From: Chloroflexota bacterium
Lineage (GTDB): Bacteria > Chloroflexota > Limnocylindria > QHBO01
NCBI GenBank assembly: GCA_013816405.1
Contig: JACDEL010000002.1
Span: forward strand, 20,325 to 84,324
Direction of reading: 5' to 3'
DNA: 64,000 bases
Part shown: in pieces, positions 1-64,000 of the stretch
How the letters are laid out: each line of letters begins with the position of its first letter
How positions within the stretch are numbered: position 1 is the stretch's first letter
The notes under the pieces: model-generated
The model's input: only the letters and a program-made list of their open reading frames with translations
Databases searched by the model: none
What the model was told of the DNA's origin: nothing
Translations under genes and position numbers: made by a program

Positions 1-1347
1 CTGGTGATCGGCCACCTGCTGCGGGTCGTTGAAGAAGACCATCAGGCCGTCGCCGGCGAAGTGCTCCACCGTCCCGCCGTTCGCGACGGCCAGCTCGCCG
101 ACCGCTTCGTGGTACTGCCGCAGCACCCCCAGCACCTCCTCTGGCTCGGCCTGCTCTGCGAAGGCCGTGAAGCCACGCAGATCGGCGAAGAGGGCGGTGA
201 TCTCGCGCCGGTGGCCGGCAAGCAGCTGCTCGCCCTCAGCGCTCGACAGCAGCTGGGCGGCCTGCGGGGCGTAGCGGGCCAGCTCCGTGCGCTGCCGGTC
301 GATCGTCTCGAACAGCCGGACGTTCTCGATGGCCAGCACGGCCTGGTCGGCGAACGTGCTCAGCAGGCTGATCTGGGAGGGGGTGAAGACCTCCACGTGC
401 CGTCGCCAGACAGAGAGGACGCCGATCGGCTCTCCATCGCGGAACATCGGGATCCCCAGCACTGTTCGAAAACCGGACAGGCGCTGCGCTTCCGCCAGCT
501 CATAGTCCGGATCGGCCAGGACGTCCTCGATCTGGATGGGTGCGCGTTCGAGCAGGGCACGACCCATGGCCGATCCTCGGCCCGGTGCGGGGACGAACCC
601 CATCATCAGCTCCCGGAAATCCTCTGGCACCTCCGCGCTGAAGACCCGTGCGCGAAACTCCCCGCCGATCTCGCGGGTGATGTTGCCCTGGTCGGCATGG
701 GAGAGACGGACGGCGTTGTCGAGCACCGACTGGAGCACCGCGTCCAGCTCGAAGGTCGAGCGGCTGATGGACTGCAGGACATTGCCAACCGCCGTCTCCC
801 GTTCAAGCGCCTCGTGGGTCTCCGCCAGCAGCCGACCCAGCCGGATCGCCACCGCCGCCTGATCGGCGAAGAGGCTGACGACCTCAATCTGCTCGTCGGT
901 GAAGGGCTCCACCCTGGTTCGGCCCAGGCCAAATGCGCCGATCACACCCTCGTCAGTGCGGATCGGCACGCCCAGCATGGTTCGCACGCCCCCTACCTGA
1001 TATCCACCCGCCTCGTATTCCGGGTCGGCTGCGAGGTCTGCAACGTGCACGGGCTCGCCGCTGAGAGCCACCCGGCCCACTACGGACGTTCGGCCGATTC
1101 GATCCGGGTGATCGCGTTCATATGCCCAGTGCTCGGGCGTGCCGCCGGTCGCCGCGGCAAATCGAAACAGATCGCCATCGCGCAAGAAGACGAATCCCAT
1201 CTCTGCCCGGCACAGCGCCGCGGCCTCCGCGGAGATGCGATCCAGGATCGGCTGGAGCTCGAAGCCGGCTCCGGCCACCGCGGCCAAGACGTGACCTACG
1301 GCCCCCAGGGCTTCCCGTTCGGAAGTGCGAGCCTCCTTTTCAGCCAT
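1..1347 (-). CDS. Tandem GAF domain protein with C-terminal class III adenylate/guanylate cyclase domain (3' end runs off the window)
   Basis: My reverse-strand translation from ATG at 1347 reads MAEKEARTSEREALGAVGHVLAAVAG...; two GAF-like segments (GVPIRTDEGVIGAFGLGRTRVEPFTDEQ and GIPMFRDGEPIGVLSVWRRHVEVFTPSQ), then cyclase motif REITALFADLRGFTAFAE...VEHFAGDGLMVFFNDP. Open at the window edge, so absent from the ORF track. Confidence 0.85.
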   Translation of the reverse strand, partial: MAEKEARTSEREALGAVGHVLAAVAGAGFELQPILDRISAEAAALCRAEMGFVFLRDGDLFRFAAATGGTPEHWAYERDHPDRIGRTSVVGRVALSGEPVHVADLAADPEYEAGGYQVGGVRTMLGVPIRTDEGVIGAFGLGRTRVEPFTDEQIEVVSLFADQAAVAIRLGRLLAETHEALERETAVGNVLQSISRSTFELDAVLQSVLDNAVRLSHADQGNITREIGGEFRARVFSAEVPEDFRELMMGFVPAPGRGSAMGRALLERAPIQIEDVLADPDYELAEAQRLSGFRTVLGIPMFRDGEPIGVLSVWRRHVEVFTPSQISLLSTFADQAVLAIENVRLFETIDRQRTELARYAPQAAQLLSSAEGEQLLAGHRREITALFADLRGFTAFAEQAEPEEVLGVLRQYHEAVGELAVANGGTVEHFAGDGLMVFFNDPQQVADHQ

Positions 1348-1789
1348 CCGTTTCGAGTGTTGCGTCCACCGAGAGCTCGACGTTCCCGGCCAGTGCCCGC
1401 GAGATCGGACAGCCGTCCTTCGTGCCCTCCGCAATCCGGTCGAACTCCTCGGGCGTGATCCCATGGACGTGACCGAGGACGGTGAGGGCGGAGCGCGTGA
1501 CCGTCCAGCCGCCGTCGATCTTGTCAAAGGTCACCTCGGCCTCGACATGCATCTCCTCCGGCGTATGGCCCGCCCGGCCCAGGTCGGCCGAGAAGGCCAT
1601 GGCAAAACAGGTGGCATGCGCGGCGGCGAGCAGCTCTTCTGGCGAGGTGCGGCCATCGGGCGCCTCGGTGCGCGACGCCCACGACACGGGCAGATCGGTG
1701 AAGGTGCCGGATGAGCCGGCGGTGACAGTGCCGTCGCCGGTGGCGAGCGGGCCCTGCCAGGTGACGGTGGCGGTGCGGACGGCGGCCAT
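1340..1789 (-). CDS. OsmC family peroxiredoxin-like protein
   Basis: MAAVRTATVTWQGPLATGDGTVTAGSSG...SPEELLAAAHATCFAMAFSADL...CPISRALAGNVELSVDATL; OsmC pattern; AGGAGG upstream of the start. Confidence 0.85.
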   Translation of the reverse strand: MAAVRTATVTWQGPLATGDGTVTAGSSGTFTDLPVSWASRTEAPDGRTSPEELLAAAHATCFAMAFSADLGRAGHTPEEMHVEAEVTFDKIDGGWTVTRSALTVLGHVHGITPEEFDRIAEGTKDGCPISRALAGNVELSVDATLETDG

Positions 1790-1844
1790 TGAATCGGTCC
1801 TCCTTGTATCCTGCGGGGACTTCAGCCTACCGCACGCAGGACCG

Positions 1845-2462
1845 ATGTCGAGCGCCGAGCCAAGCCTCCCCCGACCCATCCCCAGCATCCGCGGCGAGAT
1901 GGTCTACCTGCGCCCCGCCGAGCGGGACGACATCGACCTGTTCGTGCGCTGGTTTGCCGATGCCGAGACCACTCGCTACCTGGCCACGCGCGCCCCGTTC
2001 AGCAAGGCGATGGAGGAGCGCTGGTTCGACTCGATGCTCGAACAGCAGGGCAGGCGAAGCTACCACTTTGTCATCTGCCTGCTGGCCGACGATCGGGCGA
2101 TTGGCACCGCGGGCTTCCACCATGTGAACCAGGAGGACGGCAACGCCTCGTTCGGCATCAGCATCGGCGAGAAGGCGGAGTGGTCCAAGGGCTACGGGAC
2201 CGATGCGCTGCGCGCCATCTGCGACTTCGGCTTCGGGCAGCTACGCCTGGAACGGATCGAGCTGGACGTCTACGAGCCGAACCGGCGCGCCCAGCGCTCC
2301 TACGAGAAGGCCGGCTTCGTGAAGGAGGGAACGCTCCGCCACGCGCACTTCTCCGATGGGGCCTTCCACGATGTAGTGCGGATGTCCCTCCTGCGCGAGG
2401 AGTGGGCGTCGCAGCCACGCTCCCGGCCGTGGGACGAGCCGATCACCGACCACGGAGCGTAG
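1845..2462 (+). CDS. GNAT family N-acetyltransferase (RimJ/RimL-like)
   Basis: IRGEMVYLRPAERDDIDLFVRWFAD...GIGEKAEWSKGYGTDALRAICDFGFGQLRLERIELDVYEPNRRAQRSYEKAGFVKEG. Confidence 0.85.
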   Translation: MSSAEPSLPRPIPSIRGEMVYLRPAERDDIDLFVRWFADAETTRYLATRAPFSKAMEERWFDSMLEQQGRRSYHFVICLLADDRAIGTAGFHHVNQEDGNASFGISIGEKAEWSKGYGTDALRAICDFGFGQLRLERIELDVYEPNRRAQRSYEKAGFVKEGTLRHAHFSDGAFHDVVRMSLLREEWASQPRSRPWDEPITDHGA

Positions 2463-3452
2463 GTGTTCGAGCTGCGTCGCGACCCGGTCACCGGCTGGTG
2501 GTCGGCGATCGTCACGGACCGGACCTTCGAGCACGCCTCGTTCGTCGTGCAGGCAACCCCGATCGAGGGGACCCACTGCCGGCACTGTGACGACGACCCA
2601 ACGCCCTCCGCGGACGCCGCGGAGGAGACCGCCATCCGGCGCGTCACGCTCCGCCAGGACGCCTTCCACCGGATCGACACCGGCCAGGAGCGGACCGGCC
2701 AGCTCTCCGTCGAGCAGGCGATGGCCGCGAGTGGCTCGTGGGAGATCCTGGTCGCGCCGCGCGAGCACCACGAGCGCCTGGCCGATGCCCCGCCACGACT
2801 CGCGGTGAACCTGCTGCGGGCCCTGCGCGACACGATGCGCGAGATGGCCGCCGAGCCGCGGCCCGACGACGAGCCTCGCTACATCCAGGCCGTGCAGAGC
2901 TACGGCATGCAGGCCGGCTCGCGGAGCAGCCATCTGAACATGGAGCTGTACTCGATCCCGCAGGTCCCCCACTGGGTGGCCGAGGAGATCGGTGGGGGCG
3001 CTCGATACGTCATCAAGACGCGCTCCTGCGTGTGGTGCAGCCTCGCCCGGAGCGAAGAGGAATCGGGGGAGCGACTCGTCCTGGCCGAGGAGCGCTTCGT
3101 GGTCTTCGCGCCTGCCGCCAGCCGCTCGGCATTTGAGCTGATGATCGTGCCGCGCGCGCACGCCGCCGACTTCACAACGCTCGACGATGACGACATCGCG
3201 GCGGCCACCGCCACCCTGCAGCGGACCCTGGGTGCGCTCGATGCCCTGGGCGACCCTCCGTACAACCTGTTCCTGCACACGGCTCCCGTCGGGGAGCGAC
3301 TGGACGAGACCTTCCACTGGCACTGGGAGGTCCATCCGCGACTGCGCGTGATCGCCGGGCTCGAGCGCGCGACCGCGCTCGCGGTCAACCCGGCGGCACC
3401 GGAATACGCGGCCGGCCTGCTGCGTGAGCACCTTGGCAAGGGGAGCGTGTAA
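2463..3452 (+). CDS. Galactose-1-phosphate uridylyltransferase-like protein (GTG start)
   Basis: Two CxxC pairs (HCRHCDDDPTP, CVWCSLARSEEES), FHWHWEVHPRL and overall GalT layout; the expected HPH nucleophile region reads SHLNMELYSIPQVP. Confidence 0.7.
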   Translation: MFELRRDPVTGWWSAIVTDRTFEHASFVVQATPIEGTHCRHCDDDPTPSADAAEETAIRRVTLRQDAFHRIDTGQERTGQLSVEQAMAASGSWEILVAPREHHERLADAPPRLAVNLLRALRDTMREMAAEPRPDDEPRYIQAVQSYGMQAGSRSSHLNMELYSIPQVPHWVAEEIGGGARYVIKTRSCVWCSLARSEEESGERLVLAEERFVVFAPAASRSAFELMIVPRAHAADFTTLDDDDIAAATATLQRTLGALDALGDPPYNLFLHTAPVGERLDETFHWHWEVHPRLRVIAGLERATALAVNPAAPEYAAGLLREHLGKGSV

Positions 3453-3523
3453 CAGGTGCCTGCCGAGCGGCGTCCACAGCACCAATGGCGCTTGCATCAC
3501 GGCTCGCATGGCGTTCCGCGGAG

Positions 3524-4066
3524 ATGACTGTTCCGCGGGACGGCTCCGACGCGCGCAAGGCCGAGTTCGATCGGATCTTCACGGAATACTCGGCGCCCAT
3601 CTACAACTACGTATTGCGTATGGTGGGTGACCCGGATCGGGCGGCTGACATCGCGCAGGACACCTTCATCAAGGCGTACCGCAAGCTTGACACCCTGACC
3701 GATGCCTCCTCGACCCGCTCCTGGCTCTACCGGATCGCTACCAACACCGCGATCGACGAGATGCGCCGCCGCCGGAACGTCGTCAGGCTGGATGCCGACG
3801 AGGACCGCCCGGTCGAGCAGGCGGACGGCGGTCCCGGCCCGGAGACCCAGGTGCTGAGCGGCCTCATGGACGAGCGCATCAGTCGCGCCCTGCTCCATCT
3901 GAAGCCAAACCACCGACAGTGCCTGATCCTGTCGGACGTGGAGGACATGAGCGCGGTGCAGATCGGCGAGGTGATGGGCATGTCGAATGGCGCGGTGCGT
4001 GTCCTGCTGTGCCGCGCCCGGGGTGAGATGCGCCGCAGGCTGGCGGCGGAGGGCCTGGTCCGATGA
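3524..4066 (+). CDS. ECF sigma-70 family RNA polymerase sigma factor
   Basis: FDRIFTEYSAPIYNYVLRMVGDPDRAADIAQDTFIKAYRKLDTLTD...LKPNHRQCLILSDVEDMSAVQIGEVMGMSNGAVRVLLCRARGEMRRRL; start could also be 3485. Confidence 0.85.
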   Translation: MTVPRDGSDARKAEFDRIFTEYSAPIYNYVLRMVGDPDRAADIAQDTFIKAYRKLDTLTDASSTRSWLYRIATNTAIDEMRRRRNVVRLDADEDRPVEQADGGPGPETQVLSGLMDERISRALLHLKPNHRQCLILSDVEDMSAVQIGEVMGMSNGAVRVLLCRARGEMRRRLAAEGLVR

Positions 4067-5652
4067 GACTCCGTGGCAACCACGTCGACGAGCTGATCAG
4101 CGCATCGCTGACCGGCGACCTGACCGACGCGGAGCGCGTCGAGCTGGACTCCCATCTCGTTCGCTGCGAGACATGTCGCAACACCCTCGCCGCCTTCACC
4201 GCCGAACGCAGCATCCTGTCCGGATTGCCAGTTGCGGAGCCGCCTCGCGACCTCGGGGCGCGGGTTCGCAGTGGGATCGAGTCCGGTCGGCTCGCCCCGT
4301 GGTGGCGCCGGCCGGTGGGTCTGATCGCCATCGGCGCCTCGGCGGCAGTGGTTGCCGCCGCCATCCTCGCCGTCGTTGTCTTCCAGAACCTCGATCTGGG
4401 CCCGGTTGGGCAAGCGAGCGGATCGCCGAAGGCATCTGTCTCGGCCGCTCCCTCCAGCAGTGCCGTCGCGTCAGTCGCCCCCAGCGTCGGGCCTACCACT
4501 GCGCCAACCTTCCTGGGACCGGGCGGGCTCGGGTATCTCTCCCTGACGGGCGCACCCCTCGAGGCATTGCGCCTGTCGTTCATCGCCGATGCGACTGGCG
4601 CCTCGGTGGATGCCGGCACGGTCTCCGGCCCGCCGATTGCCGCCGCCCTCTCGCCTGACGGCCAGTGGCTGGCATACATCACCCAGAAGGGAGAGACCGG
4701 AGCCAACGAAGTCTGGGCCCTTCACCTGAACGATGGAAAGATCACGCATTTGGGCTGCTCCTCGGCCGCGCCGTTCACGAATCGGCTCGCCTGGTCGCCC
4801 GACAGCCGGTACCTGGCCTACACCCTGGTCGGCGTCGACCTGGGCGCCGATGCGGGTTGCGAGAAGCCGACCGATGGCGCCGACGCTTGGCTGTTCGATA
4901 CGTCCACGGGGCAACGATCGAACTTCAGCAACCGGGGTAACGCGTACGCGGCGGACTTCGAGCCTATGAGCGTCGCCGATGTCCCAGTGCTCTGGGTGAG
5001 CATCGCTTCCGAGACCCCCGGGAGTGGCGCATTCGGGGTAGGAGCGGACATCAACGGCGCAGGACTGAGCAACATCTTCCTTCCGCTCTTCTCGCCGGAC
5101 GGCAGCCGTGCGATCTTCTGGAGCGGGACGATGACCTCGAATGGCGGATCGTGGCACTTCTCAGTGGGCGGGATGCCGCAACTTTCCGGTGATTTCCGGG
5201 CCGCAGGCCCTGCCTCCCCGTGGGTCGGGACGCCACTCTTCACGGACCTGACGCCGGTTGGCGGTGAGGCGTTCGCATCCGGCGACTTCGCGTGGGGTCC
5301 CGATAACGATCATCTCGCCTTTTGGGATGGTGCCTGGACGGGTACACCGCAGAGTGCTGACGGAACCTATCCGAACCAGGCTGATGCCTACGTCGGCAGC
5401 TTCAGCAGTGGCCTTTTGAGCAGCGCCTCTGCGCTGGCCCTCGTCCGACCCGCTGATGCGTACCTTGTCGCCATCGCGTTCGCCCAGGACGGAACCTCGG
5501 TCGCGGTAACCCTCGGCCTCCCTTCTGCGGGCATCGGGGATCCCCCATCCGCTCTCCTTCAGATCGTTCCGCTGGACGGCAGCGCGCCGCATGGCATCGG
5601 CGGAGGCACGGACGCGCCGCCGTGGAACGGGCCGGCGGTCTACGGGTATTGA
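4063..5652 (+). CDS. Anti-sigma factor: zinc-finger N-terminus, one TM helix, extracytoplasmic TolB/PD40-like beta-propeller
   Basis: ZAS-like HLVRCETCRNTL, TM segment LIAIGASAAVVAAAILAVVVF, repeated LSPDGQWLAYIT / WSPDSRYLAYTL / FSPDGSRAIFW / WGPDNDHLAFWDG blades; overlaps the ECF gene by 4 bp. Confidence 0.8.
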   Translation: MRLRGNHVDELISASLTGDLTDAERVELDSHLVRCETCRNTLAAFTAERSILSGLPVAEPPRDLGARVRSGIESGRLAPWWRRPVGLIAIGASAAVVAAAILAVVVFQNLDLGPVGQASGSPKASVSAAPSSSAVASVAPSVGPTTAPTFLGPGGLGYLSLTGAPLEALRLSFIADATGASVDAGTVSGPPIAAALSPDGQWLAYITQKGETGANEVWALHLNDGKITHLGCSSAAPFTNRLAWSPDSRYLAYTLVGVDLGADAGCEKPTDGADAWLFDTSTGQRSNFSNRGNAYAADFEPMSVADVPVLWVSIASETPGSGAFGVGADINGAGLSNIFLPLFSPDGSRAIFWSGTMTSNGGSWHFSVGGMPQLSGDFRAAGPASPWVGTPLFTDLTPVGGEAFASGDFAWGPDNDHLAFWDGAWTGTPQSADGTYPNQADAYVGSFSSGLLSSASALALVRPADAYLVAIAFAQDGTSVAVTLGLPSAGIGDPPSALLQIVPLDGSAPHGIGGGTDAPPWNGPAVYGY

Positions 5653-5700
5653 CCCGGGGATCGGGTGCGCGGTCAACCCATCGGGCTACACTCGGGCGCA

Positions 5701-6240
5701 ATGAGCGAACGGCAGATCCTCGACGCGGATGAGCTGCGACGCGCGCTTACCCGGATCGCCCACGAGATCGTCGAGCGCAACGGCGGAACCGATGAGCTGG
5801 TGCTCGTGGGCGTGCGCAGCCGCGGGGTGCCGCTGGCGCGACGGTTAGCGGGCCTGATCGAGCAGCACGAGGGTGTGAGCCTGCCGGTCGGGGCACTCGA
5901 CATCAGCTTCTACCGCGACGACCTGACCAAGGTGGCGCATGCGCCGATCGTCAAGAAGACCCAGGCGATGCCGGAGATCGCCGGGCAGACGGTCGTCCTG
6001 GTCGACGATGTTCTCTTCACCGGCCGCACGGTGCGGGCCGCGCTGGATGCCCTGACGGACCACGGGCGGCCGCGGGCGGTGCGGCTGGCGGTCATCATCG
6101 ACCGCGGCCACCGCGAGCTTCCGATCCGCCCCGACCACGTCGGCAAGAACCTGCCGACCTCGCGCGAGGAGATCGTCCACGTCCGAGTGATGGAGAACGA
6201 CGGCAGCGACGAGGTTGTGCTCGAGCGAACTGGCGACTAG
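5701..6240 (+). CDS. pyrR: Bifunctional pyr operon regulator / uracil phosphoribosyltransferase PyrR
   Basis: [80 protein letters not shown]. Confidence 0.93.
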
Positions 6241-6626
6241 GCGACCTCGCCGCGCTCTAACGCCTCCCAGTATTCACGCCAGCCGCCGAACGATGTGATC
6301 TCGCGCTGGCCGCCGGTCATCGCCTCGGGAAAGAGGATGCCGTCCACCCAGCGGCCGTCGGAGAGCTCGATCGGTCCTCTGTAGAGTCCAGGCGGTTCCC
6401 CCGCCTCGACCCGGGCCCAGACCTCGTCGGGGAGCCGGTAGATCTCGCCCGGGACCGAGATTCCGCCCCGCTCGGCTCGGTACATCCCCGGATGGAGGTC
6501 GCCGATCGAGAAGATCCGGTACTTCGGGGCGGTTCGGAACTCACCCAGGAACTCAGCGCCGTCCAGGTTGTCGTGCAGCTTCAACCCTCGCATGAGGGTC
6601 CCGTTCACGAAGAGTTCGAGGGCCAT
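6237..6626 (-). CDS. Standalone allophanate hydrolase C-terminal-like / gamma-glutamylcyclotransferase-fold protein
   Basis: [50 protein letters not shown]...[44 protein letters not shown]. Confidence 0.65.
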
Positions 6627-6695
6627 CTCCCCTCCTTGGCTGAGGCTGCGACCGGGCCCTCGAGGGACCCGGCCGCATTGAACGGGAGAATGCGG

Positions 6696-8315
6696 TCAGG
6701 CCGCCCGCTCCTCCTCGGTTGGCGGCGTGGTGACGGCCCTCATGAGGTCCGAGGCCCCGACTCCGCCCTCGCGCATGGCCACGATCCAGATCACGACGCC
6801 AGCCAGCAGGTAGCCGATCCACACCTCGTTTGGTGCTCGCACGCTGAAGCCGTCAGTGAACTGGAAGATCAACCCGGCCGGGTCGTGCATCAGGCCGACG
6901 GCCGCAAGAACCGCCGCTGCCACGCAATAGAAGATGGCCCGCGAGTAGGCCTTATCAATGATGAAGACGGCGATCGCCCCCAGCATCAACCCCGCGAGCA
7001 CGGCGCCGGACCCGAGGATGGCCATCCCCTGGTAGACGACGCCGTTGCCATTCAGCGCGTCCATGATCGACCCGGCGTTCGTGCCGGCAGCGGCCAGGGA
7101 GTTGTCGATCTGGGTCTGCGCCCATTGCGCGATGTTCGGCACCAGGGCCAGCACGATCGCCGGCGCGTGCCGAGCGACCGATGTCTGGAACGCCTGTGCG
7201 CCGATCACCAGCCCAATGAACAGCAGGATCGGGAAGAGGGCCGCACCGGGGATCACGGCAAGGAAGAAGCTGACGAGTCCGGTGAAGCAGATCAGCGCGA
7301 TGACGACGCCGGTCGCCAGCGAGTAGCCGATCCGACCACCGACGGCCTTCCAACCGGGATGGCCAATGTAGACGGCCGGCGGGAAGGGGCTTCCCAGGAA
7401 GGACCCGACCACCGCTCCCAGGCCATCGGCCAGCAGGATGGAGCGGAGGCTGTAGTTGTCACCGGCCGCCGAGGCGCTCTCGACGTTGTTCATCCCCTCA
7501 GTGAAGTTGTAGACGCCCAGAGGTATCGCCGTGGCCAGCAGCGGGGCTGCGTCGGAGAGGCCCGAGATCACCTCCGTGCCGAAGACCGGCAGGTGGATCC
7601 CAAATTGCTGGAAGGAGTCACTCACCTGCTGCGGGTCGAGCCCCTGCCAACCAAAGACGGCGTACGACAGCCAGCCGAGCGCCGTGCCGACCACGATTGC
7701 CGCCAGCCCGCCCGGAATCCCGAACGGAAGGCGCACCCCGCCCGTCCAGGAGAGCAGGATGATGGCGAAAGTGGCGAGGGCGATCCACGCCGCCGTGAAC
7801 ATCTGGAACGCCGCGGCCATGCTGATGAACGCGATCGAGATGCCGGCCAGCGTGCCGAGCATCGCCGCGCGCGGGGTGTAGGCACGAATGGTGGGGCCGA
7901 TGAAGGCGCCGATCAGCACCACCACCCCGATGAAGAAGGCCCATGCCAAGCCCGCCTCGTAGGCCTGCATCACGTCGCCGGTCTTGATGACGACTGGCAG
8001 CATGATCACGAAGGTCACGAAGAAGTAGTGCGGCACGCTCGGGCCATAGGGCATGGCGGCGACCGTGTCGCGGCCTTCCTTCTGGGACAGCCGATACGCG
8101 AGATACGCGTACCAGATGTTGCCGAGCGGCAGTGCGATGGCGAGCGCCGGCAGGATGCGCCCGAAGACGATGGTGTCCGGGTCGAGCTTGATGACGAACA
8201 GCATCAGCCCTGACAGGACCAGCACGTTGAGCAGGACGTTGGTCCCCAGCCCGAAGAAGGCGTTCCAGTCGCCCGGAACCCACAGCTTCGGCTTGTATTC
8301 ACTATTGGCTGTCAT
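6696..8315 (-). CDS. NCS2/AzgA-like purine/pyrimidine-type permease
   Basis: 539 aa polytopic protein; MPYGPSVPHYFF, AIPLGVYNFTEGMNNVESASAAGDNYSLRSILLADGLGAVVGSFLGSPFPPAVYIGHPGWKAVGGRIGYS resembles the NCS2 core. Confidence 0.75.
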   Translation of the reverse strand: MTANSEYKPKLWVPGDWNAFFGLGTNVLLNVLVLSGLMLFVIKLDPDTIVFGRILPALAIALPLGNIWYAYLAYRLSQKEGRDTVAAMPYGPSVPHYFFVTFVIMLPVVIKTGDVMQAYEAGLAWAFFIGVVVLIGAFIGPTIRAYTPRAAMLGTLAGISIAFISMAAAFQMFTAAWIALATFAIILLSWTGGVRLPFGIPGGLAAIVVGTALGWLSYAVFGWQGLDPQQVSDSFQQFGIHLPVFGTEVISGLSDAAPLLATAIPLGVYNFTEGMNNVESASAAGDNYSLRSILLADGLGAVVGSFLGSPFPPAVYIGHPGWKAVGGRIGYSLATGVVIALICFTGLVSFFLAVIPGAALFPILLFIGLVIGAQAFQTSVARHAPAIVLALVPNIAQWAQTQIDNSLAAAGTNAGSIMDALNGNGVVYQGMAILGSGAVLAGLMLGAIAVFIIDKAYSRAIFYCVAAAVLAAVGLMHDPAGLIFQFTDGFSVRAPNEVWIGYLLAGVVIWIVAMREGGVGASDLMRAVTTPPTEEERAA

Positions 8316-8407
8316 TGGTTCTCCTCTACCCTCCTTCCCCCTTGACGATCGACGCGGGTCTTACGGCGGATGGCTGACGGCGGCGTCGGGCATCAGTTCC
8401 TCCGGCG

Positions 8408-9097
8408 TCAGGCGGAGGCGCCGGCCATCGCCGGCTTGCCGAGTGCCTCGAGAAAGGCGGCGGAGTCGCTGACCCAGCCGAAGATGCCGCCCTGGGCCTT
8501 GATCATCTCCAGCGCGACGCGCTGGAACTCGGGGAAGTAGGACGCGACCGCGTCAGACAGCACGCAGACGTCGTAGCCGCGATCGTTCGCTTCGCGCACC
8601 GTGGTCTGCACGCAGACCTCGGTCGTCACCCCGCAGGCGATGATTCGCTCGATCCCCTTCATCTTCAGGATGGTGTCGAGGTCGGTCGCGTAGAACGCCC
8701 CCTTGCCGGGCTTGTCGACGACCGGCTCGCCCTCAATCGGGTAGACCTCCTCGACGATGTCATGGCCGTGCGAGCCGCGGACGAGGAGGCGGCCCATCGG
8801 TCCTTCGTCGCCGATGTGGATCGAGGGATTGCCACGCTCGTACTTGGCGCGCGGCAGGTCGGAGAGGTCGGGGCGGTGGCCCTCGCGCGTGTGGATCACG
8901 AAGATTCCAGCCTCGCGGCTGGCCTTGAGAACGCGCTGTGCCGCCGGGAGCGCCGCCAGCAGGAACGACGTGTCGTTGCCGAGGGACTCACCGAAGCCGC
9001 CGGGGTACACGAAGTCGCGCTGGAAGTCGATCATCAGCAGCGCGGTCTTCTTGGGATCGAATTCGAAGTCGTACGGTTCCGCCTTCATGCTCAGCAT
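8408..9097 (-). CDS. Isochorismatase-family cysteine hydrolase, biuret-hydrolase-like
   Basis: D-K-C triad: ALLMIDFQRDFV, VVDKPGKGAFYATDLD, IIACGVTTEVCVQTTVREANDRGY; HTREGHRPDLSDLP and KAQGGIFGWVSDSAAFLEAL recall BiuH-type proteins. Confidence 0.8.
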   Translation of the reverse strand: MLSMKAEPYDFEFDPKKTALLMIDFQRDFVYPGGFGESLGNDTSFLLAALPAAQRVLKASREAGIFVIHTREGHRPDLSDLPRAKYERGNPSIHIGDEGPMGRLLVRGSHGHDIVEEVYPIEGEPVVDKPGKGAFYATDLDTILKMKGIERIIACGVTTEVCVQTTVREANDRGYDVCVLSDAVASYFPEFQRVALEMIKAQGGIFGWVSDSAAFLEALGKPAMAGASA

Positions 9098-9116
9098 GCG
9101 TTGACTTGGACCTCCT

Positions 9117-10100
9117 TCAATTGCCCGATGGACTGGCCGATGCCAATGCGGCGTCGGCGACGATGCGCGTCCCCGACGTGCCCGCGAATGCCTGCTCCAG
9201 GTTGGCCGGCGAGGTGATCAGCACCTCGGACCCGCCTCGCTCCAGGAATGTGATCGCAGCTTCGACCTTGGGGCCCATGCTCCCCTTCGGGAACTCGCCC
9301 TCGGCCAGGTAGCTGCGCGCCTCGGTGACGGAGAGCCGGTCCAGGAAGCGCTGGTCCGGCTGCCGGAAATGAATGGCGACCCGCTCGACCCCCGTCGACA
9401 GGACGAGGAGCGGGATCCCGAGGCTGCTCGCCAGCATTGCCGATGCCAGGTCCTTGTCGATCACCGCCTCCACGCCCCGATAGCCCCCGGGCTCAACCTC
9501 GACGACCGGGATCCCGCCCCCGCCGGCGGCGATCACCACGAACCCGGACGAGACCAGGGTCCTGATCTGCTGCGCCTCCACGATCCGCAGCGGGTGGGGG
9601 GAGGGCACGATGCGCCGGTAGCCGCGGCCGGAGTCCTCGACCATCGCCCAGCCCTCGTGGCGGCGCTTGGCATCCGCCTCCTCGGCGTTGTAGGAAGGGC
9701 CAATCGGCTTGGTCGGCTCGCCGAAGGCGGGGTCCCTGGGGTCGACCACCACGTGCGTCAGGATGCAGGCCACCGTATCCGTCTGGCCAAGCCGGCCGAG
9801 CTCATTGAGGAGCGCATTGCCCAGGATGTGACCGATCCCGCCCTGTGAGTCGGCGACGCTCATGTCGAGCGAGAGGCGCGGGATCCCGGACGACTCCCCG
9901 ATCAGCTCGGAGCGGAGCAGGATGAAGCCGACCTGCGGGCCATTGCCGTGGGTGACGACGACCCGCCAACCATCGGCGACCAGGGCGGCGATGTGGCCGG
10001 CCGTATCGGTTGCATTTGCAAACTGCTCGGCGATCGACCCCTTCTGCCCGTCCAGGATCAGGGCGTTGCCGCCGATGGCGATGACCGCGCTGCGCTCCAT
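9117..10100 (-). CDS. arcC: Carbamate kinase
   Basis: AVIAIGGNALILDGQKGSIAEQFANATDTAGHIAALVADGWRVVVTHGNGPQVGFILLR, VIAAGGGGIPVVE, AVIDKDLASAMLA, FPKGSMGPKVEAAITFLERGG. Confidence 0.95.
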   Translation of the reverse strand: MERSAVIAIGGNALILDGQKGSIAEQFANATDTAGHIAALVADGWRVVVTHGNGPQVGFILLRSELIGESSGIPRLSLDMSVADSQGGIGHILGNALLNELGRLGQTDTVACILTHVVVDPRDPAFGEPTKPIGPSYNAEEADAKRRHEGWAMVEDSGRGYRRIVPSPHPLRIVEAQQIRTLVSSGFVVIAAGGGGIPVVEVEPGGYRGVEAVIDKDLASAMLASSLGIPLLVLSTGVERVAIHFRQPDQRFLDRLSVTEARSYLAEGEFPKGSMGPKVEAAITFLERGGSEVLITSPANLEQAFAGTSGTRIVADAALASASPSGN

Positions 10101-11524
10101 CAGGTCGCTCCTGGCACGTGCAGCTGCGCGGCGAGGGCCCGCAGCGCGTCGGCGAAGCAGCTCAGCGGGGCACGGGCAATCCCGGCGCCGATCTGGCCCA
10201 CCCCGGGCAGCTTGTGGGCGATCCCGGTGTTGATCACCGGCTGGACGCCGCTCTCGACCACGCGACGCGCATCGATTCCGGTCGGCGAGCCCGCGAAACC
10301 GAGGGGTGGCAGAGCGAAGGCAGGGTTCCGCTCGAGCGTGATGCGATACATCTCACGCGTGTAGTTGAGGGCATCGGCAGCCGTGCCCCCCACGAAGCGG
10401 ACGATCGCGGGGGCGGCCGCCATGGCGAAACCGCCGATTCCACAGGTCTCAGTGATGGCGCTGTCGCCGAGGTCGGGGTTCGCGTCCTCCGGCCCATAGC
10501 CGGGGAAGTAGAGGCCGTCAGGGACCCCGACCGGTGCGGTGTACCAGGCGTTGCCGGTCCCCGACAGACGGACCCCGAAGTCCACGCCGTTGCGGCTCAT
10601 GGCGGTCACGACGGTCGAGCCGGGGACCCCGTGCGCGGCATCCAGCGAGGCCTTGCAGGCGGCCATCGACAGGTTGAGGAAGAAATGGTCGTTGCCGCGC
10701 AGGAAGTCGAGGGCGGCCACGGCGTCAACTTCGCGGGCGGTACGCACCAGCGTGGGTGCGAGGCTGCGGACCAGGAGCGAGGTGGCGGCCACGTTGCGGT
10801 TGTGGCCCTCGTCGCCCATCTGCAGCGCCTGGCCAGTGATGCTCTTTAGGTCGATCGGGCCCGTCGCTTCCAGCGCTCGGCTGAGGGTCGGCCCGAAGGC
10901 GTCACGGAACCAGCGCAGCCGCTCGAGCACCGAATCATCGTAGGCACCGAAGCGCAGGACCTTGCCGAGCCCCTCGTTCAGCGTGGCGAAGGACCGGTTG
11001 CCGGCCGTCGTGTTCTCGACCACCACCACCGGCATCGAGGGTGACACGACCCCGGCCATGGGACCGACGGCCCCGTGGTGATGGCATGCGTCGAAGGCGA
11101 TCTCGTTGCCCACAGCCAGGCGCTCGGCCTCCTCGGGGGTCGAGGCCCAGCCTTCGAACAGCAAGGCGCCGATGATCGCGCCGCGCATCGGCCCGCACAT
11201 CCGTTCCCAACTGATCGGCGGCCCGGAGTGCAGGAGCATCCGGCCCTGCAGACCCGGGATGGCATCTCCTGCGGGCTGCACGTCGATCAGGAATGGGCTG
11301 GCGCCGAGGAGCCGATCGAGCGCTGTCCGATTAGCCGTGGCCACCGCGGCGCCGATCGCGTCGTCCGGATCGTCCTCGAGGCGGGCCACCAGCATGCCCA
11401 GCTCCGCGTCGGCTCCGGCCGGCGGACGCCAGTCGAGGTTCAGGACGGCCGCGCCTGCCGCGGAGATCGGCTCGGCGAAGCCGGCAAGCCCGATGTTCAA
11501 TGCCCGGACGCCATTGGCCAGCAT
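10100..11524 (-). CDS. DUF1116 family protein (YlbE/AllG-like)
   Basis: RMLLHSGPPISWERMCGPMRGAIIGALLFEGWA...GNEIAFDACHHHGAVGPMAGVVSPSMPVVVVEN...MSRNGVDFGVRLSGTGNAWYTAP; sits directly between carbamate kinase and FdrA. Confidence 0.85.
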   Translation of the reverse strand: MLANGVRALNIGLAGFAEPISAAGAAVLNLDWRPPAGADAELGMLVARLEDDPDDAIGAAVATANRTALDRLLGASPFLIDVQPAGDAIPGLQGRMLLHSGPPISWERMCGPMRGAIIGALLFEGWASTPEEAERLAVGNEIAFDACHHHGAVGPMAGVVSPSMPVVVVENTTAGNRSFATLNEGLGKVLRFGAYDDSVLERLRWFRDAFGPTLSRALEATGPIDLKSITGQALQMGDEGHNRNVAATSLLVRSLAPTLVRTAREVDAVAALDFLRGNDHFFLNLSMAACKASLDAAHGVPGSTVVTAMSRNGVDFGVRLSGTGNAWYTAPVGVPDGLYFPGYGPEDANPDLGDSAITETCGIGGFAMAAAPAIVRFVGGTAADALNYTREMYRITLERNPAFALPPLGFAGSPTGIDARRVVESGVQPVINTGIAHKLPGVGQIGAGIARAPLSCFADALRALAAQLHVPGAT

Positions 11525-13041
11525 CAGGCGGGCACCCCGCGCATTGCGGTGTGCTGCACGACGAGGCCGGCCAGGCGCGCGGCCCGCGCGTTGCTGGCGA
11601 CGAGACGCACCCCGGCGTCGGCCAGGATGGCGCGCTGCCCGACGAAGCCCTGGAGATCGTGTACCGTGCCGCACAGCGAGGCCACAACCGCCAGGCCGCG
11701 GCCGTCACGTCTTGCCGCCTCGCGGGCGGCCTCGATGGCAGGGATCAACGCGCCGGCAGGATCCGGGTGCGACGCGTATCCGAGGACGATGTCGAGCAGG
11801 ATCACCGCCACCCGGGAATCGCCGCCCGCCTCCTCGATCTTCTCGCTGCGCAGCCGCGGATCGATCATCGGATGGGGCCGACCAACGGTGTACTCGTCGT
11901 CGCCGAGGTCGATGATCTGCTGCGCCCCGGCGACCTCGGCGCCGAGAAGCCCTTTCAGCACAACCTTGGCCTCGCTCGCCAGCGAGCCGCCGGAGTAGAG
12001 GCCCGCGATCCGGTCCTGGCCGGGCACGAGACCGGCGGCCAGCTCGGCTGGGTTGCCGTGGCCATCCTCGAGCGGCGGCAGCGGACTGCCCAGGATCAGC
12101 CCCGCGGCCACCTGGGCCGCCTCCTCGAAGGTCGTGCCCGCGTGCGCGCCGGATGCGCGGATCGCCTCCGCATCCCCGCCCAGGAAGTTGACGACGACCG
12201 GCTTGGTGGCAGTCGAGGCCGCGGCGAGTACCTTCGCGGCGACCGAGGGCGCCGGCGGCTTGGAGACCAGCACCACCACCTCTGTTCCCTGATCAGCCAC
12301 CAGGCGCTCGAGGGCTGCCAGCATCATCAGGCCTCCGACCTCCTCGTGCAGGTCGCGACCACCGACCCCGATGGCCTGCGATACGCCCGCCCCGAATGCA
12401 TCGAGCAGACAGGTGACCTGCTGCAGGCCGGTGCCACTCGCGCCGACGAGCCCGACCCCGCCGCGCCGGACCTCGTTGGCAAAGCCCAGGGGCACGCCGT
12501 CCAGGATGGCAGTCCCGCAATCAGGCCCCATCACCAGCAACCCCTTGAGAACGCCCAGCTGCTTGAGCTCGATCTCATCCTCGATCGAGACGTTGTCGCT
12601 GAACAGGAAGACATGCAGTCCCCGTTTCAGGGCCTTCATCGCCTCGGCAGTCGCGTATGTGCCGGGAGTTGAGATGAGGGCGACGTTCGCACCCGGAAGA
12701 TCGGCGAGGGCTTCGGAGATCGTTGTGGGCACGAAACGCTGCCCTTCCCCCGCTGCCTCCGCAGCCGCGCCGCGCATCAGGGTCGCAGCGCGCTCGAACG
12801 CAGCGTCAGCAGCGGTGTCGTCGTCGGCCGCCAGGGCCACCGCCATGTCGTTCGGGCCCGCCGTAGGATCGAGGCCCTCGCTCAGGCCGGCCTCGGCGAC
12901 GATCGCCAGGTTGGCGGGAGTGCACATCACCAGGCCGGCACGGATGACGCCGGGGAACCGCTCGACCTCGGCGGCGATGCGCATCAGCTCCACCGAGTCT
13001 CGATAGGCGTTGCGGAAGACCCGCTGCCGGACGACGCTCAC
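11524..13041 (-). CDS. fdrA: Acyl-CoA synthetase FdrA (AllF-like)
   Basis: VVRQRVFRNAYRDSVELMRIAAEVERFPGVIRAGLVMCTPANLAIVAEAGL, MGPDCGTAILDGVPLGFANEVRRGGVGLVGASGTGLQQVTCLLDAFGAGVSQAIGVGGRDL (succinyl-CoA-synthetase-like). Confidence 0.9.
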   Translation of the reverse strand: MSVVRQRVFRNAYRDSVELMRIAAEVERFPGVIRAGLVMCTPANLAIVAEAGLSEGLDPTAGPNDMAVALAADDDTAADAAFERAATLMRGAAAEAAGEGQRFVPTTISEALADLPGANVALISTPGTYATAEAMKALKRGLHVFLFSDNVSIEDEIELKQLGVLKGLLVMGPDCGTAILDGVPLGFANEVRRGGVGLVGASGTGLQQVTCLLDAFGAGVSQAIGVGGRDLHEEVGGLMMLAALERLVADQGTEVVVLVSKPPAPSVAAKVLAAASTATKPVVVNFLGGDAEAIRASGAHAGTTFEEAAQVAAGLILGSPLPPLEDGHGNPAELAAGLVPGQDRIAGLYSGGSLASEAKVVLKGLLGAEVAGAQQIIDLGDDEYTVGRPHPMIDPRLRSEKIEEAGGDSRVAVILLDIVLGYASHPDPAGALIPAIEAAREAARRDGRGLAVVASLCGTVHDLQGFVGQRAILADAGVRLVASNARAARLAGLVVQHTAMRGVPA

Positions 13042-14018
13042 GTGGCCACGTTGCCTTCATCGCCGCACGCCCGGAGCCGGCCGGCCACGCCCGGAGCGGA
13101 TGACTGGATGCCGACCAAAAGGCCCACCAGCAGGTCCGCTCCTGACGTGGCACCCCACGCCATCGCCGCCGTCACCGCACGGCCCAATTCCGCCTCGGGC
13201 CCGGTGAGGACTGCCACCGCCGCGGCATGAACATGCTCGGAGAATTCGAGTCGACCAGCGTGGAGGAGGTAGCTCTCTGCGACCGAGGTCGTCGATCCCC
13301 TGGCGTTCCGCGCCACTCCGGCTGCGAAGACTGGAGCCAGTGGATGGTCGGTGACGGCCAGGCCCGCCGCGAGGCCCACCAGCAGGTCGTCACCCGACGG
13401 CGTGGCACCGGGGCCGAGCCCGATCAGCGGGAGGGCGGCGGAGATGGCGCGCTCGTCTTGTCCCTCGGCCAGGGCTTCCACGACCTTGGCGAGCGATCTG
13501 GCCGAAGCTCGTCCCAGCGATCCGACGCTCGTACGACCATCCATGAGCCCCACCAGCAAAGGTCCCAGTCCGACTGGGGGCGCCTGTTCGGCAGCGAGTT
13601 TCAGGGCCTGCTCGGCGCGCTCGCTCCGCCCGGCCATGGTCAGCCCACGGACCACTGGCATCGCGGGTGACCAGCTGGCGGCTGCGGCCAGGAAGACGAC
13701 CATCGAGGCCCCGGGCACGCGGAGCGCGGTGCCGTCGCACTGGGCTCGCATCCCGAGGACCAGGCCGATCTGGTCGAAGGCGATCGGCGGATCCACCAGG
13801 ATCCCGTTCGGGACGCCTCCCATCCCCTCATGCGCCACGGTCAGCAGGCCTTCGCCCCACCGGATGTTGACGACCGATCGATAGACACCCTCGATGGTCC
13901 CCTCGCCACCCGGCATTCGCAGGCGGCTTCCAATGGACTGACTGATCCGGGTTGCGGCGAATCGTCGCAGCGGGAACGCCCCTGCTGCGGCCGTGGTCAT
14001 CGGCTCGGGAGCCTTCAT
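13038..14018 (-). CDS. DUF2877 domain protein (YlbF/AllH-like)
   Basis: VYRSVVNIRWGEGLLTVAHEGMGGVPNGILVDP...LIGLGPGATPSGDDLLVGLAAGLAV; adjacent to fdrA. Confidence 0.82.
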   Translation of the reverse strand: MKAPEPMTTAAAGAFPLRRFAATRISQSIGSRLRMPGGEGTIEGVYRSVVNIRWGEGLLTVAHEGMGGVPNGILVDPPIAFDQIGLVLGMRAQCDGTALRVPGASMVVFLAAAASWSPAMPVVRGLTMAGRSERAEQALKLAAEQAPPVGLGPLLVGLMDGRTSVGSLGRASARSLAKVVEALAEGQDERAISAALPLIGLGPGATPSGDDLLVGLAAGLAVTDHPLAPVFAAGVARNARGSTTSVAESYLLHAGRLEFSEHVHAAAVAVLTGPEAELGRAVTAAMAWGATSGADLLVGLLVGIQSSAPGVAGRLRACGDEGNVAT

Positions 14019-14071
14019 CGGAGGGCCATGCTAGGGTCACCGCGCAGCCCAGTCATTGGCAATCTGTGTCA

Positions 14072-14094
14072 CTCACGGCCCCTTGGCCTGTGAG
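14072..14094. promoter_or_regulatory. Imperfect palindrome between divergent DUF2877 and PucR genes (candidate operator)
   Basis: CTCACGGCC-ccttGGCCtGTGAG; arms match apart from one extra base. Confidence 0.4.
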
Positions 14095-14107
14095 AATATG
14101 ACAGGCG

Positions 14108-15691
14108 ATGCGTGACTCCTCCATCACCCTTCGTCGGGCCCTCGACCTGCCCCCCCTGCAACACGCCCGCGTCCTGGCGGGGAACGCCGGGATCGAGCAC
14201 CGAGTGCGCCACGTCAACGTGATGGAAGTACCCGACATCCTGCCGTGGGTGCAACCCGACGAGCTGCTGTTGACGACGGCATACCCCCTCCGCGACGACC
14301 ACGCGGCCCTGGGAACGCTCGTCCCCGAGCTTGCCGCCAAGGGCCTCGCCGGCATCGCGATCAAGCCCGATCGCTACCTCGGGAAGGTCCCGACGGCAAT
14401 GCTCATCGCCGCCGACGCCTGCAGCTTTCCCCTGATCGAGCTGCCGCCCGAGAGCAGCTTCAACGAGATCATCAGCGCGGTGCTGAGCGTGATCCTCAAC
14501 GAGCAGTCGCTGCGCCTGCAGCGCGCCGCCGAGATCCACGACCGATTCACACAGATCGTGCTGGGCGGTGGCGGGCTGCGCGAGATCGCCATGACCCTGG
14601 CCCAACTCGTCGAGCGGCAGGTGCTGATCGTGGATCAGCATGGCGAGGTACTCACCGGGTCGGGAGAGCTCGACATCGAACGGCTCACCGACGAAGTGAT
14701 GATGGCGGCACACGGGGACGGCGCGGAAGCCGGGCGATGGGTGTCCGTCAAGATCGGCGGCAGGGAGGCCACCTTGCAACCGATCATGGTCGACGGCGAG
14801 CCCTACGGCGCGATCGCGGCTCTCGCGCCGGCCGAGACGATGAGCACCGATGATCTGGAGGCCCTCCAGTTCGCGGCCACCGTGGCGGCGCTGCGTCAGG
14901 TGCAGGCTCGCGCCCTGGTCGAGGGCGACCGGCGCTTTCAGGCCGTGTGCCTGGAGGAGCTGGTGAGCGGTCATCTCACCGACCGGAGCGTCCTCTCCGA
15001 GCGCGCCGAGGCCTTCGGCTGGGACCTGTCGCTCCCCCGCGCCGTCCTTCTGGCGCAGGCCGGATCGTCGAGCGGTGGGGATGCCGACACCGTGCGGTCA
15101 TTGGCCGACGCAGCACGGGTGGCCCTTGGCGGTGCCGCGATCGTCTGGGAGCGGAGCACCCAGGCCGCCGCCCTTGTGGCCCCGAGAGGGGCCGATCCGG
15201 CGGCGCTGCTGGACGCCGCCGACAGCCTTCGGCGAGAGGCAGCCCGCCGCCTGCCGACGATGCCGGTCAGCATCGGCATCGGTCGGGTTCGGGGTGACCC
15301 GCTCGAGCTGCGAGAGAGTCACGCCGAGGCGCGTCGCGCGCTCGAGGTCGGTCGTTGGCGCAGCCCCGGCGAGGTCGTGACCTTCGAGAGGATGGGGCTG
15401 GACCGGCTGTTGGCTAGCGTCTCCGCCCCCGAGCTCTCCGCCTTCCGCCACACGATGATCGAGCCGCTCGCCGCCTACGATCGGGCCCATCGGTCGAACC
15501 TGCTCGACACCCTCGAGGCGTACGTCGCGACCCGCAATGCAGCCGAGGCGGCACGCCGCCTGTACGTCCACTACAACACGGTGCGCAGCCGGCTGGCGCG
15601 CATCGAGGAGCTCATCGGACCGTTCCTGGCCGACACCGAGCGCCTGACCGGCCTCGCGGTCGCGCTGCATATCCATCGCCGCGGGCACTGA
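14108..15691 (+). CDS. PucR family transcriptional regulator
   Basis: N-terminal LDLPPLQHARVLAGNAGIEHRVRHVNVMEVPDILPWVQPDELLLTTAYPLRDD; C-terminal HTH DTLEAYVATRNAAEAARRLYVHYNTVRSRLARIEELIGPFL. Confidence 0.9.
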   Translation: MRDSSITLRRALDLPPLQHARVLAGNAGIEHRVRHVNVMEVPDILPWVQPDELLLTTAYPLRDDHAALGTLVPELAAKGLAGIAIKPDRYLGKVPTAMLIAADACSFPLIELPPESSFNEIISAVLSVILNEQSLRLQRAAEIHDRFTQIVLGGGGLREIAMTLAQLVERQVLIVDQHGEVLTGSGELDIERLTDEVMMAAHGDGAEAGRWVSVKIGGREATLQPIMVDGEPYGAIAALAPAETMSTDDLEALQFAATVAALRQVQARALVEGDRRFQAVCLEELVSGHLTDRSVLSERAEAFGWDLSLPRAVLLAQAGSSSGGDADTVRSLADAARVALGGAAIVWERSTQAAALVAPRGADPAALLDAADSLRREAARRLPTMPVSIGIGRVRGDPLELRESHAEARRALEVGRWRSPGEVVTFERMGLDRLLASVSAPELSAFRHTMIEPLAAYDRAHRSNLLDTLEAYVATRNAAEAARRLYVHYNTVRSRLARIEELIGPFLADTERLTGLAVALHIHRRGH

Positions 15692-15724
15692 GAGTAGCGC
15701 CGTGGCTATACTGCCTGAAACCCT

Positions 15725-15756
15725 TTAAGGACGGTCCTGAGAGGCCGCCAAGGAGC
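15725..15756 (+). promoter_or_regulatory. PyrR-binding RNA element overlapping the pyrB ribosome-binding site
   Basis: TTAAGGACGGTCCTGAGAGGCCGCCAAGGAG fits my recollection of the PyrR loop pattern GUCCNGNGAGGYY...AAGG; AAGGAG (15750-15755) sits 7 nt before the pyrB ATG; TATACT at 15707-15712 is a candidate -10. Confidence 0.7.
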
Positions 15757-15762
15757 GATCGG

Positions 15763-16767
15763 ATGCTTGACGTCGCGAACGGTGACACCACTCGCCATCG
15801 GCCCATTGCCGGTGGCGTTGTCGTGTCCCGGCCCGATCCCGACGTACCCCCTGCGACCGCCTGGCCGCATCGGCACCTGCTCGACGTCGATCAGCTCACC
15901 CGCGGTGAGATGGAGGCCTGCCTCGACCTTGCCGTCGAGATGCGCGAGCGGCGCCTGCGGCGCGAGACCCTCGACCTGCTGCGCGGCGAGGTGGTCGGGC
16001 TGGCCTTCTGCGAGCCATCGACCCGGACGCGCGTCAGCTTCGAGCTGGCCGCTGAGGCGCTCGGGGCGCAGGTGGTCGAGCTCCCCATCGACGTCAGCAG
16101 CGTCACGAAGGGCGAGTCGTTGGTCGACACGCTGCGCACGCTCGAGCGTACCGGCGTGACGACCGTAATTCTGCGGCATTCGATGAGCGGTGCTCCCTAC
16201 CTTGCCGCGCGGAGTGTGCCGGTCCGGATCGTGAATGCCGGGGACGGGTCGCACGCTCACCCGACGCAGGCTCTGTTGGATGCCCTGACCCTGTGTGATG
16301 CCCTCGGATCACTCGAAGGCAGGAAGATCGCGATCGTGGGCGATATCGGTCATTCGCGGGTTGCCCGCTCGAACATCCACGCGCTGACAGCGCTGGGGGC
16401 GTCGGTCTGCCTGGCGGGACCTCCGGCCTGGGTGCGGGGCTTCGAAGCCTGGCCGGGCGTCACGGTCGCCGACCGCCTCCAGGACGCGCTTGCCGGTGCC
16501 GATGCGGTCATGACGCTCCGCATCCAGCTCGAGCGCGAGGCTGGCGGCGGCGTTCCTTCACTGCGCGAGTACACCGCCCGCTGGGGCCTGGATGCGGAGC
16601 GCCTTGCGGTCGCCCAGACTGGCGCTCCGGTGCTGCACCCCGGCCCGACCAACGAAGGAGTCGAGATCACAGCCGACCTGGCAGCCAGCGAGCGAAGCTT
16701 GATCGGTGCGCAGGTGGTGAACGGCGTGGCGATGCGAATGGCAGTGCTGGCGCTCCTCACCCAATGA
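15763..16767 (+). CDS. pyrB: Aspartate carbamoyltransferase catalytic subunit
   Basis: FCEPSTRTRVSFELAAEALGA, SHAHPTQALLDALTL, IVGDIGHSRVARSNIHAL, VLHPGPTNEGVEI. Confidence 0.95.
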   Translation: MLDVANGDTTRHRPIAGGVVVSRPDPDVPPATAWPHRHLLDVDQLTRGEMEACLDLAVEMRERRLRRETLDLLRGEVVGLAFCEPSTRTRVSFELAAEALGAQVVELPIDVSSVTKGESLVDTLRTLERTGVTTVILRHSMSGAPYLAARSVPVRIVNAGDGSHAHPTQALLDALTLCDALGSLEGRKIAIVGDIGHSRVARSNIHALTALGASVCLAGPPAWVRGFEAWPGVTVADRLQDALAGADAVMTLRIQLEREAGGGVPSLREYTARWGLDAERLAVAQTGAPVLHPGPTNEGVEITADLAASERSLIGAQVVNGVAMRMAVLALLTQ

Positions 16768-18152
16768 GCTCCTTCGGGTCGCTCGGCGACCCGGCGGCGA
16801 CCTTCGTGCTGACGGGGGTGCGGGTCATCGACCCCTGGAACGATGAGGATGCCGTTCGGGACATCGCTGTCGTCGAGGGCCAGCTGGTCGATCCAGCCAA
16901 GGCTCCATCCGATGCACCGCGCCTGGACGCCCGCGGCCTGGTCGTCGGGCCTGGCCTGTGCGACCTGCACGTGCACCTGCGCGAGCCGGGGATGGAACGA
17001 GCCGAGACGGTCGAGAGCGGCGCCCGCGCGGCGGCTCACGGCGGCTTCACCACTGTGTGCGCCATGCCGAATACCGACCCACCGCTCGACGAGCCGGCAC
17101 GGGTGGCGATGGTTCTCGAACGCGCCCGGAACCGAGCGTGCCGGGTGCGGGTCATCGCCGCCGCAACGCGGGCCCGGGAGGGAGAGCGAATCACCGAGAT
17201 CGGCGAGCTGGCCCGAATGGGGATCGCCGGCGTCAGCGACGATGGCTCGGTTGTGGCGTCGGCGCGGGTGGCGCGCGGGCTGCTGGCCTACCTGGCCCCG
17301 CTGGGGCTGCCTCTGATCGAGCACGCCGAAGATCCCGCACTCTCGGCGGGTTCAGTGATGCGCGCCGGTCCGACCGCCACGCGACTGGGGCTCGCCGGCT
17401 GGCCGGCCAGCGCGGAGCTTTCGATCGTGGACCGGGACATCGCCCTGGCCGAGGAGACCGGCGGCTGGGTCCACTTCACGCACCTCTCCACGGCGGGCGG
17501 GCTGGATGCCATCCGTCGCGCCAAGGAGCGGGGCATCCGGGTGACCTGCGACGTCACCCCGCATCACCTCGCCCTGACCGACGCGTGGGTGGCGGGCTGG
17601 CGTGGCTTTGCATGGGAAGAGCCGACCGGCGTCGCCGCGGATCCGTTCGGAGCTCCGTTGGATGCCACGCTCGCATACGACCCAGCCTGCCGGGTCAACC
17701 CGCCGCTCGCCCCACGCGCCGAGGCGCTCGCCCTCCTGGCCGGCGTCGCGGACGGCACGATCGACTCCATCGCCACGGATCATGCGCCGCATCCGCTCGA
17801 GCGGAAGCGAGTCGAATTCGGCGCAGCGGCGCCGGGGATGATCGGGCTCGAGACCGCCCTGTCGCTGGGCCTGGCGGCGGTCGAGGTAGGCGGCCTGGAG
17901 CTGGTGCGCCTGCTCGGAGCGCTCAGCACCCGCCCGGCCGAACTCATCGGCGAGGTCCGGACCCTCCAGCCAGGATCGCTCGCCGACCTGGTCGTCTTCG
18001 ATCCCGTCGCCCGTTGGCGGGTCGAGGCATCCGGCCTGGCGTCGGCCTCGTCGAACACGCCGCTCCTCGGAGTGGAGCTGCCCGGCGTGGTCCGAATGAC
18101 GGTGGCGGGCGGGCGAATCACGTACCGCGACGGACTCGCCGCCGTCGACTGA
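16764..18152 (+). CDS. pyrC: Dihydroorotase
   Basis: GPGLCDLHVHLREPGMERAETVESGARAAAHGGFTTVCAMPNTDPPLD...SIATDHAPHPLERKRVEFGAAAPGMIGLETALSL. Confidence 0.95.
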   Translation: MSSFGSLGDPAATFVLTGVRVIDPWNDEDAVRDIAVVEGQLVDPAKAPSDAPRLDARGLVVGPGLCDLHVHLREPGMERAETVESGARAAAHGGFTTVCAMPNTDPPLDEPARVAMVLERARNRACRVRVIAAATRAREGERITEIGELARMGIAGVSDDGSVVASARVARGLLAYLAPLGLPLIEHAEDPALSAGSVMRAGPTATRLGLAGWPASAELSIVDRDIALAEETGGWVHFTHLSTAGGLDAIRRAKERGIRVTCDVTPHHLALTDAWVAGWRGFAWEEPTGVAADPFGAPLDATLAYDPACRVNPPLAPRAEALALLAGVADGTIDSIATDHAPHPLERKRVEFGAAAPGMIGLETALSLGLAAVEVGGLELVRLLGALSTRPAELIGEVRTLQPGSLADLVVFDPVARWRVEASGLASASSNTPLLGVELPGVVRMTVAGGRITYRDGLAAVD

Positions 18153-18201
18153 GCGCCGGATGTGGGACCATGCGGACCGCCCACCCCGCAGCGAGCGATG
18201 G

Positions 18202-18540
18202 ATGTCGATCCGCACCAACGAGGAACTCGATCCGAATGAGGGACCAGGCTTCGGGTGCTTCGTCTGGCAGGCGCTCCTGTTCGCCGGCCTCCTCTTCCTC
18301 ATCCCCATCGGCCTGTTCACCTTCAACTGGCCGGTCTGGCTGCTGGTCGTGCTCCTCTTCATCGACATGGTCCTGCTCTTCCTTGTCAGCATGACCAGCG
18401 TCTTCCTGCTGCGCGTCTTCTTCGCCGACCGCCGTCGGGGTCGCGGACGGACCATCGGTCCCGCCGCTCCGACCCGGGTCATCACCGTGCAGCCGCCTGA
18501 GCAAGGTGAGCCGCCGACGAACGAGGGGGAGGCCGAGTAG
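18202..18540 (+). CDS. Small hypothetical membrane protein in the pyr operon
   Basis: Two hydrophobic segments (WQALLFAGLLFLIPIGLFTF, WLLVVLLFIDMVLLFLVSMTSVFLLRVFF); start uncertain (18160 possible). Confidence 0.6.
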   Translation: MSIRTNEELDPNEGPGFGCFVWQALLFAGLLFLIPIGLFTFNWPVWLLVVLLFIDMVLLFLVSMTSVFLLRVFFADRRRGRGRTIGPAAPTRVITVQPPEQGEPPTNEGEAE

Positions 18541-18867
18541 ATGCCACTGATGGTCACCTTCTTCAACGTCCGGAAGGGGCGCGACGCGCTCTTCAAGCGC
18601 GGGATGCGCCACTTCTTCCCGAGGACGGTGAAGCGCTACGAGGCCGAATACGGGATCCGCTTCATCGGCTGGTTCAACGTCACCGAGGGATCGGAATGGA
18701 ACAACGTTTTGATCCTGGACCTGCCGACGTATTCGGTGCTCGATCGCCTGTACGAGGATCCCGCCGCGCGCGGCCTGGGCCACCGGGTGGCCGAGTCGAT
18801 CTTCGACAAGAAGCACATCATCTTCCTGCGCGAGCGGATGGGTCCGGACCTGGTCTACAAGCCGTGA
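18541..18867 (+). CDS. Hypothetical protein in the pyr operon
   Basis: 108 aa ORF packed between neighbours; MPLMVTFFNVRKGRDALFKRGMRHFFPRTVKRYEAEYGIRFIGWFNVTEGSEWNNVLILDLP. Confidence 0.65.
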   Translation: MPLMVTFFNVRKGRDALFKRGMRHFFPRTVKRYEAEYGIRFIGWFNVTEGSEWNNVLILDLPTYSVLDRLYEDPAARGLGHRVAESIFDKKHIIFLRERMGPDLVYKP

Positions 18868-19685
18868 GCGCGCCGCGCATCTCCGCGCTGCGCGAGCTGG
18901 CCGGCGAGGCTGAGCTCGAGCGCAGGGACTTCGTGTACGAGGCGACCGAGCAGCTGCGCCGCTTCCTGGCCGCGAACCGTGAGCGCCTGCTCGAGATCGG
19001 TCCCATCAAGCTGGTCGACGACGAGCAGGACTACCTCCTGTTCGATCCTGTCGACGAGGTGTGGACCACACGGTTGACCTACCAGGATCCGGCGGATAGC
19101 GAGTGGTACGACGAGGAGCAGACGGTCGAAGCGGTGAGCGAGGTGGTCGAGCTCTATAACCTGGCCGACATTCTCTCCTGGTTCATCGACGCCGCCCGCG
19201 ACCCGACGAACCACCTGATATCGGCCGACAAGCTCGCCGCGCACGAGGCGGTCGCTGACGAGCCGAACGACGAGGATTGGCAGGCGGACCTGTCGACGGC
19301 CCAGCAGGAGACGATCGCCGCGCAGCGACTCTGGCAGCTGGCCGACGCGTATCGCACCCAGATCGGCGACCAGCAGAAGCAGGTGCTGCGTGAGTTCGCT
19401 GCCAACGCCGAGGAGGTGCTGGCGCGGACCGGCGACCTGGTCCTGCTTGACGAGGAGACCGACACCCTCGTCCTGCGCGCGGATGGTCGGTTCGAGACAA
19501 GCCTCGACCTGTCAGACATGCCGAACGGAACGGCGCTCAACGACGAGCCGCACCGCATGGGCCTGACCGTCACCGACGCTCGCACCGTCGCCGACGTGTA
19601 CGACCCGACGGATGTCCTCCAATGGGTCACCGATGCCCTCACCGAACGCTATCCCGCGGTCGATTTCACCGCCGTCTACGAATAG
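18864..19685 (+). CDS. Hypothetical acidic protein with internal duplication (GTG start)
   Basis: GTG at 18864 overlaps the previous stop; N- and C-terminal halves align (see findings). Confidence 0.65.
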   Translation: MSAPRISALRELAGEAELERRDFVYEATEQLRRFLAANRERLLEIGPIKLVDDEQDYLLFDPVDEVWTTRLTYQDPADSEWYDEEQTVEAVSEVVELYNLADILSWFIDAARDPTNHLISADKLAAHEAVADEPNDEDWQADLSTAQQETIAAQRLWQLADAYRTQIGDQQKQVLREFAANAEEVLARTGDLVLLDEETDTLVLRADGRFETSLDLSDMPNGTALNDEPHRMGLTVTDARTVADVYDPTDVLQWVTDALTERYPAVDFTAVYE

Positions 19686-19689
19686 CCAG

Positions 19690-20340
19690 ATGGAGCCGAT
19701 TCCGGTCGCCACCAGCTCGCCGGGGCTTCCGCAGGGCGACGCATTGACCATGGCCGGAGTCGAGGAGCTGTTCGAGGTGGCCGGAGCCCTGCGCCGCGGG
19801 CACTTCGTGCTCAAGAGTGGACGCCACTCGGACCGCTATCTGGAGAAGTTCGCAGTGCTGCAGTACCCGTCCCTGGCGGTCGAGATCGGCCGGCGGCTGG
19901 CCGCCTCCCTCATCGATCGCGATCCGACCCTCGTGGTCGGGCCGACCACGGGCGGGGCGCTGCTCGCCGCCGAGACGGCACGCCAGCTGGAGGTTTCGCT
20001 CGGCCGGACCGTGCGGGGCGTGTTCGCTGAGCCGATGGAGCGGGGGGCTCGCGCGCTGCGCCGCGGCTGGCCGGTCAGCGGCGCCGACCGCGTCGTGCTG
20101 GTCGACGACATCCTGACCACTGGCGCGTCGCTGGCCGAGACCGTGCGGGCCGTCGGCCTGGCAGGGGCGACGCCATTGGTGGCGAGCGTGATCGTCGACC
20201 GCTCTACCGGTCCGGTGGAGATCGGCTGCCCGATCGTATCGCTTGGCAGGATCGAGATCACGTCGTGGACCGCTGACGAGTGCCCGTCCTGCAAGCGCGG
20301 TGAGCCTGTCGTCAAGCCGGGGAGCAGCGCCGCTAGCTGA
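19690..20340 (+). CDS. pyrE: Orotate phosphoribosyltransferase
   Basis: FVLKSGRHSDRYLEKFAVLQYP, LVVGPTTGGALLAAETARQL, DRVVLVDDILTTGASLAETVRAV. Confidence 0.92.
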   Translation: MEPIPVATSSPGLPQGDALTMAGVEELFEVAGALRRGHFVLKSGRHSDRYLEKFAVLQYPSLAVEIGRRLAASLIDRDPTLVVGPTTGGALLAAETARQLEVSLGRTVRGVFAEPMERGARALRRGWPVSGADRVVLVDDILTTGASLAETVRAVGLAGATPLVASVIVDRSTGPVEIGCPIVSLGRIEITSWTADECPSCKRGEPVVKPGSSAAS

Positions 20341-21187
20341 CCACCGGCTCCTGCCAGTTGACCTGCGTCATGCGCGCCGGGGGAAACTCGCCATCCGGGG
20401 GGACGATCGCGGTCTCCGCCTCCAGGGGGATGCCGATCGGCGCCACGAAATAGCGGCCGGCCAGGCGCCGCGCCTCGGGATCAACGGCGAACCCGGCCTT
20501 CGCGCGGTGGAAGGTGATGGTCAAGTCGGCGACCACGACTGGATCGGAGCGGGTGCCATCGGTCAGGTCGATGCGGGTGGGGGTGTCGATGGCAAGGACG
20601 CGGCAGGGCCGCCCGGCGGCCCGGGCGTGGGTCACGATCGCGTTGAGCAGGTCCACGGCGCTGGAGATCGGCTCGCGCAGCGGGCCGGCCGCGCCGCTGC
20701 CGAGCAGCGCGTCGACGAGGAGGCTCGCCGGTGAGAGCCGTGCCCGCAGCTTGAGCAGCAGCTCAGGGGTGGGCGCCACGAAGAGCGACAGCGAGCCGGC
20801 CGATGCCATTGCCTGCAGCACGGCCCAGTTGTGTGCCGCGGCGACACCGCTGATCCGCGCGGGATCGCCCACTAGGACAGCGGTCACCGCGCGGCCCGTC
20901 GAGGCAAGGCGTCTGGCGGTCACGAAGCCGTCGCCTCCGTTGCTGCCCGGGCCGCACAGCACGACCGTCAACGGGGCCGCGGCGAGCGGCCCCCCTGGTC
21001 CGGTGACCGGCTCGGTCATGGTGGCCAGCTCAGCGAGGGCCAGCTCGGTGACGGCCGCGCCGGCGCTCTCCATCAGGGCATCGGGCGACAGGCCAAGGCC
21101 CTGCGCCGCCTCATCGATGCGCGCCATCTCGTCGCCGCCGATGAGGACCGTCACATTGCGTACCGGCCGTTCGGCCGGATCGGTCAT
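20333..21187 (-). CDS. nnrE: NAD(P)H-hydrate epimerase (YjeF N-terminal domain)
   Basis: MARIDEAAQGLGLSPDALMESAGAAVTELALAEL, VLCGPGSNGGDGFVTARRLASTG, LLVDALLGSGAAGPLREP, ITFHRAKAGF. Confidence 0.85.
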   Translation of the reverse strand: MTDPAERPVRNVTVLIGGDEMARIDEAAQGLGLSPDALMESAGAAVTELALAELATMTEPVTGPGGPLAAAPLTVVLCGPGSNGGDGFVTARRLASTGRAVTAVLVGDPARISGVAAAHNWAVLQAMASAGSLSLFVAPTPELLLKLRARLSPASLLVDALLGSGAAGPLREPISSAVDLLNAIVTHARAAGRPCRVLAIDTPTRIDLTDGTRSDPVVVADLTITFHRAKAGFAVDPEARRLAGRYFVAPIGIPLEAETAIVPPDGEFPPARMTQVNWQEPVVS

Positions 21188-21645
21188 GGCAGGGTCTTCA
21201 GGTACTCGACGACGGTGGCGATCTCCTCTGGGCTGAGGTTCGTCGGCGGGCCGGCGAAGACGGGCATGCCATTGCGGGCGATTCCGGCCACCGCCGGATC
21301 AGTGCCGGCAATCCAGAGGTTGGCCCAGTCATCGGGACGGTCCTTGCCCAGCTGTTGCAGGTTCGCGCTGGTCGGGCCGTTCTTCACGCCATGGAGGCTC
21401 GGGAAGGCGGCCTGTCCCGCCAGGTCCGGGCCATGGCAGGCCTGGCAGCCTGCCGCCTTGATGATGGACTGAGCATTGAGGCCGCCCGATCCCGACGGCT
21501 GCGGCGTTCCGAGGATTGGCGGATTGGAGCCGCTCGGGTTGGTGGCGAAGAAGAGTGCGCCGGCGAGGACCATGCCCCCCGTCAGGGTCAGCGCCCAACC
21601 GGGGATGCCGCGCGTCCGTGACTCGATCGGGGTGGGGACCGTCAT
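21184..21645 (-). CDS. Membrane-anchored c-type cytochrome
   Basis: N-terminal TM helix and IIKAAGCQACHGPDLAGQAAFPSLHGV (CxxCH)...NGMPVFAGPPTNLSPEEIATVVEYLKTLP. Confidence 0.88.
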   Translation of the reverse strand: MTVPTPIESRTRGIPGWALTLTGGMVLAGALFFATNPSGSNPPILGTPQPSGSGGLNAQSIIKAAGCQACHGPDLAGQAAFPSLHGVKNGPTSANLQQLGKDRPDDWANLWIAGTDPAVAGIARNGMPVFAGPPTNLSPEEIATVVEYLKTLP

Positions 21646-21649
21646 TGGC

Positions 21650-23149
21650 TCAGTGCGCCGCCGGCACGGCAGCGGCGTCCAGGACGATGGCGTACTCCGC
21701 GCGGCGGGCACTGGTGTACATCAGGAACACGTTCAGTGCCAGCACCGCTGCCGCCAATGCGGTGAGGCCGATTCCCGCCCCGAGCCCAAGCCGGAACCAG
21801 AAGACGAACCCGTCCATCTCCGCGGGCGTCGCCGCCTGCGCCAGCAGCGAGCCATGCACGATTCCACCGGCGATCAGGGCCAGCCCTGCCACGGCGGCCC
21901 CGGCAAAGGCGGTCCACAGCGTTGCCTCGGCGAGCAGGGTCCCTCCCCAATCCCGTCGCAGCAGGCGCGGGAAGGCGTGATCCGCCAACGCCAGGAACGC
22001 GAACGTGGCCGTGCCAAGGAGCGCAAAGAGCCGGACGCCGATCCCCCACTCCGTGCTCCCGACGAGTGCCCGCACCGAGCCGAGGGAGCCGAGCGCCTCG
22101 AGCAGCGCGTTGGCCACCAGGAAGGTGAGGGCCACCAGCGCGAACGGGATCGTCCCCGGCGAGAGGACGAGCGTCCAGCGACCGCTGAGGCTGAGGAGCA
22201 GGTTCGCAACGACCAGGAAGGCGGGAAGAACCAGCAGGAAGGTCGCCACGTTGCCGATCTGGGTGATCGCGAACGGGACCGAGACATCCACCAGGCTGGC
22301 GAGGGGCGCCAGAGTGCTCAGCCCGAGCCACAGCAGCCAGCCGAGCATGGCCAGGCCCCATGAGTAGAGCGGGTTGGCGGCAGCGCGCGGGATGACGTAA
22401 TACAGGGTGCCGATGGCCATGCCGCCCAAGCAGAGGGTCTCCAGGGCACGCCCGTAGAAGGCGGTGGCAAGCGCCATCCCAGTTGCGGGCAGGCTGAACA
22501 GCTTCACGACGCTGAGCAGCTGCGCGAGGCTGATGAGACCGTAGAGCCCCAAGAGCGCGAGGAGCGCCACCCCGAAGTACCAGATGCTGACGTATGGCTG
22601 CCGCTCCGCCGATGCCAGCACGGTTCGCCAGAAGGCCGCGTTGGCGAGGAGCAGGGCCAGCAGCAGGACGCCGGCCACCGGCAGCGGGAACTCCGTCAGC
22701 GCCCCGGACCCGGAGAGCTGCGGGACGTAGAGCGCCACCAGGCCGGCAGCCAGGCCGATGTTCCAGAGTGCCGCGGCGCCGGCCGCCATCGTCTCGCTGA
22801 CCAATCGCCTGCCGAGCAGGCGGGGCGTGATGAAGAAGATCGCCCCTAGCCCGGCGTTGCCGAGCCAGCCATAGACCAGCGAGTTCCAGAAGCCGGAGGT
22901 CGTGGTTGCCGGGCTCAGCTCGAAGGTGAGCACTCCGCTGACCGTGGGCATCTCCAGGTGCAGAGTGAGCTGATCCGGGAAGAGCTGATAGGCCACCCAC
23001 AGCAACCCGATCCCCGCGGCGGCCAGGAACCAGACCAGTGCAGCGACCAGGAATGCGGTCGCGGCATTGTCCGGCTCGTTGGGAATGATCGGGCGACGGA
23101 CCTTGGGTGGCTGGTCGTAGGGTCGCAGCTTCTTGGGGTTCACGGCCAT
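21650..23149 (-). CDS. CcoN/cbb3 oxidase subunit I-like membrane protein lacking canonical metal ligands
   Basis: 500 aa polytopic protein; FYGRALETLCLGGMAIGTLYYVIPRAAANPLYS lines up with CcoN [33 protein letters not shown] but the histidine is gone. Confidence 0.7.
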   Translation of the reverse strand: MAVNPKKLRPYDQPPKVRRPIIPNEPDNAATAFLVAALVWFLAAAGIGLLWVAYQLFPDQLTLHLEMPTVSGVLTFELSPATTTSGFWNSLVYGWLGNAGLGAIFFITPRLLGRRLVSETMAAGAAALWNIGLAAGLVALYVPQLSGSGALTEFPLPVAGVLLLALLLANAAFWRTVLASAERQPYVSIWYFGVALLALLGLYGLISLAQLLSVVKLFSLPATGMALATAFYGRALETLCLGGMAIGTLYYVIPRAAANPLYSWGLAMLGWLLWLGLSTLAPLASLVDVSVPFAITQIGNVATFLLVLPAFLVVANLLLSLSGRWTLVLSPGTIPFALVALTFLVANALLEALGSLGSVRALVGSTEWGIGVRLFALLGTATFAFLALADHAFPRLLRRDWGGTLLAEATLWTAFAGAAVAGLALIAGGIVHGSLLAQAATPAEMDGFVFWFRLGLGAGIGLTALAAAVLALNVFLMYTSARRAEYAIVLDAAAVPAAH

Positions 23150-23259
23150 CGGCGTGCGCAGCCTCGCATCGATCGGAATGGGTCGCGACGGCGAACCCGG
23201 CGGCATTGTAGCCGACCTCAGGGGTTTGACCGATCCGAGCGCGGTGCGTAGCATGGGCC

Positions 23260-23320
<61 letters not shown>

Positions 23321-23334
<14 letters not shown>

Positions 23335-23375
23335 CGCATTCACCTTCGAACGCCGCCTCCCGCCAGGCGGCGTTC
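23321..23375 (+). repeat. Direct repeat copy 1: tRNA-fMet 3' end plus terminator hairpin
   Basis: GTCCCCCGCAACCAC...GAACGCCGCCTCCCGCCAGGCGGCGTTC recurs at 24142-24199. Confidence 0.9.
23348..23375 (+). terminator. Hairpin terminator downstream of tRNA-fMet
   Basis: GAACGCCGCC-tcccgcca-GGCGGCGTTC, perfect 10-bp stem followed by GCCTTTCC (weak T tract). Confidence 0.6.
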
Positions 23376-23507
23376 GCCTTTCCACCACATCGCCTGCTCA
23401 CAGAATGCTCACAAACGCACCGACAGATCGCGTGGATCTGGCTCAACGTAGGCGTCCGCCACGCTTCTCGATGATGGGTAACAAAGGGGCGCTCGACCCT
23501 GGGACTT

Positions 23508-24050
23508 CTACCCCAGGCGTTTGATCGCTTCATCGGTGGTGATGACATCCGCGAACTCGCCATGCACGCTTGCGAGCGCGGTCCGATGGACGAGCTCCGC
23601 CGGAAAGACTTCACCATCGGGACCCTCCCGGTCGTACGTAGAGCAGGCATCTCCGACGTACCAGGTCTCAAACCCGAGATTGCCAGACATCCGAACCGTG
23701 GTCGAACCGCAGTGGTCGGTGGTGAACGCGGCGATCACCACGGTCGTCGCCCCCGTACTGCGCAGCCGTTCCTCGAGATCGGTGCCGATGAACGCGGAAT
23801 TCACCTCCTTGGTGAGCACGAGCTCCCCTTCCTGCGGCACGACCTCATCCATGAACTCGAACCCGGGGTTGCCTTCGTGAAGCATCGGCCAGTCCGGATC
23901 CGTCTCGCGATGCCGAACGTGGATGATGGGTGCTTCGGCTGTGCGCCACGCTTGCAGTAGCCGGGCGACGTTCTCTTCAGCGCTGGGATCGTTGTTCCGC
24001 TGTCCGAACGCGGGGTCATCCCACGCATTCTGAACATCGACAACGAGCAA
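23508..24050 (-). CDS. Isochorismatase-family hydrolase
   Basis: LLVVDVQNAWDDP, VLTKEVNSAFIGTDLEERL, VVIAAFTTDHCGSTTVRMSGNLGFETWYVGDAC; start codon ambiguous. Confidence 0.8.
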   Translation of the reverse strand: MLVVDVQNAWDDPAFGQRNNDPSAEENVARLLQAWRTAEAPIIHVRHRETDPDWPMLHEGNPGFEFMDEVVPQEGELVLTKEVNSAFIGTDLEERLRSTGATTVVIAAFTTDHCGSTTVRMSGNLGFETWYVGDACSTYDREGPDGEVFPAELVHRTALASVHGEFADVITTDEAIKRLG

Positions 24051-24141
24051 AGTGGGCTTCGCGATGGTGGTTCCTCCTCAACGCGGGATCCCCCTCTTCC
24101 AAACCGGCAGCCACCGGATAGTTGGATGTTAGGCGTCGGGC

Positions 24142-24199
24142 GTCCCCCGCAACCACAGACCCTCAGAAACCGAACGCCGCCTCCCGCCAGGCAGCGTTC
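24142..24199 (+). repeat. Direct repeat copy 2: tRNA-fMet 3' remnant plus degraded hairpin
   Basis: GTCCCCCGCAACCAC (24142-24156) and GAACGCCGCCTCCCGCCAGGCAGCGTTC (24172-24199), one stem mismatch relative to copy 1. Confidence 0.9.
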
Positions 24200-24213
24200 C
24201 CGTTTGCGCGCGC

Positions 24214-24561
24214 CTAGCGCCTGGCGGTCTTCTTGCGTGCCCTGGCGTTGGCCTTGGCGACCGAGCGGACAATCAGCAGGAAGACGATCGCCACCACCAT
24301 GGCCAGCGTTGCCAGGCGGGTGGCATCCACCGCCGGCTCCCAGGCGACCTGGCCATCGCGGATGATCCACGCTCCGGCAGGCGTGGCCCTCACACCGAAT
24401 CCGCCGCCGGCATTGGTCTCGCTGTCGCCGCCTCCCCCGCCGCCGCCAGCCACCTTGGCCGCGGGGATCACCAACACTCCATCGCGCTCGACCGGCTCGC
24501 CATACACTCGCTTCACGGTCATCACATCACGCGCGCCGCTGAGCAGCTCGTCAACGTTCAT
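24214..24561 (-). CDS. GerW/YtfJ-like protein
   Basis: MNVDELLSGARDVMTVKRVYGEPVERDGVLVIPAAKVAGGGGGGGD...GGGFGVRATPAGAWIIRDGQVAWEPAVD plus C-terminal TM helix. Confidence 0.75.
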   Translation of the reverse strand: MNVDELLSGARDVMTVKRVYGEPVERDGVLVIPAAKVAGGGGGGGDSETNAGGGFGVRATPAGAWIIRDGQVAWEPAVDATRLATLAMVVAIVFLLIVRSVAKANARARKKTARR

Positions 24562-24606
24562 CGGTCTGTCTCCTGTTCGGTCGGGGGACCCAGTCTAGGG
24601 CGTGCC

Positions 24607-25842
24607 TCAGGTTGGCCGATGCGCCCCCGGCTCCATCTCGACCATGGCGTGATGGATCCCGTAGTGGTCGAGCAGCGCCAGGTAAGGGTCCGGGTCGAAG
24701 GCCTCGGGCGCGTGCACGCCGCTCCCCGACCAGGCCCCGGTGGCGAGCAGCTCCATGGCGATCACCGGGTTGAAGCCGGTCTGCCAGCCGACCACCTGCG
24801 AGCCGGTGGCGCGCAGGGTCTCTGCGGCATCGGCCATCTGGTACAGAAAGACCTCTCGTGGCTTGCCATCCTTTGAGCCGATGACCCAGGTCCCGACCAC
24901 CGCCTGGCCGACCATCTTGTCGCCCATGGTGATCGGGTCGGGCACGACTGCCGCGACCACGTCCCGGGGCGAGACTTCAACACCCCGGACGCGCACCGGC
25001 TCCGTACGGTCGAGGCCGATGTCGTGGAGGAACTGCAGCTTCGCGATGAAGTCGCTCCCCAGCGCGTACTTGAAGGTGACCCGCCGCACGCCCTTCAGGT
25101 AGCGAGGCACGAGCAGCACCTCCTCGTGCTCGACGTTGACGCACTCGACCTGGCCGATCCCCTCGGGGAACGGGAAGGCCTCCGGCGCGCTGAACGGTGG
25201 GGTGGTGACCCAGTCGCCCTGCTCTCCATCCCACTCGACCGGCGGGTTGAGGCACTCCTCGATCGTGGTCCAGATGCTGAAGACCGGGGCGAAGGCGTAC
25301 CCGGGAATGTGCAGGTCGCCCCCGTCGCGGATGTGGACCTCGCGCACCTCGTCGAAGAGGTGCTTGGCGGCATGCGCGGCAAAGACGTCGGTCAGGCCCG
25401 GATCCATCCCCATCCCCAGGAGGGCGAGGCGTCCCGCCCGCTCCCACTCCTCCGCGCGGTCGAACTGTTCGTCGCCCAGTTTGACGCCGGGGAACCGGAA
25501 CGGGTCCTTGGGGTGCGGGCGCGACAGGCTGGTGGCCATGTCCATGTAGTGCACGCCCGCCGCGAGCGCCCCGTCGAAGATCGGCATCACGAAGCGGGGG
25601 TCGACGGCGTTCATCACCAGGTCGACCCGGTGCCGCCGCGCCAGGTCGGCAACCGCTACGGAATCGCGAGCGTCGATCCGCTCGCCGGGGAAGCGGTCGG
25701 CGTCGCCCAGCGTGGCCTGGAGCGCCATAACACGGGCGAAGTCGTAATCGGCCAGCACCATGAGCTCGCACCACTCCCGCTGCCCGCACATGCGGGCGAT
25801 CGCTTCGCCAACCGTGCCGATCCCCACCAGCAATATGCGCAT
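24607..25842 (-). CDS. Saccharopine dehydrogenase / lysine 6-dehydrogenase family protein
   Basis: MRILLVGIGTVGEAIARMCGQREWCELMVLADYDFARVMALQATLG...VMNAVDPRFVMPIFDGALAAGVHYMDMATS...GMDPGLTDVFAAHAAKHLFDEV. Confidence 0.82.
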   Translation of the reverse strand: MRILLVGIGTVGEAIARMCGQREWCELMVLADYDFARVMALQATLGDADRFPGERIDARDSVAVADLARRHRVDLVMNAVDPRFVMPIFDGALAAGVHYMDMATSLSRPHPKDPFRFPGVKLGDEQFDRAEEWERAGRLALLGMGMDPGLTDVFAAHAAKHLFDEVREVHIRDGGDLHIPGYAFAPVFSIWTTIEECLNPPVEWDGEQGDWVTTPPFSAPEAFPFPEGIGQVECVNVEHEEVLLVPRYLKGVRRVTFKYALGSDFIAKLQFLHDIGLDRTEPVRVRGVEVSPRDVVAAVVPDPITMGDKMVGQAVVGTWVIGSKDGKPREVFLYQMADAAETLRATGSQVVGWQTGFNPVIAMELLATGAWSGSGVHAPEAFDPDPYLALLDHYGIHHAMVEMEPGAHRPT

Positions 25843-25852
25843 GACTCTCTCC

Positions 25853-26770
25853 TCAGCCGAACATCTGGCGCAGCGCGAAGAGGACATTGGCAGGTCGCTC
25901 GGCCAGGCGTCGCATGTACCAGGCATACCAGGCCTCGCCGTAGGCGACCAGGGCGAGCACCCGGTATCCCTCCAACGCGAGGCGCAGCTGCTCCTTCTGG
26001 CGGATCCCGTACAGCATCTGGATCTCGAAGACGTTCTTCGCCACTCCCACCGCCTCGGCATGCGCCGCGACCCGCTCGATGAGCTTCGTGTCGTGCGTGC
26101 CCATCCCAAGTCGGAGATCGCCGCTCCCTGCGTGCGGGAGCATCAGCACGCACAGGGACTGGTAGGCGCCGTCCACCTCGTCCTTGCGCCGGAAGGCGAT
26201 GCTGGACGGCTCGTCGTATGCGCCCTTGACCATTCGGATCGCCGGCTTGAGCGGCAGCAGGGCGTGGACATCGGCCGGTGTCCTCCGCAGGTAGGCCTGC
26301 AGGCAGATGCCGAAGTTCGGGTGCTTCTCCTTCAGGGACCGGTACAGATCGAGGGTGGCATCTGTGTACGCGCTCCCCTCCATATCGAGCCACACCAGGC
26401 CGTTCCGTTGTGCTGCGTGGTCAGCCAGGCTGGAGAGGAGCCGCTCCGCGGCATCGCGGTCGAGGTCCAGGCCCAGCTGGGTGGGTTTGACGCTGATCTC
26501 GGCATCCATGCCGCGCGCCGCGATCATTTCGAGCAGCCCGTGGTAATGGTCAGCGACCGCCTCAGCCTCGGAGAGGTCCGCCAGGTTCTCTCCGAGCTGG
26601 GTGAACAGGATCCCAATGCCGTGCGGTCGAAAGAACTCCGCGGCGTCCAGCGCCTCCTCCACGGTCTCCCCTGGCATGAAGCGGCGCACCGCCCGACGCA
26701 CGAACCAGATGCGAGGCAGCCAACGCTTCAGCAGGCGGTTGCGGGCCATCCAGAGGAGGAGCGGGCGCAT
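25853..26770 (-). CDS. Proline dehydrogenase
   Basis: GIGILFTQLGENLADLSEAEAVADHYHGLLEMI, VSVKPTQLGLDLD..., VWLDMEGSAYTDATLDLYRSL, LKPAIRMVKGAYDEPSSIAF. Confidence 0.88.
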   Translation of the reverse strand: MRPLLLWMARNRLLKRWLPRIWFVRRAVRRFMPGETVEEALDAAEFFRPHGIGILFTQLGENLADLSEAEAVADHYHGLLEMIAARGMDAEISVKPTQLGLDLDRDAAERLLSSLADHAAQRNGLVWLDMEGSAYTDATLDLYRSLKEKHPNFGICLQAYLRRTPADVHALLPLKPAIRMVKGAYDEPSSIAFRRKDEVDGAYQSLCVLMLPHAGSGDLRLGMGTHDTKLIERVAAHAEAVGVAKNVFEIQMLYGIRQKEQLRLALEGYRVLALVAYGEAWYAWYMRRLAERPANVLFALRQMFG

Positions 26771-26820
26771 GCCTCGATGATCGCACGCGATCGGCGTAAC
26801 CGATGGCTATCCTCAGCGGC

Positions 26821-26892
26821 GGGCCGTTAGCTCAGTGGTAGAGCAGGGGACTTTTAATCCTCGTGCCGTGGGTTCGATCCCCACACGGCCCA
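26821..26892 (+). tRNA. tRNA-Lys(TTT)
   Basis: GGGCCGT...ACGGCCCA acceptor stem, TAGCTCAGTGGTAGAGCA D arm, CTTTTAA anticodon loop, GGGTTCGATCCC T arm. Confidence 0.95.
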
Positions 26893-26910
26893 CATCGCCG
26901 CGGGTGGTTG

Positions 26911-27099
26911 TCAGCCGTGCGGATCCTCGGTCGTGACCTGAATCTCCTCGTCACACGCGGAGCATCGGAAGAGGCGCTGGCCCCGGATGAGCTCACGCTC
27001 GGGGTCGCGTGCGTCGGGAGAGTGGGAGTCGACGGGCCTCATCTCAACCCAGTCGTTGCCGTGCCGGTGCAGAATCCGGTTCGTCTCAAAGTTCAACAT
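26911..27099 (-). CDS. Small zinc-ribbon-like hypothetical protein
   Basis: 63 aa: MLNFETNRILHRHGNDWVEMRP...RLFRCSACDEEIQVTTEDPHG. Confidence 0.5.
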   Translation of the reverse strand: MLNFETNRILHRHGNDWVEMRPVDSHSPDARDPERELIRGQRLFRCSACDEEIQVTTEDPHG

Positions 27100-27330
27100 G
27101 CGCCTGGTCCTCCAATCGCCTCGATGTTCGTTCAGTAGTGTCCACGATCCGCCGGCAAGACGCCACCCCGAACACACGCCGAGGGCGGGTGGACTGGCCT
27201 TCGCTGCGGTGCAGCCGTGCACGTCGCGAGCGTGCCGAGACGTAGATACCCAAGCAGCACAGAACCGGTACGCTGCGCATCGGAGCCCCGGACCCCGACC
27301 GGCACAACGGTTGCAGCCACCTGGAGACCG

Positions 27331-27948
27331 ATGCGTTTCTCGCTGATTCCCCGCGAGACTAAGTTCTTCGACATGTTCGTCGAGGACGCTCGCAACGTCT
27401 TGGGCGCGGCTCGCCTGCTCGAGCAGTTCTTCCGCAACTACGACGACCGCGAGCGGCTAGCCAGCCAGCTACGCGACGCCGAACATGCCGGCGACCAGAT
27501 GAGCCACGAGATCGGCCGCAAGCTGGAGTCGACCTTCGTCACGCCATTCGATCGGGAGGACATCCACGCGCTGATCAGCCGCCTCGACGACATCATCGAC
27601 CTGATCGAGGAGGTCGCCGATACCTGCATCCTCTACAACATCGACGCTCCGACGCCGCCGGCCATCCAGCAGGCCGAGATCATCGTGCGTCAATGCGAGC
27701 AGCTCGCACAGGGCCTCGAACGGCTGCGCCACTTCAAGGGCGTTGAGACCTTCTGGATCGAGATCCATCGGCTCGAGAACGAGGGGGACCGGATCGCGCG
27801 GCAGGCGGTCGCGGAGCTCTTCAAGCAGGGACAGGACCCGATGGACGTGATCAAGTGGAAGGACGTCTACGCGCTGCTCGAAGAGGCGATCGACTCCGCG
27901 GAGGACGCGGCCAACGTGATCGAGCGGATCGTCGTCAAGCATGCCTGA
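27331..27948 (+). CDS. DUF47 family phosphate transport regulator (Pit accessory)
   Basis: MRFSLIPRETKFFDMFVEDARNVLGAARLLEQFF...RLDDIIDLIEEVADTCILYNI...KWKDVYALLEEAIDSAEDAANVIERIVVKHA. Confidence 0.9.
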   Translation: MRFSLIPRETKFFDMFVEDARNVLGAARLLEQFFRNYDDRERLASQLRDAEHAGDQMSHEIGRKLESTFVTPFDREDIHALISRLDDIIDLIEEVADTCILYNIDAPTPPAIQQAEIIVRQCEQLAQGLERLRHFKGVETFWIEIHRLENEGDRIARQAVAELFKQGQDPMDVIKWKDVYALLEEAIDSAEDAANVIERIVVKHA

Positions 27949-28942
27949 GGGCTTCACCGCGGTCCTGATCGCGGTGCTCGCCCTGGCGGTCCTGTTCGAC
28001 TACATCAACGGTTTCCACGACACGGCGAACGCGATCGCCACCTCGGTCAGCACGCGGGCGTTGAGCCCGCGACTCGCCATCGCGATGAGCGCCGCCGCCA
28101 ACTTCGCTGGGGCGCTGACCGGGACGGCGGTCGCCAAGACCATTGGCGCAGGTTTGATCGCACCGCAGGCTGAAGGCGGGCTGGTCGTCGCTGCCGCCCT
28201 CGTGGGCGCGATCGTGTGGAACCTGCTGACCTGGCGCCTTGGCATTCCGTCCTCGAGCAGCCACGCGCTGATCGGCGGCCTGCTGGGTGCGAGTGCTGCG
28301 GCTGTGGGATTCGGTGCCTGGCAGGTCGGCGGAATCCTCGGCAAGGTGATCCTGCCCCTCATCGGATCTCCGATCGTCGGCTTCATCGGCGGGTTTGCCC
28401 TGATGGTGCTCATCTTCAACCTGTTTCGGAGGGCACATCCGAAGACCATGAACGACCGATTCCGCCGCCTCCAGGTGCTGTCCGCAGCCTTCATGGCCTT
28501 CAGCCATGGAAGCAACGACGCGCAGAAGACGATGGGGGTGATGACGCTGGCGCTCCTCTCGGCGGGCGTCATCCCCGAATTCAAGGTGCCCCTGTGGGTC
28601 ATCATCCTGGCAGCCAGCGCCATCTCGCTGGGGACGGCAGCGGGTGGCTGGCGAATCATCCGCACCATGGGCTCCAAGGTCGTCAAGCTCGACCCAGTGC
28701 ATGGCTTCGCGGCGGAGACGACGGCTGCGACCATCATCTTCGGCGCCTCGGCGCTCGGGATGCCGGTGAGCACCACCCATGTGATCTCGAGCGCGATCCT
28801 GGGGGTCGGCTCGTCAGACCGATTCCGCGCGGTGCATTGGGGCGTGGCGCGTCGCATTGGGATCGCCTGGGTGCTGACGCTGCCCGCCTCGGGGCTGGTT
28901 GCGGCGCTCGCCTACCTGCTGCTGAGGCCGATGCTCAGCTGA
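27941..28942 (+). CDS. pit: Low-affinity inorganic phosphate transporter Pit
   Basis: LFDYINGFHDTANAIATSVSTRALSPR...GIPSSSSHALIGGLLGA...FMAFSHGSNDAQKTMGVMTLAL...GMPVSTTHVISSAILGVG. Confidence 0.93.
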   Translation: MPEGFTAVLIAVLALAVLFDYINGFHDTANAIATSVSTRALSPRLAIAMSAAANFAGALTGTAVAKTIGAGLIAPQAEGGLVVAAALVGAIVWNLLTWRLGIPSSSSHALIGGLLGASAAAVGFGAWQVGGILGKVILPLIGSPIVGFIGGFALMVLIFNLFRRAHPKTMNDRFRRLQVLSAAFMAFSHGSNDAQKTMGVMTLALLSAGVIPEFKVPLWVIILAASAISLGTAAGGWRIIRTMGSKVVKLDPVHGFAAETTAATIIFGASALGMPVSTTHVISSAILGVGSSDRFRAVHWGVARRIGIAWVLTLPASGLVAALAYLLLRPMLS

Positions 28943-28955
28943 TCCCGCCCCTGGG

Positions 28956-29318
28956 CTAGCTGAAGAAGACGAACCGAATCCCCACGATCACCAGCAGCAC
29001 GCCAAAGCCGCGCTGGACAACTTCAACCGGCAGCGAGATGCCGAGCCTCGCTCCGAGGTAAGCCCCGAGCAGGAGGCCAATCGCCAGCACTGCCGCAAAA
29101 CGAAGGTCGACGAATCCGCCTCGCCAGTATTCCAGCGCACCCAGCGCGCCAACAGGCAGCAGCAGCACGGCCAGTGATGTCCCCGCCGCCTGGGTGGTCG
29201 TGAGTCCGACCGTTAGGACCAGTAACGGCACGATGACGATCCCGCCGCCGATCCCGAAGAGACCCGACAGGACACCGGCCAGCAGGCCGATGCCACCGAC
29301 GACCAGCAGCTGAACCAT
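28956..29318 (-). CDS. Half-size TauE/SafE-family membrane protein
   Basis: LAGVLSGLFGIGGGIVIVPLLVLTVGLTTTQAAGTSLAVLLLPVGALGALEYWRGGFVD; about 120 aa. Confidence 0.8.
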   Translation of the reverse strand: MVQLLVVGGIGLLAGVLSGLFGIGGGIVIVPLLVLTVGLTTTQAAGTSLAVLLLPVGALGALEYWRGGFVDLRFAAVLAIGLLLGAYLGARLGISLPVEVVQRGFGVLLVIVGIRFVFFS

Positions 29319-29401
29319 TGGGCCTCCTCGTATGCGGCGGGCCACGACCAATGCGGCGAGGATACACGCGCACATTTCACACGGCGTTGATGTTCCGATA
29401 A

Positions 29402-29428
29402 GGATCGGTTAAGGCCGAACCGGGATCC
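29402..29428. promoter_or_regulatory. Inverted repeat upstream of pstS
   Basis: GGATCGGTT-aaggccg-AACCGGGATCC; imperfect palindrome. Confidence 0.35.
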
Positions 29429-29466
29429 TCCGAGCGAATCCAAGGCACATGTTTGGAGGAATCCCG

Positions 29467-30498
29467 TTGACCCTTTCCCGACGAGTCCGGCCCACCGTGG
29501 CCGGGATCCTGGCCGGAGCCGTCATCCTGGCCGCCTGCTCGAACACCGGATCACCCGACGAATCCTCCGGCCCATCGGTGGCGCCGGTTAGCGGCACGCT
29601 CACCATCTCCGGCTCCTCGACCGTGGAGCCGATTAGCAGCATCGTGGCCGAAGACTTTCAGGCGCTGAATCCCGATGTCGAGTACAGCGTCAAGGGACCC
29701 GGCACCGGCGACGGATTTGCCAAGTTCTGCAATGGCGAGACCGACATCAGCGACGCCTCGCGCCCCATCAAGGACGAAGAGGCCACCGCGTGCGCCGATA
29801 AGGGGATTCATTACGTCGAGCTGAAGATCGGGATTGACGGGCTCAGCGTCATCACCTCCCCGGCCAACGACGCCGTCACCTGCCTGAGCTTCCTGGATCT
29901 CTATGCCCTGCTCGGACCCGAATCGCAGGGCTTCGCCAACTGGTCCGACGCGGATGCGCTGGCCGGCGAGCTGGGCAGCCTCGAAGGCTTCGGCGATTCG
30001 CACGCCCCGTACCCGGACGTCGCGCTCGAAGTGACCGCCCCCGGCGAGGAGTCCGGCACCTACGACAGCTTCGTGGAGTTCGCCATCAGCAAGATCGCAG
30101 GCGAGCGTGAGCAGGAAGCGGTGACGCGCCCCGACTACATCCCTTCTCCCGACGACAACATCATCATTGAAGGGATCGCAGGCTCGGACAGCTCGCTGGG
30201 CTGGGTTGGGTTCGCCTTCGCCGATGAGAGCAGCGATAGCGTCAAGTCGCTGGAGGTTGATGGCGGCAAGGGATGCGTGGCACCCACGCCGGAGACCATC
30301 GCATCCAATGACTACCCGATGTCCCGACCGCTCTTCATCTACGTCAACATCGACAAGGAAGCAACGAATCCGGCCATCACCGCATTCGTCGATTACTACC
30401 TCTCGGATGCCGGCATCGCCGCCGTGACCGAGGCCGATTACATCGCCCTCACCGCCGAGGAGCTGGCCGCAACCCGTTCCACGTGGGACAGCCACTGA
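29467..30498 (+). CDS. pstS: Phosphate ABC transporter substrate-binding protein PstS (lipoprotein)
   Basis: LAGAVILAACSNTGS lipobox; GTLTISGSSTVEPISSIVAEDFQALNPDVEYSVKGPGTGDGFAKFCNGETDISDASRPIK; TTG at 29467 with GGAGG spacing preferred over ATG 29449. Confidence 0.92.
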   Translation: MTLSRRVRPTVAGILAGAVILAACSNTGSPDESSGPSVAPVSGTLTISGSSTVEPISSIVAEDFQALNPDVEYSVKGPGTGDGFAKFCNGETDISDASRPIKDEEATACADKGIHYVELKIGIDGLSVITSPANDAVTCLSFLDLYALLGPESQGFANWSDADALAGELGSLEGFGDSHAPYPDVALEVTAPGEESGTYDSFVEFAISKIAGEREQEAVTRPDYIPSPDDNIIIEGIAGSDSSLGWVGFAFADESSDSVKSLEVDGGKGCVAPTPETIASNDYPMSRPLFIYVNIDKEATNPAITAFVDYYLSDAGIAAVTEADYIALTAEELAATRSTWDSH

Positions 30499-30516
30499 CT
30501 GCTGCTCCACTACCTC

Positions 30517-30550
30517 GCGGGGGCCGGGCGATCCGTCGTCCGGCCCCCGC
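30517..30550 (+). terminator. Strong intercistronic hairpin between pstS and pstC
   Basis: GCGGGGGCCGG-gcgatccgtcgt-CCGGCCCCCGC, perfect 11-bp stem. Confidence 0.65.
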
Positions 30551-30576
30551 TGCTCCTTCGCTAGGATGATGATCCC

Positions 30577-31494
30577 ATGACGAGGCTCTCTGCCCTCGAC
30601 CTGCGCGTGGCTCCGAGACGCCGCCGACGTGAGGCGATCGTTCGCGCCGCCTTTGCCGGCACCGCCGGCCTGACAGTCGTCATCAGCGGGGCGATCGTCC
30701 TGTCGCTGGTCGGCAATGCGGTCTCGTTCATCGCGCAGGTGGACCTGGGTGCGCTCTGGTCGGATGGCTGGTTCCCGCGCCGCGGCATGTACGACATCAA
30801 GACGATCGTCGCGGGCACATTGATCATCGCCAGCATCGCGATGCTGGTGGCGGCACCGCTTGGCATCGCGACGGCGCTGTACCTCTCCGAGTACGCCGGT
30901 CGGCGTACCCGCAGCATCCTGAAGCCGGTTCTCGAGCTGCTGGCGGCGATCCCGTCGGTCGTGCTCGGTTTCTTCTCCCTGACCTGGATCAGCCCCAACC
31001 TGATCCAGGCGCTCACCGATGCGCCGCTCTTCAGCATGGCGTCGGCCGGGATCGCGGTAGGGATCCTGGTTACGCCCCTCGTGAGCTCGGTGGCCGAGGA
31101 CGCCATGCACGCGGTTCCCGATTACCTGAGGGAAGCCTCCTACGGGCTCGGTGCTCGTCGGCGCACGACCAGCGTACGGGTCGTCGTCCCTGCAGCCGTG
31201 AGCGGGATCGTCGCGGCGTTGCTGCTGGGGGTATCACGCGCCATCGGCGAGACGATGATCGTCGCTATCGCCGCCGGCGCCACCGGGGGGTCCCTGTTCG
31301 GCCTCAATCCCCTGGAGCCCGGCCAGACCATGACGGCGGCCATGACCGCGCTGGCGATCGGCTCCGACCAGGTCCGCGGCGCGGCGCTGACGTTCGAGAG
31401 CCTCTTCCTTGTCGGGCTGCTGCTGTTCCTGATGACGCTCGCCCTGAACCTCGCCAGTGAGGCATTCGTGCGGCGCGTACGGAGGCAGTACTGA
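30577..31494 (+). CDS. pstC: Phosphate ABC transporter permease PstC
   Basis: Follows pstS; TALYLSEYAGRRTRSILKPVLELLAAIPSVVLGFF, GVSRAIGETMIVAIAAG. Confidence 0.92.
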   Translation: MTRLSALDLRVAPRRRRREAIVRAAFAGTAGLTVVISGAIVLSLVGNAVSFIAQVDLGALWSDGWFPRRGMYDIKTIVAGTLIIASIAMLVAAPLGIATALYLSEYAGRRTRSILKPVLELLAAIPSVVLGFFSLTWISPNLIQALTDAPLFSMASAGIAVGILVTPLVSSVAEDAMHAVPDYLREASYGLGARRRTTSVRVVVPAAVSGIVAALLLGVSRAIGETMIVAIAAGATGGSLFGLNPLEPGQTMTAAMTALAIGSDQVRGAALTFESLFLVGLLLFLMTLALNLASEAFVRRVRRQY

Positions 31495-32411
31495 TGAGCG
31501 CGGCTTCCTCCCCCTCCACCGCTGACCTGGTTGCTCTGCGCCTGCGCAGCGGCGGCTTCGATTGGCAGAGCTACGTCTTGCACGGAGCGATGCTGCTCGC
31601 GATGCTGCTCGCACTCGGGATCCTGCTAGTGCTGCTGGCCGATGTTGCCGTAAAGGCCCTCCCCGTCCTGACGCAGCGCCCCCTCGACTTTCTGACCTCC
31701 GACCTGTCGTCGCGGCCCGCGCGCGCAGGGATCGCGCAGGGACTCGTCGGTTCGCTGCTGCTGGTGCTGTTTGTGGCCTTCCTCGCCCTCCCGATCGGCG
31801 TCGGAGCTGCGGTCTACCTGGAGGAGTATGCCCGCGATACCCCGATCACTCGCTTCGTCCGCACCAACATCCGCAACCTGGCCGGCGTGCCCGCGATCGT
31901 GTACGGCCTGCTGGGGCTTGCCGTATTCGTCACCCTGCTGGGACTGGGCGAAATCCTGGTCGTGGGCGGGTTGACACTCGCGATCCTGGTGCTCCCCATC
32001 GTGGTCATCACGACCTCGGAGGCGCTGCGCGCCGTCCCGGCCAGCATCCGTGAAGCTGCGCTGGGGGTTGGTGCGACCCGCTGGGAGACGGTCCGCAACC
32101 ATGTGGTGCCGTACGCGGCGCCTGGCATCCTGACCGGCACCATCCTGTCCCTGGCGCGCGCCTTCGGCGAGACCGCGCCGCTGCTGATGGTCGGCGCGGT
32201 GGCGGGCACGTTCAGCGTGCACGGCGGCCTGATCGAACAGCTCACCGGCCCGTACACCGCGCTCCCCACCATCGTCTTCAACTGGGCGGGCCAGCCTCAG
32301 GACGAGTTCCGCAGCCTGACTGCCGCGACGATCGTTGTGCTGGTGGCCGTCATCCTGCTGGTCAACGGGACGGCCATCCTGCTGCGCAATCGGTACGATA
32401 GGCGTTGGTAG
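31494..32411 (+). CDS. pstA: Phosphate ABC transporter permease PstA
   Basis: [61 protein letters not shown]. Confidence 0.92.
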
Positions 32412-32418
32412 CCCCAGC

Positions 32419-33273
32419 ATGACGATCACCGAACAGCGGCAAGCCGTGGAGGTTCGCCCGCGCATGACAATCGAGGCCCGCGAGGCGCCGCTCCCTGGGC
32501 TGGGCGACGCGGAGATCGTCTTCGACGTGCAGGCGTTCAGCGCCTACTACGGCGCGTTCCGGGCACTGAAGGAGATCACCTTCCAGATTCGCGAGCACCA
32601 GATCACGGCCATCATCGGTCCATCTGGATGTGGGAAGAGCACCCTCCTGCGCGGCTTCAACCGGATGAACGACCTCGTGCAGAGCGCGCACTCGGAGGGC
32701 CACATCCTCTATCACGGGGTCGACCTGTACGCTCCGCAGGTCGATCCGGTGGAGGTGCGCCGTCGGATCGGGATGGTCTTCCAGAAGCCCAACCCGTTCC
32801 CCAAGTCGATCTATGACAACGTGGCGTTCGGTCCCCGCGTGGCAGGCTACAAGGGCGACATGGACGAGCGGGTCGAGCAGTCGCTTCGCCGGGCAGCCAT
32901 CTGGGACGAGGTCAAGGACAAGCTCACCACGCCGGGGACTGCCCTCTCGGGTGGGCAGCAGCAGCGCCTGTGCATCGCGCGCGCCATCGCGGTCGAGCCC
33001 GACGTCATTCTGATGGACGAGCCGTGCTCCGCCCTCGACCCGGTCGCCACCCTGCGGATCGAGGAGCTGATGCACGAGCTCAAGCAGAACTACACGATCG
33101 TGATCGTGACCCATAACATGCAGCAGGCAGCCAGAGCCAGCGACGTCACCGCATTCCTGACAATGGGCGACGACCGTGCGGGCTATTTGGTCGAGATGGA
33201 CACCACCGACAAGATCTTCACTCGACCTGAGCATCGGCTGACGGAGGACTACATCACCGGCCGGTTTGGCTAG
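32419..33273 (+). CDS. pstB: Phosphate ABC transporter ATP-binding protein PstB
   Basis: [76 protein letters not shown]. Confidence 0.95.
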
Positions 33274-33283
33274 GAGGCGCGTC

Positions 33284-33991
33284 ATGGACAGAGGCAGCGG
33301 GCAGGCCGGGGTCAGCCTTGGCCATGGGCACGAGCGCCTGCGACCGACCTTCGAGCAGGCTCTCGCCAACGTCAAGGACAACGTGCTGCGCCTCGGCGCG
33401 TTGGTGGAGCGAGCCGTGGAGCGCGCCGCGCGTGCGCTCGTCGAGCGTGACGTCGAGCTGGCGGACCAGGTCCGCTGGGAGGACGCCGACGTCAACGAGC
33501 TGCAGCGCTCGATCAACCAGGAGATCACCTCCCTGATCGCGCGGCAGGGACCGGTGGCCCGCGACGTCCGCGAGCTGCTCGCCCTCTATCACGCGGCAGC
33601 GGAGCTCGAGCGGATGGGCGACTACGCGACCAGCATCGCCAAGCTCGCCCAGCAGCTGGCCGCAGAGCCGGAGGAGCCGATTTTCCGCCAGATCCCAGAG
33701 ATGGAGCGACTATGCCGCTCCCAGCTCCGCGCCGCCATGCGTGCCCTCGTTGACGTCAGCGAGCAGCAGGCGCGCGACGTGTGCGCGGGCGACGACGAGC
33801 TCGACGCGCTGTACAAGAGCGTCTACGAAGCCTCCATCGCGCTGATGGAGAAGTCCCCGGATCGGGCGCGGCAGGCGACGCACATGCTCTTCGCCGCGCA
33901 TCACCTCGAGCGGCTGGGCGACCGAGTCACGAACATCGGCGAGGACGTCGTCTTCCTGGTGACCGGGCAGATCGAGGACCTCAATCCCTGA
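33284..33991 (+). CDS. phoU: Phosphate signaling complex protein PhoU
   Basis: VKDNVLRLGALVERAVERAARALVERDVELADQV, YHAAAELERMGDYATSIAKLA, HHLERLGDRVTNIGEDVVFLVTGQ. Confidence 0.93.
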   Translation: MDRGSGQAGVSLGHGHERLRPTFEQALANVKDNVLRLGALVERAVERAARALVERDVELADQVRWEDADVNELQRSINQEITSLIARQGPVARDVRELLALYHAAAELERMGDYATSIAKLAQQLAAEPEEPIFRQIPEMERLCRSQLRAAMRALVDVSEQQARDVCAGDDELDALYKSVYEASIALMEKSPDRARQATHMLFAAHHLERLGDRVTNIGEDVVFLVTGQIEDLNP

Positions 33992-34004
33992 GCAACTGGT
34001 TCGG

Positions 34005-34721
34005 TTGCCCGGCGTGAAGAGGCGCATCCTGGTGGTGGAGGACGATCGCACGCTGCGTCAGGCGCTCGTCTTCAACCTCGAGCGAGAAGGCTACGAGGTC
34101 CGCAGCGCGGTCGACGGCGAGCAGGCACTGGACGCGGCGCGTGACGGAGGGGTCGACCTGATGCTGCTCGACCTGATGCTCCCCGGCATGAGCGGCCTCG
34201 AGGTGCTGCGGACGATGCGCGGCGACGGTATCGATACGCCAGTCGTGATCCTGTCAGCGAAGGGAGGGGAGATCGACCGGGTGGTTGGACTCAAGGTTGG
34301 AGCCGATGATTACATCCCCAAGCCATTCAGCCGCCCAGAGCTCCTCGCCCGGGTCGAATCCGTCCTGCGCCGCCAGCGCCGATCCGAGGCGGGTGAGGCC
34401 CAGCGGCTCGCCGAGGTCCGCAGCGGCGCACTCATGATCGATCTCGGCCGGCACCTGGCAACCTTCGACGGCGCGCCCCTGCGCCTGACGACCAAGGAGT
34501 TCGAGCTCCTCTCCCACCTGGCGGCACATCCCGGTCGCATATTCACCCGCGACCAGCTGCTGACCCGCATCTGGCCATACGACTTCGGGGGTGACAGCCG
34601 GACCGTCGATGTGCACGTCAGCTGGCTGCGCTCGAAGCTGCGCGCGCTCGACGGGCACAACTACTTCCGGACCGTGCGCGGGGTCGGCTACGCCTTTTCG
34701 CCACGCCCAGATGTCGACTGA
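34005..34721 (+). CDS. PhoB-type response regulator (REC + winged helix)
   Basis: RILVVEDDRTLRQALVFNLEREGYEV, LMLLDLMLPGMSGLEVL, ILSAKGGEIDRVVGLKVGADDYIPKPFS, GVGYAFSPRP. Confidence 0.92.
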   Translation: MPGVKRRILVVEDDRTLRQALVFNLEREGYEVRSAVDGEQALDAARDGGVDLMLLDLMLPGMSGLEVLRTMRGDGIDTPVVILSAKGGEIDRVVGLKVGADDYIPKPFSRPELLARVESVLRRQRRSEAGEAQRLAEVRSGALMIDLGRHLATFDGAPLRLTTKEFELLSHLAAHPGRIFTRDQLLTRIWPYDFGGDSRTVDVHVSWLRSKLRALDGHNYFRTVRGVGYAFSPRPDVD

Positions 34722-35778
34722 TCCGCTGGACGCGGCCGCATTCGCGGCGCTCCTCGAGCGCACCGCCGGCGACATCCTCCTGATCATCGACGACCAGCTG
34801 CGCATCACGCGGGCCGGCGCCGGTGCTGCCGTGCTTACTCAGCGCCCCGCGGGGGAGCTGATCGGCATGAGCCTGATCGCCGCTTTCGGGTCGGCGCCCC
34901 TGGATGCCCTGGCACGACGGGCGGCAAGCGAGCGCTCCCCGTCGCTTGGCGAGGCTGACCTGGGACCGCGCGGCGGACGGGCATTCGCCGTCGACGCCGT
35001 CCCGCTCACCGGAGGAGAGCTGGTGCTGGCGCTGCACGAGATCACCGCCCTGCGCAGGGCGGAGCGCGTGCGCCGCGACTTCGTGACCAACATCAGCCAC
35101 GAGCTCCGCACGCCGCTGGCCTCCGTCAAGCTAATGGCCGAGACGCTGTCCGCCGGCGCGGTCGAGGACGCGGCCACCGCGGGCCAGTTCGCCGTCCAGA
35201 TCGAGCGGGAGGTGGATCACCTGGCGCAACTCGTGGCGGAGCTGCTCGACCTGTCCATGATCGAGTCTGGCGAGACCACGCTACGGCTCGAGCCGGTCGA
35301 CCCGACCACGGTGATCGCCGACGTGGCCGAGCGAATCGGGCCGGTCGCCGCACGGAGAGGGATCGCCGTCCAGCTCCTCCCCGAGCCTGAAGGGGTGGAG
35401 GCCCGGGTCAGCGCCGACGCGGGCCGATTGGGCCAGGCGCTCCTCAACCTTGCCCACAACGCGGTCAAGTACAACCGGCCGGGCGGCGAGGTGCGGCTGG
35501 GCTGGGAGTCATCCGCGGGCGGAGTGCGGTTCACCGTCGCCGACGACGGGATCGGGATCTCCGAGCCGCACCAGCAGCGGATCTTCGAGCGCTTCTACAA
35601 GGTCGACCGTTCCCGGGCGCAGGAGTCCGACGACGCGACGGGTGGGGGCAGTGCCGGACTGGGGCTCGCCATTGTGCGGCACATCGCCGAGGCGCACGGT
35701 GGCTCGGTTGGCGTGCGAAGCGTCGAGCGAGAGGGCTCGGTCTTCTGGGTCGAGCTGCCGCTCGCAGGACCCGCCTGA
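34711..35778 (+). CDS. PhoR-type sensor histidine kinase
   Basis: FVTNISHELRTPLASVKLMAETL, LGQALLNLAHNAVKYNRPGGEVRL, FERFYKVDRSRAQESDDATGGGSAGLGLAIVRHIAEAHGG. Confidence 0.92.
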   Translation: MSTDPLDAAAFAALLERTAGDILLIIDDQLRITRAGAGAAVLTQRPAGELIGMSLIAAFGSAPLDALARRAASERSPSLGEADLGPRGGRAFAVDAVPLTGGELVLALHEITALRRAERVRRDFVTNISHELRTPLASVKLMAETLSAGAVEDAATAGQFAVQIEREVDHLAQLVAELLDLSMIESGETTLRLEPVDPTTVIADVAERIGPVAARRGIAVQLLPEPEGVEARVSADAGRLGQALLNLAHNAVKYNRPGGEVRLGWESSAGGVRFTVADDGIGISEPHQQRIFERFYKVDRSRAQESDDATGGGSAGLGLAIVRHIAEAHGGSVGVRSVEREGSVFWVELPLAGPA

Positions 35779-35797
35779 TATAGTTGTCGGGTCAACC

Positions 35798-36256
35798 ATG
35801 AGCACCCAGCACGCGATCCCTGGACCCCGCGACCCACGCCTCGAGACGTGGCGGTCGTTCCTGGTCGCGCATGCCCAGATTCGCCGCCAGCTCGAACGGG
35901 AGCTGCAGGCTGAGCAATCGCTTGGCCTGGGCGAGTACGAAGTGCTGCTGCTCCTTGCACGCGCCGATGACCGCCAGCTGCGCATGAGCGAGCTCGCGGA
36001 TCGGCTAGTGCTCTCGCGCAGCGGCGTGACGCGCCTGGTCGACCGACTGGAGGCGGATTCATTGGTCGAGCGCACCTCGTGCGCCACCGACCGGCGCGGC
36101 TCGTGGGCGACCCTGACCGACGCCGGGCACCAGCGGCTGCGACGCGCCTCTCCCACTCACCTCCGCGGAGTGGGAGCACATTTCCTCGACCGCATCCCGC
36201 GTGCCGAGCTCGACGCCCTGCAGCGCACGCTCGACCGCGTCCTCGACGAGGCTTAG
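35798..36256 (+). CDS. MarR family transcriptional regulator
   Basis: LRMSELADRLVLSRSGVTRLVDRLEADSLVERTSCATDRRGSWATLTDAG. Confidence 0.87.
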   Translation: MSTQHAIPGPRDPRLETWRSFLVAHAQIRRQLERELQAEQSLGLGEYEVLLLLARADDRQLRMSELADRLVLSRSGVTRLVDRLEADSLVERTSCATDRRGSWATLTDAGHQRLRRASPTHLRGVGAHFLDRIPRAELDALQRTLDRVLDEA

Positions 36257-37155
36257 CCCCCCGGCGCCGCGCTTGCTCCCAGCAGCTCCCCGGCGGCCTC
36301 CGCTCGCAGGCTGCTGACCATCGACGCGCGACCGTCGCCAGGCGCCAGCTGCAGGAACCGATCGAACTGGCGCACCGCCGTCGCATTGTCACCCCGTCGG
36401 AAGGCGATCACCCCAAGGTAGAACGGGATGTCCGGCTCATCGGGGCTGGCGATGGTGGCGTATGAATCGGTCGCCGCCTGAGCGTCGTCGTAGTGGGCCG
36501 TCACTAGGTACGCGTTGATCAGGCGCCGATATGCCGAATGGTTCTCAGGCTGCAGGGCAAGCAGGATCTGGAGCGCGACTGCCGCTCGCTGCAGATCGTC
36601 CGACGAGTCACCCGCCAGGTAGGCATCGGCCAGGTCGGAGACCACCTTTGTGTCCTGCGGGTTCGCGGCGAACAGGTCCAGCAGCCGCTGGACCTCGGCC
36701 TGACGATCCGCCTCCTGCGCTCTGGCGTCGGCAAGCGCCTGGTTCACAACCGTGCGCTGGGACAGGCCGATGGAGCCGGGCAGGGCGAAGCCGACCAGCA
36801 GGGCAAGCGCAATCAGCGCCCCGAGTCCCACGATCATTCCCCTGCCGTGCCGCTGCGGCACTGCGCTAGGCGAGGTTTCGACCGGCGTTGACTTGAGCGT
36901 TTCCGCCGCCCGCGCCTCGGCCTCGGCGCGCTCCCGCTCATACGATGCATCATCCAGCGATCCAGCCCGACGGTCCGCCTCAACGTCGAGCAACGCGTCC
37001 AGGGCGACCTGGTGGCGCAGCGCATGGCCCTCGGCCTCCGCCCGCGTGTCGAAGGTGACCGTCTGCGGGCCTGAACGCAGCAGTGGCCAGGCGATGGCGG
37101 CCGCCACGGCCAGCCCAATCGCCGCCAGGAGGGCCCACTGCGCGAGGTCAGACAT
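36253..37155 (-). CDS. ccmI: Cytochrome c biogenesis protein CcmI-like (TPR)
   Basis: VALDALLDVEADRRAGSLDDASYERERAEAEARA, SDLADAYLAGD...AVALQILLALQPENHSAYRRLINAYL; end of the ccm operon. Confidence 0.78.
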   Translation of the reverse strand: MSDLAQWALLAAIGLAVAAAIAWPLLRSGPQTVTFDTRAEAEGHALRHQVALDALLDVEADRRAGSLDDASYERERAEAEARAAETLKSTPVETSPSAVPQRHGRGMIVGLGALIALALLVGFALPGSIGLSQRTVVNQALADARAQEADRQAEVQRLLDLFAANPQDTKVVSDLADAYLAGDSSDDLQRAAVALQILLALQPENHSAYRRLINAYLVTAHYDDAQAATDSYATIASPDEPDIPFYLGVIAFRRGDNATAVRQFDRFLQLAPGDGRASMVSSLRAEAAGELLGASAAPGG

Positions 37156-37609
37156 CGAGGCGCTCGACCTCGTCGCGGACCTGCTCACGGAGGCCCGGAC
37201 CGGGGGCCGGCAGCGCGGACGCGACGGCCACTCCGCCTCGTCGCCACCACCAGGCGAAGACACCAACCCCCACCAGGATTGCCACGACCGGGACCCACCA
37301 GACGAATGGCGAAGTGGGCACCAGCAGGATCCAGTCCCCATATCGGGCCACGAAATAAGCGCGAACCTGTTCCGGCGTCCGGCCGGCATCCAGCTGCTCG
37401 ACGATCTGGCGTCGAATGTTGGCGGCCGCGGCGGTCTGCGACTCGGCCACCGAGAGCGCCTGGCAGTCCGGGCAGCGCAGCTCCCGGGCCAGCTGCTGAG
37501 CCTGCTGGGCCTGGGTGGGCGCAGCGGCAGGCCGAACCAGTTCGAGCAGTACCACCCCGCCCAGAGCCAGCAGAGCAGCAATGGCCACCGGGAGCGCAAG
37601 GCGCCTCAT
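37148..37609 (-). CDS. ccmH: Cytochrome c maturation protein CcmH
   Basis: LARELRCPDCQALSVAESQTAAAANIRRQIVEQLDAGRTPEQVRAYFVARYGDWILLVP. Confidence 0.9.
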   Translation of the reverse strand: MRRLALPVAIAALLALGGVVLLELVRPAAAPTQAQQAQQLARELRCPDCQALSVAESQTAAAANIRRQIVEQLDAGRTPEQVRAYFVARYGDWILLVPTSPFVWWVPVVAILVGVGVFAWWWRRGGVAVASALPAPGPGLREQVRDEVERLDV

Positions 37610-38139
37610 GGCTCTATCCCCAGCGCTGCAAGCTCCTCGGCGACCACGGCGGCGGTGAGCGGACCGACGTGGCGAGCAACCACGATCCCCTGCGAATTCA
37701 CGAAGAAGGTCTCCGGTGGACCGGTCACGCCGTAGTCGATCGAGACGCCGCCATCGGCGTTGAGGAGATTCGGCCAACTCACCTGTCCGTAGCGAGCCAG
37801 GAAGGCGCGGGCACCATCGGTGGTGTCATTGACCAACACCCCGACCATCTGCAGCTCCCCGACGTGGCGCGCGGCAAGATCCAGCAGGACCGGGTGCTCG
37901 TCCACGCACGAGGGAATGCAATAGCTGGCCCAGAAGTTGACGATCGCCGGCTTGCCGGCCAGCTCCGCTGACGAGAACTGGCCCCCTGCCAGGGTCGTCC
38001 CTGCAAAGGCGGGCATCGGCTTGCCGACCAGCGGAGACGGGATGAGCCGCGGGTCGTGCCCCAGCCCCGTGAACAGGAGCCAGCCGACCGGCACCACCAG
38101 CAGTGGCACGAGGAGCCAGCGAAGCCAGCGGGTTCGCAT
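37606..38139 (-). CDS. ccmG: CcmG/DsbE-like thiol-disulfide protein with CXXXC motif
   Basis: KPMPAFAGTTLAGGQFSSAELAGKPAIVNFWASYCIPSCVDEHPVLLDLAARH...DTTDGARAFLARYG. Confidence 0.85.
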   Translation of the reverse strand: MRTRWLRWLLVPLLVVPVGWLLFTGLGHDPRLIPSPLVGKPMPAFAGTTLAGGQFSSAELAGKPAIVNFWASYCIPSCVDEHPVLLDLAARHVGELQMVGVLVNDTTDGARAFLARYGQVSWPNLLNADGGVSIDYGVTGPPETFFVNSQGIVVARHVGPLTAAVVAEELAALGIEP

Positions 38140-38142
38140 CGG

Positions 38143-40118
<1,976 letters not shown>

Positions 40119-40122
<4 letters not shown>

Positions 40123-40580
40123 GAGCCGGGGTCGAAGGCCCGGGTCGGCAGCCCGCCCTGGGACGGGGCGACGTAGTTCTCGTCGTGCTTGACAATCACC
40201 TGGGATGCCTCGAAGACGCCATCGGCACCAAGCTCGCCCTCCACGACAGCCCCGATCCCCTCGCGGAACGATCGGGTCGGAGCGGTGGCCGCATGCACCG
40301 AGATCTCAGTGGTGCCATCGGTCAGGACGAAGGTCAGCTCAGGCGCCTCACCGGAGATGGTCCCGACCTTCACCAGGCCGCCGAGCCGCTCCGTCTTGCC
40401 CACCTCGGCCGGCCCGCGCGCCAGCAGCTCCGTCGGAGTCAGGTAGTAGACGAGCGCGTTGCCAACGCTGCTGAAGGCCAGGTAGGCGATCACGGCGACC
40501 ACGATGGCCACGCCAATCAGGAGGCCCCATCGACGGCCACGCGGCGGCAGGGGCGGCAGGACCGGCCTAGCCAGGGTCAT
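40119..40580 (-). CDS. ccmE: Cytochrome c maturation protein CcmE
   Basis: LVKVGTISGEAPELTFVLTDGTTEISVH...GAVVEGELGADGVFEASQVIVKHDENYVAP (heme-binding HDENY). Confidence 0.92.
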
Positions 40581-40714
40581 TCAGGAAGGTCGACGTTGTT
40601 GCGCCGCACTGTGTCGCGGGCGATGCGCAGCCGGCGCGCCAGAAGCGCGGCGTACAGGCCCATCCCGCCCAGGATCACTCCATAGGCAGCGAGCACGAAT
40701 CCGGCACTGGTCAT
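40577..40714 (-). CDS. ccmD: CcmD-like small membrane protein
   Basis: 46 aa: MTSAGFVLAAYGVILGGMGLYAALLARRLRIARDTVRRNNVDLPE between ccmE and ccmC. Confidence 0.72.
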   Translation of the reverse strand: MTSAGFVLAAYGVILGGMGLYAALLARRLRIARDTVRRNNVDLPE

Positions 40715-41448
40715 CTCGCCGGCTCCTCGGCGGCTGCGGCGCCGGGGAGCGCCAGGCGGGCAGTCTGGACAAGGCCGCGGCGGGCATCCTCTTCCAGCTG
40801 CCATTCGAGGCGCGCCAGCTGGTAGCGCCGGATGAGGAGATAGGCCCAGACCAGCGTGAACGCGGCGAGCATGGCCAGCAGCGCCAGCACGAACTGGAGC
40901 GGGGCGCTGGGATTGAGGATCTTCGACGGGTCGCCGATGGTCGGCCCCTGGTGCAGGCCGCGCCACCACAGGACGCTGAAGTGCACGATCGGGATGTCGA
41001 CCGCCGCAATGAGCCCCACCACCGCGGCGCGCGCTGCACGGCGAGCGGGGTCATCGGTCAGCCGGCGCAGGAGGAGGTAGCCGATGTACAGCGCCAGCAA
41101 CAGCGCGGTCGTGGTCAGGCGCGGATCCTCCCACTGCCAATAGACGCCCCACACTGGCCGGCCCCACATCATCCCGCCCCAGATGGCGAAGGCGGTGAAC
41201 ATAACCCCGACTTCGGCACCGGCCAGCGCCAGCGCGTCGAGGCGGAGGTCGCGCCGGATGAGGTAGCCAAGCCCGGCCAGCGCGGTCACGCCGAACGAGG
41301 CATAGGCAATCCAGGCCGATGCAACATGCACATACATGATTCGCTGGGCGTCGCCCTGATTGAGGTCGGCGGGCACGACGAACAGCCCGTTGACCGCTGC
41401 CCCGATGACAGCCGCCAGCGCCACGAACCCCAGGATGCGGGTCTTCAT
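40711..41448 (-). CDS. ccmC: Heme exporter CcmC
   Basis: RIMYVHVASAWIAYASFGVTAL, WGRPVWGVYWQWEDPRLTTTALLLALYIGYLLLR, VVGLIAAVDIPIVHFSVLWWRGLHQGPTI. Confidence 0.92.
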   Translation of the reverse strand: MKTRILGFVALAAVIGAAVNGLFVVPADLNQGDAQRIMYVHVASAWIAYASFGVTALAGLGYLIRRDLRLDALALAGAEVGVMFTAFAIWGGMMWGRPVWGVYWQWEDPRLTTTALLLALYIGYLLLRRLTDDPARRAARAAVVGLIAAVDIPIVHFSVLWWRGLHQGPTIGDPSKILNPSAPLQFVLALLAMLAAFTLVWAYLLIRRYQLARLEWQLEEDARRGLVQTARLALPGAAAAEEPAR

Positions 41449-42137
41449 CAGTCCTCCAGCAGGAAGCCGTACGTGCCGGCCCCGACCACCAGCATGATGA
41501 CGTCGAACGCGACGAGCAGCTGGAGCCACGATCCCAGCTCCCCGAGCGGATCGCCGCTTAACGACGCGGCCGTAGCCTTCACGGCGGCAAGGAGGAGCGG
41601 CGCGACGACCGGCAGCATCAGGAGCGGCAGCATCACCTCGCGCGCGCGCATCCGCACCGTCAGTCCCGCGTACGCCGTGCCGATCGCCGCGAAGCCGATG
41701 GCGCCCAGCGCGACCGCAATGAGAAGCGGCAGCCAGGCTGTCCCGATCGGGATCGCATACAGGATCGCGACGATCGGCAGCAGGAGGCCCCCGAGTACTA
41801 GCATCACAGCCGCCCCGGCCAGGGCCTTGCCGGCGTAGATCGCGCGACGGTCGACGGGGTAAAGGGCGAGCTGCTCGAACGCCCCGTCATCGGCCTCGAG
41901 CTGGTGCAGGCGCGCCATGGTGAGCAGACCGCCGAAGACGATCGCCAGCCAGAGGAGGCCGGGCGCCGCTTCGGCGAGGCGCCGTGAATCAGGGCCGAGC
42001 GCGAAGCCGAAGAGGAGGAGCACCAATGCGGCGAAGAAGAGGGTCGAGCCTGCGGCCTGCCTGCCGCGCAGCTCGGAAATGGCGTCCTTGCGGGCAATCG
42101 CCATCGCCACCGCCAGGCCCTGCCGCAGGCCGTTCAT
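41448..42137 (-). CDS. ccmB: Heme exporter CcmB
   Basis: AIARKDAISELRGRQAAGSTLFFAALVLLLFGFALGPD, EADDGAFEQLALYPVDRRAIYAGKAL, MLPLLMLPVVAPLLLAAVKAT. Confidence 0.9.
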   Translation of the reverse strand: MNGLRQGLAVAMAIARKDAISELRGRQAAGSTLFFAALVLLLFGFALGPDSRRLAEAAPGLLWLAIVFGGLLTMARLHQLEADDGAFEQLALYPVDRRAIYAGKALAGAAVMLVLGGLLLPIVAILYAIPIGTAWLPLLIAVALGAIGFAAIGTAYAGLTVRMRAREVMLPLLMLPVVAPLLLAAVKATAASLSGDPLGELGSWLQLLVAFDVIMLVVGAGTYGFLLED

Positions 42138-42913
42138 CGGTCCATCCTGGCGACGGCCACGCGTGGTCGCTGCCTGGCGCCGACCGGCCCCGCGCTGGCT
42201 CCAGCACCGCTCACCTCCGCCAGCAGCCCGCCCTCCAGTCGGACCGTGGCGTCAGCCATGCTGGACACGCGTTCAGCCTGGTGCGAGGCGACCATGACGG
42301 TCACCCCCGCCTCCTTCCAGAGGCCGATGAGCCGATCCACGAGGGCCATCCCATCCCCGTCGAGGGCGGCGTGCGGCTCGTCGAGGAGGAGCAGCGACGG
42401 GCGCGCCACGAGGACGCGGGCCAGCGCGAGGCGCTTGCGCATCCCGGCCGAGAAGGTGCACACGCGTTGACCTGCATGGCCATCCAGCCCGACCGTTGCC
42501 AGGGCTTCGCGAGACACCTCGCCGCCTTCCCGCTCGCCCCAGCCGAACATGGTGGCCGCGAAGCGGAGGTTCTCCTCTGCGGTCAGGTCGTCGTAGTGCG
42601 CGGTGGCGTGCGATAGATAGACGGCACGTCCACGCACAAGCTCCGGCTCGCGGAGGGCATCGATGCCGTCGATTGCGAGGGTGCCGTACGACGGGCGGAT
42701 GGCCGTGGCGAGGATCCGGAGCAGGGTCGTCTTGCCCGCCCCATTCGGTCCCAGGAGCGCGACGGTTCGACCGATCTCGACCGTCAACGAAACCCCGGCG
42801 AGCGCGGCGCTGCGACCAAAGAGGCGCGCCAGCTCGACGGTGGCAACCGCCGGAGGGATGGTCCCGAGCGTCCCGGCGAGCCGGGGCGCGACGTAGATGG
42901 TGGTCTGCGGCAT
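42134..42913 (-). CDS. ccmA: Heme ABC exporter ATP-binding protein CcmA
   Basis: VALLGPNGAGKTTLLRILATAIRPSYG, FSAGMRKRLALARVLVARPSLLLLDEPHAALDGDGM. Confidence 0.9.
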   Translation of the reverse strand: MPQTTIYVAPRLAGTLGTIPPAVATVELARLFGRSAALAGVSLTVEIGRTVALLGPNGAGKTTLLRILATAIRPSYGTLAIDGIDALREPELVRGRAVYLSHATAHYDDLTAEENLRFAATMFGWGEREGGEVSREALATVGLDGHAGQRVCTFSAGMRKRLALARVLVARPSLLLLDEPHAALDGDGMALVDRLIGLWKEAGVTVMVASHQAERVSSMADATVRLEGGLLAEVSGAGASAGPVGARQRPRVAVARMDR

Positions 42914-43011
42914 GCTCGACGGCGGGGGCGGATGATGGATGGAGGCTGAGTGTGCGGCCCGGGATAATGGGCGTCAACTCGGGCGACCCCGAAAATGGGC
43001 GATCATGAGGG

Positions 43012-43893
43012 ATGCTTCGCGAGCCGGACCTCGGAACAATCCTCTCGTCCTGGTCCGCCGACCCGATGCCGTGGATCGGGATCATCTTGGCGACGGCTCT
43101 TTACCTGGCCGCGGTGCGGATCGTCGATCGAGCTCACCCGGCGACCCGGGTGCCGAGATGGCGCATCGGCGCATGGCTGGCGGGCGTGGCCACGATCGCG
43201 CTTGCCCTGGTCTCGGCGGTCGACATCTATGCCGAAAGCCTCTTCGCGGTGCACATGTTCCAGCACCTCCTGCTGGCAATGGTTGCCCCTCCGCTCCTGG
43301 CGCTCGGTGCGCCGATGACGCTCGCCCTGCGGGCCGCGAGCGCCAACCTCCGCCGCTCAATTCTTGTCCCCATCCTCCACTCCGGGCCAGTGCGGGCGAT
43401 CTCGTTGCCCCCGGTCGGCTGGACCGTGTTCGCCGTCGTCATGTGGCTCACCCATTTCAGCCCGCTCTTCAATGCCGCCCTCGAGAACGAAGCGCTACAT
43501 TCGGCCGAGCACCTGCTCTACCTGGTGGCGGGCGTGCTCTTCTGGTGGCCGGTGATCGGGGCCGACCCGATGCGATGGCGACTGAGCCCAATCGGGCGGA
43601 TGGTCTACCTTGTCGCGCAGATGCCGATCAACACCGCGGTGGGGCTCGCGATCTACTTCGCGCCGGCCATCCTGTACCCTCATTACGCGTCCCTCGGCAG
43701 GACCTGGGGACCCGATCCGCTCACCGACCAGCAGCTCGCCGGCATCGTCATGTGGGGAATCGGGGACGTGATCCTGCTGGGCGCGCTGGTTCTCGCCATC
43801 GAAGCCTGGCTGAGGGCCGATGAGAAGCGCAGTCGCAGGACCCGGGAGCGAGCCGTCCAAGATGTGGAGCGAGCGTCAGTTGAAGGCAGCTAG
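43012..43893 (+). CDS. Cytochrome c oxidase assembly factor CtaG-like (caa3_CtaG)
   Basis: ESLFAVHMFQHLLLAMVAPPLLALGAPMTLALRA...MWLTHFSPLFNAALENEALHSAEHLLYLVAGVLFWWPVIGADP. Confidence 0.88.
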   Translation: MLREPDLGTILSSWSADPMPWIGIILATALYLAAVRIVDRAHPATRVPRWRIGAWLAGVATIALALVSAVDIYAESLFAVHMFQHLLLAMVAPPLLALGAPMTLALRAASANLRRSILVPILHSGPVRAISLPPVGWTVFAVVMWLTHFSPLFNAALENEALHSAEHLLYLVAGVLFWWPVIGADPMRWRLSPIGRMVYLVAQMPINTAVGLAIYFAPAILYPHYASLGRTWGPDPLTDQQLAGIVMWGIGDVILLGALVLAIEAWLRADEKRSRRTRERAVQDVERASVEGS

Positions 43894-44833
43894 CCGTCGT
43901 GGCTGGGCATGCGTCGCCGCCATCGGTCTCCTCCTGGTCGCCTGTTCGGGTCCGGCTGCCAGCGTCGCGCCTTCGGACGCTGGGCAATACCCGGGTTGGC
44001 CGGGAAGCGGCACCGTGGTCGCCAACGGCGACTTCATTCCGGTCATCGTCTCGGCCGAGGTCGGCACCGGCCACAGCCGCCTGATGATCACGCTGCAGGA
44101 CGATGCCGGCCGTTCGCTCGCTGCTCCGGCAGTCACGGTTCAGGAGCGATTCTTCGACCTTGCCGCCAGCACCGACACGCCGGTCAGCCAGGTCGACGGC
44201 ACCTTCCGCTGGCTCATTCCGGACACAAAGGCGATCTACACCTCCTCCGCCGATTTCGCCCGTGCCGGCGAGTGGGGAATCGAGGTCATCGGCCAGGAGG
44301 CAGGCAAGCCGGATCGAACGGCTCGCGCGACCTTCTCAGTGCGCGAGAAGACGGATACGCCGGCGATCGGTGCGGACGCGCCCCCTTCCGACACGCTGAC
44401 CGCGACCGATCCGACGGCAATTGCAGCGATCTCGACCGACACGGCACCTGATCCCGCCTTCTACGGCCTCTCGGTCAAGGGCGCCATCGCGACCGACAAG
44501 CCATTCGTGCTCGTCTTCGCCACGCCGCTCTTCTGTACCAGCGGAACGTGCGGCCCGGCGCTCGACCTCGTCAAGCAGGTTGCGCCGGACTACGCCGGCC
44601 GGGTGACCTTTATCCACGTCGAGCCTTACCTGCTCCAGGTGATCGATGGGCGAACCCAGCCGAAGCTCGACGCACTCGGCCATCCGCAACCGGTCAGGGC
44701 CGCCGTGGAGTGGGGCCTTCCGACCGAGCCGTACGTATTCGTGGTGGACGCGCAGGGCAAGGTCGCCGCCAAGTTCGAGGGGATGGCCTACCCCGATGAG
44801 CTGACAGCCGCCCTGGACGCCGCCCTCCCCTGA
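43862..44833 (+). CDS. Secreted/lipoprotein-like protein with thioredoxin-fold C-terminal domain
   Basis: LLLVACSGPAAS lipobox-like; KPFVLVFATPLFCTSGTCGPALDLVKQVAPDYAGRVTFIHVEPYL...EPYVFVVDAQGKVAAKFEGMA. Confidence 0.7.
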   Translation: MWSERQLKAASRRGWACVAAIGLLLVACSGPAASVAPSDAGQYPGWPGSGTVVANGDFIPVIVSAEVGTGHSRLMITLQDDAGRSLAAPAVTVQERFFDLAASTDTPVSQVDGTFRWLIPDTKAIYTSSADFARAGEWGIEVIGQEAGKPDRTARATFSVREKTDTPAIGADAPPSDTLTATDPTAIAAISTDTAPDPAFYGLSVKGAIATDKPFVLVFATPLFCTSGTCGPALDLVKQVAPDYAGRVTFIHVEPYLLQVIDGRTQPKLDALGHPQPVRAAVEWGLPTEPYVFVVDAQGKVAAKFEGMAYPDELTAALDAALP

Positions 44834-44843
44834 GTCGGGCCGG

Positions 44844-45461
44844 CTACAGCACGTACAGCGTCGAGAAGAGGATCACCCACACCACGTCGACGAAGTGCCA
44901 GTAATAGCTGGCCGCCTCGACCGCCGTGTGGTGCTCAGCCGAGATGAGCCCGTGGCGTGCCCGCGTGGCGACGATCGCGATGAAGCCCAGGCCGGCCAGG
45001 ACATGGGCGCCATGGAAACCGGTCAGCGTGTAGAAGGTAGACCCGAACACCCCTGCATCCAGCCCGAAGCCGTTGGTCGCGAACTCGTAGCCCTGGACCA
45101 GGATGAAGATGCTGCCCAGCAGGAGTGTCACGCGCAGCGCCCGGCGCATGGTCGCCACCTCGCCGCGCCCGATCGCGCGGACGGCCCACTGCATTGTTAC
45201 GCTGCTGGACACGAGCAGGAGCGTGTTCAGCCCCGGCAGGAGCAGCTCCGGCCGCTCGTGGCCCTCCGGCGGCCACCCGCCACTCTCCGAGCGGATCACG
45301 AAGTAGGCCGCGAACAGGGCGCCGAAGAGCATCACCTCCGACAGGATCCCGAGCTTGACGCCGAGCAGCATGTTGCTGCGGCTGGCGGCGGGGTCCTCCT
45401 CGCCGAAGCCCATGTGGTCGTCATGCGCGCCCCCAGGAGCCGATCCCGCGTGAACGCTCAT
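44844..45461 (-). CDS. Cytochrome c oxidase subunit III
   Basis: KLGILSEVMLFGALFAAYFVIR, LRVTLLLGSIFILVQGYEF, FYTLTGFHGAHVLAGLGFI, ASYYWHFVDVVWVILFSTLYVL. Confidence 0.94.
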   Translation of the reverse strand: MSVHAGSAPGGAHDDHMGFGEEDPAASRSNMLLGVKLGILSEVMLFGALFAAYFVIRSESGGWPPEGHERPELLLPGLNTLLLVSSSVTMQWAVRAIGRGEVATMRRALRVTLLLGSIFILVQGYEFATNGFGLDAGVFGSTFYTLTGFHGAHVLAGLGFIAIVATRARHGLISAEHHTAVEAASYYWHFVDVVWVILFSTLYVL

Positions 45462-47290
45462 TGGGCGGCTCGCCCTTCCGCCGGGACGCCGACACCACCG
45501 CCGTATTCGTAGGGTCCGGCGCTGACCATCGGGATGTGGTCGAAGTTCTGGATTGGCGGCGGGGACGAGATCTGCCATTCCAGCGTGTGTGCGCGCCATG
45601 GGTTCGGGGCCGCCCTGGGGCCCCGGCGCCACGACCAGACCATGTTGAAGACGAACACCGCCACCGACAGGAAGATGTTGAAGGCGGCGAAGCTGATCCA
45701 CAGGTTCAGGCCACCGAACTGGGAGGGATAGTCGGCGACGCGGCGGCGCATCCCCTCGATCCCCAACCAGAACATCGGCAGGAAGGTGGCGTTGAAGGCC
45801 AGGGTGAACCACCAGAAGTGGAGCTTGCCGAGCCGCTCCGAATACATCCGGCCGGTGATCTTGGGGTACCAGTAGTAGGTGCCCGCAAAGAGCCCGAAGA
45901 TGGTGCCGCCCACGATCGTGTAGTGGAAGTGGGCGACCACGAAATACGTGTCCGAGAGAGTGATGTCGGTCGGCACATCGGCCAGGTAGACGCCGGTGAT
46001 GCCACCGATCAGGAACGCCCAGATGAAGCCGAAGACCCACAGCATCGGCGTCTTGAAGTGGAGCTTGCCCATCCAGATCGTGCCGAGCGCCGACAGGAAC
46101 ACGATCCCGGTCGGGACCGAGATCAGCTCGGTCGTGAGCATGATCGGGATGTGGAAGAACTCGGCCATGCCGCTCACGAACATGTGGTGGGCCCAGACCA
46201 TGAAGGACAGGACGCCGATGGAGATGAACGACAGGACCGCCAGCGGATAGGCGAAGAGCGGCTTGCGCGCGAAGACCGGCACCACCTCCAGGATCGCTCC
46301 CAGACCGGGCAATCCCATGATGTAGACGGCGGGATGTGAGTAGAACCAGAAGAGGTGCTCGAACAGGATCACGTCGCCGCCGCGGCTGGGTCGGAAGAAC
46401 GAGGTGCCAAGGACCCGGTCGAAGAGGAGCATGGTGAAGGCCGCGGCCACGACCGAGGTGGCGATCAGGGCGAGGGTGGCGGTCACGGTCAGGGCCCAGA
46501 CGAAGATCGGCATCCGCATCAATGACATACCTGGAGCACGCATGCGGAACACGGTCACCAGGAAGTTGATGGCGCTGATGATCGAGCTGATACCGACGGT
46601 GACGAACGCCATCAGGTAGGCCTGCTGGCCCAGGTTTGCCTGCTGGCTGAGCGGCGGATAGGCGGTCCAGCCGCTGTCGAAGCCACCGAGCAGCGGATTG
46701 ATCGCGACCAGCAGGATGGGCAGCGGCAGGAGCCAGTACGAGAGGGCGTTGGTCTTGGGGAACGCCATGTCGCGCGCCCCGATCATGATCGGGACCAGGT
46801 AGTTGCCCAGGCCGCCGATGATCGAGATCAGGGCGACGGTGATCATCATCGCCCCGTGCGTGCTCATGACCGTGTTGTAGGCCTCCTTGCCGAGCACGAG
46901 GCCGGGCTGCGCCAGCTCGAAGCGCATGAGCATCGCGAACGAGCCCGCGATCAGGAACAGGAGGAAGGCGGTGACGAGGTACTGGACGCCGATGACCTTG
47001 TGATCGGTGGTGAAGCGGAAGTAGCGACGCCAATCACCCGCCGTTCCATGAGCGGCGTGCTCCTCGGCGGGATCCACCTGGCGCCCCGCCGCCCAGGTCA
47101 CCCAGAATCGGAAGGCGCCGATGCCGAACAGGAAGCCGATCACGGCCAGCAGGTAGGCGAGGCCAAGGACCTGGCCGTCATCAATGATCAGACCTGCGCC
47201 GCGAGCGAGCGTCAGTGACCCAACCCCCACGGCAATGCCAGTGGCGGCGCCCAGCACGGCCCTCAGCATCCCGGGCCTCAGGATCCTCAT
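45458..47290 (-). CDS. Cytochrome c oxidase subunit I (A2-type heme-copper oxidase)
   Basis: LFWFYSHPAVYIMGLPGLGAILEVVPVF, MVWAHHMFVSGM, DTYFVVAHFHYTIVGGTIFGLFAGTYYWYPKITGRMYSERLGKLHFW. Confidence 0.95.
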   Translation of the reverse strand: MRILRPGMLRAVLGAATGIAVGVGSLTLARGAGLIIDDGQVLGLAYLLAVIGFLFGIGAFRFWVTWAAGRQVDPAEEHAAHGTAGDWRRYFRFTTDHKVIGVQYLVTAFLLFLIAGSFAMLMRFELAQPGLVLGKEAYNTVMSTHGAMMITVALISIIGGLGNYLVPIMIGARDMAFPKTNALSYWLLPLPILLVAINPLLGGFDSGWTAYPPLSQQANLGQQAYLMAFVTVGISSIISAINFLVTVFRMRAPGMSLMRMPIFVWALTVTATLALIATSVVAAAFTMLLFDRVLGTSFFRPSRGGDVILFEHLFWFYSHPAVYIMGLPGLGAILEVVPVFARKPLFAYPLAVLSFISIGVLSFMVWAHHMFVSGMAEFFHIPIMLTTELISVPTGIVFLSALGTIWMGKLHFKTPMLWVFGFIWAFLIGGITGVYLADVPTDITLSDTYFVVAHFHYTIVGGTIFGLFAGTYYWYPKITGRMYSERLGKLHFWWFTLAFNATFLPMFWLGIEGMRRRVADYPSQFGGLNLWISFAAFNIFLSVAVFVFNMVWSWRRGPRAAPNPWRAHTLEWQISSPPPIQNFDHIPMVSAGPYEYGGGVGVPAEGRAAQ

Positions 47291-48024
47291 GGGGGGGACC
47301 CGCTCGGCTGCGGCGACGGCTTCGGTTGCTGGCTCAGCCAGGATTCGAGAGCCGCGCGGCCACTCACCACGACGGTGAGATGCATGTCGGTATGGCCGAA
47401 GCCGCACAGCTCCGCACAGAGACCGGGATAGGTGCCCTCCACCGTCGCGGTCAGGTAGATCTGGGTCGGCCGCCCCGGGACCGCGTCCTGCTTTACGCCA
47501 AATGCGGGCACCCAAAATGAGTGGATCACGTCGTCGGAGTTGATGACGAGGTGGACGCGCTCGCCGAGCGGGATGTGGAGCTCCTTCGAGACGACGCCGG
47601 CGTCGGGGTACTCGAAGTGCCAGGCCCACTGCTCCGAACGCACCTGGACCTCGAAGTCCGAGCTCTGGGCCCCGCGGATGTCGATCAGCCCCACCGCGCC
47701 GTAGCCGAACAGGCCGATCACCAGCGCGAAGCTGACGCCGAGCCAGATCGACTGGAAGCCGCGACTGCCATGGACCGGCGGCCCATCGGTCTCATCGCCA
47801 TTCGCCCGAAAGCGCAGGGCCGAATAGGCAAGCCCTACCACCACAAACATGAGAACCGGGACCGACACGATGGTCAGCAGCACGAAGGCTGAGTTTTCGA
47901 TCACCGCCTCTCGGGAGGCGATGACGGGGATGATCTGGATGCCCGCGACCAGGACGATTCCCACGATGGAGAGAACCGCCCAGGCCGCGGCCGCGATCCA
48001 GAGGTGGCGCCGAGGACTGGTCAC
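47287..48024 (-). CDS. Cytochrome c oxidase subunit II (CuA)
   Basis: EQWAWHFEYPDAGVVSKELHIPLGERVHLVINSDDVIHSFWVPAFGVKQDAVPGRP...YPGLCAELCGFGHTDMHLTVVV. Confidence 0.94.
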   Translation of the reverse strand: MTSPRRHLWIAAAAWAVLSIVGIVLVAGIQIIPVIASREAVIENSAFVLLTIVSVPVLMFVVVGLAYSALRFRANGDETDGPPVHGSRGFQSIWLGVSFALVIGLFGYGAVGLIDIRGAQSSDFEVQVRSEQWAWHFEYPDAGVVSKELHIPLGERVHLVINSDDVIHSFWVPAFGVKQDAVPGRPTQIYLTATVEGTYPGLCAELCGFGHTDMHLTVVVSGRAALESWLSQQPKPSPQPSGSPP

Positions 48025-48039
48025 GCTGGACGAGGCAGA

Positions 48040-48477
48040 TCAGGTGACCGTGAAGTCGATGTGCATCCCCTTCTGGTAATGCACGAGGTCCTCGACGTGC
48101 AGGTTGCAGAAGATGACGTAGTGCCCGGGCTGGAGCGTCAGCGTCAGGGAGCGGTCACTGCTGCCGGACTTGATCTCGGCAACCTCGCTCGGGTCGCCGA
48201 CCTCTGACAGTTCGGGCGAGTCTTCGACCACGGTGCCGTCAGCGTTGGTCGGGAGCGCGTCCGCCTTTTTGTCCGTCTTGCGGACGACGAACTCATGCTC
48301 CTTGTCGCCGTCGTTCTTGATGTTGAAGGTGAGCGAGCCGGCCTTGAGATTGGCCGAGCTCAGGGTGATCTGCCACTCCTTAACGGTCGCCGAGACGGGA
48401 CCGGCGGACGGCCCCGAACTCGTGCACGAGACAAGCAGACCGCCGATCGCGATCAGCGCCAATACTCTTCGCGCCAT
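48040..48477 (-). CDS. Cupredoxin-like lipoprotein
   Basis: LIAIGGLLVSCTSSGPS lipobox; LTLTLQPGHYVIFCNLHVEDLVHYQKGMHIDFTV. Confidence 0.8.
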   Translation of the reverse strand: MARRVLALIAIGGLLVSCTSSGPSAGPVSATVKEWQITLSSANLKAGSLTFNIKNDGDKEHEFVVRKTDKKADALPTNADGTVVEDSPELSEVGDPSEVAEIKSGSSDRSLTLTLQPGHYVIFCNLHVEDLVHYQKGMHIDFTVT

Positions 48478-48617
48478 TTCCGTATCTCTCCTCCTCGCCG
48501 CTTGACGTGGCGCATGGCATGACCATGAGACGCCGCCAGGTGCCGCGTTGAGGCCTAGCATCGGGGGCCATTGCGTCCGCTCATATACTCGCAACGAGCC
48601 ATTCTGGAGAACCGCAT

Positions 48618-49723
48618 TTGGCCATCCCACGCTACACGCCGCCAGTTGCAACCGAGCTGCTCTCGCCGAGTGCCGAGTGGGCGGCTGATCCGTCCGGGAT
48701 CGGCATGGCCGCGCAGTCGCGCGCGGAGCGCTGGACTTCCCGCATCCGGGTCAACCGACGCGCAGCGCAGCTGGTCATCGACCTCGCCTCGGTCGTCACC
48801 ATCGTCCTGACCTTCGCGTACCGCTTCTTCCCGGCGGAGGTCATGTTCCACGTCGTCTTCGTGCTGCTCACGGTGCAGGCATTTCTGTTCGGCCTGCGCG
48901 CGACGCTCCTGCGGATCGCCATCGTCTCGATCCCGCTGCTGGTGTACGCAAACGCACGCATCTTCGGCCTGAGCGAGCCCCGCTTCGACCTGTCCGAGTG
49001 GCCGCTCATGTTCGTGATCGCCGTTCTGGTCGCATGGATGGCCGATCGCGTGGACACGACCGCCAAGCGCTACGCGAGTCTCTTCCGACAGGCCAGCGAG
49101 CGCCTTCTCACCGTGGAGGAGGACGAGCGGCGGCGGATCGCGCTCGAGCTGCACGATGGGGTGGGGCAGGTCCTCACGGCGATGACGCTGACGCTCGACG
49201 CGGCCGACAGCTCGCTCGGGGCGAAGGCGGCCGGCCAGCGCATCGGCTCGGCGCGTCGCATGGCCGAGACAGCCCTCGCCGAGGTGCGCCACCTGGCCAT
49301 CGCATGCGCCCGGCCCGGATCGAAGAGCGGGGCCTGACGGCGGCAATTCGTGACCTTGCGGGGCAATCCGGCTTTCCCGTCCGGGTTCACGTGGACCCTC
49401 ACGGGGATCCGACGCCGGCACTCGAGCCGACGGTCACCGTGGGCGTGTACCGGATCGTCCAGGAGGCGCTCGCAAACTCGGCCCGCCACAGCGGCGCCCC
49501 TGTGGCACATGTCTGGATCAGCTGCCGCGAGGGGAGGCTCCTGATCAAGGTGACCGATGAGGGGTGTGGGTTCAACCCAGGTGCGGTGGTGGACCCGGGG
49601 ATCGGGCTTGCCGGCATGTACGAGCGCGCCGAGCTGCTGGGCGGGCGGCTTGCCGTTCAGTCCGCAGTGGCGAGCGGCACGCGGGTGACACTCGACCTGC
49701 CGATCAGCTCGAAGGGACACTGA
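48618..49723 (+). pseudogene. NarX/DegS-type sensor histidine kinase interrupted by a 1-nt frameshift near 49302
   Basis: Frame 1: ERRRIALELHDGVGQVLTAMTLTLDAAD...AEVRHLAIA; the other frame resumes at MRPARIEERGLTAAIRDLAGQSG...ALANSARHSG...VTDEGCGFNPGAVVDPGIGLAGMYERAELLGGRLAVQSAVASGTRVTLDLP. Confidence 0.82.
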
Positions 49724-50364
49724 TGGAACCCATTCGGGTCGGCATCGTCGACGATCACGCCCTGGTTCGGGACGGGCTTCGGCTGATCCTCGAGCGAGAG
49801 CCCGACATCGAGGTCGTGGGAGACGCGGCCGACGAAGCGGGTGCACTCGCGCTGGCGGCCAGCGGCAGGCCGCACGTGATGGTAGTCGACCTCACGCTCG
49901 GCGGATCCGACGGGATCGCTCTGCTCCGCGACCTGACCAGCAGGCATCCTCGCATTCGGCTCGTCACCGTGACGATGCACGAGCACGAAGAGACGGTGCG
50001 CCAGGCGTTTCTGGCCGGGGCCGCGGGATATGTGGTCAAGGGAGCGCCAAGCGCCGACGTGATCACTGCGGTCCGGGCCGTCGCCCGAAACCAGCACTAC
50101 GTGCATCCCGTGGTTGCCTCGGTCGTGGTGGTCGACTCGCTGCGATGGCTCCGCCAGGCCGATCGGCTGACTGCGCGTGAGATCGAGGTTCTGCGGCTCC
50201 TGACCGCGGGGCGCTCCGCTGCCGAGACGGGCCGGGCGCTCGGCATCAGCGCGCATACCGTCCGGCGCCACATTGCGAACGTGACCGACAAGGCCGGCGT
50301 CCGCGGCCGCGTGGCACTCGCCCGTTACGCGCTGGACCATCACCTCGTGCAGGACGAGAGCTAG
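49723..50364 (+). CDS. NarL/LuxR family response regulator
   Basis: IRVGIVDDHALVRDGLRLILEREPDIEVVGDAADE...LTAREIEVLRLLTAGRSAAETGRALGISAHTVRRHIANVTDKAGVRGRV. Confidence 0.93.
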   Translation: MEPIRVGIVDDHALVRDGLRLILEREPDIEVVGDAADEAGALALAASGRPHVMVVDLTLGGSDGIALLRDLTSRHPRIRLVTVTMHEHEETVRQAFLAGAAGYVVKGAPSADVITAVRAVARNQHYVHPVVASVVVVDSLRWLRQADRLTAREIEVLRLLTAGRSAAETGRALGISAHTVRRHIANVTDKAGVRGRVALARYALDHHLVQDES

Positions 50365-50411
50365 CGCCGCTCTACGGGCGCCGGTCCAGCCTCCGCTACA
50401 CTGCGGCCGCC

Positions 50412-51038
50412 ATGCTGAACGAGACCCCGCCGACGACCCGGCGGCGGTGGCGCGTGCCCCCGGTCATCGCCCTCCCGCTCATCGCGGTCGCGGCCGTTAC
50501 GTTCGCGTACGTCGCAACCCGTCCGCTTGGCGGTGAGCCGCAGCCATCCTTCTTCGTGATCGGCAGCGCGGCGCCCGGCGTGCAGATCGGCCAGGTCGCC
50601 CCGGGGACCGCGAATGCCCCAGTCGCCCCCCGGCTCGAGCTGACCGACCTCGAGGATGCTCCGGTCGCCCTCCGCGATTTCAGTGGCAAGCCCCTCTGGA
50701 TCATCTTCTGGAAGACCGCCTGCCAACCCTGCGAAGCCGAGGCGGCTGATGTGGCCGCCGCGTACGCGGCGCATCGTGAGTCGGGACTCGTGCTGCTGGG
50801 AATTGACGTGTGGGACAGCGCTGCCGCCATCAGCGATTACGCCGCCGAGCACGACCTCGCCTACCCGATCGCCGTCGACACCTCGACAGGCTTCATGGAC
50901 GCCTACGGCGTGTGGGGCGCGCCGACGCACTACTTCATCGGGTCCGACGGCGTCATCCGGGATCGCTATTTCGGACCGATGAACGGCGATCTGATCGAGT
51001 CGAGCCTGAAAGCGATCCTTCCCGCGACTGCGCGTTGA
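50412..51038 (+). CDS. TlpA/ResA-like thiol-disulfide oxidoreductase
   Basis: KPLWIIFWKTACQPCEAEAADVAAAYAAHRESGLVLLGIDVWD...PIAVDTSTGFMDAYGVWGAPTHYFIGSDGVIRDRYFG. Confidence 0.87.
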   Translation: MLNETPPTTRRRWRVPPVIALPLIAVAAVTFAYVATRPLGGEPQPSFFVIGSAAPGVQIGQVAPGTANAPVAPRLELTDLEDAPVALRDFSGKPLWIIFWKTACQPCEAEAADVAAAYAAHRESGLVLLGIDVWDSAAAISDYAAEHDLAYPIAVDTSTGFMDAYGVWGAPTHYFIGSDGVIRDRYFGPMNGDLIESSLKAILPATAR

Positions 51039-51096
51039 GCCGGTGCAACCCACCTCGTATGAACAATTAGATCACCAACCAGCAGGAGTAGACCCC

Positions 51097-51549
51097 ATGT
51101 CAGATCACTCGGCGACCCACGGTCCTCGGCCGCCAACGACCGTGATGGTCCTGGCCGCTCTCGCGCTGGGTGTCGCTGCGTGCAGCGCGAGTAGCACGAC
51201 CAGTGAGCCACCGGCCAGCCAGGCAGCCGCCAGCCAGACAGCGGTCAGCCAGGCACCCAGCGTCGCGGCGAGCACGGCAGCTGGCGGCACGACCATCACG
51301 ATGAGCGGCGTGACCTTCTCGGAGACGGAGATCACCGTCCCAGTCGGCAAGGTGACCTTCGTGAACCAGGATTCGGTGACCCACATCCTGGCCGAGGGCG
51401 AGAACGGGAAGGAAGTCGCAAGCCCCCGGGTCCAGAAGGTCTCAGTCGCTGGAGGCAACCAGGGCGACATGGAGTTCACAGTCGCGGGTGACTACCACAT
51501 CACCTGCCTCGTCCATTCGACCATGAACATGGAGGTCCACGTTCAGTAG
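51097..51549 (+). CDS. Plastocyanin/azurin-like cupredoxin lipoprotein
   Basis: LALGVAACSASS lipobox; EITVPVGKVTFVNQDSVTHILAEG...GDYHITCLVHSTMNMEVHV. Confidence 0.87.
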   Translation: MSDHSATHGPRPPTTVMVLAALALGVAACSASSTTSEPPASQAAASQTAVSQAPSVAASTAAGGTTITMSGVTFSETEITVPVGKVTFVNQDSVTHILAEGENGKEVASPRVQKVSVAGGNQGDMEFTVAGDYHITCLVHSTMNMEVHVQ

Positions 51550-51620
51550 GGCATCCCACGACGTCGCGAATGGCCGGTGCAGGCAGCGCCGGCCCTTTTC
51601 GTTGGATGCCGCGTCGCTAA

Positions 51621-51634
51621 TGCAACCGGTTGCA
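51621..51634. promoter_or_regulatory. Perfect palindromic operator candidate upstream of the NiCoT gene
   Basis: TGCAACCGGTTGCA; TTGCAG (51630-51635) could be a -35 with TAGAAT (51654-51659) as -10, 18-bp spacer. Confidence 0.55.
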
Positions 51635-51676
51635 GCAAGCCTCTGGCGCCGCCTAGAATCGGCGACGGAGGAACCG

Positions 51677-52738
51677 ATGGTCGACAGCGCACTGCGTCTC
51701 CTGCGAACGGCCGGCCCGGTCCGGAACCGCATCGTGAGGATGTACGGGTTCCTCGTCGCATTCAACATCGTCGCTTGGGCAGTGGCCCTGCTCGCCTCGA
51801 TCTCCTATCCGATCCTCTTGCCCACGGCGTTCCTGGCCTACACCTTCGGACTCCGCCACGCGGTCGATGCGGACCACATCGCCGCCATCGACAACACCAC
51901 CCGCAAGCTGATGCAGGACGGCCAGCGTCCCGTTGCGGTGGGTCTCTTCTTCTCGCTCGGTCATTCGACCGTCGTAGTCGCTCTCTCGGTGGTGATCGCA
52001 CTCTTCGCATCGGTGATCACCGACATCCCGGCCCTGCAGGAGATCGGCAGCCTGATCGGCACGACCGTCTCGGCGGCATTCCTGCTGCTCATCGGCGTCA
52101 TCAACCTGGTCGTCCTGATCGACATCTACCGCATGTTCCGGCGCGTGGCGCGCGGCGGCGCCTACAACGAGGCCACACTCGAGGAGTTCCTCAACGAGCG
52201 CGGCCTGCTGGCGCGGCTCTTCCGGCCGATGTTGCGCGTCATTCGCAAGAGCTGGCATATGTACCCACTGGGCCTCCTCTTCGGGCTCGGCTTCGATACC
52301 GCCTCGGAGGTAGCGCTGCTGGGCCTGGCGGCGACCTCGGGCGCCAACCACGTACCGATCGGCTTCATCCTCGTCCTGCCCGCCCTCTTTGCGGCCGGCA
52401 TGTCGCTGGTCGACGCGACGGACGGGGTCCTCATGCTGGGCGCCTATGGCTGGGCCTTCATGAAGCCGATTCGGAAGCTCTACTACAACCTGAGCATCAC
52501 CCTCGTGTCGGTGCTGATCGCCTTCGCCATCGGCGGGATCGAGGTCATGTCGATCGTGGCGGAGCGGTTCGAGCTGCACGGTGGCCTCTGGGAATTCGCG
52601 CGCAACCTTGACTTCGGGATCATCGGCGTCGGGATCATCGGCGTCTTCGTCGTGAGCTGGACGGCCTCCACGCTCATCTACCGCTGGAAACGATACGACT
52701 CCCTGCCGATCACAACCGCCTCCCGGACCGACGCCTAG
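51677..52738 (+). CDS. NiCoT family nickel/cobalt transporter
   Basis: YTFGLRHAVDADHIAAIDNTTRKLMQDGQRPVAVGLFFSLGHSTVVV; LFGLGFDTASEVALLGLAA. Confidence 0.93.
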   Translation: MVDSALRLLRTAGPVRNRIVRMYGFLVAFNIVAWAVALLASISYPILLPTAFLAYTFGLRHAVDADHIAAIDNTTRKLMQDGQRPVAVGLFFSLGHSTVVVALSVVIALFASVITDIPALQEIGSLIGTTVSAAFLLLIGVINLVVLIDIYRMFRRVARGGAYNEATLEEFLNERGLLARLFRPMLRVIRKSWHMYPLGLLFGLGFDTASEVALLGLAATSGANHVPIGFILVLPALFAAGMSLVDATDGVLMLGAYGWAFMKPIRKLYYNLSITLVSVLIAFAIGGIEVMSIVAERFELHGGLWEFARNLDFGIIGVGIIGVFVVSWTASTLIYRWKRYDSLPITTASRTDA

Positions 52739-52805
52739 CTGTCAAACGGCCGGGTCGGCCATATCGCGGGCAGCTGGCGCCCAGGCCCCCACCTTCTCGT
52801 AATGG

Positions 52806-53297
52806 GTGGGCCTCGTCGGCTACTCCCAGGCGCTCCTTACCAGAGCACGGGCTGGCAAATGGCTGGCCGCCAACGCCTGGCTGTACGGCTTTGTGATGAG
52901 CTACCCCAAGGGCTCGCGGGCGCTGACCTGTTACGCCTACGAACCATGGCATTACCGGTATGTGAGCCGCGCTGAAGCCAGGAAGATCCACGACTCGCAG
53001 CCGACCAGCCGTCAGTGGCTGTGGCCGACGGACAAGGCGCTGGCCCTGATGATCACCAACACATGGTGCCCGACTCGCCAAGTGGTCTTCGCCGCGGGCA
53101 CCTACACCGGGGTGCAATTCGACGCCCTAGGTGCGGTGATTGCCTCGAAGAGAGCGGCGCTGGCGAGCTCTTCTTCGGCCAGCACGAGCTGGCGTGTGAC
53201 CCTGTACGGCGCGCCTACCTCCTCATCAGCAATGGGATCTGGGCCGGCTACTACATACCGCAAACGCGGCCGTCACCCTCAAGTAGCCTCGATTGAC
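52806..53297 (+). pseudogene. VanY/D-Ala-D-Ala carboxypeptidase C-terminal remnant with trailing domain, truncated and frameshifted
   Basis: KWLAANAWLYGFVMSYPKGSRALTCYAYEPWHYRYVSRAEARKIHDSQPTSRQWLW without an upstream catalytic half; then CPTRQVVFAAGTYTGVQFDALGAVIASKRAA in one frame and LLISNGIWAGYYIPQ in another. Confidence 0.75.
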
Positions 53298-53321
53298 CCT
53301 CTTGGTGGGCGGTGCTATCGT
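53293..53321 (+). promoter_or_regulatory. Sigma-70-like promoter for the HxlR gene
   Basis: TTGACC-17 bp-TATCGT; ATG 10 nt downstream. Confidence 0.5.
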
Positions 53322-53331
53322 CCGCCGCCTG

Positions 53332-53727
53332 ATGATGGAGCCCGGCCCGCACGCGTCGTCGCATGCGTCGACGCCTCGCGCACCGCACCGCTCCCGCGCC
53401 GAGCGCCGAGCGGCCGCCCTGCGCAGCGAGGGCGCGGCGACCGCGGCCCTCAACGTGCTGGGCCAGAAGTGGGTGATGCGCATCGTCCGGGCCTTGGGCG
53501 AGCGCACCCAGCGCTTCTGCGAGCTGCAGGACGCCCTTGGCGGCGCCAACTCGGCAACGCTTTCGCAGCGCCTCAAGCTGCTGGAGGACGAGGGCCTTGT
53601 CGACCGCACCATGGTCTCCGAGGTGCCGCCCTGGGTCGAGTACTCGCTCACCGCCAAGGGATCGGACCTCCGTCGCGCGATTGTCGGGATCGACCGCTGG
53701 GCGGATCGTTGGGCGCCCAACCAGTGA
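53332..53727 (+). CDS. HxlR family transcriptional regulator
   Basis: LNVLGQKWVMRIVRALGERTQRFCELQDALGGANSATLSQRLKLLEDEGLVDRTMVSEVPPWVEYSLTAKG. Confidence 0.88.
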   Translation: MMEPGPHASSHASTPRAPHRSRAERRAAALRSEGAATAALNVLGQKWVMRIVRALGERTQRFCELQDALGGANSATLSQRLKLLEDEGLVDRTMVSEVPPWVEYSLTAKGSDLRRAIVGIDRWADRWAPNQ

Positions 53728-54221
53728 GCCACCCGGTCGCCGAGGAGCGACCCGTCGAGCACGGCGACGCCCTCAACCTGATCCGGACCGCAATCGCCGA
53801 GGCCCCTGGCACGGAGGCTGCCGCGCAGCGTGCCGTGGAGCTCCTCCACGGCCGCTTCGCGCATTACGACTGGGTCGGCATCTACTGGCTCGCCCCCAAC
53901 GGCACCGAGCTGGTGCTGGGACCATGGATCGGTCCGGAGGCGACCGAGCACACCCGCATTCCGGTGGGTGTCGGGATCTGTGGAGCGGCCGCGGCATCGG
54001 GCCAGACCGTAATCGTCGACGACGTCGACGCGGATCCGCGTTACCTCGCCTGCTTCAGCACCACGCGCAGCGAGATCGTGGTCCCCATCTTCGCCGATGG
54101 CCAGGTGACCGGCGAGATCGACATCGACGGCTCGGACCTGGCCGCCTACGACCAGACCGATGCGATCTTCCTGGAGGAGATCGCCGCGCTTCTGGCTCCC
54201 CTTCGGCCGAGGGACGCCTAG
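53724..54221 (+). CDS. GAF-domain free methionine-(R)-sulfoxide reductase-like protein
   Basis: YDWVGIYWLAPNGTELVLGPWIGPEATEHTRIPVGVGICGAAAASGQTVIVDDVDADPRYLACFSTTRSEIVVPIFADGQVTGEIDIDG; GTG start overlaps the previous stop. Confidence 0.85.
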   Translation: MSHPVAEERPVEHGDALNLIRTAIAEAPGTEAAAQRAVELLHGRFAHYDWVGIYWLAPNGTELVLGPWIGPEATEHTRIPVGVGICGAAAASGQTVIVDDVDADPRYLACFSTTRSEIVVPIFADGQVTGEIDIDGSDLAAYDQTDAIFLEEIAALLAPLRPRDA

Positions 54222-54250
54222 CCGCGTAACCCGCGGCGTATCGAAGATGA

Positions 54251-54775
54251 ATGGCCACCGCTGAGGACTCGCGCGTCCGCTTCGAAGCTATCTACGACGA
54301 GCACGTCACGCTCATTCATCGGTTCATCTATGCGCGCGTCGGCAACCGCCCCGATGCGGAGGACCTGACCGGGCAGGTCTTCATGCGCGCCGTCGAGCAG
54401 CTCGACATTGACCGCCCGGCGCCGCAGATCTCCGCCTGGCTGTATCGCGTCGCCCAGAACGCTGTGGCCGACTATTGGCGCGCCTTCTACCGGCTGCCGC
54501 AGATCGGGGCCGAGCAGGTGGCCGGCGCATGGGAGCCGGTCATGCCCCAGCCGGATCCGCATGCCGATGCCGATGCCGACCGCGCCTCGACCGCGGTGCG
54601 CCGCCTGCTGGCACGGCTCCCGGAGCAGTACGCGCGGGTGCTTGAGCTGCGCTTCCTGCATCGACTGTCAGTCGCCGAGACGGCCGGCCAGATGGGCATC
54701 AGCCACGGCAACGCCAAGGTCCTGCAATACCGCGCCCTGCGCAAGGCCGCGCTCCTGGTCGAGACCGATGGCTGA
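54251..54775 (+). CDS. ECF sigma-70 family RNA polymerase sigma factor
   Basis: FEAIYDEHVTLIHRFIYARVGNRPDAEDLTGQVFMRAVEQL...RLLARLPEQYARVLELRFLHRLSVAETAGQMGISHGNAKVLQYRALRKA. Confidence 0.9.
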   Translation: MATAEDSRVRFEAIYDEHVTLIHRFIYARVGNRPDAEDLTGQVFMRAVEQLDIDRPAPQISAWLYRVAQNAVADYWRAFYRLPQIGAEQVAGAWEPVMPQPDPHADADADRASTAVRRLLARLPEQYARVLELRFLHRLSVAETAGQMGISHGNAKVLQYRALRKAALLVETDG

Positions 54776-55541
54776 CGACCGCAACCAGGCGCCGGAGGCG
54801 CTCGACCGCTTCATCGACACCCTGCTCGAGGGTGAACGCCCCGCGCCCGATGGGGTTGTCGGCGAAGAGGCGCCGATGGCACGCCTGGCCGCCGAGCTTG
54901 CTGCCGCAGGAGACCCGACCCGTGGCGTGCCCGATCCGGCATTCGTCGAGCAGCTGCGGCTGCGCATGCGCGATGCGGACGCGGGAATTGCCTCGGTTCA
55001 GGGCTGGACGCTTCCGGTGGGTGCTCAGCTCCATCGCATCCGGCTGACACGACGCGATCTGTTGCGCGTCGGCCTTGGAGCCGCCGCGGGACTGGCGGCA
55101 GGGGCCGGCGCCATCTCGGTGCTGCGACCGCCCCCGCGCGCACCGCTGAGCGGCAACGAACGCCCGCTGGTGCGCGACGGTGAGTGGGTCGCGGTCGCCA
55201 CGCTGGCCGACCTGCCGGAGGGTGCCGCGGTTCGATTCAGCACGGTGGCCTTCGACGGCTACGTCGTGAACGACGCGGGGACGATCCGGGCCTTGAGCTC
55301 CGTCTGCACCCATATGGGCTGCACGCTCTCCTATCGGCCACAGTGGCGGGACCTGCGCTGCCCCTGCCACGGCGCCAGCTTCAACCTGTCAGGGGAGCTC
55401 GCCAACGGGAGCGAGGGGCGGTCGTCGGGCAGTGGGTATCGCGGCGATGCGCAGGCCTACCCGATCGACCTGCCGCCGCTGGTGCGACCCGAGGTCAAGG
55501 TCTCGGGCGAGACCGTGCTGGTCTGGACTGCGAAGGCCTAG
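54768..55541 (+). CDS. Membrane-anchored Rieske [2Fe-2S] protein with cytoplasmic anti-sigma-like N-terminus
   Basis: DRFIDTLLEGERPAPDGVV...LTRRDLLRVGLGAAAGLAAGAGAISVL; Rieske CTHMGCTLSYRPQWRDLRCPCHGASFNLSGELANG; overlaps the ECF stop by 8 bp. Confidence 0.85.
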   Translation: MADDRNQAPEALDRFIDTLLEGERPAPDGVVGEEAPMARLAAELAAAGDPTRGVPDPAFVEQLRLRMRDADAGIASVQGWTLPVGAQLHRIRLTRRDLLRVGLGAAAGLAAGAGAISVLRPPPRAPLSGNERPLVRDGEWVAVATLADLPEGAAVRFSTVAFDGYVVNDAGTIRALSSVCTHMGCTLSYRPQWRDLRCPCHGASFNLSGELANGSEGRSSGSGYRGDAQAYPIDLPPLVRPEVKVSGETVLVWTAKA

Positions 55542-55744
55542 CCGGTCACCAGCTGGAGCAGGTAGCCGATGATGTACGGCACCGCGAGCGCCACCACCAC
55601 GGTCGTCAACGCCAGCCCGATGTAGAGCAGGTAGCGAAGGTTCGGAGGCGCGGGCCGCTGAGGCGGCGGCGTGGTGCGCCGGGCGAGGTGCGACGGCCGG
55701 CGCGGCGGCTGGTGCTCGTACGCGTGCGGATGCGGCTCGCTCAT
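55538..55744 (-). CDS. Small membrane protein, hypothetical
   Basis: 68 aa, Pro-rich N-terminus, one C-terminal TM segment. Confidence 0.5.
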   Translation of the reverse strand: MSEPHPHAYEHQPPRRPSHLARRTTPPPQRPAPPNLRYLLYIGLALTTVVVALAVPYIIGYLLQLVTG

Positions 55745-55752
55745 GTGCTGCC

Positions 55753-58122
55753 TCAGCCTAGCCGCTCGACGCCGGCCACGATCTCTCGAAGTCGCGCATG
55801 TCGGGCTTCACGATCCGCGGCGTAGCGCTCGATCGCGTCGAGGATGTGGCCCGGCCCCAGGTGGGCCTCGTCCATCACCTCGTCGACCGTGCCGCCGGTC
55901 CGCCATCGATTGTCCCAATCCGATGCCAGCGAGTACTCCTTCGCGATCGGCCCCTCGACGAAATCGGTCATCAGCTTGAACGCGCGGTTGGTGATGCCCA
56001 TGCCGCTCCACTTGTCCGAGGCGGAGCAGATGCCGTCGCGGTACGCCTCGTCCTGCCGTCGGAAGAGCTGCGGCGAGATGCAGGCCACGATCCGCACGTT
56101 GATGCCGCGCTTGTCCAGCTCCGGCAGCGCCTTCACCACGTTGGCGGTCGTGACCGTCCCCTGCACGTAGACCGTTCCGGCAGATGGCGTGCCGGCAGCC
56201 ACATCCCGGATCAGGTACGCCCCGCGCGCCGCCTCGAAGTGCGAGGCCATGCCGAGCGCCGCGCGATCGGGGATGTCGACGGTGGGACGGGTGAGGTGCA
56301 GGGCGACGATCGGCACATCGGTCGCCAGGGCAGCCGCCAGGACCACCGGCACTTCGTTGTGTTCCCAGGGATGCAGGTCGATGACGTGTCCCTCGGGGAA
56401 TAGCTGGGTGACGCCGGTCTCGTAGATCCCGAAGTGGGTGCGCGAGTCCTCGGCGGTCTCGGGCCCGGAGTGTCCCGCCACCCAGATCACCTTGCCGACC
56501 TTCAGCTCGCAGTCCTGGGCGAGCTGGCTGAAGAGGCGCATCGGCCCGTACTTCAGGTACGAGAACGAGCCGTACGTCGAGCAGGCGGCCCAGAACCCGT
56601 TGAAGGAGGCCATCGGATCATCCGCCAGGTTGACGGTGGCGATCCCGACCGTCACACCCGAGTTCGTGAACTCAGTGATCTGCTGCGGCAGCAGCGCGCC
56701 GCGCGGGTTGGTATCGCGCTGGTACCAGCCCCAGCCGGGCATCTCGCCGAAGTCCTTGGCAAAGCCAGCGATGTTGGTCGACTCGGCCAGGTCGGCGGAG
56801 CAGACGATGAAGAGCGGCCGCCCGTACTCGGCCTTGGCGTAGGCATTGACCCATGAGCCCCAGGTCGCCAGCGCGGCGCGGTTGGGAGCCTTGTCGCCGG
56901 GCTGCTTCCACATCTCCGGCGGGTAGGCGTGGACGTCCGTCAGCCGCTTGTCGCTGAAGATCTCTGCGCCGCGCCCGCCCAGGTTGAAGCCCTCGATGTG
57001 GTCCGGCACGAGTCCCGCCACCTCGACCAGGCGATCGCTGATGGCATCGACGAGCTCGGTGTTGGCTCGCAGGACGCCCATCGCCACGCCGAAGTTGTGG
57101 CGCGCCTGGGCCTTTTGCTCCTTCGCGTCGGCGGGTGCCGGCTCGTCGACACCGGCGTACTCGACGCCATGGCGCGCCATGAACTCCTTGCGCACCGCCC
57201 AGAACTCGGGCGAGTTCATGAGGTGGGGGGTGCCGTGACTCTTGTTGTCGTACTTGCCGTAGCCGCGTCCCTTGCGGGTCTTGAACCACGCGACCGACGG
57301 GACCCGATCCGGATTCTCGCCCCGCGCCGCCTCCAGAACCGCGCGGGTCACCGGGCCCCACTCCGAGCCCTCCATGGTCCCGGTCACCCGCCAGGAGTAG
57401 GCGTCAAACCAGGTCTCGGGGGTACCCGGCACCACGCTCGAGACCGCGGGGTCGTCGATCCCGTAGTCGTTCCAGTCGAGCAGGAAGACCAGGTTGTTGA
57501 GCCCCAGTCCCCAGGCCGAATTGCGCGTCTCGTGACTGGCGCCTGGGGTCAGGCCACCCTCGCCCTCGACCACGAAGACCTTGACCTCTTCCGCGCCGGC
57601 GAGCTTGAGCGCAACCGCTTCCCCGGCCGAGGGCGGCATGCCGTGCCCAGACGGGCCAGTGTTGAACTTCAGGAAGAGGGTCTTGCCCTCCATCTCGGCG
57701 TGGCCCGGCAGCCCGCCGCGGCGCCGCAGCTTGAGGAGGTCCTCCCAGGTGAGCGCCCAGCGACCGTCGTCGGGGAATTGGAAGTCAGAGTTGGGATCGC
57801 GTTCGGCACGGGCGCGCAGGGTTTCGTTGAGGACCGCCAGGGTCGCGTAGATAAGCGGGACGGTGTGGCCGGCGGAGAGGATGAACCGATCCCCGAAGGG
57901 CCGCCACGGCCTGCGGATGTCCCAGTGCATGGCGCCGGAGAGGAGGAGCGACAGAAACAGGTGGACCTTCGAGCGCGAGCCGCCGGGGTGGCCGCTCTGC
58001 CGGTAGTTCAGTGCCAGGTCGATCGTTTCGTCAATGATCTCCCGCAGTCCGTCCCACCGCGCGAACTCCGGCACCGCCTCGTCATAGAGGCGGTCAGCCG
58101 TCCGTTGCTGGATGGTCGTCAT
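55753..58122 (-). CDS. Transketolase family protein (divergent, 789 aa)
   Basis: ALNYRQSGHPGGSRSKVHLFLSLLLSGAMHWDIRRPWRPFGDRFILSAGHTVPLIYATLAVLNE; EGEGGLTPGASHETRNSAWGLGLNNLVFLLDWNDYGIDD; TNIAGFAKDF. Confidence 0.82.
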   Translation of the reverse strand: MTTIQQRTADRLYDEAVPEFARWDGLREIIDETIDLALNYRQSGHPGGSRSKVHLFLSLLLSGAMHWDIRRPWRPFGDRFILSAGHTVPLIYATLAVLNETLRARAERDPNSDFQFPDDGRWALTWEDLLKLRRRGGLPGHAEMEGKTLFLKFNTGPSGHGMPPSAGEAVALKLAGAEEVKVFVVEGEGGLTPGASHETRNSAWGLGLNNLVFLLDWNDYGIDDPAVSSVVPGTPETWFDAYSWRVTGTMEGSEWGPVTRAVLEAARGENPDRVPSVAWFKTRKGRGYGKYDNKSHGTPHLMNSPEFWAVRKEFMARHGVEYAGVDEPAPADAKEQKAQARHNFGVAMGVLRANTELVDAISDRLVEVAGLVPDHIEGFNLGGRGAEIFSDKRLTDVHAYPPEMWKQPGDKAPNRAALATWGSWVNAYAKAEYGRPLFIVCSADLAESTNIAGFAKDFGEMPGWGWYQRDTNPRGALLPQQITEFTNSGVTVGIATVNLADDPMASFNGFWAACSTYGSFSYLKYGPMRLFSQLAQDCELKVGKVIWVAGHSGPETAEDSRTHFGIYETGVTQLFPEGHVIDLHPWEHNEVPVVLAAALATDVPIVALHLTRPTVDIPDRAALGMASHFEAARGAYLIRDVAAGTPSAGTVYVQGTVTTANVVKALPELDKRGINVRIVACISPQLFRRQDEAYRDGICSASDKWSGMGITNRAFKLMTDFVEGPIAKEYSLASDWDNRWRTGGTVDEVMDEAHLGPGHILDAIERYAADREARHARLREIVAGVERLG

Positions 58123-58130
58123 CGGCTTGG

Positions 58131-59330
58131 CTAGGCCGATGCGCCGACGAGCTCGCCGGTCCGCTCGAGCTTCGCCAGCGACTCGCCGACCCGCTCCAAC
58201 GCGGCGGTGATCTTCTCGCGCGAGTTGGCATAGCTGAAGCGCAGGTAACCCTCGCCGTGGCTGCCGAAGGCCGTGCCCGAGAGCCCGCACACGCCAGCGT
58301 CGTAGAGGAGGTGGTCCGCGATCTCGTTGCTGCTGCGGCCGAAGGAGCTCATGTTGGGGAATGCGTAGAAGGCTCCGTGGGGCATGACGCAGCTGACGCC
58401 GGGGATGGCGTTGAACCCGTCCACGATCAGCGAGCGGCGCGCGATGAACTCGGCGCGCATGGCATGGGCGGCGTCCTGCGGGCCGGTCAGGGCGGCGACG
58501 GCGCCGGCCTGGGCGAAGGCGTTCGTGCCGCTCACCGAGTTGATCACGAGTGCCGAGAACGCCGGCATGAGCCAGGTCGGCACGATCCCGTAGCCGAGCC
58601 GCCAACCGGTCATGGCGAACGTCTTGCTGAAGCCATCGAGCGTAATCGTCCGCTCCGTCATGCCGGGCAGCGTGGCGATGGAGAGCGGCTCGCCCTCGTA
58701 CTGGAGCCGGCCGTAGATCTCATCGGCCAGGACGACCAGCTCGTACTCGACGGCGATCCGCGCGATCTCGCGCACGTCCTCCCCGGTAAGGATCGAGCCG
58801 GTTGGGTTGTGCGGCGAGTTGGTGACGATCATCCGGGTCCTGTCGGTCACCAGGGAGGCCACCTCGCCGACGTCCATCCGGAAGTCGTTGGACTCGCGCA
58901 GCGGCGCCGGCACAGCAACCCCGCCGACGTATCGGGCCATGCTCTCGTAGATCGGAAAACCGGGGTTGGGGTAGATGACCTCGTCGCCCTCGTTGATGAG
59001 GGCAAGCATCGCGTAGAACATGATCGGTTTTGCACCGGGGGTGACGACCACTTGGTCAGCGGTCGCCTCGATCCCCTTCCAGTGCTTGACGTCCGCGGCA
59101 ATGGCCGCGCGCAGCGGTGCAATGCCGGGGGCCGGCGGGTAGTGCGTCATCTTCTCGTCGAGGAGAGCGTGGATCGCCGCTTCGCTCACGTGGCGCGGGG
59201 TGTCGAAGTCCGGCTCGCCGATCTCCAGGTGGATCACGTCGCGGCCAGTCGCCTCCAGGGCCCGGGCGCGCGCCGCTGCCTCGAAGGCGGTCTCGGTCCC
59301 GATCCGCTCCATGCGGTCAGCAAGCTTCAC
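58131..59330 (-). CDS. Class I/II pyridoxal phosphate-dependent aminotransferase (AspC-like)
   Basis: EIGEPDFDTPRHVSEAAIHALLDEKMTHYPPAPGIAPLRAAIA, VTNSPHNPTGSILTGEDV, LADEIYGRLQYEG, TLDGFSKTFAMTGWRLGYGI. Confidence 0.93.
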   Translation of the reverse strand: MKLADRMERIGTETAFEAAARARALEATGRDVIHLEIGEPDFDTPRHVSEAAIHALLDEKMTHYPPAPGIAPLRAAIAADVKHWKGIEATADQVVVTPGAKPIMFYAMLALINEGDEVIYPNPGFPIYESMARYVGGVAVPAPLRESNDFRMDVGEVASLVTDRTRMIVTNSPHNPTGSILTGEDVREIARIAVEYELVVLADEIYGRLQYEGEPLSIATLPGMTERTITLDGFSKTFAMTGWRLGYGIVPTWLMPAFSALVINSVSGTNAFAQAGAVAALTGPQDAAHAMRAEFIARRSLIVDGFNAIPGVSCVMPHGAFYAFPNMSSFGRSSNEIADHLLYDAGVCGLSGTAFGSHGEGYLRFSYANSREKITAALERVGESLAKLERTGELVGASA

Positions 59331-59469
59331 GCGTCATGCCTCGCTGTAAGGTGGGGGATGAGTGTACCGATCGGGCCATTGCGGAGTTGACAGGCACCGC
59401 TGCTATACTTTCCGAAGCGAACTTCCGAGCAACGCGGCGCACACCGCGCCAGAGGAGAAGACCGATCCC

Positions 59470-59901
59470 ATGACGATGACCGAATCGACCCCGCAGACAG
59501 CCCCATCGGCTCCGTCGGCCGCTCCCGCACCCGCCAGTGAGCTGCTTGTCAGCATGACCGACGCAGCCGCCGTCAAGGTGCAGGAGCTTCGCTCACGCGA
59601 AGGCAAGGCCGATGCAGCCCTACGCCTCTTCGTGAAGAGCGGCGGATGCTCGGGCTTCAGCTACGGCCTGGCGTTCGATGACAAGATCGCTGACGACGAC
59701 CGGGTCGAAGACCACGCCGGCGTGCCGATCGTGATCGACGCCTTCAGCGTCCAGCACGTCGCCGGCGCCGAGATCGACTACGTCGACTCGCTGATGGGCT
59801 CCGGCTTTGCGATCAACAACCCCAACGCGGTGAGCAGCTGCTCGTGTGGGCAGTCCTTCAACACCGATGGCTCCCCTGCCAAGGCAGGCGGCTGCCACTA
59901 G
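59470..59901 (+). CDS. HesB/IscA family iron-sulfur cluster assembly protein
   Basis: LRLFVKSGGCSGFSYGLAFDDKI...YVDSLMGSGFAINNPNAVSSCSCGQSF. Confidence 0.93.
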   Translation: MTMTESTPQTAPSAPSAAPAPASELLVSMTDAAAVKVQELRSREGKADAALRLFVKSGGCSGFSYGLAFDDKIADDDRVEDHAGVPIVIDAFSVQHVAGAEIDYVDSLMGSGFAINNPNAVSSCSCGQSFNTDGSPAKAGGCH

Positions 59902-59921
59902 TCCCCTCCTCAGCGCCCAAC

Positions 59922-59950
59922 AGCCCCGGCCTCCAAGCCGGGGCTTCTTC
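59922..59950 (+). terminator. Rho-independent-like terminator after the HesB/IscA gene
   Basis: AGCCCCGGC-ctccaa-GCCGGGGCT followed by TCTTCG; 9-bp perfect stem. Confidence 0.8.
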
Positions 59951-59965
59951 GTGTCCGCGGGTCCT

Positions 59966-59982
59966 TACCAATGACATTGGTA
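59966..59982. repeat. Palindromic motif copy 1
   Basis: TACCAATGACATTGGTA. Confidence 0.9.
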
Positions 59983-60047
59983 CAACTGCCGCTACATCCG
60001 AATTCTGCGGGTTTGAGGGGCCTCGGAGCCTGCCCCATACGTGGGCG

Positions 60048-60064
60048 CACCAACCACATTGGTA
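60048..60064. repeat. Palindromic motif copy 2 (two mismatches in the left arm)
   Basis: cACCAAcCACATTGGTA. Confidence 0.8.
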
Positions 60065-60098
60065 AGGCGACGCATCAAGCAGCGCAATCGCGCTGTTG

Positions 60099-60115
60099 TA
60101 CCAATCTCATTGGTA
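60099..60115. repeat. Palindromic motif copy 3
   Basis: TACCAATCTCATTGGTA. Confidence 0.9.
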
Positions 60116-60137
60116 TACGCGGCCTGACTCGCCCCCG

Positions 60138-60992
60138 CTAGTTCGAAGTGAGGGCCCAGACCTGGCGCGCGCCGGTCACGCCCTTCAGCTCGTGCGAGCC
60201 GCGGTCTGCGAAGCGCAGGTCTGCATCGGCCACCAGCTCATGGGTCGTGCCTGACAGCAGCACCTCGCCCGGTACCGCGAGAGCGGTGATCCGGCTGACG
60301 ATGTGGACAGCCACACCACGGATGTTGTCGGGGATCAGCTCAACCTCGCCGGTGTGCACTCCGCAGCGCAGGCGAAGACCGAGCCGAGCGGCCTCGGCGC
60401 TGATGGCCACGCCACATCGGACCGCGCGCTCGGCGCCGTCAAAAAGAGCGATCAGACCGTCGCCGGTGTTCGCGGCCACTCTCCCGCGGAACTTGTCGAT
60501 CTGGCGCCTGCTGACGGCATTGAGCTCGGCCAGCATCGAGCGCCACGCCGCGGGGCCGACCCGCTCGGCGGTCGCCGTCGAGTCAACGACATCGGTGCAG
60601 ACCAGCGTTGCCAGGATCCGTTCACTGCGCGAAGCGGCGGGCAGGGCGAAGGTGCGCATCCCGGCGAAGTCGTACTGGATCACCGGCTTGTCCCCAACCA
60701 CCCATGCGTCGTGCCCCGGCAGGATCTCGAACAACATCCCGGGGCTCACTTCCATCTCCAGTCCCTCGGGAGTGATGTAGTGCAGCGTCCCTTCGATGAT
60801 CAGGCCCAGGTGGTGGTATTCGCACCACTCCGTCTGGGCAATCGGCTTGACGTCCTTTGACCATTTCCAGCCGGGTTCGAAGGTGATCTTGCCAACCACG
60901 AAGTCGCCGAGGTTCCAGATGTCGGTGCGGCCGTGTGGAATGGTCCGCGTCTCGTCCGGCATGTCGAGTGACTTGCGCTGCATGCTGCCCAT
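60138..60992 (-). CDS. Cupin domain fused to class III nucleotide cyclase domain
   Basis: Cupin-like WCEYHHLGLIIEGTLHYITPEGLEMEVSPGMLFEILPGHDAWVVGDKPVIQYDF; cyclase-like LATLVCTDVVDSTATAERVG...FRGRVAANTGDGLIALFDGAERAVRCGVAIS...LRLRCGVHTGEVELIPDNIRGVAVHIVSRITALA. Confidence 0.85.
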   Translation of the reverse strand: MGSMQRKSLDMPDETRTIPHGRTDIWNLGDFVVGKITFEPGWKWSKDVKPIAQTEWCEYHHLGLIIEGTLHYITPEGLEMEVSPGMLFEILPGHDAWVVGDKPVIQYDFAGMRTFALPAASRSERILATLVCTDVVDSTATAERVGPAAWRSMLAELNAVSRRQIDKFRGRVAANTGDGLIALFDGAERAVRCGVAISAEAARLGLRLRCGVHTGEVELIPDNIRGVAVHIVSRITALAVPGEVLLSGTTHELVADADLRFADRGSHELKGVTGARQVWALTSN

Positions 60993-60995
60993 CGG

Positions 60996-62450
60996 CTACT
61001 CGCCTGAGCCGTCATCTTCGAAGACCGAGGCGCCGGCCACGACGGCCCGTGGCTCCCCTCCGCCAAGCGCCGCTGGCAGGGGGCGCGGCTGATCCGGGAT
61101 CGAGACGAATTGGTCGACCAGTGAGCGGGTGCCGGCGATCCCGAGGTGGTCGAACAGGAGCCCGAACTTCGTGTGCAGGTTGGCGCCGACCTGCTCCTGG
61201 GCATCGGGCGGAAGGGTCCACAGCGCTCGCTTGAACGGCCCGATCGCCTTCTTGCGCGTCTTGTACAGGAACTGCTCGTCAGTCTCGTCGGGCTTGCGCT
61301 CATCGGCGCAGTTGGCGAGGCACCACGCCATCATCTGGGCGCGGAGCGCATCGGGCAGGCCGTCGTCGTCGTACAGGATGTTCTGGAAGCCAGTGGCCAG
61401 GTGGATCTCGGCGGTCCCGTTCGTGGGGAAGTGGTGGAAGGCCTCCTCGGGGAGGGTGCTCGCCCCATGCTGCACGGCGCCGGCCAGGCCGTACTCATCA
61501 CACGCGACAGCGGAGAGCCGCCGCAGCGTGCCGAAGTCGACGGTCACCATCGCCACGCTGCCGTCGGGGAGTACCACGCCACCGTGGCTGGTGCCGGTTT
61601 GGATGCTCACCTTGCTGATCCCCGGCATGCCCGTGCCGTGCAGCATCCCGAAGTAGCCATCCAGGTAGGCCCGCAGCTCACCTTCTGTCGAGTTGCTCTT
61701 CCCCACTTCACCGATCTCGCCGCCGATGCTGATCGTCACGTCGTCCGGCTCGATGGCCCGAATGAGCGCCGTCAGCTCGACCGTGTTGGCGACGTTGACG
61801 AGCTGCTCGGCCGCAGGGGTCGGCTGGGAGAGATCGACCAGCGTGCTGCTGTCGATGTCGATGTTGCAGAAGCCGGCCGCCACCGCCTCGCTGGTGAGCT
61901 GCTTGAGGCCGGACATCTCGGCGCCCGGGTCGGCCGCCCACTTGGTGGCATTGAACTGGAAGTGGTCGCCCTGCAGGAAGACGGGGCCGACCCAGCCGGA
62001 CCGAAGGGCGGCGGCGAGGATGACGGCCGCGTACTCGGCGGGACGCTGATCGGTGTAGGCCATCTCCGACTTCGCGATCTCGAAGATCATCGCGCCGGCG
62101 TCACGCTCCATGGCCGCCGAGAAGGCCTGTCGCGCAGTGAGGTAGGCGGCCGCCCGAACGTTGATTGCCGGCACGGTGAACTTCGTGGCGGCGAACTCGC
62201 CGCGCCCGCGGGCCATGTACAGCTCGTGGATGCTGGCGGACCCGCAGCCGAGGGCCTGCGATGCGCTCCAGATCAGCCAGCGCGCCGCGTCGCGCACGGC
62301 CTCATCAGCATTGAAGACGGCGTCATCAACCAGTCGGTCCATCGCCTCGCCGCGGATGCGGGTCTCGTCGTCGACAAGGAGGCGGGCCCCCTGGATGCGG
62401 GCGATCCCGTCCAGGCCCGCAAGCAGGTCCTGCGCGCTGGCCACGCTCAT
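60996..62450 (-). CDS. Class II fructose/tagatose-bisphosphate aldolase-like protein (484 aa)
   Basis: FTVPAINVRAAAYLTARQAFSAAMERDAGAMIFEIAKSEM, VFLQGDHFQFN, ISIGGEIGEVG, VSIQTGTSHGGVVLPDG. Confidence 0.75.
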   Translation of the reverse strand: MSVASAQDLLAGLDGIARIQGARLLVDDETRIRGEAMDRLVDDAVFNADEAVRDAARWLIWSASQALGCGSASIHELYMARGRGEFAATKFTVPAINVRAAAYLTARQAFSAAMERDAGAMIFEIAKSEMAYTDQRPAEYAAVILAAALRSGWVGPVFLQGDHFQFNATKWAADPGAEMSGLKQLTSEAVAAGFCNIDIDSSTLVDLSQPTPAAEQLVNVANTVELTALIRAIEPDDVTISIGGEIGEVGKSNSTEGELRAYLDGYFGMLHGTGMPGISKVSIQTGTSHGGVVLPDGSVAMVTVDFGTLRRLSAVACDEYGLAGAVQHGASTLPEEAFHHFPTNGTAEIHLATGFQNILYDDDGLPDALRAQMMAWCLANCADERKPDETDEQFLYKTRKKAIGPFKRALWTLPPDAQEQVGANLHTKFGLLFDHLGIAGTRSLVDQFVSIPDQPRPLPAALGGGEPRAVVAGASVFEDDGSGE

Positions 62451-62459
62451 GCGGCCATG

Positions 62460-62864
62460 CTAGCGGAGCGCCGAGACGAGGGTGAATGCGAGGAGTGGCG
62501 CGATCGGGAGGCCCACCGCGGCGGCCAGCAGGTACCAGTCTCGAGCGGCAATCCCGTCCGCCACGCCGCGTCGCCTCAGGCCACTCACCCAGGCATGGAC
62601 GGCCGACAGGCCACCGACATAGAGGACGGCGCCCAGGCCAAGCACGCCGAGGGTGAATGGCCGAAGCGCGACGCAGTCCCCCAGCGCCAGCGGCCCACCC
62701 GGCGGGCACGGCGTGGATAACTCCAGGGCGATGAATCCCGCCGCTGCAGCAACCACCACCAGCGACCAGGCGAGATGGGCGAGCAAGAGCCGCGAGATGG
62801 CGATGGGGGGACTAGCCGCCGGATCTCCATGCGGCGGCGGCAGCAGCCGCGGCCTCGGCCTCAC
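62460..62864 (-). CDS. Hypothetical membrane protein
   Basis: Hydrophobic 134 aa ORF; start uncertain because it overlaps the next gene. Confidence 0.5.
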   Translation of the reverse strand: MRPRPRLLPPPHGDPAASPPIAISRLLLAHLAWSLVVVAAAAGFIALELSTPCPPGGPLALGDCVALRPFTLGVLGLGAVLYVGGLSAVHAWVSGLRRRGVADGIAARDWYLLAAAVGLPIAPLLAFTLVSALR

Positions 62865-63393
62865 GGCGGGTGATGCGGCGATACTCGAAATACAGGTAGG
62901 CCAGGCTCATGGCTCCCCCACCGGCGGCGATGGCGCCAAGCGCCAGTGCCTGGAGAGGGAAGACAAGCGGGATCAGGCTCCCGCCGGCGAGGTTGAAGAG
63001 CATGAATGGGATGATCAGAAGCACTAGCGCCAGGTACTGCAGGAAGTCCAGGAATCGGATCAACGACCAGGCGAAGCCGCGTCGGCCGCGCGCCGCCTGG
63101 GTCCAGAGAGCGAGGATCAGGAGCAGCGTGAAGGTAGGCCCACCGATCAGCACCACGGCGACCAGGAACCCGACGTCCTTGCTGAAGCCCAGGTACAGGG
63201 TGGTGATGGTGTTGGCGTAGTTGGGGATGTAGCCGAGCACGAAGTAGACGAACAGGAAGAGCGGCACGCCCTTGAGCAGCGCGACCAGCCAGGTCTCGCT
63301 GCCGTACAGCAGCCAGCTCATGAAGTCGTCGATCTCGTGCGTGACGCGCGAGATCAGGTCACGCCGCGGCGGGACGCTGTAAGCGGTGCTCAC
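62812..63393 (-). CDS. Hypothetical membrane protein
   Basis: Several TM segments (LVALLKGVPLFLFVYFVLGYIPNYANTITTLYLGF, VGFLVAVVLIGGPTFTLLLILAL). Confidence 0.65.
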   Translation of the reverse strand: MSTAYSVPPRRDLISRVTHEIDDFMSWLLYGSETWLVALLKGVPLFLFVYFVLGYIPNYANTITTLYLGFSKDVGFLVAVVLIGGPTFTLLLILALWTQAARGRRGFAWSLIRFLDFLQYLALVLLIIPFMLFNLAGGSLIPLVFPLQALALGAIAAGGGAMSLAYLYFEYRRITRREAEAAAAAAAAWRSGG

Positions 63394-63400
63394 GAGCGGT

Positions 63401-64000
63401 TCACTGCTTCTGGCTCAGCAGGAAGGTGATCAGCGCCTGCATGGCCGATGGGCTGATCGTGCCCTCCGGATGCACGGGCATGCCGGTCGCGGTCCCGTCG
63501 TTGTAGTTGACCGCCGAGTCGCGGATCCAGCGCTCAAGGAAGGTGCGCGAATCAGCCGCGTAGTCCGTCTTCAGCTTGTCGAGCTGAGTGATCGGGGTCG
63601 GTAGGTCGGTGACCGGCGCGTTGCCGATGTTCAGCAGGCTCGGGCCAATGGCCCCGGAGAGATCGGCGCCGTGGCATCCGCCACACCCCGCGTCGACGAA
63701 GACCTTCTGGCCTGCCTCGACCGTGTCGGGAACAGCCTGGTCCGGCTGGGAGCCCGCCTCCAGCGCCCAGGTCTCAACCAGCGCGGTCAGGGCATCGATC
63801 TGGTTGACGGTCAGCGGACCGCCGACCTCGGTGCTCCAGGCGGGCATCGGCGAGTTGACGTCGCCGGAGACGACCACCCCGCCGAAGCGGATCACCAGGT
63901 TGACGTAGTCTGGCGGGTCGCCGGCCTTGCGAATGTCCGTGAACGACCCGCCGTTCTGGGCCTTCAGCTTGTCGTAGATGCTCTTTGAGTGGAGGTCGGG
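63401..64000 (-). CDS. c-type cytochrome, 5' end truncated by the window edge
   Basis: DAGCGGCHGADLSGAIGPSLLNIG (CxxCH), MPVHPEGTISPSAMQALITFLLSQKQ; the reading frame stays open to position 64000. Confidence 0.88.
   Translation of the reverse strand, partial: PDLHSKSIYDKLKAQNGGSFTDIRKAGDPPDYVNLVIRFGGVVVSGDVNSPMPAWSTEVGGPLTVNQIDALTALVETWALEAGSQPDQAVPDTVEAGQKVFVDAGCGGCHGADLSGAIGPSLLNIGNAPVTDLPTPITQLDKLKTDYAADSRTFLERWIRDSAVNYNDGTATGMPVHPEGTISPSAMQALITFLLSQKQ

Follow-up and report, generated by a model that had tools for sequence, protein, structure and literature searches.

The lambda operator is a 17-bp dyad that begins with TA, and the operator regions of lambda and 434 hold three sites each, spaced about two helical turns apart. 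In the res site of Tn3/gamma-delta, three dimer sites in helical phase form one complex. In REPIN/RAYT systems, short extragenic palindromic elements, dispersed and belonging to several families, go together with a dedicated protein gene on the chromosome, and this gene often has such elements at its sides. MITEs are short noncoding units with terminal inverted repeats and with copies elsewhere.

The locus analyzed here is a triple palindrome in a Chloroflexota genome, within a stretch of 64,000 nucleotides that, at its full length, is termed the window. Its nearest building block is the lambda/434 operator, with which it shares the 17-bp dyad (lambda) and the homologous helix-turn-helix (HTH) fold of the candidate partner protein; however, the sites in the present arrays are 5 to 8 turns apart, the arrays are dispersed over the genome, and the partner domain is not the repressor C terminus. 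The three phased sites recall res, but no serine recombinase was seen here, and the equal 17-bp sites form at least 11 intergenic copies that are conserved in place. The features of MITEs listed above all recur, with some of the copies next to the presumed partner gene, but here there is no known transposase family and no proven target-site duplication, and the sites are under in-place selection. Those of REPIN/RAYT recur as well, with 11 to 12 arrays of one family per genome; in contrast to that system, the partner, instead of being a Y1 HUH enzyme, pairs an XRE-type HTH with a PD-(D/E)XK-like domain that is unclassified, each element consists of three double-strand 17-bp sites in phase, and several orthogonal pairs occur per genome. 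In the open-access literature, preprints excluded, no described system corresponded to the partner domain or to the element, and no match to such a protein-element partnership was found. The best reading is a REPIN/RAYT-like partnership of protein and repeat that is built from unrelated parts.

The array in the window

The original prediction placed three 17-bp palindromes between convergent genes, with centers 82 and 51 bp apart. The positions, the arms, and the two mismatches in the second site are all exact, the start-to-start spacings agree, and the genes do converge, the left one ending at 59901 (plus strand) and the right one at 60138 (minus strand). The features of the locus are as follows.

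59966..60115, no strand: the complete 150-bp array element, comprising the three 17-bp palindromes and, at its ends, 24-bp inverted repeats
59966..59982, no strand: site 1, TACCAATGACATTGGTA, with perfect 7-bp arms
59983..59991, plus strand: inner flank of site 1, CAACTGCCG; the family consensus is CAACNGCGC
60048..60064, no strand: site 2 (middle), CACCAACCACATTGGTA, with two arm mismatches; center 82 bp (8 turns) from that of site 1
60065..60073, plus strand: sequence flanking site 2, AGGCGACGC, including a conserved CGC at +7 to +9
60090..60098, minus strand: inner flank of site 3, GCGCTGTTG, which is CAACAGCGC on the minus strand; same flank profile
60099..60115, no strand: site 3, TACCAATCTCATTGGTA; center 51 bp (5 turns) from that of site 2
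59362..59901, plus strand: left neighbor, outside the element, an IscA/HesB-like iron-sulfur protein (assigned by reading the translation); the span is that of the listed ORF, with the likely start at about 59471
60138..60992, minus strand: right neighbor, outside the element, a cyclase-domain protein (PF00211)

The core consensus of the sites is YACCARYNNNRYTGGTR. A profile of 46 inner flanks from the source genome (G000) and a sister species (G002) places CAACNGCGC next to both outer sites, toward the interior of the array, and the middle site is flanked to its left and right by CGC at +7 to +9. A small inverted repeat predicted at 60080-60095, CAGCGC-aatc-GCGCTG, is present; the right half of this repeat coincides with the conserved flank on the inner side of site 3, CAACNGCGC on the other strand. 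Nothing as strong as the inner flanks was found on the outer sides, so the array forms a closed, nearly symmetric unit. The unit measures about 150 bp and is bounded by inverted repeats of 24 bp, which in the window array are 92% identical; copies of such units occur elsewhere.

The consensus TACCARYNNNRYTGGTA, with its inner flank CAACNGCGC, lacks the GTAG or CGTC tag of the REP single-strand hairpin foot. Dispersed extragenic palindromes with a linked and often adjacent protein gene could suggest that a RAYT (Y1 HUH transposase) mobilizes REP/REPIN elements here, but the arrays are built from 17-bp sites, three per array, that lie apart in helical phase, not from single hairpins, and Y1_Tnp (PF01797) was detected in none of four genomes (G000, G002, G001, and G009), compared with 5 of 14 positives in a control set. 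We regard this explanation as highly improbable, and as refuted for these genomes unless all four assemblies happen to miss a RAYT. The present system behaves like REPIN/RAYT yet falls outside it, no Y1 transposase having been detected in the four genomes.

Dispersed copies and helical phasing

Across the source genome (2.5 Mb, 102 contigs), the motif has 28 sites with up to two mismatches, compared with none for a reversed control pattern. It is not randomly scattered: when more degenerate members are counted, all but one of these sites sit in clusters of three, the lone site, on contig C80, lying inside an ORF and looking like chance. There are 11 arrays, each of exactly three 17-bp sites and all intergenic. 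The triple palindrome in the window is one of at least 11 dispersed copies of a short three-site DNA element, which is apparently associated with its own small DNA-binding protein.

The 22 start-to-start spacings in these arrays are 50/51 bp (8 cases), 61/62 bp (6), 71/72 bp (7), and 82 bp (1), or about 5, 6, 7, and 8 helical turns, which puts all of the sites on the same side of the helix. They are phased with R = 0.97 at a period of 10.25 bp, a value that none of 20,000 random sets equaled, and R is 0.96 for 73 spacings across several array families. The 10.3-bp rule is not universal, given that the spacings in one family, found in genome G012, are 50 and 64 bp, the latter off the grid. In all probability chance or a low-complexity repeat played no part in producing the array: at up to three mismatches, the window contains 3 motif matches where 0.16 are expected from shuffles (none of 100 shuffles reached 3), and both the phasing and the orthologous conservation described below speak against such an origin. 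We consider it quite probable that the array is a discrete element on which three dimers of an XRE-type HTH protein sit along a single helical face, with several paralogous protein-array pairs per genome; the dimers would form one complex that needs helical phase. The suggestion that the locus is a protein-binding array upstream of neither gene holds in part.

By our own gene calls, the neighbors of the 11 arrays are convergent in 3 cases, codirectional in 6, and divergent in 2, at distances of 13 to 780 bp. The idea of an operator for an unannotated transcript gained no support: nothing scored at or above the gathering threshold of any Rfam family, the flanking genes are unrelated, and all orientations occur. 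An RNA element was rejected on the same Rfam result and because variants of the sites disrupt and preserve RNA pairing equally often, in either arm.

Conservation in place and copying of whole units

The sister species, of the same genus (7 contigs), has 12 arrays, of which 11 are at loci that carry arrays in the source genome; as the original prediction had proposed examining, the arrays are conserved in relatives, with all 11 recurring at orthologous loci. Between the two genomes, the arms are 90.3% identical, compared with 71% for the three central bases, 71% for the linker ends, and 58.2% for the linker middles; the flanking genes are mostly 80 to 90% identical. Both spacings are the same or differ by at most 1 bp in 9 of the 11 orthologous pairs, and the orthologue of the window array has the identical 82/51 spacing. 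The spacings that changed did so by roughly whole turns (71 to 51 and 62 to 71) or by 1 bp (61 to 62). With the arms better conserved than the linkers, the sites are held in place while the intervening DNA drifts. Read from sequence comparison, this in-place conservation shows that the arrays also matter where they stand, and it is not a consequence of mobility alone. Because the sites are conserved far better than the linkers, we infer that arrays, once placed, keep a local job.

An unbiased search of the same genomes for similar palindromes 40 to 140 bp apart identified further array families, namely, TTTGCACNNNGTGCAAA, CACAACNNNNNGTTGTG, and those beginning with ATTCCCGC, TGCACRCC, GATAAGC, and ATGACC. 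At one locus, a TTTGCAC array in the source genome is replaced by a TACCAAT array in the sister species. Two CACAAC arrays of about 120 bp in the source genome are absent, with clean edges, from the corresponding locus of the sister species. Elsewhere, the arrays upstream and downstream of one gene are full-length direct copies, linkers included (139 bp at 82% identity, 140 bp at 81%, and 119 bp at 74%), and two nonorthologous arrays of the source genome are 77% identical from end to end, in opposite orientation. Judging from these alignments, whole arrays have been duplicated as units that end at the outer palindromes. The gained arrays in the comparison of the two genomes have no clear target-site duplication; a possible one, the 3-bp TAG, was seen at the nitrilase locus only. 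The notion of a small mobile remnant holds in part; no sure target-site duplication was found.

Dispersed, intergenic, strongly kept sites in helical phase could also be chromosome-structuring sites (nucleoid, partition, or bridging platform) that do not spread as elements, and multivalent sites would suit bridging. This alternative is improbable: each genome has several families with different palindromes, and arrays have been gained or have switched type at one locus. A partition-type site, as originally suggested, is likewise unlikely, and parS was rejected as a candidate, the array motif being unlike the TGTTTCACGTGAAACA-type 16-mer; a single near-canonical parS site occurs per genome, elsewhere.

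Other palindrome clusters were observed in the course of these searches. CACAAC-type arrays with spacings of 50 to 51 bp adjoin TACCAAT arrays in the source genome (L009:5056-5174, L014:3399-3517, and L015:5735-5852); a partner gene was looked for in that genome for the CACAAC-type arrays and for array family C, and none was found. Chloroflexi BP4.bin83 (a MAG so labeled) has CACCAACNNNGTTGGTR arrays of up to five sites at 50/51-bp spacing, and no partner gene was found in the stretches examined (L069, L077, and L088). Triple arrays of CACCAATACGGTTGGTG in G008 (L037 and L038) have a different flank, AAGCGGAA, and spacings of 61, 112, and 124 bp. The Blastocatellia nzgw74 (L057, L058, and L068) and Chersky_418 (L060, L064, and L101) carry dispersed CACCAACNNNGTTGGTG palindromes, several per genome, with 65- to 81-bp spacing and a TTCATAC flank, which are apparently unrelated. 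Similar palindrome pairs in records of Blastocatellia, Paraburkholderia, and Shewanella look like tandem or simple repeats, and two weak protein-profile matches in those records are generic HTHs and were dropped.

Candidate partner proteins and their palindromes

On contig C60 of the source genome, a 210-aa XRE/HTH_31 protein is encoded (L007:6512-7144), 140 bp from an array of its own. It belongs to a family of proteins of about 200 aa that have an HTH of the lambda/434-repressor type (HTH_31 in 31 of 32 members and HTH_3 in 27 of 32; matches among solved structures include 434 repressor and C.BclI) and an unclassified C-terminal domain that no Pfam or NCBIfam model matches. Among the 32 aligned members, E82, D94, E107, Q116, and R120 of this domain are invariant, and K125 is nearly so. 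The order E-D-E-Q-R-K resembles that in PD-(D/E)XK folds, although the usual Lys of ExK is absent; this likeness is our own reading of the motif order. Most genomes of the source family have one to eight relatives, clear full-length members within the phylum sample are confined to two families of one class, and searches for viral or plasmid relatives found none.

Phased palindromes flank 20 of the 32 partner-family genes but only 38 of 359 control genes (p = 7e-11), a contrast that is conservative, since the control genome itself carries arrays; by the detector used, about a third of the 32 genes have no phased array. The palindromes differ between paralogues. Direct repeats of G(A/G)TAA with an 11-bp period were also observed before 18 of 38 partner genes and 1 of 733 control genes, at about -120 to -150 from the HTH (e.g., L247, L246, L235, and L185); present whatever the palindrome, they look like the site of a shared regulator.

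The arrays lie upstream of many partner-family genes, which fits autoregulation, and together with the retention of sites in place this raises the alternative of ordinary triple operators, with the HTH proteins as transcription regulators and the dispersed arrays as their regulon. However, the genes beside arrays share no function, the orientations and distances are as mixed as described above, and arrays have been duplicated and inserted as whole units. We consider this alternative unlikely, and the discrete element with a dedicated HTH protein remains our preferred reading.

The recognition helix and the palindrome change together. The partners in the source genome and the sister species have the same helix, SQQLASWAELG, and the same TACCAAT palindrome, whereas the orthologue in G001 (70% identical) has the helix SQQEASKAEKG and the palindrome TACCACGTNACGTGGTA; SQQ and the outer TACCA are kept, and the changes fall in the remaining helix residues and in the inner bases (TACCAAT versus TACCACGT in the two types of site). 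At least six arrays in G001 carry the TACCACGTNACGTGGTA motif, four of them at loci of TACCAAT arrays in the other two genomes, including one at the gene itself. In a second orthologous pair, both the HTH and the palindrome have changed (GATAACC versus GATAAGC), and in a third (GAGCGC versus TGCACRC), the HTH has changed while the C-terminal domain is nearly unchanged. An array of the TACCACGTNACGTGGTA motif (spacings of 61 and 72 bp) was also seen in the source genome, at L321:5305-5454 (C98:36304-36453); the partner in that genome goes with TACCAAT.

In two other genera, motifs beside partner genes predicted dispersed arrays. In G009, the motif GAGTCACGNGTGACTC was derived from a pair of sites next to a single gene; that genome has five or more additional clusters in which the sites are 50 bp apart, compared with none among the matches listed for three other genomes. 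The motif from the G012 gene, CGCCGATANATCGGCG, has 63, 71, and 41 forward matches in three genomes where a matching paralogue is present, compared with 15 and 16 in two genomes where it is not. The C60 protein is the likely partner of the TACCAAT arrays in the source genome; its binding to the sites is suggested by the association and the co-change, both of which are features of sequence.

How the arrays spread is less certain. The C-terminal domain may be, or may have been, a nuclease that copies or moves arrays, as thought for RAYT with REPINs, a tentative proposal by analogy that we rate slightly below an even chance. The likeliest route would be copying through a nuclease activity of the partner, with repair from another array. 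More broadly, the case is evenly balanced for XRE-HTH/PD-(D/E)XK-like families, each with its own set of phased triple-operator elements that it spreads and maintains, in which HTH specificity and the dispersed sites co-evolve and several orthogonal copies operate per genome. Such families would offer natural matched sets of DNA-reading helices and palindromes in which the evolution of HTH specificity is directly testable, and would give a likely target for proteins in which the C-terminal domain fits none of the Pfam or NCBIfam models. They would also represent a second, unrelated solution to the puzzle posed by REPIN/RAYT, that of how short repeats live long with bacterial chromosomes.
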